Source: Isoetes taiwanensis
Lineage: Eukaryota; Streptophyta; Lycopodiopsida; Isoetales; Isoetaceae
DNA: 64,000 nucleotides
Assembly: GCA_021234155.1 (NCBI GenBank)
Contig: JAJEKV010000049.1
Location: forward strand, 1,021,487 to 1,085,486
Reading direction: 5' to 3'
The notes under the pieces were generated by a model. The model was given only the letters and a program-made list of their open reading frames with translations. It searched no databases and was not told where the DNA came from. The position numbers were made by a program, and so were the translations under genes. This document shows, one piece after another, positions 1 through 64,000 of this stretch (the first letter of the stretch is position 1; each line of letters starts with the position of its first letter).

Positions 1-139
1 AGTATGATGGGACCTCTGGGCACCTCTTGTTTCGCTTATCTGGGAACGTAGGGTTTTTCACCACGTTCTATTTCCAGCTTTGTTCGACCGAATGAGACTT
101 TGGCATATAGCAGGGCCCTATCAGAGCGATATACATGAA

Positions 140-485
140 TCATCATTGGGTTTTTAAACTTCAATCTGCTCTTCAATCGAAGCCTTATCTGCATTGTTCA
201 ACACCGGGCTTATTTGCAGGTAAGCATGTCTGATATATTTTCCATGCTTGAGAACTCCATCGTTATCATTAAGAAATCTAGCCAGCAAATTTGTTAGCAA
301 CAGATTTACATGTGAAAGGTTTCTGTACTGGTTTAGTGTCTACATCTCAAGCTTTTGTCATGTTCTTTTCAGGTTTTTCCGCCTCTGACTTGGTTTTTTT
401 GGGTTTCTAAACTTCAATCTGCTCTTCAATTGAAGCCTTATCTGCATATTGTTCAACACCGGACTTCTCTACAGATAAGCATATC
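140..485 (+). repeat. Direct duplication of an exon-like segment
   Basis: Positions about 150-225 and 405-480 are near-identical: both read TTCAATCTGCTCTTCAAT, then GAAGCCTTATCTGCAT, then TGTTCAACACCGG. The first copy ends CAG followed by GTAAGC, a good splice donor. In the second copy the donor position reads CAGATAAGC, so GT is lost. This looks like a small exon and its flank duplicated in tandem. No protein family is recognised in either copy, and the encoded stretch is too short to judge. Confidence 0.5.
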
Positions 486-984
486 TGATATATTTTCTAT
501 ATTTTTCGCCTCTGAATATCATTCCAGTTGAGCATAAATTTCTGGCAGATTATGAATTACTGCTAGGCATAGGCGTAGGCTGTTTCTATCCTTCACTTTC
601 CCATAGATGCAATTGCGTCAGACTTGAAGGAATAGCCATGGTCGTTTTAGATCCATTTGCGAATCCTATTTCTTGCCCTTTGATCAAGAACTGTTCATCC
701 GAATCTATTTTCTCTCATTGTGAGATTAGAATTTCCATGTTTAACATTTTTTTTTTAACTGTAGATAACATGGCTAGACATAAATCAGTGGTCAGTAAAT
801 TCGTAAGTATCTGTTTTGATATTCTTCATGTGCTGCAGGTTAGGATCCACTGCCATAGCCCAGTGTGCTAAACCGGCTTCAGTTTTAGGCAGTTTTATTA
901 TGCAATAGGCCAAGTTGTGGCTAGCATCTGAATATGCACTCTTCTCAGCTTTATCTCCGTTTCATGTCTTTTAAGAATGAGAAT

Positions 985-1365
985 GATTTTTTATCGTCCA
1001 CTGAGGCCAATCGGCCTATGGGACCCATAAGGAGCGCAGCAAACTTATTACTGTCCGGGTTAAAAAACCCCCGCCCCGAAGGGTTTTCGAGGGAAAAACC
1101 GTGGCAGTAATAAGAATGCTGTCAAACTGTACAAGTATACATCAATGCTTATATACATGTCAAGTGTGTGCCCGAGGACATAACTGATCTCACATGTCCA
1201 TAACCTTCTGAAGGTATGATCCTAACACCCGTACGGATGCTGTGCTCAATGTCACATGTAACGGTTGGCCAGGCCAGACCAACTCAGCATAGCGCGTCCA
1301 AATTTGATCATATGCTGGGCAACTTTGAAGGGTATGAGATTCATCCTCAATGACTCCCATTTGGC
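985..1365 (-). mobile_element. 5'-truncated LINE 3' end (family LINE-A)
   Basis: On the minus strand this stretch ends with TTCCCTCGAAAACCCTTCGG, a G-rich tract, GGTCCCATAGGCCGATTGG and GACGATAAAAAATC. The same order of blocks closes the LINE at 42.8-44.3 kb. It interrupts the duplicated segment described at 690-3400: the other copies run straight through this point, so the LINE inserted after the duplication. The tail shows an imperfect TCATT/CTCATT repeat instead of plain poly(A). No coding sequence remains, only 3' UTR. Confidence 0.75.
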
Positions 1366-1757
1366 AGCATTGTTAGACCTTTGCAAAATCGTTCAGATAA
1401 AATGCACTGACCCGTCTATACTAAAATTTTATCATGTTATTCTTGTTGATCTCTGTTTCTTAATGTCACACTACTTCTTGCTTCAAAAACAAAGAGGATC
1501 ATATTATTTATCACTAAATTCATTTCTTGGGAACTCAGTATAGCATGTGCTTGATATTTTAATATTCTTCATGTGTTGCAGGTTAGGGTCCACTGCCATA
1601 GTCCAACACAGACTGTTATATTGCAAGCGGTAGCAGCATCAACATGATAAATCAACATGATAAATGGTAAGCATAGTATGCTAACATCCTTGTAAGATAT
1701 GGAATATTCTATTAAATTGTAGACTGTGCTAAGAGGTACTCAACAATGATAATTCTC

Positions 1758-2066
1758 TTGATTAGTAATGCAATGAAGAAAGCAGCACTTATTCAGAAGC
1801 TTAGGAAGAAATTAGAGCTGGACTGTAACTTTGCTGCATGAAACTTTTAATTTAGTTGAGCCCGTGACCAAGATAAGCAGCCTATGGTTTATGCAATGGT
1901 TTATACAACCCAGCCTATAGTCAATGCAATGTTGGAAGGAAGCCCAAAGCAGAGATCTCTTCCGTCTAAAGCCAACATTGCTTATGGAGGCCTACAAGAA
2001 ATGAAAGGTAACTCAGAGAATAAAGGCTCCACCGAACCGGTTAACAAGCAATTTGGAGAGGGCTGA
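1758..2066 (+). CDS. Possible terminal exon(s) of an unrecognised plant gene
   Basis: Two short coding-looking stretches lie close together. Positions 1770-1841 encode a Lys/Leu-rich C-terminus (ALIQKLRKKLELD) ending in TGA. Positions about 1861-2066 encode roughly 65-70 residues (QPMVYAMVYTT, then a polar tail ending NKQFGEG) and stop at TGA, followed by an AT-rich stretch that could be a 3' UTR. The second stretch follows GATAAGCAG, a possible acceptor. Family unknown. It sits inside the duplicated region and could be a relic, so the call is weak. Confidence 0.25.
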
Positions 2067-3419
2067 TGAGTAGAAGAGTTTGCATTGTTTAGCTTTAGGT
2101 TCTGTCATGAAAATAATTTCCAGTTCTTTCAGCCCATTTCTGTAGAATAAGCAATTGTTAATTGCAAATATGGTTGCTTGCCACTTTGATCATGATTTTG
2201 TTGTATTTTATTTGGAAATGTGAACCAAAGTTATAGTTGCAGAAGGAGATGAATATTATTTTGATAATGTATGATGAATTAATATTTTCATCTTTTGTTG
2301 CTGTGATAAATACTGTATCAATATATAAAGCATCCAAGCCAAATGCGATGATCTGGATTGGAAAGAAGCAAATTGCTCTAGGTACAATTTGAGACGGATT
2401 TTTGTTAACATATATCATTTCTAAATTAAGATACAAACTCAAGCAATCGTTACACATACAAGTAATGAAGACCAAAGTTGCTTTTTTGCTACTATTCTCA
2501 GCTAATATGTTGTACCCCTCTATTATTAAGGTTGGACCATTGGATGTGGGCAGATTCTCTTACATATGCCTTGAAACCATATCCTACCCTTACATGTTAG
2601 AGTTTGACGAGATCAACACTGATGTGACTCTATTATTTAGGGATCCCAATTGGCTTCAGTCTTTAGGCATTTTTATTGTGCAATAGACCAAGTTGTGGCT
2701 AGCATCTGATGCACTATTCTCATATTTCTCTCTATTTCATGTCTTCTAAGGCACTGTTAGAGCTTTGCAAAAATCGTGCAGACAGAGGTAAAATGCATTG
2801 ACCCATCTATACTAAAAATGCATTGACCCATCAATATTCAAAAATTTCAGTCAGCTACTCTTATTCATCTCTATTTCTTAGTTTGGCATTGCTTCAAAAA
2901 AATAAAAAGAGGTTCGTATTATTTATCAGTAAATTTGTCTCTTGGAACTCAGTCAGCTTATTGGCTTTAGTTTTAGGCAGTTTTATTTTGCAATAGGCCA
3001 AGTTGTGGCTAGCATCTGAATATGCGCTCTTCTCACCTTTATCTTTGGTTTATGTCTTTTGAGGCACTGTTAGACCTTTGCAAAATCGTGCAAACAGCGA
3101 TAAAATTCACTGAGCCGTCTATACTAAAATTCATCACGTTATTCTTATACATCTATGTTTCTTAATATCACGCTATTTCTTGCTTTAAAAAACAAAGAGA
3201 TGATCATATTATCTATCAATAAATTCGTTCCTTGGGAACTGAGTATAGCGTGTGCTTGTTGTTTTGATATTCTTCATGTGTTGCAGTTAGGGTCCACTGC
3301 CATAGTCCAATACAGACTATTACATTGCAAGCGGTAGCAGCATCAACATGATAATTAATGGTAAGCAATATGTTGTGCTAACATCCCTGGAAGATATGGT
3401 GTCACATAATGTGGAGCTA

Positions 3420-4260
3420 TGATGGAATGGTGTGTTTCTTTACGTGTGTGTTTCGTTACGTAACTATATGTTGCAATTTTGTTAATGACATGGTAAGAAA
3501 GAATATTTGGTGCAAGTGGAACGTGATGACAATGTAAAGATTCATTTATTTAACCTTTTCCTATTATACTTTGGATGAATAAAAAGGTGTAGTCTCATGT
3601 GTAATGGAAGAAGCAAAGGATAAGAACCAATAATCAATCTTATTTTTTCGTGTAAATGATATTCCTCTTAGAGCCATTAAACATGTCATGCATTTTAGTG
3701 CCAGTGAAAATATTTTTGTGGTATGGACTTCCAACATCTTTTCCCTGAGCAATAAATCCAGAAAAATCAATAAAAAAGATGGATAATGCTATGCATTGCC
3801 GGTGTTCTTCATTGCATCTTTTCAATACATGAGCATAAAGTTGTCCTTGAGTGGAAATGATTATGAGTTTGTTTTAGTATGTATATGTAGTATAAGTGGG
3901 TTTCAAGTTGTGTTTGTTCGTCACAAATGCATCTCTAAGTACAACAATGAACATAGGTTGTAGTATTTGTATTTATATCAAAATATATTTATGATCTTGC
4001 ATGTTCCCATTCTCAAAAACACCTCTAGAGAAAAATATTTTTGTAACTACTTTAACTTGATTTTGGAAATGACCTATGTATGACTCTTAACTAATGTGAC
4101 TAGGGTGGGTTTTTATGCACCCAACGTGACACACAATTGGTCCTTGGCATGATTAAATTATAGTACAATTTCAATGTAGATGTGCCAATTTTGTAAATGT
4201 AAAAAAATAGCATGAATTATCAAACCGAAACCACTTATTGTTATATTCAAGTAATTCAAG
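3420..4260. other. AT-rich intergenic stretch
   Basis: No open frame, repeat or transposon terminus is convincing here. The sequence is AT-rich with short T and A runs, and reads as ordinary intergenic DNA leading into the Helitron ends that follow. Confidence 0.5.
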
Positions 4261-4264
4261 AAGT

Positions 4265-4397
4265 TGGGCAGCGCTTGCATCCTGCACATCCTCGACTAAT
4301 GCCCGACATTGCATCTAATGCCCTATAAACTCCCATTACATATTCTATTTCACACGTCCATGACTAATGCCCGGCATCGTCGGGCACACGTTTCTAG
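4265..4397 (+). mobile_element. Helitron 3' terminus, plus strand
   Basis: Positions 4369-4385 form a stem-loop (GCCCGGC ATC GTCGGGC). Eight bases later comes CTAG at 4394-4397, followed by T. A hairpin about ten bases upstream of CTRR, inserted before T, is the known signature of Helitron 3' ends. The preceding block (CACGTCC, GACTAATGCCCGGC) is repeated in inverted orientation at 4651-4712. A shortened copy (GACTAATGCCCGACATTGCA) lies at about 4295. The 5' end of the element was not identified, so only the 3' part is annotated. Confidence 0.6.
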
Positions 4398-4650
4398 TGG
4401 TCATTTATGATTAGGGGCACCTATGAGTTTGAATATGAAATATGATTTTGCCTAAGGCTTTTAGGGGGTAACGAACCTCTATAAAGCTTTGTCTAAGGTT
4501 TTAGAATATGCAATATGAAGGCTCAAACCTCTACCAAAATAACTCAATGTCTTTATCAAATTCCCCAGGAACCGCATTGTGCTACATATTGGTGCAACAT
4601 AACATAGTCTGTTGCATTGGATTTGCATTGGATAGCACTATTCATAGTAA

Positions 4651-4715
4651 CTAGAAACGTGTGCCCGACGTTGCCGGGCATTAGTTTGGGACGTGTGGAA
4701 TAGGTAGATGCAACG
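4651..4715 (-). mobile_element. Helitron 3' terminus, minus strand
   Basis: Read on the minus strand, this is about 60 bases nearly identical to 4340-4397. It carries the stem GCCCGGC/GTCGGGC, then ACACGTTT, then the terminal CTAG (ending at 4651) followed by T. Two Helitron tails of one family therefore face each other about 250 bases apart. The spacer (4398-4650) is AT-rich with no recognised gene. The rest of the minus-strand element would run toward higher coordinates and is interrupted by the LINE tail at 4782. Confidence 0.6.
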
Positions 4716-4781
4716 TAGTTTGTAGGTGGCATAAGAAATTTTAAATATAAATGCATTTGTAGGTTTAACGAAGGGCCAAGT

Positions 4782-5020
4782 AGGAAGGAAGGAAGGAAGG
4801 AAGTATATTTTAATGTCCACGGAGGCCAAACGGGCCTATGAGACAGTACATGCAATACACAAAGCAGATAAAAATCACACCGAAAATACAAATGCTGTTA
4901 TACAATGTGTCTCTATAATTGGGGTGAAAAAACCCCACGTGGGAGGGCCAACTGTGAAAGGTTTAGGGTTCAGGGATGTTGGGCATTCATGGCACGTGGA
5001 ATGGGTAGAATAGAATGCAC
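4782..5020 (-). mobile_element. LINE-A 3' end with (CTTC)n tail
   Basis: On the minus strand the segment contains a C-rich block near 4925-4960, then GGCCCGTTTGGCCTCCGTGG, then ACATTAAAATATA, and ends in about five CTTC units (seen as GAAG repeats at 4783-4801). The order matches the LINE-A tails at 985, 24785 and 44150. Identity is lower than between the other copies, so this is an older or divergent member. No coding remnant is visible. Confidence 0.55.
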
Positions 5021-5680
5021 AGTGTGGAATAGACATATGTGATAGGGGTATTATTGAAGATCGCGGATCCAATGCATAGTCAACACAACTGCAATTGAAG
5101 TGTACGAAAGTTTTGGATATTTGGTGTGTGGGGAAAGATGAAAGAAATGTGTGGCTATGTGCTTGTATGTGAATTTGAGTCTGGTGGTATTCGCGTGGGA
5201 AAGTGAATGAGATTCATTACTATTTCTTTTTTGTTAGTCAAATTCGTTCTAAGAGGGTATTGAAGACAAAAGAAGAAAAGTCATTGTAAATGGCTCAACC
5301 TTAGGGCTCATGATCTAGGCATTTGTGCGTGTATTTCCGAGTTCAAATCCATGATTTACTACTCTGCCCATTTTATACTTGTATATGTTTAGTTAGAAAA
5401 GGAACTTATTTTCGCTTTGCATGCACAAACTTTATTCGCCCTTGGTTTACAATTATCCATACATAAAAGAACTGTATTTGAGAAAAAATTATAAGATGGG
5501 AACTTAACCCTTTGGAATTGTCTCCATCTTTCGAGGTTGCAGATTTAGTTGATGGAATTCAATGCCATAGTTGAAATTTATCATTGTCTATTCCCTCCAA
5601 TGGGTTGCATCTCACCTCCTTCTGGTTGTAAACATTGATAACCAAATATTAAAGGGCACCTCTTAAATTTCTTGCACAAA
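5020..5680. other. Intergenic stretch with no supported feature
   Basis: Only short frames without codon structure are present. Nothing beyond AT-rich sequence was seen. Confidence 0.5.
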
Positions 5681-5682
5681 TT

Positions 5683-5890
5683 TTTTTTTTTTTTTGAAGA
5701 ACGTGTTTTACTTCATATTATACACTCAAAATATTACAAAGTACTTCCAGAAGTAAGAAATGTCCCTGAAGCATCAATCACTTTTAGATGATCACTCCAT
5801 ATTGGAATTTTAATACGATCAGGCCAATTGGAGATCTGAAAACAATTATACAACTTCTTACGAATTTCTTGAAGCACAATTTCTTGCACA
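5683..5890 (-). mobile_element. L1-type LINE 3' end, minus strand, poly(A)-tailed
   Basis: The plus strand shows a run of T at about 5682-5696, which is a poly(A) tail on the minus strand. Directly upstream on that strand is a short coding end that reads WPDRIKIPIWSDHLKV and then a Ser/Gly/Thr tail before TAA, with about 55 bases of 3' UTR. A C-terminal ORF2 fragment followed by a short UTR and poly(A) is the usual form of a 5'-truncated plant L1. Assignment to L1 rests on this layout; the protein stretch is too short for a firm family call. Confidence 0.45.
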
Positions 5891-5899
5891 TTTATGCTC

Positions 5900-7640
5900 C
5901 CTTGTGAATTCCTTTATGAACAATCTTGTCAAGTTTTAAAATTCATTTGAAGCTCAACCATAAAGATTTAAAAACAACCATCATTATCATAAAACGACCA
6001 TGCAAGATTTAAATCAACCATGCAAGCATAAAAAGACCATGTAGCAAGGAGCACAATTGCTTCAAACGAAGCTTGCAAACTGCAACGTGCCCCCAAAACA
6101 TGCTGTTACTCTTAATGGCATTGTTGTGTTTCTTTCTCTGTCTATTTTGGCAATTCAATTATTCCTTGCAAGGCCTGCTGATGTAGATGTACTGACAGTC
6201 AAACAGACATGCAATGCACAATCATATAAAATTAAAGCAGTTTCCAGTGCCTTAACCTTGCCATGCAATGACTACTATGACATGGCATGTTCTGTCTAAT
6301 TTGAAGGAGGATGGAGCACGTGCATGACCGTCTTTAACCAAAAGTCCGATACCATTGCTAATTGTTAACTTGGTTTGCTGCAGTCAGCTTGACAAAGCCA
6401 TGCCAGAATATGAAAAGGTTTATTTCTTCAATGGCACCAGAGTTCCTGATACAATCAATTCGTTGTACATGCAGAGAGCATTAAGTTATATAAACTACTT
6501 AGCATGCATGGCTAATAATGATTTTGGAAATGTTCAGCTTGTCATATCTTTCTTGAAAGCTGAAATCTATGTTGCCTGCTTCTAATGTTGTAACGATTCT
6601 TTTAATGCATCCAAGAAACCAAACATACATGAAATGATACAGCATGGCTTGCATATCTGCTACCCAATATCTGGAATTCTGTTGTATAGTTACCCGATAT
6701 CTGCAGAAAAGCAAAGCCACCTGATCTTAGAATATTTTATTACCATCCTGTGTTCAAAAATAATTAGAACTGGCATACTGAAAATGGGACATTTGCAAAC
6801 TATATTTTGCCATGCTTGGAAATTGTTTAGAAAGTCTAAATTACAATGGCAATACAATATCGAAGAAGAGAAAGCATTCAATTAATCTCCAACTTGTCCA
6901 AAATCAATGAAATATAGCATGGGATGAAAAGTGGAATGCAAGTAGATGTTAAAATACAAAATCTGTCAGGTCAGCTTCTAATGCTCAGGCATCTTTTTCT
7001 GCCTTCCTCTGGATTTCCCCTACACATGATGGCTTACGTTTATCAAAATGGTCCACAAATGTTAGGACATCATCCCTGCTGCATGTTCAAAATGATACCA
7101 GAATGAATGTGTAGCTGCCACCAACTTCTGCAATTCTGCAAGAATGTAATTCACATAAATAACCGATGATTTTGTTAAGTAACCGATGATTTTGTTGCAT
7201 AGATAACAGTTAAGGACATAAGATTACACTGTAGCCAAGAGATAAGACTTTACTCGCCTGTTTAAGACGTGGTTGCTATCAATGGGCTCAACATTGTTTT
7301 GAAATCAGAGCCGTCACCACATTGCATGAGACAGTTGCAAAGGCACAATATGCTTTTCTAGTGCCATATCAATCATAAATGTTGTAGCAGCTTCCTATTT
7401 CACAGTGGAACTGACCAGCTTTGCTGCATGTTCTGCTGGTGTTTGGAGATGTAACATTTACTAACCAAACTTCTACTATTACAACTTCTACTAGTCAAGG
7501 TCTCCGAATTCTTGATCTTGAGCGCTTTACAAACTTATGCTTGCTGTGTAAGCATCTCCTCAATCAGCCAACAAGCCTAATTGTGTTTCGAGTACCTTCT
7601 ATTGATCTTCAAGGCAAAAAAGGTACTTCTTCACAATGGA
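5900..7640. other. Gene-poor AT-rich stretch
   Basis: All frames here are short and lack codon bias or splice context. Low-complexity A/T runs dominate. No gene or transposon terminus is supported. Confidence 0.5.
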
Positions 7641-7642
7641 AA

Positions 7643-7764
7643 TGTCAAAATCTAAGAAAGGCATGATGTTATAAATAATAAAACAACAGACAGAGCTAAA
7701 CAATGTCAAAATCTAAGAAAGGCATGATGTTATAAATAATAAAACAACACACAGCTAAACAATC
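7643..7764 (+). repeat. Recent tandem duplication, unit about 60 bp
   Basis: The unit starting CAATGTCAAAATCTAAGAAA and running through GGCATGATGTTATAAATAAT to a CAGCTAAA block occurs twice back to back with almost no differences. The first unit has a few extra bases (CAGACAGAG). The near identity marks this as a recent replication-slippage or unequal-exchange event. Confidence 0.85.
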
Positions 7765-8099
7765 ATAACTATTATCATTACTTTTTGAATCTATGTTGTA
7801 TAAATATTGTAGCCAAATGGTTTTATGGCACTAGCCAACACTCAATAGATTCCCGAATATAAAAAGATCCTTTAGAGAAGGATCTGCAGGATCAATCCAG
7901 GATCTTTAAATTCCCCGTGAAGCCTTTCCGTGAAGAACCTGTTGGAAATTATAAAGTATGGCAAGGTCCCACCTTGCAACATCTGCAACCAGTGGATTGT
8001 TGGCATCAAGCTCCCAAATTTGAGAGTATTGTCTCCCATTCAGAATTAGACTAATGCTTTGCATAGGCAGAGAATTAACAGAAAATACATGTAGAAGTG

Positions 8100-11000
8100 T
8101 ACCTACTCTAAAAATGAGTGCTTTTCTATCGGAGTATAGACCAAGGAAGCAACAAACTGCCCAAGTACCTGGACAGAGTTACAAGGCCAGCTGCAGGCTT
8201 TTCATCTAGCAGCAGGATGGTTGCTTTGGACTATCTGGAAAAGACGAAGATTGGTAATCTTCAAAGGTCTGGATGTGGCAGATAATCGTGTTCTCCAAGA
8301 AGCTCAAGGTTACATTGTAAAGTCGTATCATTGTTCTTCACTTGCCCCTCGCAAGAGGCGATTGATTTTTGAGGAGTATTTGGATGTGCACTCTTATGCT
8401 TAGGCAGGTTGCTTCACTCGGTGGGTCTCTGCTTATCCGCTGAGTTTTTATTCCTGTCTCTGCATTTATACTTGTATTTGACTCTTTGATTGAATAAAGT
8501 CTGACGTCCTTCAACAAAAAAAAACTGCTCAAGCTTCTGTAAGATTTCAAGATTTTGAAGGATAATTTCAAGTCTTTCATGCAAAGTGATGACACTATTT
8601 TAAGTTCTAGAAATTTATATTCACTAAAATATTATGAAACTCAGTGTATTTCTGGAAAAGGATGGAAGACATTGAAGGGAAAATCAGACATAAAGATGCT
8701 AAAGCTTGTCCTTACCTGTATTTGTTGTTTTTCTTGCATTATATCCAGAGATTTTGAAACTGCTTTGGAAGTCTGTAGTGTCCTGCCAATGGTGAAAAAA
8801 ATGATTTGAACTCTGTTAATGCCATACTGTTCCAGTACCTGATAACAACCCATAAGCCATTGTCATCTATCAGAAGTTAGAAAAGTTACTTTTCAAAATC
8901 AGAGTTCGAAGAATATTTACCATGACGAACATCTGACAAACAGCTTCAACCTGCTGGATACCTTTATTAGCCAGATCATGTTCTGCAAAAACTCCGTTGT
9001 TCTAAAAGTTGGATAAATGTGAGGCATAAAACCTATTGCAAGTGTTCCAAGGTTATCTCCTAGTATTTCAAAAGAGGAAATGAGAAAGAATATATTTAAT
9101 AGTAAAATAATTATTGAATCCAAACCTAAGCAAGCATTAAAATATGATTCTAATCAGGTAAAACAGTACGAAAAAATTGGCTTTTCAAGGAAATATACCT
9201 GATGTGGAGCTTTATCTTTGGACTCGTGTCTTGTCTTTAAGACATAATTTCTTGGAAGAATGTATTTCGCCTGGTTAGAAAACATGACCGAGTTCGTTCA
9301 GATAAAAAACCCTTGAAACTTAAAAGGGTGATTTAAAGAAGATTAGAAAAAAACAGAAAGATGGGTTATATTACCTTGCATGATGCCTCCAGCTACGATT
9401 CTCACTGCAAATTTGCTCTCCAACTTTCTATCAAATAGATACCATGCAGATTAGTCTTCACCTTACATAAATGCTCCAGACGCAGCAACTGTTATATGGA
9501 ACATTTCTCAGTTCACGTTTTCACCATAAACTATTACTTAAAACATTTCTCACTTTATGTTTTTGTCGTGCAGATAGAACGACCGTGTTAGGACCAGCAG
9601 GAGAAAGCAGAAGCCAAAGTCTGATTAGTGTGAACTCTCCTCTTTAAAGAGCTGCCTCCAACTGCAGGTGATAAAGAAAAAAAGCATTAGAAATAGATCT
9701 GCATCAACTGGAGCATCCTTAGAGATCTCAGGAGATTAGGATTCGTACATAGGATATGAAAATTGCCTTCTTGCTTGGTTGCTCTCCTATCCATAATGAA
9801 AACTTCGCTCCAGCAAAGTTTTTGCTTCAAAGGTAAAGCACGCAATGCAGACTTCTCTCACGCGATCTCAAGCGGCCTTCTCCTGTGATTCTCCTAGGGC
9901 TGGCCGCTCCACGTTACAAAGTGCCAGTGTCGGCATCGAAAAACAGAGGGAAACAGATGGGGGAGTCCAAAATTAAACTTCAAGCGTCCCGAAAGGGGAG
10001 AGGGAACGCCGCATGCTGCGTAACATGCGGCATTCCAAGGCACGATTCCCAAACCCATTCCTTTTTAAAAAAGAAGACTAGTAAACGTGTGCCCGGCGTT
10101 GCCGGGCTAACGTTGGGAACATGTTAATCACGTCACTTAAAAAGCCTTTTGAAAAATCAGCATAAAAATATGGGTTTTAATCAAATTTGGACTTCAGCAC
10201 AATTTGACATTGCAACGCCAAGCCAAGCCAAGCCTAAGTGCAAATTCAACAACCTTGGCATTCATGATTGGAAGGGCTCTAGGCAATTCCATATAGAGAG
10301 GATAAATATGGACATTGGTTCGTCCCCGTACAAAGGTGTAGAAACAGAAGGCTGAACATAGGTTATTTGATACAATCAGCAGCCAGAAACCATTTCCAGT
10401 TGCACGACCCAAGCTTTTCTTGCCAGAAGCTTGCACCGAAAAACGTTCATATGTAAGCAAGAAGATTACATCAAGAACCATGAGATCTGTAACTGCCATT
10501 TCTCATCTATGCACTTGAAATAGATATGGGTTCACAAAGCTGACAGAATTGATAGGTCCAATCATTTGAATTCCAAGAAAACCCGAAATATCAGGTTATC
10601 TACTTTTTCCCAGAAAAGAAAATGTGCCATACCACGTCATTTTCAAATTGAGGCTTGTGAAATAAACCATGCTCAAACCTATCGCACCACATTTGTCAGA
10701 AATATTCATGTGGCAGCAGAGCATATGTATAAATGGTCAACTTGTTACATTTCCAAAAGTTTGATTCTACATCCAGTTTGGAAATTCTACATCAGGTTTG
10801 ACAATGATGAATAGTGTAACATATAATCCAAATGAAATGGACTCACAATTCAGCTGTAGCATGTGGGTTGGCAATAGTTTTTCATGTTCCAAAACTGGAT
10901 ATTCCTTCTGCATAAAGATAAATGCATTAGTTATATTTTAATCATTAACCAGCACTCAATTCCAAAACGTTGTAGGTAGGACAGAATGCAAAATATGCTG

Positions 11001-14000
11001 GTGCCATGTTCATAATGCAAAATACCAAATGTATCTCATTTAATTTTCATATTTACAAAAGTAAGAAAGCAAGGGTGCTTAGAATCCTATGGACAACCAA
11101 GTCATTTGATTTATCTGTTCTATAGGTTGTCCTAAACCACCCATTAGTTCCAAGTGGACTCACCATTCAGCTGTGGCCTATGGGTTAGCACTTGCTTTTC
11201 CTGTTTCAAAACCGGATATTCTTGCTGCAAAATGATAATTGCATTAGTTATACTCTCATCGTTAAACAACACTCAGTGAGATCTACTTTTGACATGCAAC
11301 AGTTATATGTCGGCTATGATCCTGTGATCTGCTCTTGCATTGCAACAAAACATAAATGATGGAAGGCTTGAACAATAAATATTACAAACATGATGACTTT
11401 TTCAACTATTTATGAAGGCATCAGTGTATTCAAAGCAAAGCAATGATTTTGTAAAGGTAATTGTATGGCTTTCCATGTTTCTGACCACAAAAGACTTTCA
11501 TCATGTGACCTTGTTGGCTACTATTCTTACACCATGTGCAACTATTTAAAAGCAAGAACTACATGGATTGACCTTACTGCGCAAACTTTATATTCGCACA
11601 TTAAGCTGTTTGGTCAACTCCACCACACTACATAATAAAAGGGATCACTATATAAATCTAAATAGAACAAAAAAAGGAAGGACTAACCATGCAACCATGC
11701 AAAATACAGAGCCCCCATGATATTACCTCCTGCAAAAAATAAAATTTGCATAAGCCAATAGTGGTTGGTACTTTATTTCCAACACAAATATACTTGTGTT
11801 TGCCAAATGTTTTGAAAAATTCTAGCTTACCGAGTCTGATTGCTACAGGAACAACACTGCAAGCAAGGGTTCTACATCAATTTACAATTTTGAAAACCGC
11901 AAAACATTTTGTAACATACATAAGAAAAAATAATTTATACCTTGCTATTCTGGAATGATACATAATAAGCAATGCCATGGCTCTCCACGTAAAAGTCCAG
12001 TTGCTCAATATGCTGCAAAAAGAAAGTGTACATTCTATCTGTAAACATAAAGAAAAAAACAATAATTTTAGAGAACCCTGCCCTGCACCAGGGATCTTCA
12101 AGCAGTTGCATCCAAACCTTCAGGCAGCTGCCAAGAGCTCGTTGCTGCACCAGGAATCGATACATATACCAAAATCGTTGCATACATCTCTGAGTTTTGG
12201 AGGAGAAGAATGGGTTCTTAGGTGCCATTAGATTTGAAGCCACGGCGTCTGCCACTGTCTCAGAAATCATCTTCAAAAATTCGTTACCTATTCACAAAAC
12301 AATCATAGGGAGATGCGTGTCATTATAAACCTACCGTTTAAGGTCTGAGAAGCAAAGTAGAGAGAACATAGAAGCAGAGGTCTTCTCAACATATGGCTTC
12401 TAAACATTTGCAAGTAGGTTAGAATATAAACTTGAGTTTGGCAAGGCCTGCAAATATTTGCTCTATACCTAGCACATTTAGGTATACAAAAATATCTGAT
12501 GCATGACGTTCTCTACTTCACAGATAAAGAGACATTTGAAGTAGATGTTCCAGCAAGTATTAGAATATTGGGCTCATCATGATGCCCTTGGATCTGAGCA
12601 AAATGTTGAGCTGCAATAATGCAATAATATGTATTGCCACACAAATAGACTGGTCCAGATCCGTTAACTCTATTGCTGGAAAGGAAAGAACATAGCATAC
12701 TCACTCCTCCTATTATGCTTACTACGTTTCTAAATTTCAGAAGAAAAACCAACTGGTTACCTTGTCTCAGACCTAGCTGTTTGCTCCTTAACTCTGCAGT
12801 TTTGAAAGAAAATGTCCTCCTTCTGTTTTGTGCCTGTAAAAACACACGATTAAGAGAAGGCAAAGACGAAAAACTTGAAAGAATCAACCCTAAAGGAAAA
12901 AAAACTTACATGAAGCTCCAGCCTACTATCTGAACCTGGAAGCTAACAATATGGGGAGGCATGCGTTTGCTGCCATATCACTAAAATTTCCATGTCATCC
13001 TCTTGCTTTATGCCAAACCAACCTCCCTGAAGAACAAAATTATAAAAAATAAAAAATATATGGACATTCTCACCTTTGTTTGGATGTTTTGCAGTAATGT
13101 AACCAACCAGAATGATGGTTTTGGAACCAAGAGAAAGTCAATAAGGTTTTTGGACACCTGGGAATATATCCACTGATTTCTCCACTAAATCGATTTCAAA
13201 AGCCACAAGTCTGCAACACATCATAACTGCAAGCAAGTTAGATCAGGAACATTAAAGAGAAAAACAACATTGCTTAAAATAGAGCAACATTTGTTAGCTC
13301 AAATGCAACTCGTATTGTTATACATAAAGGTTTTCAGTCCTTATCCCTTACTGGAGGCTTCCATTCATCCATTTAAATATGGTAAATGGTGGCTGAGAAA
13401 AGGGAAGGGCCCGAAGGATGTTTTGTTACATACAATAGCATGTGAGAATCATAGAAACTGGGCCTCTGTTAATAGGTGACATATTGAAGTAAAAGAAAAT
13501 TATTACCTACATAGCCTGGTCACATGCACAGAGCCCAATCACAACATGTTACTGTTGTTTGGAAGAAAGACCTACCATAATGCTATGACAGTGAGAATAC
13601 ATCTCCATGATCACAGGACTTTTGAACAAATAACTGAAGACATTTCCTGCTATACATAGAATGTTTATAGTAGAGCAATAGAACGGTATATTAAGAGAAT
13701 CAATCCTGAAACAACAATACCTTTTAACATTTTTGAGCTTATCCATAGATTATTTACTCCAGTCCACCTTTTATTCTTTCCTTACCTTCCATGCAATTCA
13801 AACTTGGTACCTCAATTCTAGTTCGTGGCATACATTGTACAACTTTACCAAGTTCTAGCATGACCTTTACCAAGGAATCATCTACAACAGAATGTATGAA
13901 GTTGCAGACACCTATATAAACATCAAATAGTAAAGAAAAAATTCCTAAATGTTAAGAAACATACCTCTTATGCATCCAAAAACAGAATAAATATTAGAGA

Positions 14001-14278
14001 AGCTTAGATTTGAAGCTATGAGAGACCTCAGAATATTATTTCCCGGAACCTCCTGTTACAAACACAAAAGAAAAAAAGAAAAAACTCTTTAGAGCTTCGC
14101 TCTTTACGCATCTACAGATGGAACTCACGAATTTGATAATGGAAAAATGTGACTTTCATTTTGCTTTGTTCAGTCAAGAAACAGGGAAGAGCGGTACCTG
14201 GGTATGAGCGGTCCAGTAAGGAATGGCATAAAGCTGCCCCATCGAACTCCCATCTCTAACCATGGCTGTTGCCTTCAT
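8100..14278 (-). CDS. Many-exon gene of unknown function, probably disrupted
   Basis: The minus strand carries a chain of short exons bounded by good GT/AG sites. Exon 1 (14278-14198) starts MKATAMVRDGSS. Exon 2 is 14052-13965, exon 3 is 13911-13786 (GVCNFIHSVVDDSLVKVML), then about 13646-13572, 13226-13158 and 13026-12910 (GWFGIKQEDDMEILVIW). Further exons are about 12833-12762, 12287-12118 (NEFLKMISETVADAVASNLM), 11856-11831, 11729-11688, 9270-9199 (AKYILPRNYVLKTRHE), 8982-8921 and 8838-8716 (VLEQYGINRVQIIFFTIGR). The last coding part is split by an L1 insertion: LEIILQNLEILQKLEQ lies on one side, the C-terminus FVASLVYTPIEKHSFLE and TAG on the other. Phases agree for exons 1-3 and several others. 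The exon at 13026-12910 has an in-frame TAG (12945-12943), and some junctions do not fit. The C-terminal third looks helical or coiled-coil. No family was recognised. It is either a pseudogene or a gene with assembly errors. Confidence 0.55.
8155..8539 (+). mobile_element. L1-type LINE 3' fragment inside the last exon of the minus-strand gene
   Basis: Positions about 8221-8403 encode a LINE-like C-terminus (LLWTIWKRRRLVIFKGLDV in the local frame, ending at TAG), followed by a pyrimidine-rich 3' UTR, an AATAAA signal near 8493 and an A-run at 8515-8524. The flanks are AACTGCCCAAGTACCTG (about 8154-8170) and AACTGCTCAAGCTTCTG (about 8523-8539), matching at 13 of 17 positions, as expected for an aged target-site duplication. 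The host reading frame on the minus strand resumes across the duplication, which makes the insertion point clear. The insertion adds about 370 bp to the terminal exon. Confidence 0.55.
10078..10125 (-). mobile_element. Helitron 3' terminus, minus strand (same family as 4.3-4.7 kb)
   Basis: On the minus strand: CAACGTTAGCCCGGCAACG, then CCGGGC closing a GCCCGGC/GCCGGGC stem, then ACACGTTTA and terminal CTAG (10081-10078) followed by T. The hairpin and the ACACGTTT spacer match the two Helitron ends near 4.4 and 4.65 kb. It lies in the large intron space of the unknown minus-strand gene. The 5' end was not found. Confidence 0.55.
10815..11285 (-). repeat. Exon-containing duplication inside the unknown gene
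   Basis: Two segments of about 150 bp (10815-10975 and 11130-11285) align over an exon and both intron flanks. The exon copies at about 10906-10847 and 11235-11163 encode KEYPVLEHEKLLPTHMLQLN and QEYPVLKQEKQVLTHRPQLN. Each is preceded by TGCAG and followed by GTGAGTCC. The shared intron flank contains GCATTAGTTATA and AACACTCA. Either the protein carries a repeated 20-residue module or the two exons are mutually exclusive. Confidence 0.6.
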
Positions 14279-14817
14279 CAATCAGAAATCTCTGTAAAAA
14301 TCTATTAGGGTTCTATTGAGAAGCAAAAGTACCTGGTTAAAGACTACCTGAAATGCAAACGGGTCGAAACATAGAATCGAATGCAAGAGCTTAAGAAGTC
14401 AGACGATTCTTCTTGAACCCTAAGCCACCACGATTTTCCTTCCATGAGCAAGGCAGGACATGTAAACGGCAAGGATTAGAAGTGGAATCAAACCTCTTGA
14501 AGATCAAAAGAAATCAATAGATCTTGCGGAACCGGTGGCCTTGCAAAATCCAAGTTTGTTGTGCTCTGTTTTGGCGAACTCTAGCCGCCATGCTGCGTTA
14601 CCCAAGAGAGAGAAAGTTGCTGCCGGAAAAATGAAGAGAAATAACAAAAATATTTTGAAAGAAGAAGTTTTGCCGGAAAAAGCGTTACATATGGCCGGAA
14701 AAAGCGTAACATCCGGCGGCCGGAAAGGGGACACCGGCATCAGCAAAAACCCCCAAAAACTTTTTAAGTAAGTAGATTTATTCGATACATATAATCAGTG
14801 TGAAGTTGGGGCATTGA

Positions 14818-15320
14818 TATAGTGTGCTATTTTCGTTTTGGGTTGGGGGAGGGGTTTCAGGCAGTGGTTCGGACTATGATTTCCGTATAGTATTGTATAA
14901 AGAACAGTATAATTCGCCATGTGGGAGGAGCTTGAGTGTTTCATGCTATTTTGGGTGGTTTGAAATTACCTTTTTGCATGGATCTTTTTTGCAAAGTCTA
15001 AATTCCACAAAGCCGAATTTGGAAGGCACGAGGCATTTGATGTCCTGCCCTCTGGTGTGTGTACAGAGGGCGGCGTCTGGGAGAGGAAGGCCAACGCATC
15101 GGCCTGTTGCAGGTCTGATTTCTCCTCTGGTAGCAGCGCTTCGATTGCAGGAGCTTGGAAGGCGATGGAGGATGTTGGTGAGCGTGGTTCACTTTCCTAG
15201 AATTCCTGTGTGTGTTTGTGCAGGTTCAGTCAGAGGGCGTAGGCTAGAATTGCTTCCAGAGACGGCTGGGCATATAGTGTGCTATTTTCGTTTTGGGCTG
15301 GGCAAGAAGGCTGCAGGAGA
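14818..15320 (+). repeat. Short direct repeat upstream of the two-exon gene
   Basis: ATAGTGTGCTATTTTCGTTT followed by TGGG occurs at about 14819 and again at about 15274. AGAAGGCTGCAG recurs at about 15306 and 15373. The region between is G-rich and has a long open frame on the plus strand without recognisable domains, which is most likely fortuitous. Confidence 0.5.
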
Positions 15321-15385
15321 TTTGAATTCTTTTGTGTCTATGGAGGCTGGGCCAGGGGGCATAGGCCAGGCCAGAAGGCTGCAGC

Positions 15386-16064
15386 ATGCAGATGAGAAGA
15401 GATGCACGTTTGAAAGTGAAGGTATACAGGATGGTGGAGCAGAGGCTCTTGCTGGCCGCCAAGACCATTTCTGATTTCTGGCAAGAAGATCGATCACGAA
15501 ATGGCTCTGATCATACCGGACTTGAATGCCACGGGATACACCTACAAGGAAATGTACAGGCAAGAAAAGCATTACGCCACACAAGAAGAAATCGAGTCTG
15601 TTTGGGGACCGAAAGTATTAGGAAAATCCACTTACAGGTGGGTTGCATTCTAGATTCGGGGATGCCCATGATTCTCTGTTGTTTAGAATATTGTTTTGTT
15701 TCATCATGCAGGTTGAAGAATCTGAGCAAGGAGAGGTATAATGAATATATGTGCCTTTACAAAAAAAAATCACAGCGGTGAAGTGTGCCCGGGGAGGCAT
15801 GGCCTCACGGACTATGGTCGCTATGTATTACCTTCACACAAAAGGAAAAGAAATAAACCTGGTTGAGTTTCCGCAACAATTAAGAGAAAAAGGGTCTCAA
15901 GACTCTCCGTCCCAACGTAAGAGGAAGCATGCAAGCATTTCAAATAGTGTGGAAGCAGAGCAACCTACCACAGATGATGTTTCCTCTCTTGAAATGACTA
16001 GGCCACAATTCAAGCCTCCTCAAGCTGTAAGAAGAATCTCGGGGAAAATCACCGAAAAAAATAG
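15386..16064 (+). CDS. Two-exon gene fragment, unknown function
   Basis: Exon 1 (about 15386-15637) encodes MVEQRLLLAAKTISD and continues with HEMALIIPDLNATGYTYKEM and IESVWGPKVLGKSTYR. It ends at CAG/GTGGGT. A 74-bp intron (15638-15711) ends in CATGCAG. Exon 2 (15712-16064) starts LKNLSKERYNEYMCLYKKK, continues ITAVKCARGGMASRTMVAMY and a Ser/Lys-rich stretch (SQRKRKHASISN), and ends at AATAG/GTACTT, so at least one more exon is expected. Phase is kept across the intron (TAC AG/G). Two single-base frame changes are needed, one in TTT at 15474-15476 and one in the nine-A run at 15761-15769; both are mononucleotide runs. The N-terminal boundary is uncertain. The basic Ser-rich stretch could be a nuclear localisation signal. 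No domain recognised. Confidence 0.45.
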
Positions 16065-16253
16065 GTACTTTTCAACCCTCTTCTTCCGGAACCACCATAT
16101 GATGCAATTTAATATTGGAACTGTTATTTTCCAGCAAGGTCTAGCAAGCTTGAACAATCAGGTACACCACTTACTTCTTCATTTGGGTGTGTTGTGAGTT
16201 ATGTGTAGGAAATTTGTGCCGCTAGTTTCGAAGTTGTGGTGGATAATTTCAGT

Positions 16254-16870
16254 TCACGATGAGTATGTAGCTCCAAATGTGTTACTGGGACGGGTCATAT
16301 GGTGCCAATTATATGTTAATAATGTAGTTTGTAGCATATGTAGTGTCACATATAGTACCAAACAATGGTACCTTATCTGAATAGTGAATTGGCTTCCATA
16401 TGTTTCTATACTTAGTGTCATATGTGATGTTAGATATATATGGTGATACTTGTGAATGGTGGATTTGCGCCATATGTGGTGCCAAGCGCTTTGCGCTAAA
16501 TATTGCACCATGCTATCTGCCACATATGGGGTGGTGGATGCCGGATGTGGTACCTTCTTTGCATTGTGGTGCCACATGTGGTGTCTAATGTGGCACCACT
16601 ATGGATCCACATTTTGCACCACATGTGGTGTCTTTTGACGCCATTTGTGGTGCGGGCAATGGATTGCCATATGTGGTGCCTTGGGTGCATTGTGGTGCCA
16701 TAGGTGGTGTGTCACGTGGCACCAGTTTGGTGCCACATGCCACACCACATGTGGTGAATATGACGCCACCCTGGTGCCACATGCCGCACCACATGTGGTG
16801 AATATGACGCCATTTGTGGTGCAAAGTTTGTCATGATGGAATTTGTGGTGTGTAAAGTGGTGCTGTTGTG
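16254..16870 (+). repeat. Degenerate palindromic minisatellite (ACCACATGTGGT motif)
   Basis: The stretch is built from variants of GCACCACATGTGGTG, GCCATATGTGGTGCC and GCCACATGTGGTG, spaced mostly 15-40 bp apart and densest at 16460-16830. The core CACATGTG is its own reverse complement, so both strands show the same motif and overlapping open frames appear on both; none of these looks genuine. The pattern resembles an array grown by slippage from a palindromic seed. Confidence 0.75.
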
Positions 16871-17004
16871 TCATGTGGTACTAACCTTGGATTACTTTCC
16901 GGTTGAATTCAACAGACACGGGAGAATGGATCAACTCTACAAGATCGGAAGTGATTGATTAGGTGTAAGGCAAGATCGAAGTGGTGATTCGGTGTAAGTC
17001 CTTT

Positions 17005-17940
17005 CGGCCTCTTGAGGTACTTCATAACAAAATTCCTGAAGTGCTTAGTATAATTGTATTCTCATTGACAAATTTATGTTCTCTTTGCGGGATTTGCAAT
17101 CACCATTGCATTGAGAATTGCTATCATGAATTTTCTACAAAGATGGGTACAAGCCTTAGGTGTGAGTAGGGAGGATCAAAAGCAACTTCAAGCTACTGAG
17201 GCACTTACAAGTGAGCACTTATAGGTAGCTTAGTTTACATGCTAAGGGCCTGATGTAAGGGACAGATGCCAATTAGGATTAGTGGACTTCCTAATCTTTC
17301 ACCCTGGCTTAGTCTCTTTCGTTTGTCCTGTTTGATGTGTCTAATTTGCCCCCTAGGATGAGGTCGCTCACTCATTTTAGGTGGCTTAATTAGATACATC
17401 AGGTGAAACTTCGAAATGAGAGTAAGCCCGGCTTAGTCTCCTTCGTTTTTCTTTCTTGTGTATCTAATTTGCCCCCTAGGATGACATCGCCACTCGGTGG
17501 CTTAATTAGATACATCAACAGAAACTCGAAAAGGAGTAAGCCCGACATAAAACAAGATCCTGGCTGGCTTAGTCTCTTTTGCTTCTCCTGTTTTGTGTAT
17601 CTAAAGTGCCCCCTAGGATTGCTGAATGCGGATTGCTGAATGCAGTCACCAATACCATCTTCCATGTCCTTTCCGGCCTCTTGAGGTACTTCATAACAAA
17701 ATTCTGAAGTGCTTAGTATAATTGTATTCTCATTGACAAATTTGCGTTCTTTTTGCGGGATTTGCAATCATCATTGCATTGAGAATTGCTGTCATGAATT
17801 TTCTACAAAGCATGGGTACAAGCCTTAGGTGTGAGTAGGGAGGATCAAAAGCAACTTCAAGCTACTGAGGCACTTACAGGTGAGCACTTATAGGTAGCTT
17901 AGTTTACATGCTAAGGGCCTGATGTAAGGGACAGATACAT
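17005..17940 (+). repeat. Direct duplication of a 270-bp block, about 660 bp apart
   Basis: Positions about 17005-17272 and 17668-17938 share the block from GGCCTCTTGAGGTACTTCAT to GGGCCTGATGTAAGGGACAG with only a few differences (for example TTTATGTTCTCTTTGCGGG versus TTTGCGTTCTTTTTGCGGG). Foldback units of the type described at 17320-18150 separate and follow the two copies, so block plus foldback probably duplicated together. Confidence 0.85.
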
Positions 17941-18150
17941 CAAGCAGGAAACTCGAAAAGAGAGTAAGCCCGGCTTAGTCTCCTTCGCTTTTTCGCTTTT
18001 CGCGGTATCTAATTTGCCCCTAGGATGACATCGCTCACTCGGTGGCGAATTAGATACATCAAGCAGGAAACTCGAAAAGGGAGTAAGCCCGACATAAAAC
18101 AAGATCCTGGCTGGCTTAGTCTCTTTTGCTTCTCCTGTTTTGTGTATCTA
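17320..18150. repeat. Foldback units with GTATCTAATT / AATTAGATAC arms
   Basis: Copies near 17335-17400, 17458-17517 and 18004-18060 start with GTRTCTAATTTGCCCC, contain CTAGGATGACATCGC and CACTCGGTGG, and close with AATTAGATACATCA, the reverse complement of the start. They are joined by AACTCGAAAAGGAGTAAGCC and TTAGTCTCCTTCG blocks. Related arms without the full unit appear at 17590-17610 and 18140. This is consistent with a small MITE or foldback family that multiplied in tandem. Confidence 0.65.
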
Positions 18151-18299
18151 AAGTGCCAAGTCAAGTCAAGCTCCAGTAGGTGCTCCAACTGGACAACAAT
18201 CTGCCAGATCAGCAGATGCATTAAGTCATGCTCCACACCAATCTGCCAAATCAGCACATGCATCAGCACTACCACCCCAATTCTGGGACCACACCTAAA

Positions 18300-19650
18300 A
18301 ACAACAGTAACAAAAAGACAACATGTCGTTGTTCCAAAAAATCTACATGTGGTTATGTGGAGGTGTGGTTTATTAAGGAGGCGGTGTAGTTTTTTTTATG
18401 GAGCTATAGTTTTTTTTTTTTGAAGGTGTGGTCTTTTTTTGAGGTGTCGTTTTTTTTAAAGAAGTGTTGCTTATTTTTTTGAGGGGGTGTTGTTTTTAAG
18501 AAGGTGTTGTTTTTTGAGGTGTAATTTATAACTAGGTGTAGTTTTTAAGAGTCGTTTTTTATGGAAGTATAGTTTTTTGAAGTGTGGTTTATAAGGAGGT
18601 ATAGTTTTTAAGTGGTTGTTTTTTAAGGAAGTATGGTTTTCTGAAGTGGTATGATTTTTTTAATCGAAGTGTTGTTTTTTGAGGTGTCGTTTATAAGTGG
18701 GTGTAGATTTTAAATAGCTGTTTTTTAAAGAAGTATGGTTTTTTGAAGTGTGGTTTATAAGCGGGTGTAGTTTTTAAGTGGCTATTTTTTAATGAAGTAT
18801 GGTTTTCTGAAGTGGTGTAGTTTATAACTAGGTGTAGTGTTTAAGAAGCTATTTTTAAGGAAATATGATTTTTTTTTGTGTGGTTTATATAACTAGGTAT
18901 AGTTTTTACGTAGCTATTTTTTAAAGTAAGTATGGTTTTTTAATGTGTGGTTTTTAGTGTAGTTTTTAAGTGGTTTTTTTTTTTTTACAGAAGTGTGATT
19001 TTCTGAAGTGGCGTAGTTTTTACGCAGCTATTTCTTAAGGAAGTATGGTTTTTTTGAGGATATTTCTTAAGCAAAGCTCCACCACCTGGAATATTGTTTG
19101 TGTGCTCAACTTTGGGAATGTATCGTATTGTTTTACATTCGTGAAAAATAACTTCAACGGTTAGATCCAACCACTACAAGAGAATGAGCATCACACTAAC
19201 CCCAAATTTCGCTCTATGTGTAGTTTTTCGCTGTCTTTTTTTGAAGAAAAACAACACTTAAAGCCCACCTGTTGTATTGTTCCGAAAATGCTAGAAACAA
19301 CGTGTAGTTTTTGGCTAAAAAGTCTATGCATAAAAAATTGACAGCCTTTTGAAAAAAAATCAATGCATTGTTTTTAGGTGTTGTTTTTTTTTGTAACATG
19401 TGTTTTTACAGAATATCAACATATGGTTTTTGAAGATAGTAGTTGTTTTTACTAAAAAATCAACATGTGGTTTAACAGAATATCCGCGTGAATAGTAGTT
19501 GTTTTCAAGTGTTGTTTTTACTATATAATAGAAAGGTGTAGTTTTTAAGTGTAGTTATTACAGGTAGAAAACTTGTGTGGTTTTTTAGGGTACAAATTTG
19601 GTTTCTATATATTGTTTTTAAGCAACCTACCATTGTTTCCTTCAAAAATA
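18300..19650 (+). repeat. T-rich degenerate minisatellite
   Basis: From about 18360 to 19060 a loose unit of about 70-75 bp recurs: GGTGTAGTTTTTAAGTGG, TGTTTTTTAAGGAAGTATGG, TTTTTTGAAGTGTGGTTTATAA. Spacing varies and T-runs expand and shrink. After 19060 the pattern weakens to scattered GTTGTTTTT blocks up to about 19700. No coding potential is seen on either strand. Confidence 0.7.
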
Positions 19651-19946
19651 TATATGCTTTTAAGCAATCTAACGTTGTTTTTTTAAATTACTAACGTTGT
19701 TTCCTTAAAAAAGAGATATGCTTTTTTTTTTTTAATTTCCTAACATTGTTTCGTTCAAAAAACCAAACCTATTCCTTTTATCTTTGGGGATTGTATTTGT
19801 TGTTGTTTAGCTCTTATTCAATAGTCAAGACATTCATATATTTTGAATATTTCGAATTCTTGATTGTAAACGAAGGTATATTGTGAATATTTTGAATTCT
19901 TCATAGTAAAACAAAGGCATTGAGACAAATAATATGATCATCCTTA

Positions 19947-20193
19947 TTCACACGGGGGGTGACTCCGGTCAACGAGAGCTGTTGGATAGGCATATTCACC
20001 CCAAATTCCTTAATCTACACCGTACGTAAAGTTCCTCGTTTGTGGGGTATGTAAGTACAAAATTTGCTATACTGTATAATAAGATTTGCAAAATACTATA
20101 AGATTTGAAGCAAAATACTATATGGTGTTGATTTTGTACGCGCGAAATGTAATTATAAGGGCTCTCGCTGCCCTACGTCACCCCCCGTGTGAA
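19947..20193. mobile_element. MITE, Stowaway-like, with TA target duplication
   Basis: The element begins TTCACACGGGGGGTGAC (19947-19963) and ends GTCACCCCCCGTGTGAA (20177-20193), perfect 17-bp terminal inverted repeats, flanked on both sides by TA. Length is 247 bp and the interior is AT-rich without an open frame. TA target duplications and short size are typical of Stowaway MITEs mobilised by Tc1/mariner transposases. The terminal sequence is not the classic CTCCCTCC, so this would be a separate family. The perfect ends suggest recent movement. Confidence 0.75.
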
Positions 20194-20199
20194 TATGCA

Positions 20200-22650
20200 C
20201 CCAAATCAAAGGGGGTTTAAGGGGGATTTTAATTTAAATGCGTTGGATTCAATGGTTGTGTTAATTAATGTTAATGGTAGTTATATGTTGGTTGTTATAC
20301 TAAAAAAAATTTTGGGCCCTTCGGGCCCTAAAAAAAGCAAACATATGTAAAAACATGTGAAACATGCAAAACCTGTATCAGTATGTAATATTTAATATGC
20401 AATATCTAATATGTGTCGTGGTTGATGCCAGAACATGGATAACAAACCTATTCACAATGTCATATAACAACAATGTTTTAAGATATACATCAATAAATGA
20501 AATGCCTTTTGGAACAATGGATATGAAGAGTAACTGCAATATCTAAAATATTTGTGCATGCAATCCAATCCATGTGCACAAAATTCGCTGAATGCAGTGC
20601 CGAGTTATAGCCATTTTTCTTTTTGAACACCATGCTACAAGCCTTTGCATATATTTAAAATTCTGGCTTTCTAGCTGCAAATATTTGCAACAAATAATAA
20701 TTGTATTAGCAGATTGAAAATATCGCCACGATTGTCACCGAGAAGGAGATAACGTGGCAAAATAAAGGGAAGAACCATGGAAGTGGACATACCCATGGAA
20801 GAAAAGAGAAGATTGTCGTCGCCTTATGGGCAAAACCAGAAAAGAAATATCAATGGTGACAAGGAACGGGCTACAGCAATAGCGGTTGAAGAAGAAACTT
20901 TAGGAATAAAGGTGCAAGCCGAGATTGGAGAATAAAAACAATTGAAGAATAAAAAAGGAACTAAAGGGAAAGGAATATGTGGAATTGCAAAAGAAATAAC
21001 TAAGGCAAGGGATAAAGGGAAGACCAGATTGGGAACCATTGGAAAGAAGAAAATTATTGACATGGATAAATTGTAACAAAAGGGGAAATATTTGGGGCAA
21101 GAATTCTGAACGGACGGGAGCTCTTGGCCGGAATGATTGCGTGAAAAGCAATGGCAGGATTGCATGCTCAGGATACGCCTCAGCTTACTGCCGATAAGAA
21201 AAGGGCTTCGCTGAAGACGGCTACAGATTGGTTGTCACAGATCACAAGCAGTCAGATCAAAGCCGACTTGATTAAAGGAAAAGGGAAGGATCGTTTTAGG
21301 GAATCAAAAGTAAATCAGGGCTGATGACTCTGGCATCAGAGAAAACTGCAGAAGAAGCGGCCGGATTTGACTAAATAAATCGAGAAATCTGTTTCAAAAG
21401 GTCGTTAGGGTTCAATCTTGGTGAGATTGGGCTGTGTGCAGCCGATTAAGATAATCAAAGGCCATTCGGGATCGAAGAGTCAGCAGCAACCAAAGTGTTA
21501 ACCAAAGGCGTAAGAATTTGGAGCAGCCGAACCGGAGAATCGAAGCCATCAGGTGCAAGATTTGATCATCTAAGAACCTACCATCTAAGAGCTATGGAGG
21601 TGCTAACATAAAACCAACGATCCGCTTTGCCTCGAACCCCAAGAACCTATCATCTAAGAAAAACCAAGAGCCCTAAAACTACAGGCTCCACCGAGGAACC
21701 AAGCACCGATGAACCAGCTCCCACAAGCACAAGCAAATAGAAGCATGCATCTGCATAAAACCGGAAGGCCTCTGCTCTCCTGGAACTGCCCTGCATAGAA
21801 GTTGATTTATCCACGGTCCGGTAGCACAAGCAAATAGAAGCATAGCTCAGCCTAACAAAAGCTAGAGACCTTCTCCATTCTATCGGATTAGCTTCTATAT
21901 TCTACACAGCCTAGCATGTTCAGCCCCTAAAATAAAAAGAGGGCTTTTGTTGTGAGCCCTTGGATGTTGGACCATTGAAAAAAAAAAGCTAAATCAACGA
22001 CTAAGAAATGGTGCACTCTAGATGTACGCATTAGTACATCCATTCAAATACGCCATGAAATCTTAGGAAAACCTTTGTGAAAAGCGTACAAAAACACAAA
22101 GAAAACCCCCTGTTATTATGCTACATATTGAATGAAAGAAACAGAAGGAAATAAAATACAAATCATTCAAACCATTCTGTTCTTGTCTTTATTATTCAAC
22201 CACTGGACCTCTAAAAGACTGTATTTGCAATCTGTTTACAAGATTCCAGATGTATGATAATCTTCTGGATTTTGCAATGGCCTTTGAAACTCATTAACCT
22301 GATCTTGAAGGGTCATTACCGTAAAACTGTCAGAGATGCCATGAACATGGCTGGAGGCCTTCAGCAGAGGGACATTGAGATTGAAATAAGTCTTAGAAAT
22401 AACAACTGTCCAAATTTTTCGACTGGCATTTCATTCTGCAGAGCACTGCAAGGCATGAAATTAGCAGGTAGCAACACAAAAGCAAAGCAAAACCAATATA
22501 AAAATTCAGAGCGTACCTTGGTAGTGGTCGGCCAGTGAAGGAGTTGCAGAGAAAGCAATGGCATCCTGGTCAGCCAGTGAAGTAGTCGCCTCTTCTCATT
22601 CTTCCTTTTAACAAAACAGGTGAGGCATTCAAATGCTGATGATCCTAAGA
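20200..22650. other. No supported gene
   Basis: Open frames here are short. The minus-strand frames near 20824-21165 are Phe/Pro-rich translations of purine-rich DNA and lack splice context. The stretch from 21400 to 21900 has many GAA, AACC and AAGC words but no repeat unit I can define. Confidence 0.45.
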
Positions 22651-22894
22651 TTAAAGACGACTACATCTTCCTCCAACGAATCTGAAAATAACACAAATGG
22701 AGCTTCAAGTAGGGTCGACTGCCGGATTTGCACAGTTGGAGCTTCAAGTTGGGTCGGAAGCCCTCATTGCTTTCTCTTTTTCTGCATTCCTTGAAGGACA
22801 AGCAAAGCCCAGCTCCTTGAGAATCAAATCCTGGCCGAAATGTCCGCCACTGCTTTTAGGTAAAACTAGAATGGAAAAAACATGTTTGCCATCG

Positions 22895-23012
22895 CCAAAG
22901 ACGCCATAGCCCATCCGCCGGACCGCCATCGCCATAGCCATCCGGATCTGCCGGGGTTCCGCCATCGCCATGGCCGCCGGAACTACCATCGCCATAGCCA
23001 CCGGAACTACCA
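22895..23012 (+). repeat. GC-rich minisatellite (GCCATCGCCATAGCC unit)
   Basis: About six imperfect units of GCCATCGCCATAGCC, interspersed with CCGGAACTACC, run from about 22905 to 23012. On the minus strand they read as Ala-Met/Val repeats, which is an artefact of the unit length. CpG content is much higher than in the surroundings. Confidence 0.65.
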
Positions 23013-23689
23013 TCGCTTATAGCTCGCTGCTGCTCAAGATAACGCCATAGCTTGCGAGAGAAAGAAACACAAGATGCACAATGGCCGGATAATCTCGGAT
23101 TTCAATCTCGGCCCTTCATTTTAGTAGCCAAGAATATCATAGGACTAGGATCAACATCTATACCATTCATCTTTGAGTTAATCGAACCGCTAAATAAAGA
23201 TCAATAAGATCTAAGGACTCGGATCAAGATCTCAGGCCGATCTATCTCGCCTTTGACAAAAATCACGCCGATATATAAAATATTATTTTATTTTCCACGC
23301 CTAGCAAATTCATTATTTTATGGGAAAATTATAAAAATACCCCCAGTATTTTCACAAATTGTTAAAATGCCCCCTGCCCGCTAAGAATACCCATGTTTTG
23401 CCCCCGAGATTTAATTATTAAAATGCCCCCGCCTAAGTGCAACCTTTTGTGTTTTTTTTTTTTAAGTTTTAACCATTGTTAAACCATTAAATTATCACGA
23501 TAAACAATGGATACACCAAAATGTGCAAATACGTGCACATGCCGCTGGTTCGATCAAGCCCAAGCTCGAACCTAATAAGCTCCAATGAACGAAGCACATG
23601 CGCCTAAATCATATGCAAACCATAACCCAACATCAAGAAACCAAAGAGCCTAGTCGCCGCCATCAGACATATTTGAAAAGGCAGCCAAC

Positions 23690-24235
23690 ATGCCACCTAG
23701 GCTCAAACATGCCAAGGTGGCTCAAACATGCCAAGATGGCTCCAACATGCCACCTAGGCTCCAACATGCCAAGGTGGCTCAAAAATGCCAAGGTGGCTCA
23801 AACATGCCAAGGTGGCCACCTAGGCTCCAACATGCCACTTAGGCTCAAACACGCCATCTAGGCTCAACATGTCAAGGTGGCTCAAACACGCCATCTAGGC
23901 TCAAACACGCCCACCTAGGCTCCAACATGCCTAGGTGGCTTAACCATGCCACCTAGGCTCGAACGTGCCTAGGTGGCTCAAACATGCCACCTAGGCTCCA
24001 ACATGAAAAGGTGGCTCAAACATGCCCACCTAGGCTCCAACATGCCAAGGTGGCTCAAACATGCCAAGTGGGCTCCAAAATGCCACCTAGGCTCCAACAT
24101 GCCGAGGTGGCTCAAACATGCCACCTAGGCTCCAACACGCCACCTAGGCTCCAACATGCCAAGCTGGCTCAACCATGCCACGTGGGCTCCAACATGCCAA
24201 GGTGGCTCAAACACGCCACCTAGGCTCCAACCGTA
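23690..24235 (+). repeat. Minisatellite of about 20-bp units
   Basis: About 27 units alternate between two forms: CATGCCACCTAGGCTCCAA and CATGCCAAGGTGGCTCAAA. CCACCTAGG and CCAAGGTGG are near reverse complements across the unit, so the array is rich in hairpins. A plus-strand frame stays open through much of it because units are often 20 or 40 bp, giving a repetitive peptide (GSNMPRWLKHAK type). I treat this as a non-coding by-product. Confidence 0.85.
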
Positions 24236-24730
24236 ATGATTGGATTGCATGTATGTTAAAAAATGGTGCTGCACGTAGTTATCTGCAACCTAGTTATCTG
24301 TAAAAACAACCACGTTTCGACCTCTGAAACGTAAACCATATGTGGTGCTAGGTTATTGTAGGGTTTACGTTATGGAGATCGAGTTTTGGTCGTTTGCACT
24401 TGGGACATGGTCAAGAAGTTGCAGTTGAAGACGCAAAGCAATAGGAACTGACGGACATGGGTTTGGATCTATTTTCCTTCCATTGTGGCAATTAGAAATC
24501 AAGAGCTAATTGTATACAGATTGTCTTGAATAGAAGCGCTCAAAAGAGTTGGAATTATTGACCTTGTCATAATTTCTAATGCATTCTAAAAACTTTACTC
24601 ATGTGGCTTGTCTTCCTCTCCCATGGCCACTAAATCATTGTGGGATACGCGTATATAAGGTGACACTTCTTAGGTGTGTTAGTTCATATGCATGCTTTTA
24701 TATGGATATGGTGTGTTAGAACCTCCAGGT

Positions 24731-24890
24731 TGTTTAAGAATAGAATAGAATAGAATAGAATAGAATAGAATAGAATAGAACAGAATAGATTTTTTATCGT
24801 TCACGGAGACAAATTGGCCTATGGGATCCAAACAAAAAGAGAGCAGCAAGCGCATTACTGTCAGGATTTAAGGCAACCAATCTTTATCCA
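24731..24890 (-). mobile_element. LINE-A 3' end with (TTCTA)n tail
   Basis: The plus strand shows TAGAA repeated about ten times (24737-24788), followed by TTTTTTATCGTTCACGGAGAC and GGCCTATGGGATCC. Read on the minus strand, this is the LINE-A 3' end (GGATCCCATAGGCC, then CGATAAAAAATC) closing in a TTCTA microsatellite. The copy is short and lacks coding sequence. LINE-A copies in this window end in different simple repeats. Confidence 0.7.
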
Positions 24891-25004
24891 AATGTATGCA
24901 AAAAGGCATCAATTACATGAGGATCCCTAAAGCAAAATGAGGTAGTTGCACTCAGATCTAAATATCTCGAGCTGCGTTGATCTTGTTCAAATGATTTTTG
25001 GAGG

Positions 25005-25765
25005 AGAACCAGCGAAAAGTTGTAGTGAAATGTATGAAAAAATTTGGCTCAATTTGGATTGAAATGTCTGAGAAAATTGAGTTCAAAGTTGGAGGAAAAT
25101 TTGGCCAGTGCACTACCTTGGAACAAAACAATGTCTGCACACTCAAATGATGATATCTCGAGTTTAACTAAACAATTTTGCATGAATTTTAAAAGACTAT
25201 CAGAGAAAAGTTGTAGGAACATGTGGGAAAAAACTTTGCCGAATTTGGAACTGGGATGATGGAGAAAAACGAGTTTAAAGTGGATCCGAAATTTTGTCAG
25301 TGAACTGTCACAGAAAATCAGCAAGTAGTTTTTTGGATCATCAAGTAGTTTTTTTGCACAACTTCAACTAACACAGGTTTAAATATGTCCTAATATAATG
25401 TTGACCATCAACCTGGCTGGCTTAACAATCAAACACAAGAAGCCAACTTGAAACTATGGTCAAATTGGGGTTAGAACCTCCAGATCACTTAAGGCGATCA
25501 ATCTATGCAAGAAAATTTCAATAGGATAGCTCAAAAGTTCATATGTTCATACCTTTCCCATTTCTAGAAAATGGTAGCAGTACTCAAATCGAGGTGGCAT
25601 GCGGAGATAAATTGATTCTTGATTATTGATTACTCACACTGATAGAGAAAAGTTGTTGGAAAGCAATGGTGAAAACTTTGGCCAATTCTGAGCTCAGATC
25701 TCTGAGATATTCGAGTTCAAAGTCGATTGCAAAATTTGGTCAATGAAAGCCAAAATAAATGAGGA
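25005..25765 (+). repeat. Diverged tandem repeat, three copies
   Basis: Each copy carries GAGAAAAGTTGTNGGAA or a close variant, then GAAAANTTTGGCC/NAATTTGG, then GAGTTCAAAGTNGATNNAAA and ATTTGGTCAGTG. Copies lie at about 25010-25115, 25200-25310 and 25640-25745. On the minus strand they give Phe/Leu-rich frames that repeat in step. No known protein or transposon was recognised. Confidence 0.55.
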
Positions 25766-25974
25766 TTTTGAGTTGCTAATGGAGTTTTGAGAAATTCCAA
25801 AGCTGAGGTGTGCCAAAAGGAGTTGTGATATGGGGCAAGTGGTCAAATTTGTGCAATCGATTTGCAAAACACATCAAGAATAGTCTCAAACAACATGCAA
25901 ATGTCTGCAATATGAGTTTGGACTAGTTTATTTTGAAAATTTTGAAGCATATAAGTACGAATGGTTGCTATGAG

Positions 25975-26435
25975 AGATTGCAAAATTTGTTCTTTGCAAA
26001 AATTATGGAAGATGACATGGCATGTGTATGATGAGGTGGTAAAGATGAGTGAGCTGAGGTGGCAAAAGATGAACGGGTGGAAAAGCAAAGAATTTGCCTA
26101 GAGAACTATGGTGACATGGCATTCCTTTGGATAGTGTGCTATGTGGCATGATGACTAAGCATTTATGCACTTTAGATAGAAAAATGACTAGGTCAATTAA
26201 AAGAAAAGGGAGATTTCTTTAGTGTAATAAGTAGGTAATAGTGGCAAGCAAGATGATGTGGCACTGGAAATGATGAGGTGCCATAAGAGAGAGAAACCAA
26301 ACTTCTTTCTTTTTGAAAATGTGACTTTTACAAAAGTTATAGGTGATGACATGGCATGAGCATGCGAGATGGCAACTATGAGTGACATGGCAAAAGACGA
26401 AGGGATAGAAAAATGAAGAATTTGCCTCGGCAATT
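25975..26435 (+). repeat. Diverged direct repeat of about 110 bp
   Basis: GATGACATGGCATG, AGATGAGTG/ATGAGTGACATGGCAAAAGA and AAAGAATTTGCCT occur in the same order at about 25985-26100 and 26325-26430. TGGCATGATGACTAAGCATT and similar words between them hint at further decayed copies. No coding sequence. Confidence 0.55.
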
Positions 26436-26469
26436 TGCAACTTGTTAGAAGAAGCATATTCACCTACTG

Positions 26470-29250
26470 GGACCCCCTAGATTTTGTGGAGAATAACCCC
26501 CTACTGGGACCCCCTTCCTGGAGTGAAGTTATTTTGCTGCATATCATAGCATTGTTAGTATTGGTTACGTATCTCATAAACCAATTGGTTTTGGTTATTC
26601 CTCCTCTTCTTATTAGAATGAGTCTTTTAAGTGCACAAATAATAGCATAGGCTAGGTTCGGAAAATGGGTCATCCAAAAAATTTAGTGGTCCTTGTTGCC
26701 TTTCACCCCCTAGACCCATAGCTTGTTATAAAATAATTTTAAAATTCTCTTTAGTATTGCTTAGGACATGGATGTCAGGTTTTGATGATTTCTCTACACT
26801 CTTCTTATTATGCATACGTGATGCTTTCGAGAAGCTTGATATTCAGCACGTTGTGAATTCAATATTGAAACATGAGGTAACCAGGATTTTTCATGGAAAC
26901 TTAGTAATATCTCATATGGGTTAGTATTTCACGGGTTCTGACATCCATTGTCATGTCCAATAGCCTTGTTATGGATGGCTAGTGGTGACTCTCGCCTTAT
27001 TTGCTTTGTGCAGATTGTTAGGGTTTTCTATTCCCCTCAAATTATTCAATTTGTCACTAAACTTGTTGCATACATGTTTATTATTTGCTCTTTTTTTATA
27101 TGTGCCTTCTTCTATAGTTATTAGAAGTCATGTGGCTCTAGATACCACAACCATCTTATAGAATGTATAGATTTACATGAAGGGCTCAGAAGGCTAATGC
27201 ATCATTCTTGTTTGGTACGATTCAAGATCAACAATTGCATTAACTCCCTTTGTCGCACCTTGAAACCCCTCAGATTTGAATTGTGCTTGTCCTTTGATAG
27301 TTTATATGGTAGGCCCCGACACCCATCTTGGGTTCATGTCATATTTCGTGTAGCATTCCATGATTTGTATTTTCTCTAACAAATAGATTAAATAGTAAAA
27401 GCTTATGAGTTTGACTTAAAGTGGGCGGTTCAAATTGAATTGGTTTTGAAGGTCTCATGAGTCCTCGTGTATCTGCTCTCACCTTCGTAAATCAATTTAA
27501 AGTCGAGGGATGCGTAATTGCTATATAACTAGTAGAGCCAGAGAGATTATGTCTTATATCCTGTTGATTAGATTAAGGCATTTCAATATTAATGCAAAGA
27601 AGCTAGATTATGCAACAGGAAAGCCTAAATGGTCAAGCAAATTTGAAACAGAAAACAGAGTACCCAGGAGCAAGATGACCCAGGACTCCTATTTTGAATT
27701 GAAATGCAATGGTTCTATGGCAACATAGAACCATCATTCTTGGAGAAGACGGGCCCTTTTTTGGAACGTCTATTTTTTCCATAAGATCTTTTTTACAGAT
27801 TATATATCTCATCAGTTCTAGGTTTTCATCATCGGCCTTCCTCTTGAGCGTTCCATCTTTTTGTGTTTTGCCTTCCTACTTTTTGTGTTTCTTGAGCGTT
27901 CCATCTTTTTGTGTTTTGCCTTCCTACTTTTTGTGTTTGTAGTTTGTAGACGTAGGCTTCTTTTCATCTAGCAATCTGTAGTTTGTAGATGGGTTGCTTT
28001 TTCATTCTGCTTCTAGAAGATGGTCCTTTGCTTTTTCATGTTTGTTTCTAGAAGATTGTTCTCTTTTTTGCTCTTGCTTTCGTTCTCTGCTTCTCTCTGG
28101 GTTTTTGTTTCTTCTTGTACCATTTCGTTTTGCCTCATGGTTTGTTTCTTCTTATACCATTTCGTTTTGCCTCACGGTTATCAATTGCTCATGAGATTGT
28201 CTCATAAGCATCATGAATTTTACTTAGATCCATTTATCCATTGTGATGCTAAATAGAGTTTGTGAATAGTTTCCTGGACATTGCTTTTTTCTTACTCATT
28301 CTAAATCCCGAAAACATGATGTCTTGCCGGATCCTCGTTTTGTGTTTTTGTTGCATAATCAGTGACAAAATTTTCTTTAACTGTCTCCTGCTTTTTATAT
28401 TTGTACAGTCCAATTTCCTTTGATGAGCCCTGTGCTACAACGGTAACAACATATAGTTGGTGTCCAGCTGTGGTTCAAGCTAGTGACCGTTAAAATTTCA
28501 TCTATCTTGTTAGGCTAAAAATTATTAAGTTACTAGGTCGATTTTGCTCCTTCACGTCCACGTATGGATCTGTGAACACCTAATCCGTCTACCGGCTGTA
28601 ACGTGGGAAGCCCCAGAGATCCGGCTATCCTCTTCCTAAAATCGGCCAATTCGTTAGCAAATCTTCCTTCTGATCCAGACCCAAATCGTTTCTGCATGCA
28701 TTTCGCCCTAGAATGGGTAGTTCATCTCTCATGCCACTTTCGGGTAATGCCTCCATATCTAAACCTGTCGAACAGAGCAAAAAGATGCGGTTGTTTTTCC
28801 TCTAGCTTTAGTCTTCTAGCTTAATCAGTCGTCCTCTAGTTTCTATTTTTCTTCTGCCATGTTTAGCCTTAGAGCATAATTTAGCAGATTTGGCCTGTAG
28901 ATCCGGACTGTAAGCAGATTCAGCCTGTAAATCCGGAATTCGTGCATTGGATTTTTATTTCTTTTCCTATTATGAGTCGTTCTTAGCTTTGTCCTTTTTC
29001 TTAGCATGAGCTTTTTGTCTCTCCAGAATCGGTACTTACATGTCTACTTTTGTGATCTTTCTATTTAGAGCTTTATGTGCAAATCGAGGGTTGAAGCATG
29101 AATCTAGAGGCGAGGCCTGCTAGATAATTCTAAGTTTTCTATGGACCGATGGTCTTGCGTCAGATATCTTCTCTCGATTCTGTGCATGAGTGTTGTGTTT
29201 CAACTCGTATCTGTAGAAGCTTGATGCTACTCATGTCTATGCATCCAATT
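26470..29250. other. Intergenic, with small tandem duplications
   Basis: A 48-bp unit (CTTGAGCGTTCCATCTTTTT, GTGTTTTGCCTTCCTACTTT) is duplicated in tandem at about 27845-27940. A shorter unit around CCATTTCGTTTTGCCTCA repeats at 28118-28180. AGATTYRGCCTGTAGATCCG repeats at about 28880-28935. The stretch is pyrimidine-rich and holds no supported gene. Confidence 0.6.
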
Positions 29251-29289
29251 ATCTGCACCTTTCTTAAAGAGCAAATCGTTAAAAATTGG

Positions 29290-30390
29290 CTATGCATGCT
29301 TTGAAAGCATCATCCAGAATCGTCTGATTGCTATGTTCCATGCCTTCTGCATGCACTTAGAGTTCCAGGCAGTGCCATGGCAGCAAGGCACTGGTTTCTC
29401 CATTTTAATACTTTCAAGGGTAGCTTTATAAGCATCTGCTTCAGCTTTTAGAAGCTCGTTTTCTAAGACCTTCATTCTCATGTCCTCATTCTCTTCTGCC
29501 AGCTTCTTCTTCTCCCTATTAATAATCTTAAGCCGCTTCAATGCCATATCCACCCGTGATTCCTAACTTTTCTTTCTCTCCGAGGCTACTTTTTTTACGC
29601 CTCCATATATTTTGTTGTCGGGTTCACATTGCTCACCTTCTAGCCTATACGCAATCATTTAGATAATCTTGAATCCTAGCATCACATTCTACTTTCATGG
29701 ATCTCACCAGTAAGTCTGCTTCCTCAACTCTTTGTTCCATGTTGATAAGTTTACCATCCCATTCTTTCTTTCCAGCTTAAAATTTTTATAGCTTTTGCTG
29801 GCCTCCGAGTATAGCCTTTCCTTTTTATCATGCATGAGTGAAATTTGTTGCATTAGATGCTGTATTTTATTCTCTAGTTGGCGTGACATGCCTAGTTTTT
29901 CCACACATGTCCGCTCATGGAGCTGTTCAAACTTTGACTTTCTATTGCCTCATTCAAACATGTGTTCATGTGTCCTCTCTCTTTGTTGTATTCCTTATGT
30001 CTCTTGTCAAGTTCTATTTCTAACCTTGAAACCTCACTTTCAACTTAAGCGAGAGATGATACTGATGATTCAAATCGGTGATTTGCAACTGATAAGTTCA
30101 ATCTCATTTATTTGCGTGTCTTTAATATGGCCTACTAATGCTTTTATGTTTTCAAGATGTCCCTGTGGCTTCATCTTCCATCCGCTTTATCTCCAACTCA
30201 AACTTCTCATTTGCTCATTATAGACCTTGCATCTTTCTTCTAAATCGGATTTCTTGGTTTTCGAGTGCTTCAAGTTCTTTCCTTATATCATTGTTCTTAT
30301 TAACAAGTTCAATAGCATGGATTCCCAACTCTCCATTTTTGAACCTTTATGCTTCCTTCTCCTCCATGCAGCAAATTAGGTGTTAGTATA
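29290..30390 (-). pseudogene. Decayed coiled-coil protein gene
   Basis: Minus-strand pieces have heptad-rich coiled-coil character: ELVNKNNDIRKELEALENQ near 30310-30260, LENKIQHLMQQISLMHDKKE near 29880-29830, and LKRLKIINREKKKLAEENED near 29545-29490. They are separated by frame changes and stop codons (for example around 30230, 30150 and 29930). One ancestral Glu/Lys-rich coiled-coil gene running from about 30.4 to 29.3 kb is the simplest reading. No conserved domain outside the coils was recognised. Confidence 0.45.
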
Positions 30391-30399
30391 CCTGTGTTC

Positions 30400-32000
30400 T
30401 AAGGTCATCTGGCCCCAGTTTTGCTTGTAGAATTTGCAATGTCGTTCATCCGGCCCCTTTGTTTTGCTTGTAGAATTTGCAATGTCGTTTGTTCATCTTA
30501 AACGCTAAGAGAATATGCCTCCATTAATGAAAGTGCAATTGCTATTGCATAACTAGCTGCAATCTATAAGGTTCATCATATTTGTCAATTTTACAAGAAG
30601 TTGTTCGACACATGCAAAAATAATAGTTGGACATGTATTGCTCATATGGAATACATGTGCCTTTTGCTCAGCACATGCATATGTCTCATCACCTATTGCA
30701 GATTTGAGAATAACCTCTTGCCAAACTCTAGTTTTTTTCTCTCAGAATATTCCAAATCTCGACTATCATTTTTGAATCTAGATTCCTCTTCTTTTCAGGC
30801 GCTTGCACTATAGACTTCAAAGAAGGTATTCTTTGTGCATACAGACTTCTTCATCATGATCATGCACTATTAGCAGATTTAGGAACCGAGATAGTTGAAC
30901 TTTGATAGTTGAACTTTGATAGTTGAACTTTGCTTCACCGCATCGCCTTCATCCCAAAGACCTTATGATCATTTTCGCTCTCCAAACTTGGTTATGCATG
31001 TATCTTGAACTCTCCCTTGGTCTTGACATCTCATCTCACTTCTTGTTCAGACCACAATTTGGTCCATTTGCAATTTGGCCTTCCGTAAATTCTCTCCGGA
31101 TTGCTCGATTGTGCCTCGCAGACTATCTTTTCGTGTTCACTCGAGGCAAATACTCTTCGTAGTTTTCTCGAGAGGCAAATGTTCTTCGTGACTTTTCCCC
31201 GAGGCAAATGCTTCGCGAACTATAATTTCGCGGCATTTTTTGACTTTGCAACCTTCTTTGTACCATTGACACGGAATGCATATTATTGGATCCATCATGC
31301 CGTGATGTTTTTTGGCTTTGCAGAAATGTTTCTCTGCTCTCTCACTGCACTTGAATCAATTCCTTCTTTAATATCAAGTCTGGATGGTTTCTTGAGCATT
31401 CTTTTGTGTTTTATCTTCCTATTTTCCTTCTTCTAGATATGTGTAGATTATTTGCTAAGTTCTCTAGCTATGATCAGAATCATTAATACCTTCAGATTAT
31501 TTCTCTTGTCAATCTCAGACAGCCTAGTGCTTAAGTAGATTTAAATCTTAAATGGGTAAAGAATGTCTATCTAGTCTTTAACACTTTGCATGTTTTTCTG
31601 CCTTGCTTGCTTCAGAATTGCTTGTAGAATTGCTCTAGGTTTCAGAGCTTTTAAATCTCACGTGTTAACCGACTAAGCTATGCCATTATCGCAATATATA
31701 TTTCGGCCTGTCTTGTTCATTTATATTATATCATACTGATTTATTTTTGTCATTTACTTTCTCTAATGTCTCTTTAGTTTTCTAGTTGGAACCTGGTTTG
31801 TTAACCCAGTGACCCACTTTTGACTTGTTGGGAACTATAGTTTTATTCTGGTTCAAAGTTATATGAGACCATAGTTTTATTCTAGATTAGATGTCAAACC
31901 ATAATTTATATTATCTCTCCTAACGTTTGGCTGGGCATAGTTTTATTCTAAAATTTTTATCTCTAGAACCATAGTTTTATTCTAGATGTTTTTGCGTTCT
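30400..32000. other. Intergenic, AT/pyrimidine-rich
   Basis: GATAGTTGAACTTT is repeated three times at about 30895-30930, and CATAGTTTTATTCTAGA three or four times at 31835-31990. No supported gene. This DNA abuts the broken left edge of the LTR element at 32003. Confidence 0.5.
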
Positions 32001-32002
32001 TA

Positions 32003-32670
32003 GTGTGGGCAAGGCATGGGCTCGACACTCGTGAGGTGGTGAATATGACCTTCCATTGAGTTCAAGTCGAATACGGGCAGTGGCCCTCTAGTCACCTTGA
32101 GTCAGCATGTAGATCTCTGGAGGGAGAGATCCCTACCTGCCCCATCGGAACTGGGGAGATGCAACCCAGGATATAGCCCCCTTGGCTATGCATCCGGCGG
32201 GCTACAGTCAGGTCCCAACACTTTTCAGCCTACTCTGCAAAGTGTGCACAGGAGGGGCGGATGGAGTGGACAACCCAATGCCATGTTCTTATGCCAGCCA
32301 AATCCATTGCCATGAATTCTGTCTGCAATGACCTCTGGAGACCCAAGCTTGTCAGTCCATCCCTGTGTCCGAGCCTTGGGTAGGATTTCCTCTATGCATT
32401 GTGCTGATCATTGTCTTTTGCAGATGTGATGTGCCACCCAGAAGGGTGGGTATATGTGTTGCTCTTATATACTGACATGTATGTTTACGCTTCCGCAGCT
32501 AGGTAGGCCCTGAGGGAGACGGGGTACAATGACCCTTTCACTCTTCCCACTGGAACCCGTCACGGTTGCAGTGTTATGTGAAGGGCCCTGTATCGGCATG
32601 GAGCTGGTATGGGGGAAGAACTCCTGTTTGTATACGGTGAGTGCACCGTATACGAGTAGGGGACGTCACA
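32003..32670 (+). mobile_element. Truncated 5' LTR of the LTR retrotransposon
   Basis: This 668-bp segment matches the 3' part of the full LTR at 42088-42757, starting at GTGTGGGCAAGGCATGGG and ending GGGGACGTCACA. The end CGTCACA is the inverted form of the TGTGACG that opens the other LTR, the short terminal inverted repeat of an LTR. About 1,036 bp of the 5' side is missing: sequence upstream of 32003 is unrelated. Differences from the 3' LTR include several 1-3 base indels (for example near 32170-32215), so the element is not new. Confidence 0.8.
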
Positions 32671-32671
32671 G

Positions 32672-32684
32672 TGGTATCAGAGCA
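32672..32684 (+). other. Primer-binding site for initiator tRNA-Met
   Basis: TGGTATCAGAGCA starts one base after the LTR end. TGGTATCAGAGC is complementary to the 3' end of plant initiator tRNA-Met, the usual primer for plant LTR retrotransposons. It fixes the LTR boundary and the orientation of the element (plus strand). Confidence 0.85.
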
Positions 32685-32751
32685 ATGTTCTTGGAGACCA
32701 AGAGCAAAGCACTGACCATGCTCCCAGTAGTACTAACTTGATAGGATCCTC

Positions 32752-33115
32752 AAACCTCGAGAAATGGGAAATTTTTCCTCATTTTTGTAGTATATGCTAA
32801 GCTATCAAACCTCGAGAAATGGGAAATTTTTCCTCATTTTTGTAGTATATGCTAAGCTAGCAACAGTTAAAGTGAATTAGTAGCAGTTAAAGTGAATTAA
32901 TAGCAGTTAAAGAAGCAGTTAAAGTGAATTAGTAGCAGTTAAAGAAAAAAATTAGTGAGCCAAATAGGATGGTCTCACACGTCGCGCCAGAGCCGATGTT
33001 AAAGTGAATTAATAGCAGTTAAAGAAGCAGTTAAAGTGAATTAGTAGCAGTTAAAGAAAAAAATTAGTGAGCCAAATAGGATGGTCTCACACGTCGCGCC
33101 AGAGCCGATTTCTAA
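32752..33115 (+). repeat. Nested tandem duplications in the retrotransposon leader
   Basis: A 62-bp unit starting CAAACCTCGAGAAATGGG is duplicated at about 32752-32875. AGCAGTTAAAGTGAATTA then repeats several times. A unit of about 113 bp ending in GTCTCACACGTCGCGCCAG plus AGCCGAT is duplicated at about 32887-33000 and 33000-33112. Copies are almost identical, so amplification was recent relative to the LTR divergence. Confidence 0.8.
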
Positions 33116-34150
33116 AATGTGGAAACCTGTCTGGGCGCAACGTGTGAGACATTGATCTGAAAACAGTTTAAAAAGTCAAAAAAATTTAGAAAAGTAACTT
33201 AGTAATTCGAATTTCAGCCTAGGAATTAGCTTTCTAATCTATTTAAACCTCATCTTAAAAGAATTCCCACAGTAGCGGGAATTGAACCTCCCACCCACAG
33301 GGTTGAACCCCCTCCAAACCCCCCCGTGCCAACCACTGAGGGCGGGCATCGTTTGTGTTTGAATTATAATTTTTAATTAGATTTAAGCTTTAATAATGTT
33401 GGATAATATTAATTGCCAAGCCTTAGACTTAGAACCAAGACCCTTAAGCTAGATAGAGACAGCATCTCGATAGACACCAAGCCTCCGATCGACATGACGC
33501 GCACCAAACAGACCACTCGACTCCCTCGACAAGGCTTAAATAACCTTGGAGGCCAAGGAGGTGAAGGAAACAAGAAGAGGAGAGGGCGTAACGAGAGCCG
33601 GAGGCCGGGGTCAAGAAGCAAAGCAGAGCGTAAGCTGGTCCAACATTTTGAAGACTCAACAACAAGACAAGACACACCAAGGGAGTAACTCTAATGAAGA
33701 AAGATATGCACTTACCAATCATATCAAAGGAGAACCTTATTAATTTCGTAAATGATAAAATTTGTTTAATACAACGTGTTTTAGAGTAAATTATAACTGT
33801 ATAAAGTTACTTAATTAAGTTAAGTTATAGAATTCTAGCTTTTGTTTTAGTCAAATTGGAGCTTTTGAGCAAAATTGAGACGATGTCTCACACGTCGCGC
33901 CAGATGCATTTTTCTAGATTTTAGGAATCGGCCGGGCGCGTGTGAGACCATGCCCAAAAAAAAATGCCCAAAACAGCTCCAAATCGACCAAGTAAGGGGT
34001 CAATTCTGCCTAACTCGATGAGTTTAGTGGAATTACAGCCTTAGATCACTTAAATTGAGTAAGCCTAGCCCAATTAGGACCCATGTCTCACACGTCGCGC
34101 CAGGACAGATTTCTACATTCTCAAAATCGGTCTCAAGCTAACGCGAGACC
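32968..34150. repeat. Recurring hairpin (GTCTCACACGTCGCGCCAG arm)
   Basis: The arm GTCTCACACGTCGCGCCAG occurs at about 32971, 33084, 33886 and 34083. Its reverse complement follows about 50 bases after two of them: GGGCGCAACGTGTGAGAC ends near 33152, and GGGCGCGTGTGAGAC ends near 33950. The fourth has a decayed second arm (ACGCGAGACC). The loops share TTTCTA. These are foldback units of about 66 nt dispersed along the first 1.5 kb after the PBS and could act as structured RNA elements of the retrotransposon. Confidence 0.7.
33275..33350 (-). ncRNA. tRNA-like sequence with A and B boxes
   Basis: On the minus strand, GCCCGCC (33347-33341) is followed by CTCAGTGGTTGGCAC, resembling an internal promoter A box, and about 40 bases later by GGTTCAATTCC (33288-33278), a near-perfect B box inside a T-arm-like stem (GGGAGGTTCAATTCCCG). 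The 3' acceptor strand complementary to GCCCGCC is missing and the anticodon region is G-rich and distorted. This is a tRNA-derived relic, such as the head of a SINE or a degenerate tRNA copy, not a functional tRNA gene. Confidence 0.4.
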
Positions 34151-37100
34151 TCCAAATTTTGAACCTCCATAACTTGAGCTACAGAGCTCCAAATCGCCGA
34201 AATTTGTTGCGTTAGAACCGTTAGACAGCCTAGAATCCATTTATGACCTCAAATTAGGATAGAAATGTCAAACCCCATCTCAAAATGACCAAAATTGCTC
34301 AAACCCTTGAATTGCTTTCCCAAACTGTAGTTTGTTTGTAGATAGAAGCATACCCCATTAGTAGCTCAAAAGCACGCTTGCTCTCGGCTCAAGCTGATGC
34401 CTTACTCCTAGGTAGAAGTGCTCAGGAACACCCCTTTGTTATAGTCATCTAGACCTTAGCATAGCAACTCAAGTCCAACTGTTGGTACACCACCTCTGCT
34501 CGAGCCAAAGGCATAAACCTTGACCTAATTCTGTGTCCTTCTAATAGAGTTTGACTTATATAGCCGCCACATTGACACTCCCTATTGCCAGGATACCTAG
34601 AAAGGAGCTAGAGCCTAGAGCTGCCCAAGTCATTCCATGTGTAGAGATTGGACCCCCCCCAAACCAACTTTGCTAGGACCTTAGAGTATACCTCAAACAC
34701 CATGGGGGCTTTGCAAAACAACCCTTATGTCATGCCATACCACACGTCCTAATGTCCATAGACTTGTAAATTATAGATATGTCTCTAGTAATGCTGCTCG
34801 AGCCATCTTGCTTGCTTATAGAGCCCAGAATATTGTAGGAGAGCCCTTCAAGTAGACTCTTAGACTCTAGGATACACGAGCGTTGCTTTCGAAGGACGGG
34901 GCCAGAGCCACAGACGAGCTAAGGGCGCAACTTCTTGAAGACATCAAGGTCCCAGCCGATGTACAAACAGATAAGGAGAGGAGACCGAAAAGGCAGACCC
35001 AAGAGAGGGAAGCATGACAAACACCTCAACCGACAAACGAGTAGAACAGGACACCACCGGCTTATCATCAATCTTCATCAAATGGGAAGAATATTGGTAA
35101 CCAAAGGCACCAAGAATGTTCTAGATGTCAACCTCCCGGCTACCACGACGAGGTCACATCAGAAAGAGGATCTCGACGCCTTCACCGACTCGACGCACAT
35201 GAGTTTTAAATGGAAGAATGCAAGGCAACAAAATACAGGTACAGGAAGATGTTAGGCATCGATGTCGCGTTAGCATCATGAGCTAGGGCCAGAGGGCATA
35301 ATCTTCCGTCGAGGAGACAACTCATGGCGACACAGGAGCGTATAGAAACCGGAGGGAAGATCACCACGACCTTGCAGCCCAGCAGCTCAAGCGCAACGTC
35401 AACAAAAGGAGTAACCAAGCTAGGCAACCACAAAGCACCTAAGGCTGACCAAGATGAGCCTCCAGCTCCCTTGCACCAGCAGGAGAACTTTCATCGGTTC
35501 CAAAAAGGTAGGAGACCATGAGAGGGAGGAGACGCATATCAAGGAACATTTCCGACTCGAAGGCCTGTATCAGCACTAGGGGCAAGACCAAGGAGGAGAA
35601 TATTCTGCTCAAACAGGAATTCCGGACCCAGGAACACCTAGAAACCAAAGGAAGGACGGCTTTACTACGTCAGCCAAGGAGTGCAGACTCGAATGGTTAG
35701 GACCCAAAGGACGGAGGAGACGACCTAGCCAGCAGGTACAAATCACGCAAAGGCGACCAGAAGGAGCTATGATAGGGCAATGGAGATGACCACACTTCCA
35801 GGCACAGGAGAGCCACCTCGGAATGAAGCAAAGCCCAAGCAACAGGAGTCGCACTCAGAAATTCAACCTGCGGGGGATTGACAATGCCTGCCTACTGACC
35901 ACGATCTCAGAGCTTCGAAGACATTCAAGAATGCCCGACTGCAACAGCCAGGTGACCCTACTCAAGCTCGATCAATGGCACCGCAATCAGCAATCTTGCA
36001 ACAACACACCGCATGTAGGGACGTGAGCGGTTACCGCATTCCTCGCGACGAACTTACACAATAAGGAGGAGCAGCTTTTTCAAGGGATCACATCGACGAA
36101 CACTCTTCGCAACTTGAGGTGATCAGCTCGGATCAGACATGAAGCTCAACAATAGTAGCAGCATCTCAAGAAATCCCGGAGTCAACCTGAACGAAGAAGA
36201 TGCAGCAAAACCGAAGGATCAAACGCGATCGAGGAAGGGAAACCTAAAGGAGTATAAATAATTAGGTAGATCTTCGTAGTTGTTTTGCAAAAGTGGATGA
36301 ATTAAAATCCCAATGTAAATGCGTATATGTCTATTGTATATCTAGGGTGTCCACATATATAGTGGAGAAACATGAGTTTAGAGTCATGTTTTACGGATTT
36401 AGCGCTTAGATCAGGAAGCTCCTTCACTTCGACTACCAAAGGAGGAAGCAAGGAGGCACAACTATAGCCCAAGATCAAATTGGAAGAGCAACTACGAGGG
36501 AGAAACGACTAGAGGCCAAGCAAACCTTCAACTCCAAACACTTCGGGAAATGCCCTCAAGCAGAAGACTGCTCGGCCACCCAATGTTAGAATAAGAGACA
36601 ACACCGATCATGTCAAGATCATCAACGCGGCACCAGGACATCGTCAGGGCGCAACACTACCTCTTGTAGCAGTGGCAGCACTTGACGAACTTATGACATG
36701 AGTGGCCTCAACAATGGAAGGAGGAACACCCCGACATCAACGAGCCAACTAAGAAGGCAACATCTCGACGACCATAATTCCAACTTGTGGTAATATAGGG
36801 GGATGTGCTATGACACGCGTGTATTAGATGGAGATGCACTTTAAAGGCACCGCGACGAGGAGATATGCCCCCAACAACTAGGTGATGGCTTCGTCGGGGT
36901 ACTCCTACCAAGAATTAGAAGAGAAGAAGCCACCATATCTCTCGACATGTGGCACGCCAAACGCCCAAGGTAGAAGCATTCGGCTTTAACGACAAGGATA
37001 GCAACTGAAGCACCTTCGGTAAAAGAGAGTTCAAAAATAATAGCCGTGCTATTCAACGACAAGAGTATATCTAAAGGTGTACTTCTTCAACGCTAAGGGT

Positions 37101-39167
37101 CAAGTCGCTTGCAGAGATAAGGATCCATCATCCCGACAACGGAGCCATCGGGAGGAGAGTCATGATGCCTTACTTGCCAAAGAGACCGAAATGCATAGAA
37201 GGACAAAGGTCGAACTCGAAAGTCGGAGAAGTGCTAGCAACCGACTTCTTCCACGAAGCTTCCTGAGGCAACAGGAGGATCAAAACTGACGAGCACAATC
37301 AAAGTCACCGGAGGGTACCTCAAGACAAGAAGACGGCATAGCACTGTGGAACGTGACAACGTCCAAGCCATGTGATCGAGGGGATCAAACGAAGAAGTTT
37401 GGAAGCTCGATGGAGAACCAACTAGGTGAGGCGAGCCGATGACTTGCACGTGGCCTTGCATGCAACTTGGTGAACCCAAGGATGAACGATTCAAAGAACA
37501 ACTGCAGAAGAGAACAACTCCAGAGGAGTATAGCCAAAGGAATCGCGCACAGCCTCAAGAGACGCCTTCAAATAACTTCAAGTATCATGAAGGGGGGAAC
37601 AATTATTGCCCGAGAACAGGATCAAGAAGCAGACTGAAATGTCGAAGCATCAACGACAAGCACACCTTAGTTAGAATGTGATGCAAAGCGGTTGTGCCAT
37701 AGCCGACAAACATCGGAGGGCCCAAGTATATCAACAAGTTACCCCGGAGTACGAGCCGACGTACAAATAGGAGGATATAGATCGTCAACACCATTGCACC
37801 GGGAGGAACACCGATGACATTGCCAAGGAGTAGGTGTCCAACTCGAAGGGAGGCACAAGGGAAACCTAATAGCTCTAGTAGTAATTGTAATTATGTAAGC
37901 TATATGTTGTGCATGTATAGTTCCCTTGTTATTTCTTCCCTCCCATAGCGTAACACATCAAAGGAAGAGATGTCATGCAAGTTGCAGGGGTGAAGCAATC
38001 AACATCGTCAACACTCTTCGGGCAACACGATAACGACAAGAGGACTCGGACGTATGAGACATCGATGGAGTCGAAGAAACAATATCGGATCTGAGAGTCA
38101 TCCTTTAGCTGCCAAGACAAAGAGTTCAAGATGAAAGATCTCTTTCAACAGCGCCACTTTCAGGCATTTGAAAAGCGGCATGCAAGATTCAAATGATCAA
38201 CTACACCATCAAGCCACCAGCAATGAGAGGCTTCTAACGAACAAAATCAACCTCTACATCAAAGAGGAGCCACCGTCAAGGAGACTGAAGTATCGAGCGA
38301 CTCGGAAGAACGTTACCTTGCTCCTTCAAGCAGTAACGGGCAGCGGATGAGCTTCTAGCAAGCTCAAAGATCTAAGGCCATGGGACCTAGTAGGTTAAAT
38401 GTATGGATGGTAACATCCATATTGGGATTAGAAGGCAATTCCGGATATTCTCGTTGAAAGGATTGCCCAATTGGGAAGGAGACGCATAGGAGTAACTAAA
38501 ATTATACACGATTGTTAACAGACATCCAACGTATTGAAACCACTTGGTGAGATTGATCTCCTCGCTAAGAAGGAATCACTACTAGGATAATTGTTGACCA
38601 TGTATAAATCTAGTATCTCCAAAGAATAATCCAACCGAAGAAAAGAAGTAATCTAACAAGTCCGCCAACTTGTTACGATGACATCAATTCGATTGGTAGG
38701 AATATTCCAAGAGTTTAAATAACTAAGAAAGGGGGAATCTCTAGAATAATAAAATAATAGTACATGCAAGGTACATCTAAAATAAGAATTATAGTAATCA
38801 AATAGTCTTTTGAGACAAAAGGAATTGTCGTCATGACAAAACCTTGTGGTTTAGAATCGTTCTAACTAAGTAGATAACCCATAACTATATTGAAATAAAT
38901 GATAACATAATATGTGCATCCATCTTAGATGGTTATATATGTTAGCTAAGGCTAGTAAATTAATGTGCTAAGTAAGAAGCATATAACCTCTTAAGGGGAG
39001 AGAATAGATATGACGTTGTGTACAATGTCATTATTGAAGGGGTGCAGGACCATTCTCTTTTCGAAGAAAGTGGGAGGGCTCAATCTTATGATTGAACGTA
39101 CTTGCATCGAATTGACCGACCCGTCACATAGAGTTCACTCCGGCAATGGCCGAAGCGAATAGAGCGT

Positions 39168-39190
39168 AAGATAGATAGATAGATAGCTCA
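39168..39190 (+). repeat. (GATA)n microsatellite
   Basis: AGATAGATAGATAGATAG at about 39171-39188. A second short GATA/TAGA run lies at 44936-44954. Both are simple repeats with no associated feature. Confidence 0.85.
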
Positions 39191-40437
39191 GGAGGCCTTC
39201 AATGTGCGAGACCGACATGATAGCTAACTACACCAATGAAGTGGAGCAAAACTATGGGAGCAATGCAACGACCAAGTCACCTCCAAACTACTCGACGCCG
39301 GCTCAATGAGTGGATGCGTTCTAGCCTTAGGTAAGGTATGCGCATGTATTATAAGCTTTAATGTGTCTTATTGATAAGTTAAATATAGACCCTAATAACT
39401 GCATAGAAATTGTTGTACGTATATGTATCATAGGGAAATAAGTTAAATAACAACGATAATGTGAAGTAGCATGTTAATTAATCCTTCGCAAGGATGCAAT
39501 TCCTTCCAAGGATAGCTATAGGTCCTTATAAATATAAATAGAAAATAGAATTCGGATATACTTAAGTGCATCTTAGGGATATACTTCCAAGGGTAATGCA
39601 GGACCCAAGGAAGAGAATAAGAAGCACATCTAATTCTTGTGTATGATAATTAAAACCCCCATCTATAATACAATAGGTCTAAATCAGGGTTATTGTTTAA
39701 ATAATTGCGATCTAAAAGTCGTTAAATATTGCAAAGATTAGAGTAAATATAATGGTACTATCGGAAGTAATGTATCCGATAATATGATAATGTTAATTCA
39801 TAAATATTACCTTTAGGGTAATTATGTTAATCACATGCATTAAAGGAGCCGGCAAAAATCGGCAGGGGGCATGTCGATTTGTGTAGATTAATTCTATGTG
39901 TAGTTAAGATTAATCGCTGCATGCAACCTATGCTTGGTATGGATTGCATGCGTTGTTCCCGATGATGAGACCACTACGGTGATCTCTAGGGCGTGGTGTA
40001 ATGTCAATGTAGGCATGACCGCGTTTCGCTTGGACGAAAGTGGAAGGTAGATTAGAAAGTCTACTGTACGTCCCTAAGTAGACGACCTCGAGAGAAAGGA
40101 GGTCATTGAGGAATGCATTGATAGGAAAGGCACCTTTAGCCCCATATATGCTTTGATAGGAGGAATCTATCCTTCACGCCCCCCACGCGGGAAGGATATC
40201 CTCCACGCTGGGCAACTAGAGGTGTAGGCATGAGCGGCATATAGGCATACAGGCGCTGTCTCCACGGCCATAATGGAAGATTCACCCTCTTCCTACGCCG
40301 GGAGATTAGCCATGCATCCATGTAGATAGGTGGGGTGGTCACCATATAACCAAAAATTTTATTAATAATTAATAATAGGTAGTGTCGACTGCAGGCCAGC
40401 CAATAGAGCCAGGAGGGCAAGGAGGTCGAACTATTTA

Positions 40438-40965
40438 AGGCTTGCAACACAAATTTTGTTATAATGTGTTGCAAGGGATGAAGAGTACCTTAGAAGTGTA
40501 AAATTTGTATGAAATTGATAAACTTTGATAAACTTAAATGTTGTATTAAGTAAGGTTAATAATTACCTTGCGTGGATTAAGTTATGATGTGATAAGTTAA
40601 TAGGATAACGAAATAGTAATGTCTTAAACATTACCTTAGAGTAATTCTAATAATTAAGATAGTAAGTATGTAATTATAGATATTGTAAAATTAATGCAGG
40701 ATTTTAAAGTGCGAAGACATGCAACACAAATTTTGTTGGAATGTGTTGCAAGGAATGAAGAGTACCTTAAATAATAATTGTATATGAAAGTGTTAAATTG
40801 TGATAAACTAAATGTTGTGATAATAGAAACTAATAAGTACCTTATTTTAGTAGAAGTTACGAATTGACAACTTATTTGATAATGTAATGGCGTAATAATG
40901 ATTTAAAAATATTATCTTAAGGTAATCGTAATAAATGTGTAAGTATTATAGTAGTATATCATTAT
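40438..40965 (+). repeat. Tandem duplication with a palindromic core
   Basis: The segment starting TTGCAACACAAATTTTGTT and continuing through TGTGTTGCAAGG and AATGAAGAGTACCTTA occurs at about 40440 and 40717, with the following 200 bp (AAATGTTGTRAT, GATAAGTTAATAG, ATTACCTTAGAGTAAT and similar) also related. The core TTGCAACACA ... TGTGTTGCAA can fold. It lies just upstream of the PPT. Confidence 0.65.
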
Positions 40966-41035
40966 GCATCGGGTTGATTGCGGGTTAGGAAGATTCCAAG
41001 GTGGGGAGAACCAACGATCTCGCGGGAAAGATCAT

Positions 41036-41051
41036 TTCAAGGTGGGGAGAA
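41036..41051 (+). other. Polypurine tract
   Basis: AAGGTGGGGAGAA ends directly before TGTGACG, the first bases of the 3' LTR, as expected for the plus-strand primer of an LTR retrotransposon. A second copy of the same tract (TTCCAAGGTGGGGAGAA) lies about 45 bp upstream at 40992-41008, so the tract is duplicated. Confidence 0.8.
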
Positions 41052-42757
41052 TGTGACGTTCCAGCACAGTATACGCTCCCAGGACGTATATTGTACTGCC
41101 ACGTCACGCGTACACGCCACCCCGACTGACGTGTACGCCAACGTGTAGCCAAGTGGGTAGCCCCTAGGGGGCAACTTGCTAAGAATGTGCATTAGTATTA
41201 ATGTGCACATTTTCCAATGTACACATTAATGTGGGCACACATTTCCATGTGGCCACTTGATGCCAAGTGGGCCATACCCATAGGTGCAATTAATGTGCAC
41301 ATTTTCCAATGTACACATTCATTAATGTGCACACATTTCCATGTGAGCACATTTGGGTGCACACCTTTCCATGTGGGCACATTTGGCCACCTAGCCCTTA
41401 AAGGCAAGTGGGCCCTTTTCCCAATTATCCCACATGCCTAAAGGGGATAATTGGAAACCCTAGCCACCCCTTGTCTATTTAAGTAGGAGAACCCTAACTT
41501 GCCCATTTTCGTTTCTAGGGTTTTAGAGCTCGCTTTGGCTGCCTCAAGAGCCAAAACCGCCTCCCCGCACTGCATGCGAGAGAACTGCATCATTAGTTTT
41601 CCTTGATTCGAGCATTTCAGCAGGATGGTCGAGTTGGTCGTCGAGGAGGAACTCAAGGATCGGGTATTTAGGCAATTTAGTAGTCTAAACCCCATTTCAG
41701 CCATCGAATCAGTAGGTTTAGCCTCTTAAATTGCCCATAGCAGCCCTCTAGAACTCTAGATAGCAGATTCTAACTAAAGAACCTAACTCTATGATATAGA
41801 TTAGATCTTGTTCTTTAGTTCTTCTGTGATGTATATGGATGATGTATCTCTGTGAACTCCTTGTATTGGGAAGGGGGGTAGAGACCTAAAGCTTGGTAGT
41901 AGATGCTCCTAGATTAGCCTCTCTAGCACACTATAGATGCGGCCTGTGCACAAGAGCCACACACGGGTTGTGGGTGAAGGGGCCGACCGGCTTATAAGGA
42001 GGTTCGTGTTCGACTCTGAAGCGATCCCTATGGTGTGTTAGTGCTACAGGGGGATCATTGTGACTAGGTCTAATGGCTTGCCACTGCGTGTGGGCAAGGC
42101 ATGGGCTCGACACTCGTGAGGTGGTGAATATGACCTTCCATTGAGTTCAAGTCGAATACGGGCAGTGGCCCTCTAGTCACCTTGAGTCAGCATGTAGATC
42201 TCTGGAGGGAGAGATCCCTACCTGCCCCATCGGGACTGGGGAGATGCAACCCAGATATAGCCCCTTGGCTATGCATCCCGGCGGCTACGGCCAAAGTCCC
42301 AACACTTTTCAGCCCTACTCGCAAAGTGTGCAATGGGGAGGGGCGGATGGAGTGGACAACCCAATGCCATGTTCTTATGCCAGCCAAATCCATTGCCATG
42401 AATTCTGTCTGCAATGACCTCTGGAGACCCAAGCTTGTCAGTCCATCCCTGTGTCCGAGCCTTGGGTAGGATTTCCTCTATGCATTGTGCTGATCATTGT
42501 CTTTTGCAGATGTGATGTGCCACCCAGAAGGGTGGGTATATGTGTTGCTCTTATATACTGACATGTATGTTTACGCTTCCGCAGCTAGGTAGGCCCTGAG
42601 GGAGACGGGGTACAATGACCCTTTCACTCTTCCCACTGGAACCCGGCCACGGGTTGCGGTGTTATGTGAAGGGCCCCAGATCGGCATGGAGCTGGTATGG
42701 GGAAGAACTCTGTTTGTATACGGTGAGTGCACCGTGATACGAGTAGGGGACGCCACG
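41052..42757 (+). mobile_element. Full-length 3' LTR, about 1.7 kb
   Basis: The LTR starts TGTGACGTTCC and ends near GGGGACGCCAC (mutated from the GGGGACGTCACA seen at 32670). The U3 part has a local array of AATGTGCACATTTTCCA and ATTTCCATGTG words at 41185-41395. CTATTTAAG at about 41475-41483 could be the TATA box. The last 670 bp duplicates 32003-32670. The terminal CA is lost where the following LINE begins. Confidence 0.8.
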
Positions 42758-44330
42758 ACCCCCCCTCTCACCAACACTTTTGGCCTCTACATTGATCGCT
42801 TAGAGCCCGGGCTTATCGAGCATGGGGATGGCATACGACTTTTGCACCGTGTCATCCCCGGCTCATCTATGCAGAGCGATGTCGACCTTCCGCCCACACC
42901 CCGAAGCTATGCAGTCCGCCCTAGACACATTCTCGCCAGGCTACAGACATGCGCGTGAATCTGGCCAAGAGCAGGGTGGTTCTCATATCCTCTTCACGCC
43001 ACCCCACGCCTCCTGCACTCACATATCGGGGACGGCCTGTGGAGGTCACGCCCACCTACAAGTACCTAGGGGTGGAGTTCCCCTCTCGCCCTGTTGGGAG
43101 GTGTCCATCCGCTTATGCGGGTGACAACAGTCGGAAAGCTTTATGCCATGCAGAACAACAGTCACCAAGCGAGCACTATGATTGGGGCCATCGGTCACAT
43201 CTGTTTCGGGCACCGGTCGAGCCTCGCCCTTCAGACGGGTCGAGATTTGGGGCCCTGGCTGTCTCTTTAGCGACACGGAATGACTTGGAGCGGGTGAGTA
43301 AGGCATTTTTGGCACGAGCACTTGGGGGTGAAACCTTCAGTCCCCTATCGGTCTAGCTGCGGCCCGGATTCTTGCCGCTTAAGTGGCAGTATGATAGACA
43401 CATCGTCTATTTTCGAGAAAATGATTAATATGGGTGATGCTTGGCTCCCCGCACTGGCTTCTGGTGTGGCAATGGGCCCCTCATTCGGGGGCTGTTGGAG
43501 GGTAAGAGAAATCGATGTGGTTCACGTGATGGAACATGCGAGAAAAGGTGCGTGCGGTGTGGACTGAGATGCGATCGTGGTGCTTCTGGCGGGGAGTACG
43601 GGCGGCTTGCTTCCTTGGCAAGCTCACGGGACCCCGGCTCTAGAGCAGGTCAAAGCGGCCCATTACAAGGAGCACATCAACCCCGTGTTAGCCCAGGGCC
43701 CTTGACTCTACCGCGTTCCCAAGCGCCCCCGAAAAAAGCGGACTCATTGCTTCCATTCGCGACGGGTGCCCACCATCGCCGCGCTCGAGATCGAGGCGGG
43801 CGGTGGATTGGGGAGCCCCCGCGAGCAAGGCTCAGCCGGTGCTATCAAGCGGGTGCCATTGAGGATGAGTCTCACATTTCGAGTTGCCCAAAGATTGATC
43901 GGATCGGGCCGATACGCCCCCTTAAACGGGCGGACTTGCCTTTACATTTGCCGATGAACACACCATCGATGCGATGCTGCTCTGGGGTCGTACATTCGAG
44001 GAGGTCTTGGATCTGCATGAGCTCACTTTTGCCCCCCACCGGCTGCCCGTGATCGGGCACTACGGGTGCTTGGTGCATGAGTGTATATATTTGTGTGTTT
44101 TTGCATTTTGTATTGGAACAGTTTGTCACAGTCTGATTGTCGCCACCGGTTTTCCCTCGAAAACCCTTCCGGGTGGGGGTTTTTAATCCAGGGTAGTAAT
44201 CCGCTTCTTCGCGCTTTTGTATTGGGTCCCATAGACCGATTGGTCTCGTGGGACGATAAAAATAAATTCCTCCCTCCCTCCCCCTCCCTCCCTCCCTCCC
44301 TCCCTCCCTTCCTTCGTAAAGATAAATTAA
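42758..44330 (+). pseudogene. 5'-truncated, frame-broken non-LTR retrotransposon (LINE-A)
   Basis: Fragments of the C-terminal half of a LINE polyprotein appear in different frames. FGLYIDRLEPGLIEHG lies at about 42780-42830. The region of the catalytic YADD box near 42870 is destroyed. MRVNLAKSRVVLISS follows at about 42949, and PTYKYLGVEFPS, typical after RT motif D/E, at about 43048. Cys/His-containing ends follow near 43850-43890 and LLWGRTFEEVLDLHE near 43978. The 3' UTR carries TTCCCTCGAAAACCCTTCCG, a G-tract, GGTCCCATAGACCGATTGG and GACGATAAAAATAA, then a (CTCC)n tail at 44271-44310. At least four frame changes make it non-functional. The clade is not assigned: the microsatellite tail argues against classic L1. 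Confidence 0.75.
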
Positions 44331-45130
44331 ATCGGGATTTATTGAATTTGAGGACCTTTAATTCTTCCTTTTTTATTTACAATGATTCTTTGTTTAACTA
44401 AAGTTCCTTTTTGGATTGCAGCATTCTTGATAGTGTTGTACAGTTGTTTAGAGGTGTCCCTCTGCCTAATAGCAGTCCATCACAGATATATGAAAAATGG
44501 GGAATCTAAGGTCAATCTTTCACAATGGGTGTCTTTTGCAAGGTTGACTTTACATAGTCCCTCATATTACAATTACTTGTGTATAGACAGACATTTAGTA
44601 TTCTTTTCTTAAAAAAAAAAATAGACAGTTTAGTACTTTTTTTTGACAAATCAGCTCAAGACGTGGTCCAACACTAGGGATTCTAATACTATGATCTATG
44701 AGATTATTGTAAGAAGGAGATAATGAACATTATCATTGCAAAAACACATATATAAGGGTTCTATATTATTTATTATGAGCCTATGAATAAAAAAAATGAA
44801 AAAAAATGACTTATCATTTTATTTTGGAGCGTCCAAGATAAGATAAGATAGAATCTTTATAAAAACATATAAAACATTAAGTAGTCTAGATTTGAATATT
44901 GAGAAAGTTTCCACGAGACGAATTTGGGAATCTATAGATAGATAGATAGATAATATTATATTAACGTCTAGAGAGACCACACAAGGCCAGAGAACAAAAC
45001 TATTACACTCATTGGACAACCTCGCTTGCTTGCTTTACCATTAGAAGACCATCGAGGAGTGCCACAATCGATCATTATAAGTTTGTAGTGGTTCATTTAG
45101 AATAAGTTTTGGATGACTTGCTCTCCTTAA
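44330..45130. other. AT-rich intergenic stretch
   Basis: Short A and T runs and a GATA microsatellite; no gene supported. Confidence 0.5.
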
Positions 45131-45131
45131 G

Positions 45132-45354
45132 CTGGGTTCACATGCCGCGATGGCGCCATCACCATCATGTAAAATGTCTTGCCCTTTTACATAGACTGCC
45201 ACAGGGGCATCATCAATTAGCATAAGGTAAAACAGAGCCATGCTGTTATACCGTATATGAATTTGTTATGGTCGGTGATGGTGATGATGGGCGTAAAAAA
45301 GACAAGACATTTTACACGATGGTGATGGTTGTGGTGGACCATGTGAACCCAGGC
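45132..45354. mobile_element. Foldback MITE with long terminal inverted repeats
   Basis: The left arm (about 45132-45190) reads CTGGGTTCACATG, then CCATCACCATCATGTAAAAT and GTCTTGCCCTTTTAC. The right arm (about 45292-45354) is its reverse complement with about 85 percent agreement, ending CATGTGAACCCAG. Total length is about 222 bp with a 100-bp AT-rich interior. A target duplication is not clear (AAGC/GGCT at the edges). No coding sequence. Confidence 0.65.
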
Positions 45355-45359
45355 TTTGG

Positions 45360-46450
45360 GATCTATAGAACATGCTAGGCATGTTCTAAATGAATCTAAT
45401 GAAGCAATGTCACGTGCCCAATTTCTACTATCTCCTATAAATTTGTCTTTGTTAGACAAAGTCCCACATAAACAATAGCTACAGTGCATTATTTCTCTTT
45501 GCCAGTTGATGCGTGGATGGATTCTTTGCAGGTACGTCATAGTTTTCCTATTTAAGCCTGGTTGCTGAGTTTGAAGTCTAGAAGGTTGATGCCATAGATG
45601 GGTTTTTAAGTTTTGGAAGTAAGTCTTATGTAAGAAAGTAAATTTCTTCAAAATACTACAAAAAAATTTTGATTCTCTAATTGGAAAATTAAGGGAGAAT
45701 TTACTTTTTATTCACTGTGCATTCACCCATAGGTCACATTTACTATGTGGAGAATTTTCATCCTGAAAATCATGGAGAGCTAGTGGAGAATTAAATTAGA
45801 TTCACCATTTATTCACCTATAACTTACCATTAAAATATCTACTTCCATTCCATGCAATTCTGACATGTTCACCACTTCATTTTTGAAACTTTCTAAGCAA
45901 TAGCAGCATCTATACAATGTCTATGTCAGCATCTATACATTGTCTACAAGTTACAGTATAGATGACATCTCGTGGCATCCTTCCGAGATATTAATAAGTC
46001 CCATCTCAGTGACAAATCCATGCACCACTAGATCAAATGGGAATATCTTAAGCTCCTCCAAATCCTTGCATACTAATCCAACTGCCTGCAATCTCCTTAT
46101 CCTCCACAGAATCTTGGGCCTGACATACATCAAGTGATTACTATATTGAATATTCTAGAGATAAAAATCTTATCCAAAGATGCTTTAGCAATATATGATC
46201 CAACCTTGCTATTCAAATCGTGGGTTTCAAAAAGAACGTGATTTTCATTGGAAGCCATCGATGTGGAGAATATTCCTGGTATTGTACCAGATCATGGCCC
46301 ACATCATTTACAACTAAAGCAAAACAAACTTTTCCAATGGTGCACCTTGACCTCAATGGTCTAAAACCAAAATGTCATTAAACCGAGAATTTACATAAGC
46401 CTTGGTAGGCAAAACAGCATGCATAACAAGTCAACCATACAAGTGTATGT
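45360..46450. other. Intergenic, no supported gene
   Basis: AT-rich with scattered TTCACC/CACC words. No open frame with coding character and no clear transposon end. Confidence 0.45.
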
Positions 46451-46472
46451 ACAAACAGCCATGGGGAATCCA

Positions 46473-46847
46473 CTATCGATCAGCTGCCTTCCTCTTGCTA
46501 GGCCCAGCATCCTCGGTGTCATGTCGGCGCCTAATCACTTCCACCTCACGTAACTCTCTTATCAGCAGGCCCCTAGTGAGATTCAAATGTGATCGCAACA
46601 TCTTCCTCTCAAAACTAGCATCGTCTACAGGACAGTGCTCAACCAACTCAACGGCACTCTCGATCTGCTCAAGTGTGGCCGTGAGCGCCATATGAAGATT
46701 CCCCACTGCTGCGCAGACAGCCCTAACAGCTTCCCCCGCATCTCTCAACTCCTGTACAAAATCACACACCTCCTCCTTAACACCCGACTCCACAACCGAT
46801 TGATCGATGGATTCAGCCTCCTCTGAGCTGTCAGTGATGACAATCAC
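46473..46847 (-). CDS. Helical protein segment downstream of the GYCLKD-motif ORF
   Basis: The minus strand encodes about 124 residues: an acidic N-terminus (DSSEEAESIDQSVVE), a helical middle with regular Ala/Leu/Val spacing (VGNLHMALTATLEQIESAV), and a basic end (GPSKRKAADR) that could be a nuclear localisation signal. It lies 110 bp downstream of, and on the same strand as, the ORF ending at 46961, so it may be the next exon or a second protein of the same element. Family not recognised. Confidence 0.4.
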   Translation of the reverse strand: MIVITDSSEEAESIDQSVVESGVKEEVCDFVQELRDAGEAVRAVCAAVGNLHMALTATLEQIESAVELVEHCPVDDASFERKMLRSHLNLTRGLLIRELREVEVIRRRHDTEDAGPSKRKAADR

Positions 46848-46960
46848 CTCGTGCTCGCGATGAGGTCACGCTCCCATACCATTGTCACCTGTGACAACAA
46901 AGACATTAGATAAATGAAGCATAATAACATGGAAGCAAAGCGCAAAGGCGAGCTGCTACA

Positions 46961-48278
46961 TTAAACAACATCAAACTCATCGTCCTCAATGTCAAGCGGG
47001 ATGAAATCAGCATAGGGATCAGCAGGCTCCTGAGCCGGGGGCTGCACTCCACTGTTAGCGTACACGAATTCATCACCACTGCTTCCCTCTCCAGATTTTT
47101 CCTCCCCATCCTCGAAGATGCCTGCAGCATCCCAAAAGCGCTTCCTTCTCCTTCCAACACGCTCTATTGGGACCACTCTTGGTTGGCTCCCAAATAATGA
47201 CATGCGCACATCCTTGTAGCTGCATTGCTGCGGTGCTAGCATAATGCGCCAAGCTGCCTGCACTCGTTCCAACGAGGCATATGCAGAGTTATTGGGCAAC
47301 ACCCAAGAACTCGCAAGCCTGAACTTGCCGGTCTGCAGCATGCATTTGATGGTGTGAAGAAGGGAAGCGGTCCTAAACCTGCCAGCATGATATGAAACAT
47401 AGTGGAAAGCTTTGGCCATGAGATTTCGATTGTCAAGCACTATCAAGTGCTTGACCTCCCCAGCCCCATATAATGCATAAAGCTCCTTCCTAGCGTGCAC
47501 TTGCTCCGCAGATACATTGTGTATGTGAGCTTTAAAGTGCAACTTCCCAATGTCTTTCAAACAATAGCCCACGAGGCCTTCGAAGCAATGCAATTTGCTT
47601 CCGGGTGAACGCATGTTGTAGTGGAACACCCTGGGTGTCCCCCCTGTCCCCCCTAAAAATGTGGTGGGAGATATCAAATTTGTGGTGCGATTTTAAATGT
47701 TTGTTTGGCGCCTAGTGCATGTACTGCCCGGATTCAATCATTTCTTGAACTGCAACAACCCAATTCCTACGCCACCCGTCCCATTCCAATCTCCACGGAA
47801 CCGATTTCTAAACCCACGACCCACCCGCGCCTTTCCTGAAGCACACGGCTATGGCGCTTAATCCGGTTGTGGAGGCAGTGCCAGAGATCCAGACAATTCA
47901 TCTTACAAGTGATCCACTCCTGACAGTTAGTGGGCATTGTGCAATCTTCGTTCAAACCAGCAGCAGCCATACTGAGCGCCATCGGATGCCTTCGTTTCTC
48001 TCGGTTCGTCTTATATAGCCAACTGAGGAACTCCTTGTCGACGTGGACCAATCACACAAATCGCCAACGTGTTTGCAATGCAAGGCTGTTTCTAAAATGA
48101 GAATCTGTTCTCCCGCCGCATATCTAGCCATGGTACCTTCTGACACATTCCTTTTAATGATATCCCACTTCGAGTTGCCAGCATTGAATGCCATTCCTTC
48201 TTTCCACGCCCGTCGAACATTAATGGGTGTCCTTTGCCATCTGTCCCATCCGATCTTTCTTTCACGTCTCATCCTCAC
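46961..48278 (-). pseudogene. Broken gene with GYCLKD motif, possibly HUH-endonuclease (Replitron-like)
   Basis: Three minus-strand pieces look like one protein. From 48278, a basic N-terminal piece includes WDIIKRNVSEGTMARYAAGE and CKHVGDLCD. After a one-base frame change near 48048 it continues VDKEFLSWLYKTNREKRRH to TMPTNCQEW. From about 47640 to 46961 a long piece has SKLHCFEGLVGYCLKDIGK, NRNLMAKAFHYVSYHAGR, WRIMLAPQQCSYKDVRMSLF and an acidic end. GYCLKD fits the Y-x-x-K motif of rolling-circle HUH endonucleases, and the layout recalls Replitron-type transposons of the green lineage. I could not find an HUH triad, so this is a resemblance only. The gap 47766-47640 holds stops and may contain lost coding sequence or an intron. 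Confidence 0.35.
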
Positions 48279-48518
48279 CGTTCATTGCTTCTCCCTTACG
48301 TTTTTTGGGACTTAGCCAAATTTTTGCCTCTCAATACCCTTCTTCGCATCTTTTGACACCTGGCACCATCAACGGTTCCAGTTTCGCACTCTTCATACCT
48401 CTTCGCCTCCAGTTGTGCGCCCTAAAACAAACCTTTTCGTTCCTCTGCGCCTTCGTCCTCCGTGCTCGACTTTCGTCTTCCGCCTTTGGCATCCCTCTTC
48501 GTTCAAGCACATCATTCC

Positions 48519-51500
48519 ATGGCTGCCCCAAGGTTTTCTACACTTCAAGCTCTCGCTCCCAAGGATCCGGCCCTTTTGCATCTGTCTCCTTCTTGGCGCC
48601 CACTTTCCGTGAAGCCCTTGTTGGCCCAAATAAAGAAGTCATTTGAACGACACCAGCTTTACGAATTCTCTCAAATGGAACTTCCGGCTCCAAATCGACC
48701 CGATTTGCGGCAGTTCATCGCCAATATCGTTCCCGGCCCGCAAGGTTACACCCTCGTGGTCGATGGCACCACTATTTCGTTGACTCAACATTTGATTTTC
48801 TGAGGTATTTCATATTCCCTTGCACACCCCTTGTGTATCATGGTCTGCTATACAGGATATCGATGTCACAGAGTTTGGTGCACCTGCTTATCATGCCAAT
48901 GTCCATCGTCTGACCAATATCGACAAGCCTCACGAAACCTTTGTCAAATTTCTGTGGCGAAAATTCCTTGGGTATTCTATCAAGAACACCCATATCAATA
49001 AGCCTTTCTATAACCTGGTCTCTCATCGCTACACATTCCAAACACCACATAGATTGGCCCCAAATGATGTTCTATCGTCTTCTCCAAGAAATGGACCGCC
49101 TTCGGGGTACCACTTCCATTTCTGAAGTTTCTGTGGGAGGCCACTTTCAAGCCCTCATCCGTCACTACTTCCCTCCCACACCACCAAATTCTCATAATTC
49201 CACTCAGCGCTCCCTTCCCATCACTCACCAAGTTGGCACTTCACGCCCGTCTTCCATCGGGTCATGTCCACAGTCCACACCCATGTCCTTGTCTCCTCCT
49301 CCGCTACACCATCCACTTCACACCATTTTTCCCAAACATCCCAAAACGGGGCAACCATAAGCTCCACCACCACAACACCCTAAATGGGTTGTTGTATCAA
49401 GATCGCTAGGAGGCTCAAGTGCCGCCGCTCTCAAGTTACAAGAATCCCAAGAAGCTCTTATGAGCGGGGTTCAACGGGCACTAGAAGCCTCTGATGCGGT
49501 CCACCAGGACCTTCAAGCTGCAACTGCCCAAGTTGCAGCTTTGGAGGCCAAACTTCAAGACAAGCATGAAGCTCTCTTACAGGCTCATGCAGATCTCAAA
49601 AGTACACAAGCTCAAGTCAGCCAACTCAAGATCATCAGCGAGGCTCGGCTCGTCGAAATTCAGACTTTATTGGAGCACAACAAGTCCAAAGCCAGCTCTC
49701 CGAAAGTACCAAAGACGCAGATATTGCTAAACTCAATGCCTTGTACTCTGGCGTGTGAGAATTTCCGCGACTCAAGTTCAAAATCTTACGCCGGGACGCT
49801 CAAAGTCGCCTCCTTGACGGCTCGGCTTTCTCGCAGATCGCTTTCGGCTCACCTCTCTTCAAGATGGAAACTACGGAGGTGCGTAAACGTAAGATACTTG
49901 GATGACGCGGAGATTGCAGTGCTTCGTCTCAATACACCTGGGAAATCTTCCTCCCAGGTCCATCCTTCTCGAACGGGTCCGCGTGACTGATCACGCTTTC
50001 TTTGCTTTCGAAAGGGACAATCGGATCCGTGATCTCGAACAACAGTGCGCAAAGCAAGCTATTCAATCTGCTGATGCGGCTCAAGCAAAACTTGACGCCC
50101 ATACTGCAATTCTTCACAGAATGCCTGTTGACTTCCCAGTTCCCTCCTGCTATCATGATTATGTGGTTGCTCGACGCCACCTCTTCCTTTCGAAGTGGCA
50201 TGCGGCCGATGGCCCTGTGGATATCCCCCTGAGCAGTGCAGATTTTCTTCGGATTTGGCCAGAACTCTCCATTGAAGACAAAGGGTTGTGCTGTGCCCTT
50301 GTCGTCTTTGATCTCATACACTGTGCCGATCCAGACTTTATCACATTCAGAGTGGTTCAGCCCATGGCTTACATCTTTCATGATTTCTATCTGGGTGATA
50401 CACAGGAAAACTTTGGAAATGGGCCACGCCAGCTTTTTCAGGGTGACCCCACTGTGCAATGGGTGCTTCAGGATAACAATCCATATCTTGCGGATCCTGC
50501 TCAGACCCAAACTCTTCATCAGGAGTACATGCCTGAGCTTGCCAATCATTTATCTCTCTGGCAAGCGGAAGCGCTGCAACAAATCAAGAAGTATCTAGGA
50601 CATCCCGAGGATCTTCCCTATGCACAAATCTATATGCAGCACCTCGCTGGTTACAATCAGTTACAAGCTCTGTTGGATAGCAAGACGGTCCCCACGGGAT
50701 GGGATAGCCCTCCTGTCAACTCTCAGCTCTCTGCTTCTCTTTGGGATCGTTGGTGTCAGGCACTTGATCCAGATCTTGTCAGTCAATTCAGGGAGACCGC
50801 TCAGCAACCCACGCCCACGGGCATGGTTCCTTCTCCCTATGCTTCCCTGGGCGTACCTCCACGCCCCAGGTTCCTGACTTCTGATTGGCGCCTTCCTTTT
50901 TGGACCAAGGTCATGGATGGTCATGCAGGCTGGACACCACCTCAGATCTCGACGGATCTCCGGTGGGATCCACGTTTTGTTCGCCGCTCACATTGGGAAG
51001 AAGGTGCCACTCTGGACAACACCACCAATTGGATCTACATTGCTAATGAGCGTGGTTGGCAACAGCCCGCGGATGCGCTTCATGGTCTCAACAACTTCTT
51101 GCAAAATGCCTCCACCTCACCTGATCCTTCCGTCCATCTTCAAGCAGGATTTTGCGCTGCCCTCAAATGCATTTTGCTGAGCTCCTTAAATCGGCAGCGT
51201 CCCATTTTTCATTGCAATCCAAATGCCGGTGTCGGTGCCTTTGGCCTTCGGACTGTCTCCTCATGGAATGTCGGTACATTTCTTCCGACGCCCACCGCGC
51301 CCTTTGAAGACATGGTGCGGCTCTCGCTTTCTTATTGATGCTGATCCTGCCCTTGGACAAAACACACCTCAAGCTCTTCAATCACGCCAAGATCTCATCA
51401 GCCAGTACCATAATGGTGCCCGTCCTCACTCCCGTGAGGATCACTTTCAGACAGATGGCTTCCCGCCCTCCGAAACGCTTCCTCCTTTTCTTCACTCGAA

Positions 51501-51870
51501 AGTGTCGTTTTTGGTGGGGAGTGTTAGTCTGTGCCTCACGGTGCAGGACTATTCATGCATACGACAGACCAGGTCAAGCTCAAGGATCCTCAGTCAACCA
51601 CGGGTCAGACATCCAAGGCTCCACAGAAGACCAAGCAGCAGACCACGCAGTCAAAGCCTTTGGCTGTCAACAAGAGGCGCCGCTCAGACAAGTGACGGCC
51701 CGTCACCGCCCGCGTCGGCGTCGGGCGTGATTCTAGGCACTTCAAGAGGCACCGCCAACATCCCCACAAATCAGGCCTCCTTCCGTGAGTCGGCACGAGA
51801 GATCGGTCCCGAGTGTCTATATTGGGCCCAAGGCCATTGTACTATATATATGAGTAGAGTTAGCACATAA
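48519..51870 (+). pseudogene. Broken multidomain gene of unknown family
   Basis: The plus strand encodes, in order: an N-terminal globular part starting MAAPRFSTLQALAPKDPALL (48519); after a frame change at about 48799 a continuation with WSAIQDIDVTEFGAPAYHAN and FVKFLWRKFLGYSIKNTHI; after another near 49035 HIDWPQMMFYRLLQEMDRLR; a Pro/Ser-rich linker; a coiled coil at about 49500-49690 (VAALEAKLQDKHEALLQAHA); and a large C-terminal part at 50005-51338 (CYHDYVVARRHLFLSKWH, IFHDFYLGDTQENFG, WIYIANERGWQQPADALHGL) that may continue to 51870. Besides indels, two stops replace sense codons in otherwise coding frames (TAA near 49358, TGA near 49760). It starts in a pyrimidine-rich leader opposite the gene at 46961-48278. 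No domain was recognised. A retroelement or transposon origin is possible but unproven. Confidence 0.5.
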
Positions 51871-51879
51871 GTTTTTTAG

Positions 51880-53450
51880 ATGAGTTTTGAGTCTTGTCTC
51901 CTTCAGTTTTCTCTCTATTGCGAGAGCTCATGTATTTTCATCATTGATATCAAGGAAGCTTATCATCTTTCTTCCATTTGTTCCGTTTTCTTCTTTTTCT
52001 TCTCTTTCAGCAAATCCCGCGTGACATAGTCCCCCGGACTCTCCTGTTAGATCCACGGGTCCTCACAGAGGGCTGTCTTCCAGGAGTTCCCGAACCCAGA
52101 CCCCAAACACGAATAATACATATTGCGTATAAAACGTACAGTATATTAAACCAATGCAACAAGATTTCTGTATAGGAGGTTGCTGCTATTGCTGTTGTGG
52201 CTTTCATTTGTACATACCATAATTTTGTTCTCTTAGAGGTTGTTCTCGGCATTCAAGCAACTTCACAACTATCTCTGACTTTCGTTTGGTTAAGGTTGTT
52301 CAGTATTTCTCGAGTTGTTTTATGGTTAGCTACAACCTTTGTGGCTGAATTTGATGTTGTTTTGCATAGTATTAGTATTTCTCTCAACATTGTCACTGGT
52401 AACTTTACCTTGACAATAGTTGTACTCTTACCTATTGTACTCTTTTCTGTTATATAATTAAAAGTTCCCTTCAAAAGGGGGGGGAAGGAGGGAGGAGTGG
52501 TGGGGTGTGCATAGAAAAAGAGGAACTATTGCAATGTTGGTGCATGATGCCGATGACATCAAATGCTTCCTTGACATGTAGTTTAAAGAATGTACATTTG
52601 AGCATCCCCTTAAGTAAGGATTTTCTTGTAAGCAATATTCCCTTATGATTTTTCCCTTTTAAGGAGTTTTCTATGAAATTGTGGCACATAAAGTATAGCC
52701 GAAGCATTTGGGGCTTTTGGCTTTGGCGCCTAAATTGTTGCTTATGCTCTGATACTACATATCGATGCCTGGAAGACTATGGTTCGTGGCAATATAGCAG
52801 ATGGTTTATGCACAAAGATAAGTCCCAGGCTATGAAAAAGCAGATTAGAAGGCATTGGGTATGCCCAAAAATAACTGATGAACACTGGTTTGCTGGAAGA
52901 ATCGGCTGCTACAAAATCCGGTATGTGAAAATAGCTTTAATTTGCCCTATGTTGTATAAAGCTTTGAATACATAGTTTCTACCTGCAAAAATGGCTTGAG
53001 CTTGTTGCTTGCAAAAAGGGCTTGTGCATGTTGCATCGGCGGAAACACCAAAATCTTGGACGGGGATGGAGAAGGAATTTCAGGCAGAGGACCGCTTAGC
53101 AGAGGAAGGGTACAGAGTCATTCATGGCCGTATTTGTTTGTGCAGGATCGGGCAAGTATTGGTATGCAATTGCTAGATGCTCTAATTGTCTCTGGTAATC
53201 AGCATGGCTAGCTAGCGGGGAAGAGCGATTCGAGCTGCCACAAAGCCAGCATTATGCATAACTTGCATATAGTCACTTTCTGAGATATTGAAGCGATTAG
53301 CAGCCATAGTGGAATTTATTACTCAAGATCAAACCTTGCTCTAGTACCAATTCCACATACCTTGTACCCATTTTTCGAAGTCTCTTCTTAGGAATGTATC
53401 CACACCCATTGTCCTTGTTTGTATTCAATTTCTCTCCGCTTCTTTGCCAA
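51880..53450. other. Intergenic, with promoter-like and low-complexity sequence
   Basis: CTATATATATGAG at about 51842-51854 and a pyrimidine-rich stretch to 52015 resemble a TATA box and leader. GGGGGGGGAAGGAGGGAGGA at 52479-52498 is low complexity. A plus-strand frame at about 52770-52920 (MKKQIRRHWVCPKITDEHWF) ends at a good GTATGTG donor and could be an isolated exon. I found no partner exons. Confidence 0.3.
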
Positions 53451-53456
53451 TTTGGC

Positions 53457-54792
53457 CTACTGACTGTTGAGAATGCGAATCTTGACTTCCTTCAAAATGT
53501 CCGTAAAGTCATGAATGACTGCATTTGAAGCGGGAACTTCACCTTCAATCTTTGTGATAAATGAATCTAAACCACATCTATAGACAATCTCAAATGGAGT
53601 TTTCTGCGTTACCAAATGAACGGTATTGTTATACGCAAATTCTAGCATATATAGATAATCCTCCCACTGAGTTTTCATTTTTGCTAGATAAGCCCATAAC
53701 ATATCTTCAATAGTTATGTTAACAACTTCTGTTTGGCCATCTATTTGGGAATGATAGGCTGTAGAAAACTTCAAAGTGGTACCCAAATTCTTCATAGGTC
53801 CTGAACAAAATTTGCTGCAGAATATTGGATCTCTATCTATGATAATTGCATCAAGCAATCTATGTATCCTAAATATCTCCTTCAAAAAGAATTTGCTCGC
53901 TTGAGGATCTGTCATGGTGGACTTACAAGGAATAAAATGAGCTTGTTTAGACAGCCCGTCCACTTCTATCCATATCTGATTGTTCTTATGAGTAGAATTT
54001 TGGAAACGCTGGATGAAATCCATAGTAATGTGCTTCCATGGCTCTTCTGGTTTTGGTAAGGGTTGTAACAATCCAGTCGGTTTACTAGTTGAAGCTTTAA
54101 CTTGCAGACAAATTGTACAAGCTTCTACATATCTTCTGATATCCCTTCCCAGTTTAGGCCAATAGAATTGCCTTTTTACAGTAGCAAGTGTAGCTTGAAC
54201 TCATGGATGACCAGAATAAGGAGGTTCATGACATTCTTGCATCATTTTCTGCCTATATGCCTGTGTAACACATAAGCGATTTCGGTATAGAAGGGAACCA
54301 TTATGCAACCTGTATTCTCCAAGAGGATCTCAGCCTTCTTTTTCTAATAGATTGAATGGCACTACAGAAGAAGGATCATTTCTATAATCCAATTTCATTG
54401 GATCTAAGTCAGTGATTCTGGCAATAGACATTGCATGTGTAAACACCCGGCTTAAAGGCATCAGCAATCTTATTCTCCTTCCCTGGTTTATACTGTAGCT
54501 GCATACCCTCAAAGTCTTTGATGGTATCAACGAGTTTCAACTGACGTGCATTTATGATATCCTGAGTTTGAATACGCCTTAGACTTTGCTGATCAAATCG
54601 GGCTATGAATTTAATTTCCATCAGATAATGTCTCCATTTCTTTAGTGCATGTATTAAAGCAATCAACTCTTTCTTATAAGTAATGTAGCCCTGCTCATAA
54701 GGTTTTAGCATACGGCATGGGTGCCCATCTTGCATAAGCACTGCGCCAATAGCACTACCACTTGAGCACACTATAAATGAACTATCATTCAA
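53457..54792 (-). pseudogene. Ty3/gypsy retrotransposon pol remnant (RNase H, zinc-binding, integrase)
   Basis: On the minus strand the order is RNase H (54792-54409: SAIGAVLMQDG, YITYKKELIALIHALKKWRH, LQYKPGKENKIADA), then a decayed H2C2 zinc-binding region (about 54280-54080) with several stops, then the integrase core (54071-53457). The core keeps HITMDFIQRF, IWIEVDGLSKQAHFIP, IIIDRDPIF and the GQTEVVNITIEDMLWAYL stretch, so the three acidic positions of a D,D-35-E core are present. YNNTVHLVTQKTPFEIVY is typical of plant gypsy elements. Reverse transcriptase, LTRs and chromodomain were not found nearby. The element is fragmentary and dead. Confidence 0.85.
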
Positions 54793-55127
54793 TTAAATTG
54801 GGATTATGTCTATTCCAAAATCGCGCCGTATAATCCTTTTATTGACTATTATATTGAATTAACCACACTTTTGCACTGAGTTCATTTTCGGGCTAGGAAG
54901 ATGCATTTTGTGTTGAAATGCAAAGGCAATATAAAAAGTAGGAAATTGCTTATTATTTCGTACCATCACGGACGACAACGAAATCTATAGATTGAAATTT
55001 TAGTGCTTTACAAATAAATAACGGCAAGCAAGTTGCTACAAAACAGAGATTTTCGTGGTTCAAATCGCGCGTGGCGCGATTTTGTTGGCATAAATATAGC
55101 ATTATAATGGAACATAAACTTAAAAAA

Positions 55128-55364
55128 CTATTCCGATTCATCGTCGACAAGCGCTCCTGAGATCCTGTCGATCATGAACAAACCATGTTCTGGATTCCAT
55201 ATAAGATGGATTACAACATCAAAGGGATCAGGATAGCAGCGGATGGGATTCATAGCAACGACAGTCAGCCAGTCCTCAAGTTCTATTTCTAGCTGGCGGC
55301 ACCTGCAGAGGTCCTCATGGTTCATCTTGCAGGTAATAGAATGTGCCATAATAAGAAGAAGCAA
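55128..55364 (-). CDS. Small acidic ORF, unknown
   Basis: The minus strand encodes about 65-78 residues with MNHEDLCRCRQLEIELEDWL, NPIRCYPDPFDVVIHLIW and a C-terminus GALVDDESE before the stop. Composition looks protein-like, rich in W, D and E. It is the most downstream member of the same-strand group that includes the FCP1-like exon and the ParB/methyltransferase-like gene. An ATCGCGC palindrome lies 45-65 bp after its stop. It could be a terminal exon. No family recognised. Confidence 0.35.
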   Translation of the reverse strand: MLLLIMAHSITCKMNHEDLCRCRQLEIELEDWLTVVAMNPIRCYPDPFDVVIHLIWNPEHGLFMIDRISGALVDDESE

Positions 55365-55612
55365 GCGGAGTCCGAAGCCGATGGTTTGGCAATTTCATGC
55401 ATATCTATTTATACACACCTAAATTATTGACGGTATATATATACAAATTATTGCAAGTATAGCAAACCATACACATAATATAAAAAAAACAATACGTACA
55501 CAGAACCAATAATGCTGCTATAAGAACACAATATATATTCGAAAGATGTTGGTGTAAAGTATATTTCATATTCAAAACTTTTTGGAAAGTGTATTTCCTG
55601 TATACATATATA

Positions 55613-56267
55613 TCAAAAAAGTTCCCTTTCTAAAAGGATTTTCTCAAGGTCCCTGTCAATTTCCCCTGTCCGATCAAGTTGCGGGTATAGTGTTTGTATC
55701 TCTTCGACCGTTTTTTCTGAAGCTATTTTGTGCAAGACACTAACAAAACCAAGCAGGAAGTCATCTTTGTCAAACATATCAGGATGATAGGATGGCGGAT
55801 TTAATGACTGTGACTGATTGAAGCAACACTCTAGAGCGTCATCATCCACCATGATCATGCTTCCCTTTTCCTCAACACCTAGGGCATCCATCATGTTGCG
55901 CAAGCATTTCACAAATATCTTTTTACCTGTCGGCTCTTTAGGGTTTGTGAATGAAGCACATTTGCTTTGATCCCAGATGGACGCCCAATCTCTATTTAGC
56001 TCAGGCACTACTTTCAAAACTTCCTGTATATTTCTATGCTTCAAAGATGACCAAATTGCACAACGAAATAGACTGAAGGCCTGGTCCAACATCTCCTTCA
56101 GATAAGGGCGTGGGTAAACATATTTGGTACGTGTCTCAAATGGTTGTTGCGCATACCATGACTTATCAAACGTTGCTTTAAAGCACGAATTAATTACTTT
56201 GAGAAATTTGGAATTCTCGTTGACCTCGAAATAGGTTGCACTGCCCATATAAATCGCTAAAAGAAGT
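55613..56267 (-). CDS. FCP1/NIF-type HAD phosphatase-like exon
   Basis: About 217 residues of an FCP1-homology (NLI-interacting factor) fold. Visible are YPRPYLKEMLDQAFSLFRCA, the motif II-like IWSS, WDQSKCASF, a Lys-containing segment (GKKIFVKCLRNMMDALG) and the acidic motif IV (MIMVDDDALECCFN), then SYHPDMFDKDDFLLG. The exon probably begins after CATAG at 56268, with phase 2, so that the first residues LLLAIYMG would follow a DxDG-type nucleophile motif in an upstream exon. I did not find that exon. Proteins of this family dephosphorylate Ser/Thr of RNA polymerase II CTD or related targets. Without the nucleophile exon, activity cannot be claimed. It ends LERELF and stop. Same strand as the ParB/methyltransferase-like gene. 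Confidence 0.6.
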
Positions 56268-56309
56268 CTATGAGGACCTCAATGGTGAAGAAAAAACATG
56301 CAAAAAAGG

Positions 56310-56695
56310 TGGAACAAATCGCCATTGCGATCTTCTTTATCATAAGAAACCAATATATGAACATTTTAAGGCAATTTTATACAAGATAGTGTAATAATTT
56401 TACAAATTTTATACATGAAAGGCTTGCAAAGATCGCCATTGCGATCTTCTTGAACAAAAAATGAGAGCATATTGGATACATGAATAAAATAGCTTGCTTA
56501 TTTTTGCATTTAAGAAGTCTATATAAAATTATACCTCTTGTCCATTAATAGAAATTATTAATATACAAAGAATACAACTTATCAAAAAAATCAAAATTTA
56601 TGCTCAACAAAATCGCTGTGGCGATCTTGCTGAGCAGACCCATAGCTCTCTACACTTTTTAGTGCTCAACTAAATTGCGATAGCGATCCAGTGGA
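56310..56695. repeat. Short palindromes of the ATCGC-NNNN-GCGAT type
   Basis: Four copies: ATCGCCATTGCGAT at about 56318 and 56432, ATCGCTGTGGCGAT at about 56612, and ATTGCGATAGCGAT at about 56674. The third is embedded in longer arms (TGCTCAACAA ... TTGCTGAGCA). They share the outer arms ATCGC/GCGAT with the longer ATCGCGCCWGGCGCGAT family found upstream and downstream, but have a 4-base core. They occupy the AT-rich gap upstream of the FCP1-like exon. Confidence 0.7.
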
Positions 56696-56826
56696 GCAAG
56701 AATTCACCTTATATGCAGTCCTTAGAAAGAATTCACCTTATATGCAGTCCTTAGAAAAATTCGTACGGCCTGTCAAATGTTTAACTAGATACTTTTTATT
56801 TGAAACAATTTTATTTCTTGTTGTTG

Positions 56827-57036
56827 CTATGCTGGGAGAGATGGCAGATATGAAGCTTCCAGAAGAGTAGGAAGACGCATTGGATAGTCAGCTACTGGAA
56901 TTTTGAACTGTAATTGTCTGCAATAAGCCAATTGATAAGCATAGTTGTCGATATAGGAATACCTTTTGGTGTTGACAAGAATGGAGTGTCTTATCCAGCC
57001 ATACCTCAATCTGAGCACACTGGATCTGCACCGCAT
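56827..57036 (-). CDS. Possible exon between FCP1-like and methyltransferase-like parts
   Basis: A 70-codon minus-strand frame follows GTAACAG at about 57037 and reads YGWIRHSILVNTKRYSYIDN, then LQFKIPVADYPMRLPTLLEA. Its composition looks like protein, and it sits where an exon joining the upstream methyltransferase-like ORF to the FCP1-like exon could lie. It ends in a stop at 56827 with no good donor before it, so it may equally be a separate ending or chance. Confidence 0.25.
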   Translation of the reverse strand: MRCRSSVLRLRYGWIRHSILVNTKRYSYIDNYAYQLAYCRQLQFKIPVADYPMRLPTLLEASYLPSLPA

Positions 57037-57844
57037 ACTGTTACAATATTATTTCTAAATTTGCAATTTGCAGTCTAAGCAGAAAAGGCTCACATGTTAT
57101 TTTTGCACAAAATAAGAATAGAAGGAGCTCTCTGATAGAATCGCAGATCGGAATGTCAGGAGGGCATAGCTACAAATTTCATTCACAAAATCCGATATGC
57201 CTGAATAAATATTTCTCTTACAATCAGAGGAATTCCTTGCAAAGAATACATGCCTGCAGTCTGCTGAAAACGTCGGCTCTGCTCATGGCCATGGCTCTGT
57301 TCAAATTGCCTGCTCTGTCCATGGCCGCCTCTGCATGCTACACAAAATTTCGTCCCCAAAAACCTTCACGATTTAGGCTCAAACTGGTGCTATTGCTACC
57401 TTCGGCTATGGTGACCTTCTATTCCGGCTATGGCGACCCTGGCTATGGCTGGCGACCTTCTGTTCGACCTTGAGCTTGGAGCTCCGGCCTCCTTATCGCC
57501 AAGCAAAGTGGGCGCTGGCAACCTATATGCTCATATATTTAGATAAATATTCAAATTTCAAATTGTCCCGTCCAATTTGAGCGGGACAAATTTAAACTAA
57601 AGCTGAACCACTTTTTGCTTATGGTGGACCCGGACGAGGTGATTCAAAATTCTCAAAATCCCGCTTTTTTATCTAAATAATGAATTCGTGCTTTTTAGGT
57701 AACGTTCTACATAGCACACCATTCAAATCAAAGACCAGTACTTTTGGGGAAGCCGAATCATGTCTGTAAGGCAAACAATAACGTATGAGATGAAGGAAAT
57801 GGAAAACGAAAACGCGCCGGGCGCGATTTCATTAATGATGCATG

Positions 57845-60800
57845 TCAACAAAATCTAAAAATATGATCTCTAGGAAACTCTAAATCGCGCCAGGCGCGAT
57901 TTCTATATGCTTGTCGTGTGTAAAATGCATGGATATAAAAAAAAGGGAACATTGTCACCAACCACATCAGTTGAGATCTGTACAGTTGAACTATGCTTGA
58001 TAGTTCATTACTCTTTACGCTAACCTGGCTAGTGCTTTCAGATTTGGAGTCTGCTTCATCATCATTCTTGTTATTATCATCATCCTTGTTATTTTCATCC
58101 TGTTCTATATTTTCACAGTCAAGGATGTTCACAGGCATGTCGACAGGTACTTGGTGATCTGTCTGCTCGTCGATGTCATCCACGATGTTGTCAACCAAGA
58201 GCTGTCTCATAGCCTCCCGTTCTTTAGCCAAATCTGCAGGTATTTCGGCCTTAGAGGTAGAAGCTTTGTTTTTTGCACTGCCGATTGGTCCCTTAGGTGC
58301 TTCCTCTAGTACTTTCTCAAAGAAGAGGTCCAAGAAATTTTTGGCTCGATCATCGGAGACGACGCTCTGGCATTTCCTTGCTAACTTCAAAGCTTCCCTA
58401 CCGATGTAACCTCCAACGTGAAGCTCCCAGCAAGTTGTCCCCAATGGGCAAAATGCTTCAATGAGATAATGAGAAAGGTCCATAGAGAACCCGTTCTTGT
58501 TTAGTTTCCCCCTATGTGAAGTTAGGAGCTCATACTTAATGTGCTCCACAAGAACTGGGTCGGCCTGGTTTTCTTCCTCTTCTTCCCCTTCTTCCTCTAG
58601 CTCTTCCACGACCTTGACACCCTTCCCCTTATCTTCTTGCTCCAGATAGAAGACGTTTCGCAGGACGCGTTCATCTAACTGATAGCACTGCCATGCAAGT
58701 TTGTCTCCTTCTGGTTTTCCCTTAAGCCTTTCATATTCCTTATCATCCATCATGGCTATCATAATGATAAGCACATGAGAAATTTTACTTGCTGTGCTGA
58801 AGTCACTGTCCCTGTTTTCATCTATGAGGATCGCGTGTCGTATGACTTTCACGCATTCTAAGTCATTTGCAGCAGTTAGAGCATATGCATAGGACATGTC
58901 GGAGGGACATATAGTGACAATTGTGTAATTCATCTCCGTCGTGAAACCACTGCATATGTTGAAGAACGTATTATAGTCGTCAAGGGACCATCTGGTGCCT
59001 CGGCTATCAAGCACGAAGAGTGTGATATCATGGGGACCTGCACCCACCTCTGGCAAGGCACACTTGAAACCAGTGGACACTTGATAAAAAAACGTGGATT
59101 CCGTCTCCAGGGTCTGCTTCACCAACGCGACTTTTCGTTTCAAGTCGGATGCAACTTTAGTGTGAATCCCTTTAAGGTTTGCAATGTTCTTCAACTTCTG
59201 CTGCCTGACAAAGTCTTTGGACCAAAAGACATACTTCTTCAGGTCGTTGTTGGAGACGTTATATTTTTTGCATGAGTCCTAACTCCGACAACGACCAATC
59301 TCCTGTAAGCCTTTGTAATTCCTCACCAACTGCCTTCTTGAGCACTCTAATATTTTTCAGTTGGTCGCATGCATCTTCAAATGATTCCATAACCTTTGTT
59401 GCTGAGGTTTTCTTGTAAAGGATTTCCTTTCTGATTAACCTATCCAGAACTGAGATCAGTTCTTGATCGTCCAATCCCTGGGCCTTCCTCATCTTTGTTA
59501 TATGGATATCAAAAATTGATGTGTCAACAGAAGGAAATCTGCCTTGTGAATCTGGCAACTTCTTCTCCACGTAGGCATCCCAGAATTCATTCCATTTCTC
59601 CCATACTGGATCTGAAGAAAAAATAATCTTGCAGGCATCCTTGGGTACAGTTTGTTCTTCGGAAGCATCACCCTTTTCATCTCTTTTTTTTTTCTTTGAT
59701 CTGGTGCTCTTGATTTTGTCCTGTTCTGACAAAGTGTCCTTTCCAGCAACTTGAATCCAGCACTTTTGGACTGGCCCTGTCTGGTCGGCATTGGCTTCCC
59801 ATATTCAATCCACTGGTTCCGAGCATGCCGAAGTTGCTCTATATAGGGACTGCAAGGAATAACTTTGTTAGCTTCAGTAACTGTGAATTCAAACAATCCT
59901 TCTAGTTTAAAATCGCGCCAGGCGCGATTTCATATTAGAAAGCAAATCGCGCCAGGCGCGATTTGCGTACTCTGAAGAGAAAAGGCTTCCTGGATTGGTA
60001 GTCATTTCTTCTCAAATAAGCAAATCGCGCCTGGCGCGATTTCATATTAGAATGCTAAACGCGCCACGCGCGATTTGCCTACCCTGAGGAGAAACAGCTA
60101 TCTTCAAGGATAGCCAAGTCTCCTCAGACTAGGCAAATCGCGTGGCGCGATTTGCATTCTAATATGAAATCGCGCCAGGCGCGATTTGCTTATTTGACGA
60201 GAAACGGCTACCATTCCAGGAAGTCTTTGCTCTTCAGAGTATGCATTGCTTTCTAATATGAAATCGCACCTGGCGCGATTTGCAAATATGAAAAGGAAAA
60301 ATGAGGGAAGAGAATTACCTTTTGTATAAGAAAGTTTTTCCCATGTCATTCAGGAGTGCGCTTATTTCGGCTAGCTCGGCAGGTGTTGTTTGAACCGCCA
60401 GAACCGGCAGGTTTCGACGAATACGACTTTATAGAACAACCGATGCCCAAGATGTCAGGCCTTCGATCGAGAACCTTCTGGACATCTATTGAATGCTGGC
60501 CATCTATTATCATAAAATGTATGGCTGGGTTCTCGATGAAGTCCTCCAGCTTGTTCCACATGATTACCTTCTTTGTTCTGGTATCGTAAGGCACTACATC
60601 TGCAGGCATTGGCACCTGATTTTCGATCATGCTGTTCACTATCTCCAAGAAGTGCTGCTTGTCATACCTTCTGCTGACATAAATGGCTTTAGTGGACCTG
60701 AAAAGCCTATCCACGTGGACTGGATGGGTGAAGTTCAGGCCCAGTGGATATTTGTCAGCATATTTTTTCAGTTTTCTCATTGCCTTCAACTGCCTGGCCT

Positions 60801-62313
60801 TGTCATCGTCACTTGTAAGGCCTGGTGTCACTTCTGTAGTTTCCCTGCCTTTAGAGCTAGCTTCTTCCTTATCCTTCACTGCCTGTAAGTAGACACTGCC
60901 CGAGGGCCTCGTGCTAATGGCTCGTCGAACAGCTGTAAGCCCCTCGCATATTCTTTTAGGAGTCAATGGCTCGCCAACTGTCCAGTCAAATTTAAAGAGG
61001 GAATCAGCCGTGTCGTCTGATCTTAATGCAGTCTCTTTAAAAGAGCTAGAACTGCATCGATTGATCTTCTTTAGGCTCTTCTTATTTTTTTGGCCCACTT
61101 CAACTAGCACTGAACAGAAAGAATCGTCATGTACTTCACATGTGATAAGAATTCCCTGCTTCTTCATTTGATCAGTCTCTCTTACCCTAGACATGAATAT
61201 GAGGTCTGTCTTTCCACTAGTTTTGAAGATCTCCACATACCATTCTGACCCCTCTATAAGATCTTCTTCTGGATATGGAGATTCCACCTGAGCCTTTATT
61301 ATTCCAGATGTATCTTCTAACGTCAATACATGCTGCAGGTCTGTAACAGTAACATCTTCATCTGTCCTTCGCTTTTTCTGGGCTGAAGAGGTCTCACTGT
61401 GCTTGGTTTTCCTTTTGATTGTCTTTTGTGATCCTGTAAAATTACAGCACATGGGTTAATCTTTTAATGCTAAAATATATGCTAACTCGAAACGTATGCA
61501 ACAAAAACGCGTTTGGCGCGATTTGAAAATGAATACAGAGCAAGTTCATTTACTTAATTAGGGCCAGGGGCGTTTTGTCAATATAAATTCGAAGGAAAAG
61601 AAACTAATGTAATGACTTAATGAAACTGCGCCAGGCGCGTTTTGTCCCAATCAAAATGCAACAAATACGCGCTTGGCGCGCTTTAGAAGTGACCTTAAAG
61701 ATAAAGAAACTAATGTAATGACTTATTAAATTGCGCCAGGGGCTTTTTGTCTGAATCAAAATGCTCAGGACACAACTAACTATAAAAAGCACAACTTAAA
61801 GAGTTGAATCTTCATCTCAAGATATAGAAACTAATGTAATGCCTTATTCAATTGCGGCAGGGACACAAATAACTATAAACACCACAACTTAAAGAGTTGA
61901 ATCTTCATCTCAGGACACAACTAACTATAAAAAACACAACTAACTAGTGAATACTGTTCAGCTAAGTATACAAGCTTGAAACAGCACATACATCATTAAA
62001 AGAAAAAACAACATGCACACATTAAGCATTCATTTGCATACATTTTTGGGACATATGAACTCAAGTATTAGAGGACATATGCTTCTTATCGGATAATAAC
62101 TCTACTATTAGAGAAAAAAATCCTAAAAAACCTAACAAAAAGAAGGACACGGAAATAAATTACAGAACAAAAACACTGATTCATACCTGAGGCGCTTGCT
62201 GGATTTGTGCTTTCTGCTTGTTCAGCAAGCTCCAGGCTTTGGATTTGTGCTTTGGCCTGTCGCACACCTCTACCTGTGCCTCGGCCGCGGCTGCCAGATC
62301 CTCTAGACGCCAT
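57845..62313 (-). CDS. ParB/sulfiredoxin-like plus degenerate DNA-methyltransferase-like protein
   Basis: Exon 1 (62313-62187) encodes a Gly/Arg-rich N-terminus (MASRGSGSRGRGTGRG) and ends TCAG/GTATGA. Exon 2 (61433-60319) starts after TTTTACAG with matching phase. It contains a basic stretch (AQKKRRTDED), then LNFTHPVHVDRLFRS, and FMIIDGQHSIDVQKV, a DGQH(R/S) motif of ParB/sulfiredoxin-fold proteins. It ends AAAAG/GTAATT. Exon 3 (from 59849) continues SPYIEQLRHARNQWIEYG, then VWEKWNEFWDAYVEKKLPD. Next comes a methyltransferase-like part: FVLDSRGTRWSLDDYNTFF at the place of DPPY, and YLIEAFCPLGTTCWELHVGG then GREALKLARKC at the place of the SAM-binding motif. An acidic tail follows. The catalytic DPPY is absent, so activity is doubtful. 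Three one-base frame changes are needed, in runs at about 60389, 59775 and 59264-59269. The true 3' end of exon 3 is probably near 57960, before palindromes begin. Confidence 0.55.
59905..60300. repeat. Long inverted repeat filling an intron
   Basis: The two halves of 59910-60300 are reverse complements with roughly 85-90 percent agreement, centred at 60105/60106 (CTATC TTCAAG GATAG). Shared blocks in arm order are the palindrome, CATATTAGAA, a second palindrome, TACTCTGAAGAG, CTTCCTGG, CAAATAAGCAAATCG, CATATTAGAATGC, a third palindrome and CTGAGGAG. The unit makes up most of the 469-bp intron 2 (60318-59850) of the ParB/methyltransferase-like gene. Transcribed, it would form a long hairpin carrying smaller hairpins. 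Confidence 0.85.
61595..61945. repeat. Tandem repeats in intron 1 of the ParB/methyltransferase-like gene
   Basis: AGAAACTAATGTAATGACTT followed by a copy or relic of the palindrome occurs at about 61599, 61705 and 61830. AACTATAAAAAGCACAACTT followed by AAAGAGTTGAATCTTCATCT repeats at about 61778-61820 and 61870-61912. In the later copies the palindrome has decayed to TTGCGCCAGGGGC and TTGCGGCAGGG. Confidence 0.75.
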
Positions 62314-62589
62314 AGAACTACAAGTGCAGATAATATGAGACTGGGATTTTGGTTTAAACTTATATGTATGCGTTCATAATCTAGGCCGTCAGATTTACAA
62401 CCGTAAATTCAAATTCGCGTCCTTTTCAATTTATACCGCCTGAATTAACCGCCCATCCCGCTCATTTACAAATTTAAAATGTGTTTTTCTTTGCAGTGCA
62501 ATTTCAAGAAAACAAATAATTATTATTTTCAAGAAACGCATATGTGGCAATCTACTACCACCTAATCGGCCACCTACTATCAGAGCGCC

Positions 62590-62762
62590 CTCAATCGACC
62601 CGCCCTCAGAGCGCCCAAGATCAATCGACCCGTCTAGAGTGCCCAAGATCAATCGACCCGTCTAGAGCGCCCAAGATCAATCGACCCTTAAGATCGCCCA
62701 AGATCAAGTCTAGACGCTTAAGATCGATCGAGCCGCCTTCAATCCCAAGATCAATCGATGTC
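62590..62762 (+). repeat. Minisatellite of about 28-bp units
   Basis: GCGCCCAAGATCAATCGACC followed by CGTCTAGA repeats about four times from 62607, then degenerates (AAGATCGCCCAAGATCAAGT, TTAAGATCGATCGA) to about 62762. It lies just upstream of exon 1 of the minus-strand gene, in its presumed promoter region. Confidence 0.75.
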
Positions 62763-62849
62763 TGCGGAACTAAAGTGAGTGTGATTCCATTCCGAATATG
62801 CACACCTTCGTCCTCTATTTTTCCCAATGCCAATTCTACCATTCTGGTT

Positions 62850-63105
62850 CTTTATCAGTGTCGGAGAAGAATGCTATCTTTTAACAGCAAACTTGAAGCG
62901 CCGAGTAGGATTATGTAAAGTCGAAGATCTGAATCCAAGTTCTATGTGTCATGGTGTTCCTCTTGGAAACAGTTTCTGTAAGATTTCCATTATAAACTGC
63001 AATTATGAAGATGAGGCTCTTCTACGAAGACATCCCGATGGCGATACAGTTGGTGAAAGCGGGGGCACATTTGTAGCATGACCAAAAGAACGTCTGAAAA
63101 AGGTA
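62850..63105 (+). pseudogene. Fragment resembling a plant transposon-associated domain (DUF8039-like)
   Basis: The plus strand from a TTTATCAG acceptor (about 62857) encodes EECYLLTANLKRRVGLCKVE, then HGVPLGNSFCKISI, then DGDTVGESGGTFVA, TGA, PKERLKK. The pattern of a K/R-rich strand, a 'PLG.SF.KI.I' strand and a final 'G.A/T.F.AWP' block recalls the DUF8039-type domain seen at the C-terminus of many plant transposon-derived proteins. The Trp expected in that last block is replaced by TGA at 63079-63081. Family assignment is from memory of the pattern and is tentative. Confidence 0.3.
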
Positions 63106-63180
63106 ATGTATATGAGGATAGTAAAAAAGAAAATGAATATATCATAACATCTGCGTAATGTTGTGAATTTTGAATTCTTT

Positions 63181-63274
63181 GATGGTCTTTAGCCAGTCTT
63201 ATCAACCCCATGAAACTACACATTAATGAAAATGTGTAGTTTCTTGGGGTTGGTCATACTGACTGGAGGGCATC
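63181..63274. repeat. Perfectly centred 94-nt hairpin
   Basis: The arms 63181-63224 and 63231-63274 are reverse complements with few mismatches; the best-paired part is CAACCCCATGAAACTACACA against the opposite arm. The loop is AATGAA. Size and pairing resemble a small-RNA precursor or a short foldback transposon. No flanking target duplication was found. Confidence 0.7.
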
Positions 63275-63470
63275 AAAGGATTCAATGTTTTCGACATTGC
63301 ATATAAAAAAACATAATAAAATAAGCGTGACATAAAAGTATAAGCTGCAAAATTGCGCCAGGCGCGAGTTTGTATTTATATTCAAAAAAAATGTATGTAC
63401 ATTTTTCCTTCTGTGAAAATGCGCCAGGCGCGAGTTCTTTCTAAACTAACATAGCAGGCTGTACAAATCT

Positions 63471-63841
63471 CTACAAAATGTCACATAGGCCCACTTCATC
63501 GGCTACATATCGAGTCCAATCCCACCTGTACCACTCTGATATGACATCATCCTCCCATTCCCTGCGAATGTCAAGTCTCCAAATCAGAGTGTCCCGTCGA
63601 TCCTTGATACTCCTAATCAAAGCCTCATATTTATTTGTTGGCATGAGCCTTACTAAGAGCATGAGGAGCCGCATAAATCCAGTGATGCGATGGTAGCATT
63701 CCCATGGCCCCTGATACAGACTGTCATATGGCTTGTCCAACTCTCTTTGAATGTTTTGAACAGCACAATTAAGTAGTATCTTGTATAGGGTCCAGCGTTG
63801 ATGGTCGTCCAAGGAAGTATATTTGAACTAGAAGCAGCCAT
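63471..63841 (-). CDS. Small unknown protein upstream of the ParB/methyltransferase-like gene
   Basis: The minus strand encodes about 120 residues: MAASS (63841), then, after a one-base change in the AGTTCAAA stretch near 63827, SLDDHQRWTLYKILLNCAVQ, LYQGPWECYHRITGFMRLLM, LIRSIKDRRDTLIWRLDIRR and EWYRWDWTRYVADEVGLCDI. It is rich in Trp, Arg and Tyr, likely helical, with no signal peptide. It is flanked on both sides by copies of the CG-rich palindrome (63353, 63417, 63930, 63979). No family recognised. It may start at MAASS or be an exon beginning after TTCTAG at 63833. Confidence 0.45.
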
Positions 63842-64000
63842 GTGTAATGCACTAGAACGAGAGAAATCAACTAATTAGCAAATGATATTCCTCTCCCCAG
63901 AAAATGATTCTAAATATACAAAATTCAAAACGCGCCAGGCGCGTTTACTATAGTGTTTTTTTCACAGATCTACTTCATACGCGCCTGGCGCAATTTATAT

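What the first reader, a model, noticed from the sequence alone, without database searches (positions are those of the whole stretch)
55061..63995. ParB-like gene cluster threaded with about twenty CG-rich palindromes
The 17-21 bp palindrome ATCGCGCCWGGCGCGAT and relatives occur about 18 times in 9 kb, plus four with a shorter core. All lie in introns and spacers, and none are seen in the preceding 55 kb. The host gene encodes a DGQHS motif of the ParB/sulfiredoxin fold and a methyltransferase-like domain. Bacterial ParB proteins bind short palindromic parS sites, so a plant-nuclear protein recognising its own locus is a testable idea. A CG-rich hairpin MITE or simple amplification is the dull alternative.
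Basis: partly seen in the sequence, partly recalled or inferred. Interest (0 to 1): 0.8.

Follow-up and report, generated by a model that had tools for sequence, protein, structure and literature searches.

The report
Jumping gene with its own palindromes
The palindrome cluster belongs to a large plant jumping gene that carries the same kind of short palindrome in copies across the genome, possibly as landing sites for one of the proteins it encodes.

Summary
The palindromes are real: 19 relatives of AAATCGCGCCWGGCGCGATTT at 55-64 kb, none within 4 mismatches before. The host locus is not an ordinary plant gene but one copy of a ~12.5-kb DNA transposon that begins at window 54780 and runs past the window end. 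The genome holds 684 exact palindromes and 1,467 exact terminal repeats (reversed controls 0). All 10 end-pairs checked, plus one complete copy, have 32-bp identical terminal repeats and 4-bp target duplications. The ParB/methyltransferase-like coding region lies opposite a DUF7869 transposase-like gene. Of 20 palindrome clusters fetched, 18 carry it; the other two are 1.6-kb derivatives without it that keep termini and palindromes. The four "shorter-core" palindromes belong to a second, nested 1.5-kb element. Codon positions indicate purifying selection on the ParB- and MT-like parts between subfamilies. A ParB-methyltransferase protein opposite the transposase is already published for a brown-algal Sola1 transposon; the palindromes are what is added here. 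Binding is inferred, not shown; neither domain matched any profile; only 7 of 15 end-pairs no more than 14 kb apart hold an exact palindrome.

The parts
54780..54811 (+). terminal inverted repeat of the large transposon (ParB-side end), 1 base off the 32-bp family sequence
   Evidence: the family's first 29 bases occur 737+730 times in the genome, control 0
54817..54827 (+). half-site AAAATCGCGCC just inside the terminal repeat, on the ParB-side end only
   Evidence: exact in 5 of 10 end-pairs, altered in the other 5
55062..55082 (.). palindrome downstream of the last exon
55128..55349 (-). inferred terminal exon (MAHSITCK...DDESE), borders by eye; found in 16 of the 18 cassette loci
55613..56180 (-). 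NLI-interacting-factor (NIF/FCP1) phosphatase-like coding region, C-terminal part
   Evidence: PF03031 E=6.4e-14; 2e-17 in copy L016
56181..57693 (.). nested 1,513-bp TIR element (TIR AAGCACGAATT, TSD TTTA) inside the NIF gene, with four ATCGC-N4-GCGAT-type palindromes at 56318, 56432, 56612, 56674; presumed non-autonomous, its copy number was not searched
   Evidence: absent from copies X139 and X196
57694..57770 (-). NIF phosphatase-like N-terminal coding part (PKVLVFDLNGVLC)
57809..57902 (.). palindrome pair in the inferred intron between the MT-like and NIF parts
58026..59278 (-). methyltransferase-like part (ELHVGGYIGREALKLARKC; LDSRG where a DPPY-type motif would be expected)
   Evidence: codon-position divergence; no profile hit
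59259..59857 (-). middle part of the same coding region
59858..60316 (-). inferred intron holding seven palindromes in a tandem and inverted array; as RNA it folds into one long hairpin
   Evidence: -294.7 kcal/mol against -125.0 +/- 6.2 for shuffles
60317..61436 (-). ParB/sulfiredoxin-like part with FMIIDGQHS
   Evidence: codon-position divergence
61504..61748 (.). five degenerate palindromes in the inferred first intron
62190..62313 (-). inferred first exon (MASRGSGSRG...)
63350..63436 (.). palindrome pair in a spacer
63471..63827 (-). further element exon ('g4', no known family); found in 5 of the 18 cassette loci, many of which end before it
63927..63996 (.). palindrome pair; the element continues past the window end (locus L025), where the opposite-strand DUF7869 gene lies

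Best explanation
SHOWN: the cluster is part of a high-copy ~12.5-kb DNA transposon with 32-bp terminal inverted repeats and 4-bp target-site duplications. It encodes a DUF7869 transposase-like protein on one strand and, on the other, a ParB-like/MT-like protein, a NIF phosphatase-like part and a further exon. Palindromes sit in its introns and spacers, at matching places in the copies fetched, and also occur in 1.6-kb derivatives that otherwise share only the termini with it. A half-site lies just inside one terminal repeat, exact in 5 of 10 end-pairs. INFERRED: the palindromes are the element's own cis-acting protein-binding sites. The most likely reader is the element-encoded ParB/MT-like protein, which would coat or modify the element's DNA and so help it escape silencing or help transposition.
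For: Termini: 10 of 10 end-pairs with 32-bp identical TIRs and perfect 4-bp TSDs; a complete 12,477-bp copy with TSD CATT in a LINE whose frame is intact at the empty site. Genome counts: 684 exact palindromes, 1,467 exact TIR ends, reversed controls 0. 34 of 35 listed palindromes lie within 13 kb of an exact TIR, chance for a random point at most 2.3%. ParB-, MT- and NIF-like parts in 18 of 20 palindrome clusters. Beyond the termini, the 1.6-kb derivative L011 matches the complete copy only in internal stretches of 22-38 bases, all at palindromes. Between subfamilies A and B the flanks are 30-33% identical, the outer palindrome arms 95%, the centre 82% (68 pairs; chosen for exact palindromes except two A copies). 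Codon-position divergence to subfamily B: ParB .14/.13/.45, MT .18/.12/.43. The nested second element has its own palindrome core. Precedent: a 1,104-aa ParB-like plus methyltransferase protein opposite the transposase in a brown-algal Sola1 transposon, with the proposal that such proteins bind and modify their own element (PMC12477816, passages).
Against: No ParB or methyltransferase profile hit, and useless structure models. The DPPY-like position reads DSR in 6 of the 7 aligned copies that cover it, so methyltransferase activity is doubtful. Palindrome arms do not covary above expectation (4 both-changed pairs, 3.5 expected). By reading, 7 of 15 end-pairs no more than 14 kb apart hold an exact palindrome. 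TIR-first places that I fetched (all without an exact palindrome nearby, so biased against it): of 20 probes 8 reached the intron; 4 of the 8 had a form within 6 mismatches, 3 more a length-altered AAATCG...CGATTT form, 1 none. In TIR-first copies the arms are 67% identical against 30-34% for flanks, and anchoring on the best match inflates that (18 pairs). The half-site is altered in 5 of 10 end-pairs. No palindrome within 6 mismatches lies in the first 4.9 kb (transposase side) of the complete copy. The exon g4 shows no codon-position signal. Nothing shows which protein binds.
Confidence: 0.5

Rival explanations
1. The palindromes are internal binding sites of the transposase (DUF7869 protein) itself, as in CACTA or Ac elements (recalled), and the ParB-like protein is unrelated cargo.
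For: Two short derivatives keep termini and palindromes; a half-site adjoins one terminal repeat.
Against: In the complete copy the palindromes are 1.5-7.5 kb from the ParB-side end and absent from the transposase side; the half-site is on one end only and altered in 5 of 10 end-pairs.
Confidence: 0.22
2. The palindromes have no function: ancestral hairpin sequences duplicated locally and inherited by descent when the transposon copied itself.
For: Matching places in copies, local tandem and inverted duplication, no arm covariation, altered forms in TIR-first copies.
Against: Same palindrome in subfamilies whose flanks are unalignable (with ascertainment bias); present in derivatives that share little else; a second nested element has its own palindrome set.
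Confidence: 0.22
3. The palindromes act as RNA or DNA hairpins (splicing, cruciform, small-RNA production) and not as protein sites; one intron folds into a very long hairpin.
For: (-294.7 kcal/mol, z -27); three single palindromes fold at -9.4 to -9.6 kcal/mol as DNA, one of the nested element at -7.5.
Against: Other introns and spacers hold isolated 21-bp palindromes; short derivatives without these genes have them too; no compensatory changes.
Confidence: 0.1
4. One reading: a plant nuclear gene whose protein recognises its own chromosomal locus.
For: Gene and palindrome co-occur.
Against: TIRs, TSDs, high copy number, an opposite-strand transposase-like gene and short derivatives.
Confidence: 0.02

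Closest known systems
Sola1-1_Ec32, 21.5-kb giant DNA transposon of Ectocarpus (PMC12477816, passages read)
   Same: Large DNA transposon; about 1,100-aa ParB-like plus methyltransferase-like protein on the strand opposite the transposase.
   Different: Brown alga, 21.5 kb; the words palindrom and DUF7869 do not occur in the main text. Here: a 1.66-Gb, probably quillwort genome, 12.5 kb, dispersed palindromes. The two elements were not compared by sequence.
Sola superfamily of DNA transposons (4-bp TSD is recalled; superfamily listed in PMC4455052, passages)
   Same: TIR element with 4-bp target duplications.
   Different: Whether the DUF7869 protein is a Sola transposase was not tested; no Sola profile was available.
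Bacterial ParB-parS (recalled)
   Same: ParB-like motif and several short palindromes clustered around the gene.
   Different: No ParA among the 17 window ORFs scanned with Pfam, no profile support for the fold, plant transposon context.
Short palindromic repeats of Volvox carteri (PMC2670323, passages)
   Same: Short palindromes, nearly all in introns and spacers.
   Different: Those are organelle repeats with some nuclear copies that the authors think arrived by DNA transfer; these sit in one TIR transposon family.
CACTA (En/Spm) and Ac subterminal repeats (recalled)
   Same: Element-internal repeated binding motifs.
   Different: There the motif is subterminal at both ends and read by a transposase product; here it is internal and on one side of the complete copy.

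Membership tests
TIR DNA transposon | terminal inverted repeats flanked by target-site duplications in several copies | tested here: met
   10 of 10 pairs plus C139 with empty-site reading
Sola superfamily | 4-bp target-site duplication (recalled) | tested here: met
   also nested element TTTA
Sola superfamily | Sola-type DDE transposase | not tested
   only PF25273 DUF7869 (E 1.6e-26, 1 of 6 ORF pieces); no Sola model available
ParB-methyltransferase transposon accessory proteins | gene on the strand opposite the transposase | tested here: met
   (that the DUF7869 protein is the transposase is inferred)
ParB-methyltransferase transposon accessory proteins | ParB-like and DNA methyltransferase domains | tested here: inconclusive
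   DGQHS and MT-like motifs by eye; no profile or PDB match; models pLDDT 35-39
DUF7869 (PF25273) | score above Pfam's gathering cut-off | tested here: met
   93.6 bits against 26 for L025:2808-3677; broken pieces of the C139 copy did not hit
NIF/FCP1 phosphatase (PF03031) | score above Pfam's gathering cut-off | tested here: met
   52.4 and 63.8 bits against 21.8; the motif reads DLNGV, activity untested
ParABS partition system | ParA partner and sequence-specific ParB-parS binding | not testable with these tools
   no ParA among the 17 window ORFs scanned; binding needs an experiment

The most novel reading that the evidence does not exclude
A plant transposon carries a parS-like self-recognition system: its ParB/MT-like protein binds the family-specific palindromes scattered through its own introns and spacers to mark, shield or pair its copies, and short relatives exploit it by keeping the palindromes.
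Probability: 0.38. Interest if true: 0.85.

Novelty: new variant of a known kind. Interest (0 to 1): 0.62.

Why it matters
ParB-methyltransferase proteins are reported from algal transposons and have been proposed to bind and modify their own element (PMC12477816, passages), but no target site is named in the passages read here. A short palindrome repeated several times per copy, with 684 exact sites in the genome, is a concrete candidate target. It would make the idea of self-recognition by a eukaryotic transposon directly testable, and it would extend the architecture to a vascular plant (probably a quillwort).

Tried and rejected
Protein homologues: two single-protein searches found none at E 0.001 (in which only the 7,996 candidates sharing most words were scored) and an alignment search none at E 10; the database may hold few plants. 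PDB by sequence: one non-significant hit each time. Viral contigs with two proteins and the palindrome: nothing. AlphaFold without an alignment: pLDDT 35 and 39, not used. tblastn codon counts were confounded by frame changes and were replaced by a nucleotide-based count. Arm covariation as a sign of maintained hairpins: not above expectation. Literature searches (listings only) for the palindrome text, DGQHS, DUF7869, ParB in plants and Sola gave nothing direct; led to the Ectocarpus paper. Protein-first, DUF7869-family and AAATCG...CGATTT genome searches did not complete.
Full report
OBSERVATION. The palindromes are present as described. Thirteen sites match TCGCGCCWGGCGCGA within two mismatches, all from 55065 onwards, against 0.02 expected; counting more degenerate relatives there are 19. 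By exon borders inferred by eye they lie outside exons. Seven sit in one intron (59858-60316) that is a tandem and inverted array and folds as RNA into one long hairpin of -294.7 kcal/mol against -125.0 +/- 6.2 for shuffles. The four shorter-core palindromes start at 56318, 56432, 56612 and 56674.

WHAT IT IS. The genome holding the window (1,658,258,908 bases, 1,110 contigs) contains 684 exact palindromes and none of the reversed control. I fetched the first 20 palindrome clusters in listing order. Eighteen of 20 carry ParB-like, MT-like and NIF phosphatase-like parts in the same order; of these 18, the middle part is found in 17, the terminal exon in 16 and the g4 exon in 5 (many stretches end before it), with palindromes at places that match by eye. 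The other two, L011 and L019, contain a 1.6-kb element in which tblastn finds none of these proteins (L011 has a weak NIF match just outside it). Eighteen of 20 loci hold an exact 26-base terminal sequence (L012 and L023 do not within the fetched stretch).

TRANSPOSON. A complete copy lies at C139:115166-127642: 12,477 bp, 32-bp identical terminal inverted repeats, TSD CATT, inserted into a LINE whose reading frame is uninterrupted when the flanks are joined. The 29-base terminal sequence occurs 737+730 times, reversed control 0. Ten of ten end-pairs tested have perfect 4-bp TSDs and 32-bp identical repeats. The window copy starts at 54780, next to a Gypsy RNase H frame, and runs beyond the window into L025, where its homology to the complete copy stops at another insertion. 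On the opposite strand near the far end lies a DUF7869 protein (PF25273, E 1.6e-26; 1 of 6 ORF pieces scanned, the broken pieces of the C139 copy did not hit). It is transposase-like by position and by its LDNCAGQNKN...GHTHEDVD motif; the transposase reading is my inference.

NESTED ELEMENT. Window 56181-57693 is absent from two other copies. It has 11-bp inverted ends AAGCACGAATT and TSD TTTA, and holds all four shorter-core palindromes. It is a second, presumably non-autonomous element with a different palindrome core; I did not search for its other copies.

IS THE PALINDROME TIED TO THE ELEMENT? Of 35 exact palindromes on the contigs that both listings cover, 34 lie within 13 kb of an exact TIR end; a random point would do so in at most 2.3% of cases. 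The 35th is 14.6 kb from one, in a copy with the cassette. The 1.6-kb derivative L011 matches the complete copy only at its termini and in internal stretches of 22-38 bases, all at palindromes; L019 is 92% identical to L011. Both derivatives were found through the palindrome, so derivatives without it would have been missed.

SELECTION. There are two subfamilies. Against five B copies (L007, L010, L023, L024, L049) the window copy differs by codon position .14/.13/.45 (ParB).25/.12/.40 (middle).18/.12/.43 (MT) and .15/.09/.25 (NIF, four copies); against 16 A copies .09/.09/.13.08/.06/.12.07/.08/.12 and .08/.04/.10. The g4 exon shows no such pattern (.14/.15/.14 in A.22/.20/.18 in one B copy). 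So the ParB-, MT- and NIF-like parts look constrained between lineages, while individual copies decay nearly freely. In the MT-NIF intron the A and B flanks are 30-33% identical, the outer palindrome arms 95% and the centre 82% (68 pairs).

RESULTS AGAINST. That comparison used copies chosen for an exact palindrome (apart from L048 and L050). In copies found by TIR the arms are 67% and the centre 50% against 30-34% for flanks, and anchoring on the best match inflates this (18 pairs). Of 20 TIR-first probes (orientation mostly unknown, so about half were expected to miss) 8 hit the intron; 4 of 8 have a form within 6 mismatches, 3 more a length-altered AAATCG...CGATTT form, 1 none. Three larger TIR-first stretches (L048-L050) carry ParB-like, middle and MT-like parts but only altered palindromes. 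None of these TIR-first places has an exact palindrome listed nearby, so this sample is biased against exact ones; the fairer figure, read by eye, is that 7 of 15 end-pairs no more than 14 kb apart hold an exact palindrome. Arm changes do not compensate. The half-site inside the terminal repeat is exact in 5 of 10 end-pairs.

PROTEINS. Coding in the window copy is broken by single-base changes of frame near 60.43, 59.79 and 59.27 kb. Some other copies are open across the first of these, so decay or uncorrected nanopore errors in repeats are both possible. The ParB-like reading rests on the FMIIDGQHS motif; the MT-like reading on a motif-I-like stretch, and where a DPPY motif might be expected 6 of 7 aligned copies read DSR. 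No library or PDB search supports either. Whether the NIF part is a separate gene is unresolved.

COMPARISON WITH THE KNOWN. [quoted passage not shown] The present element fits that architecture, and its 4-bp TSD fits Sola (recalled). It adds the dispersed palindromes. Assembly size matches the Isoetes taiwanensis assembly (1658.30 Mb; 204 scaffolds plus 909 contigs, that is 1,113 against 1,110 here; PMC8566536, passages), so the host is probably that quillwort; this is an inference.

MECHANISM.

Noticed in passing
window 46961-47692 (-): ORF with a match to the Replitron HUH endonuclease domain (PF21859, E 1.9e-6, 28.7 bits against a cut-off of 28.5): a possible replitron remnant.
   Followed up: no
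window 63157-63298: Imperfect inverted repeat, two 68-base arms with a 6-base loop: a foldback element or precursor-like hairpin inside the transposon.
   Followed up: no
window 32979, 33091, 33892, 34092: Four copies of a dispersed motif CTCACACGTCGCGCCAG that shares the stretch TCGCGCCAG with the palindrome but is not palindromic.
   Followed up: no
window 53457-54792 (-): Gypsy integrase and RNase H frames abutting the transposon's terminal repeat, as if the element had inserted into a Gypsy retrotransposon.
   Followed up: partly
L011:4038-5653 and L019:4694-6365: A 1.6-kb derivative, 92% identical between the two copies, with perfect 4-bp TSDs (TAAA, CTAT), 28-of-32 identical terminal repeats and palindromes.
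   Followed up: yes
L007 and L010 (MT-NIF intron): Subfamily B intron where the palindrome is embedded in a longer one (AATTGAAATCGCGCCTGGCGCGATTTTCAATT) and recurs every 42 bases.
   Followed up: partly
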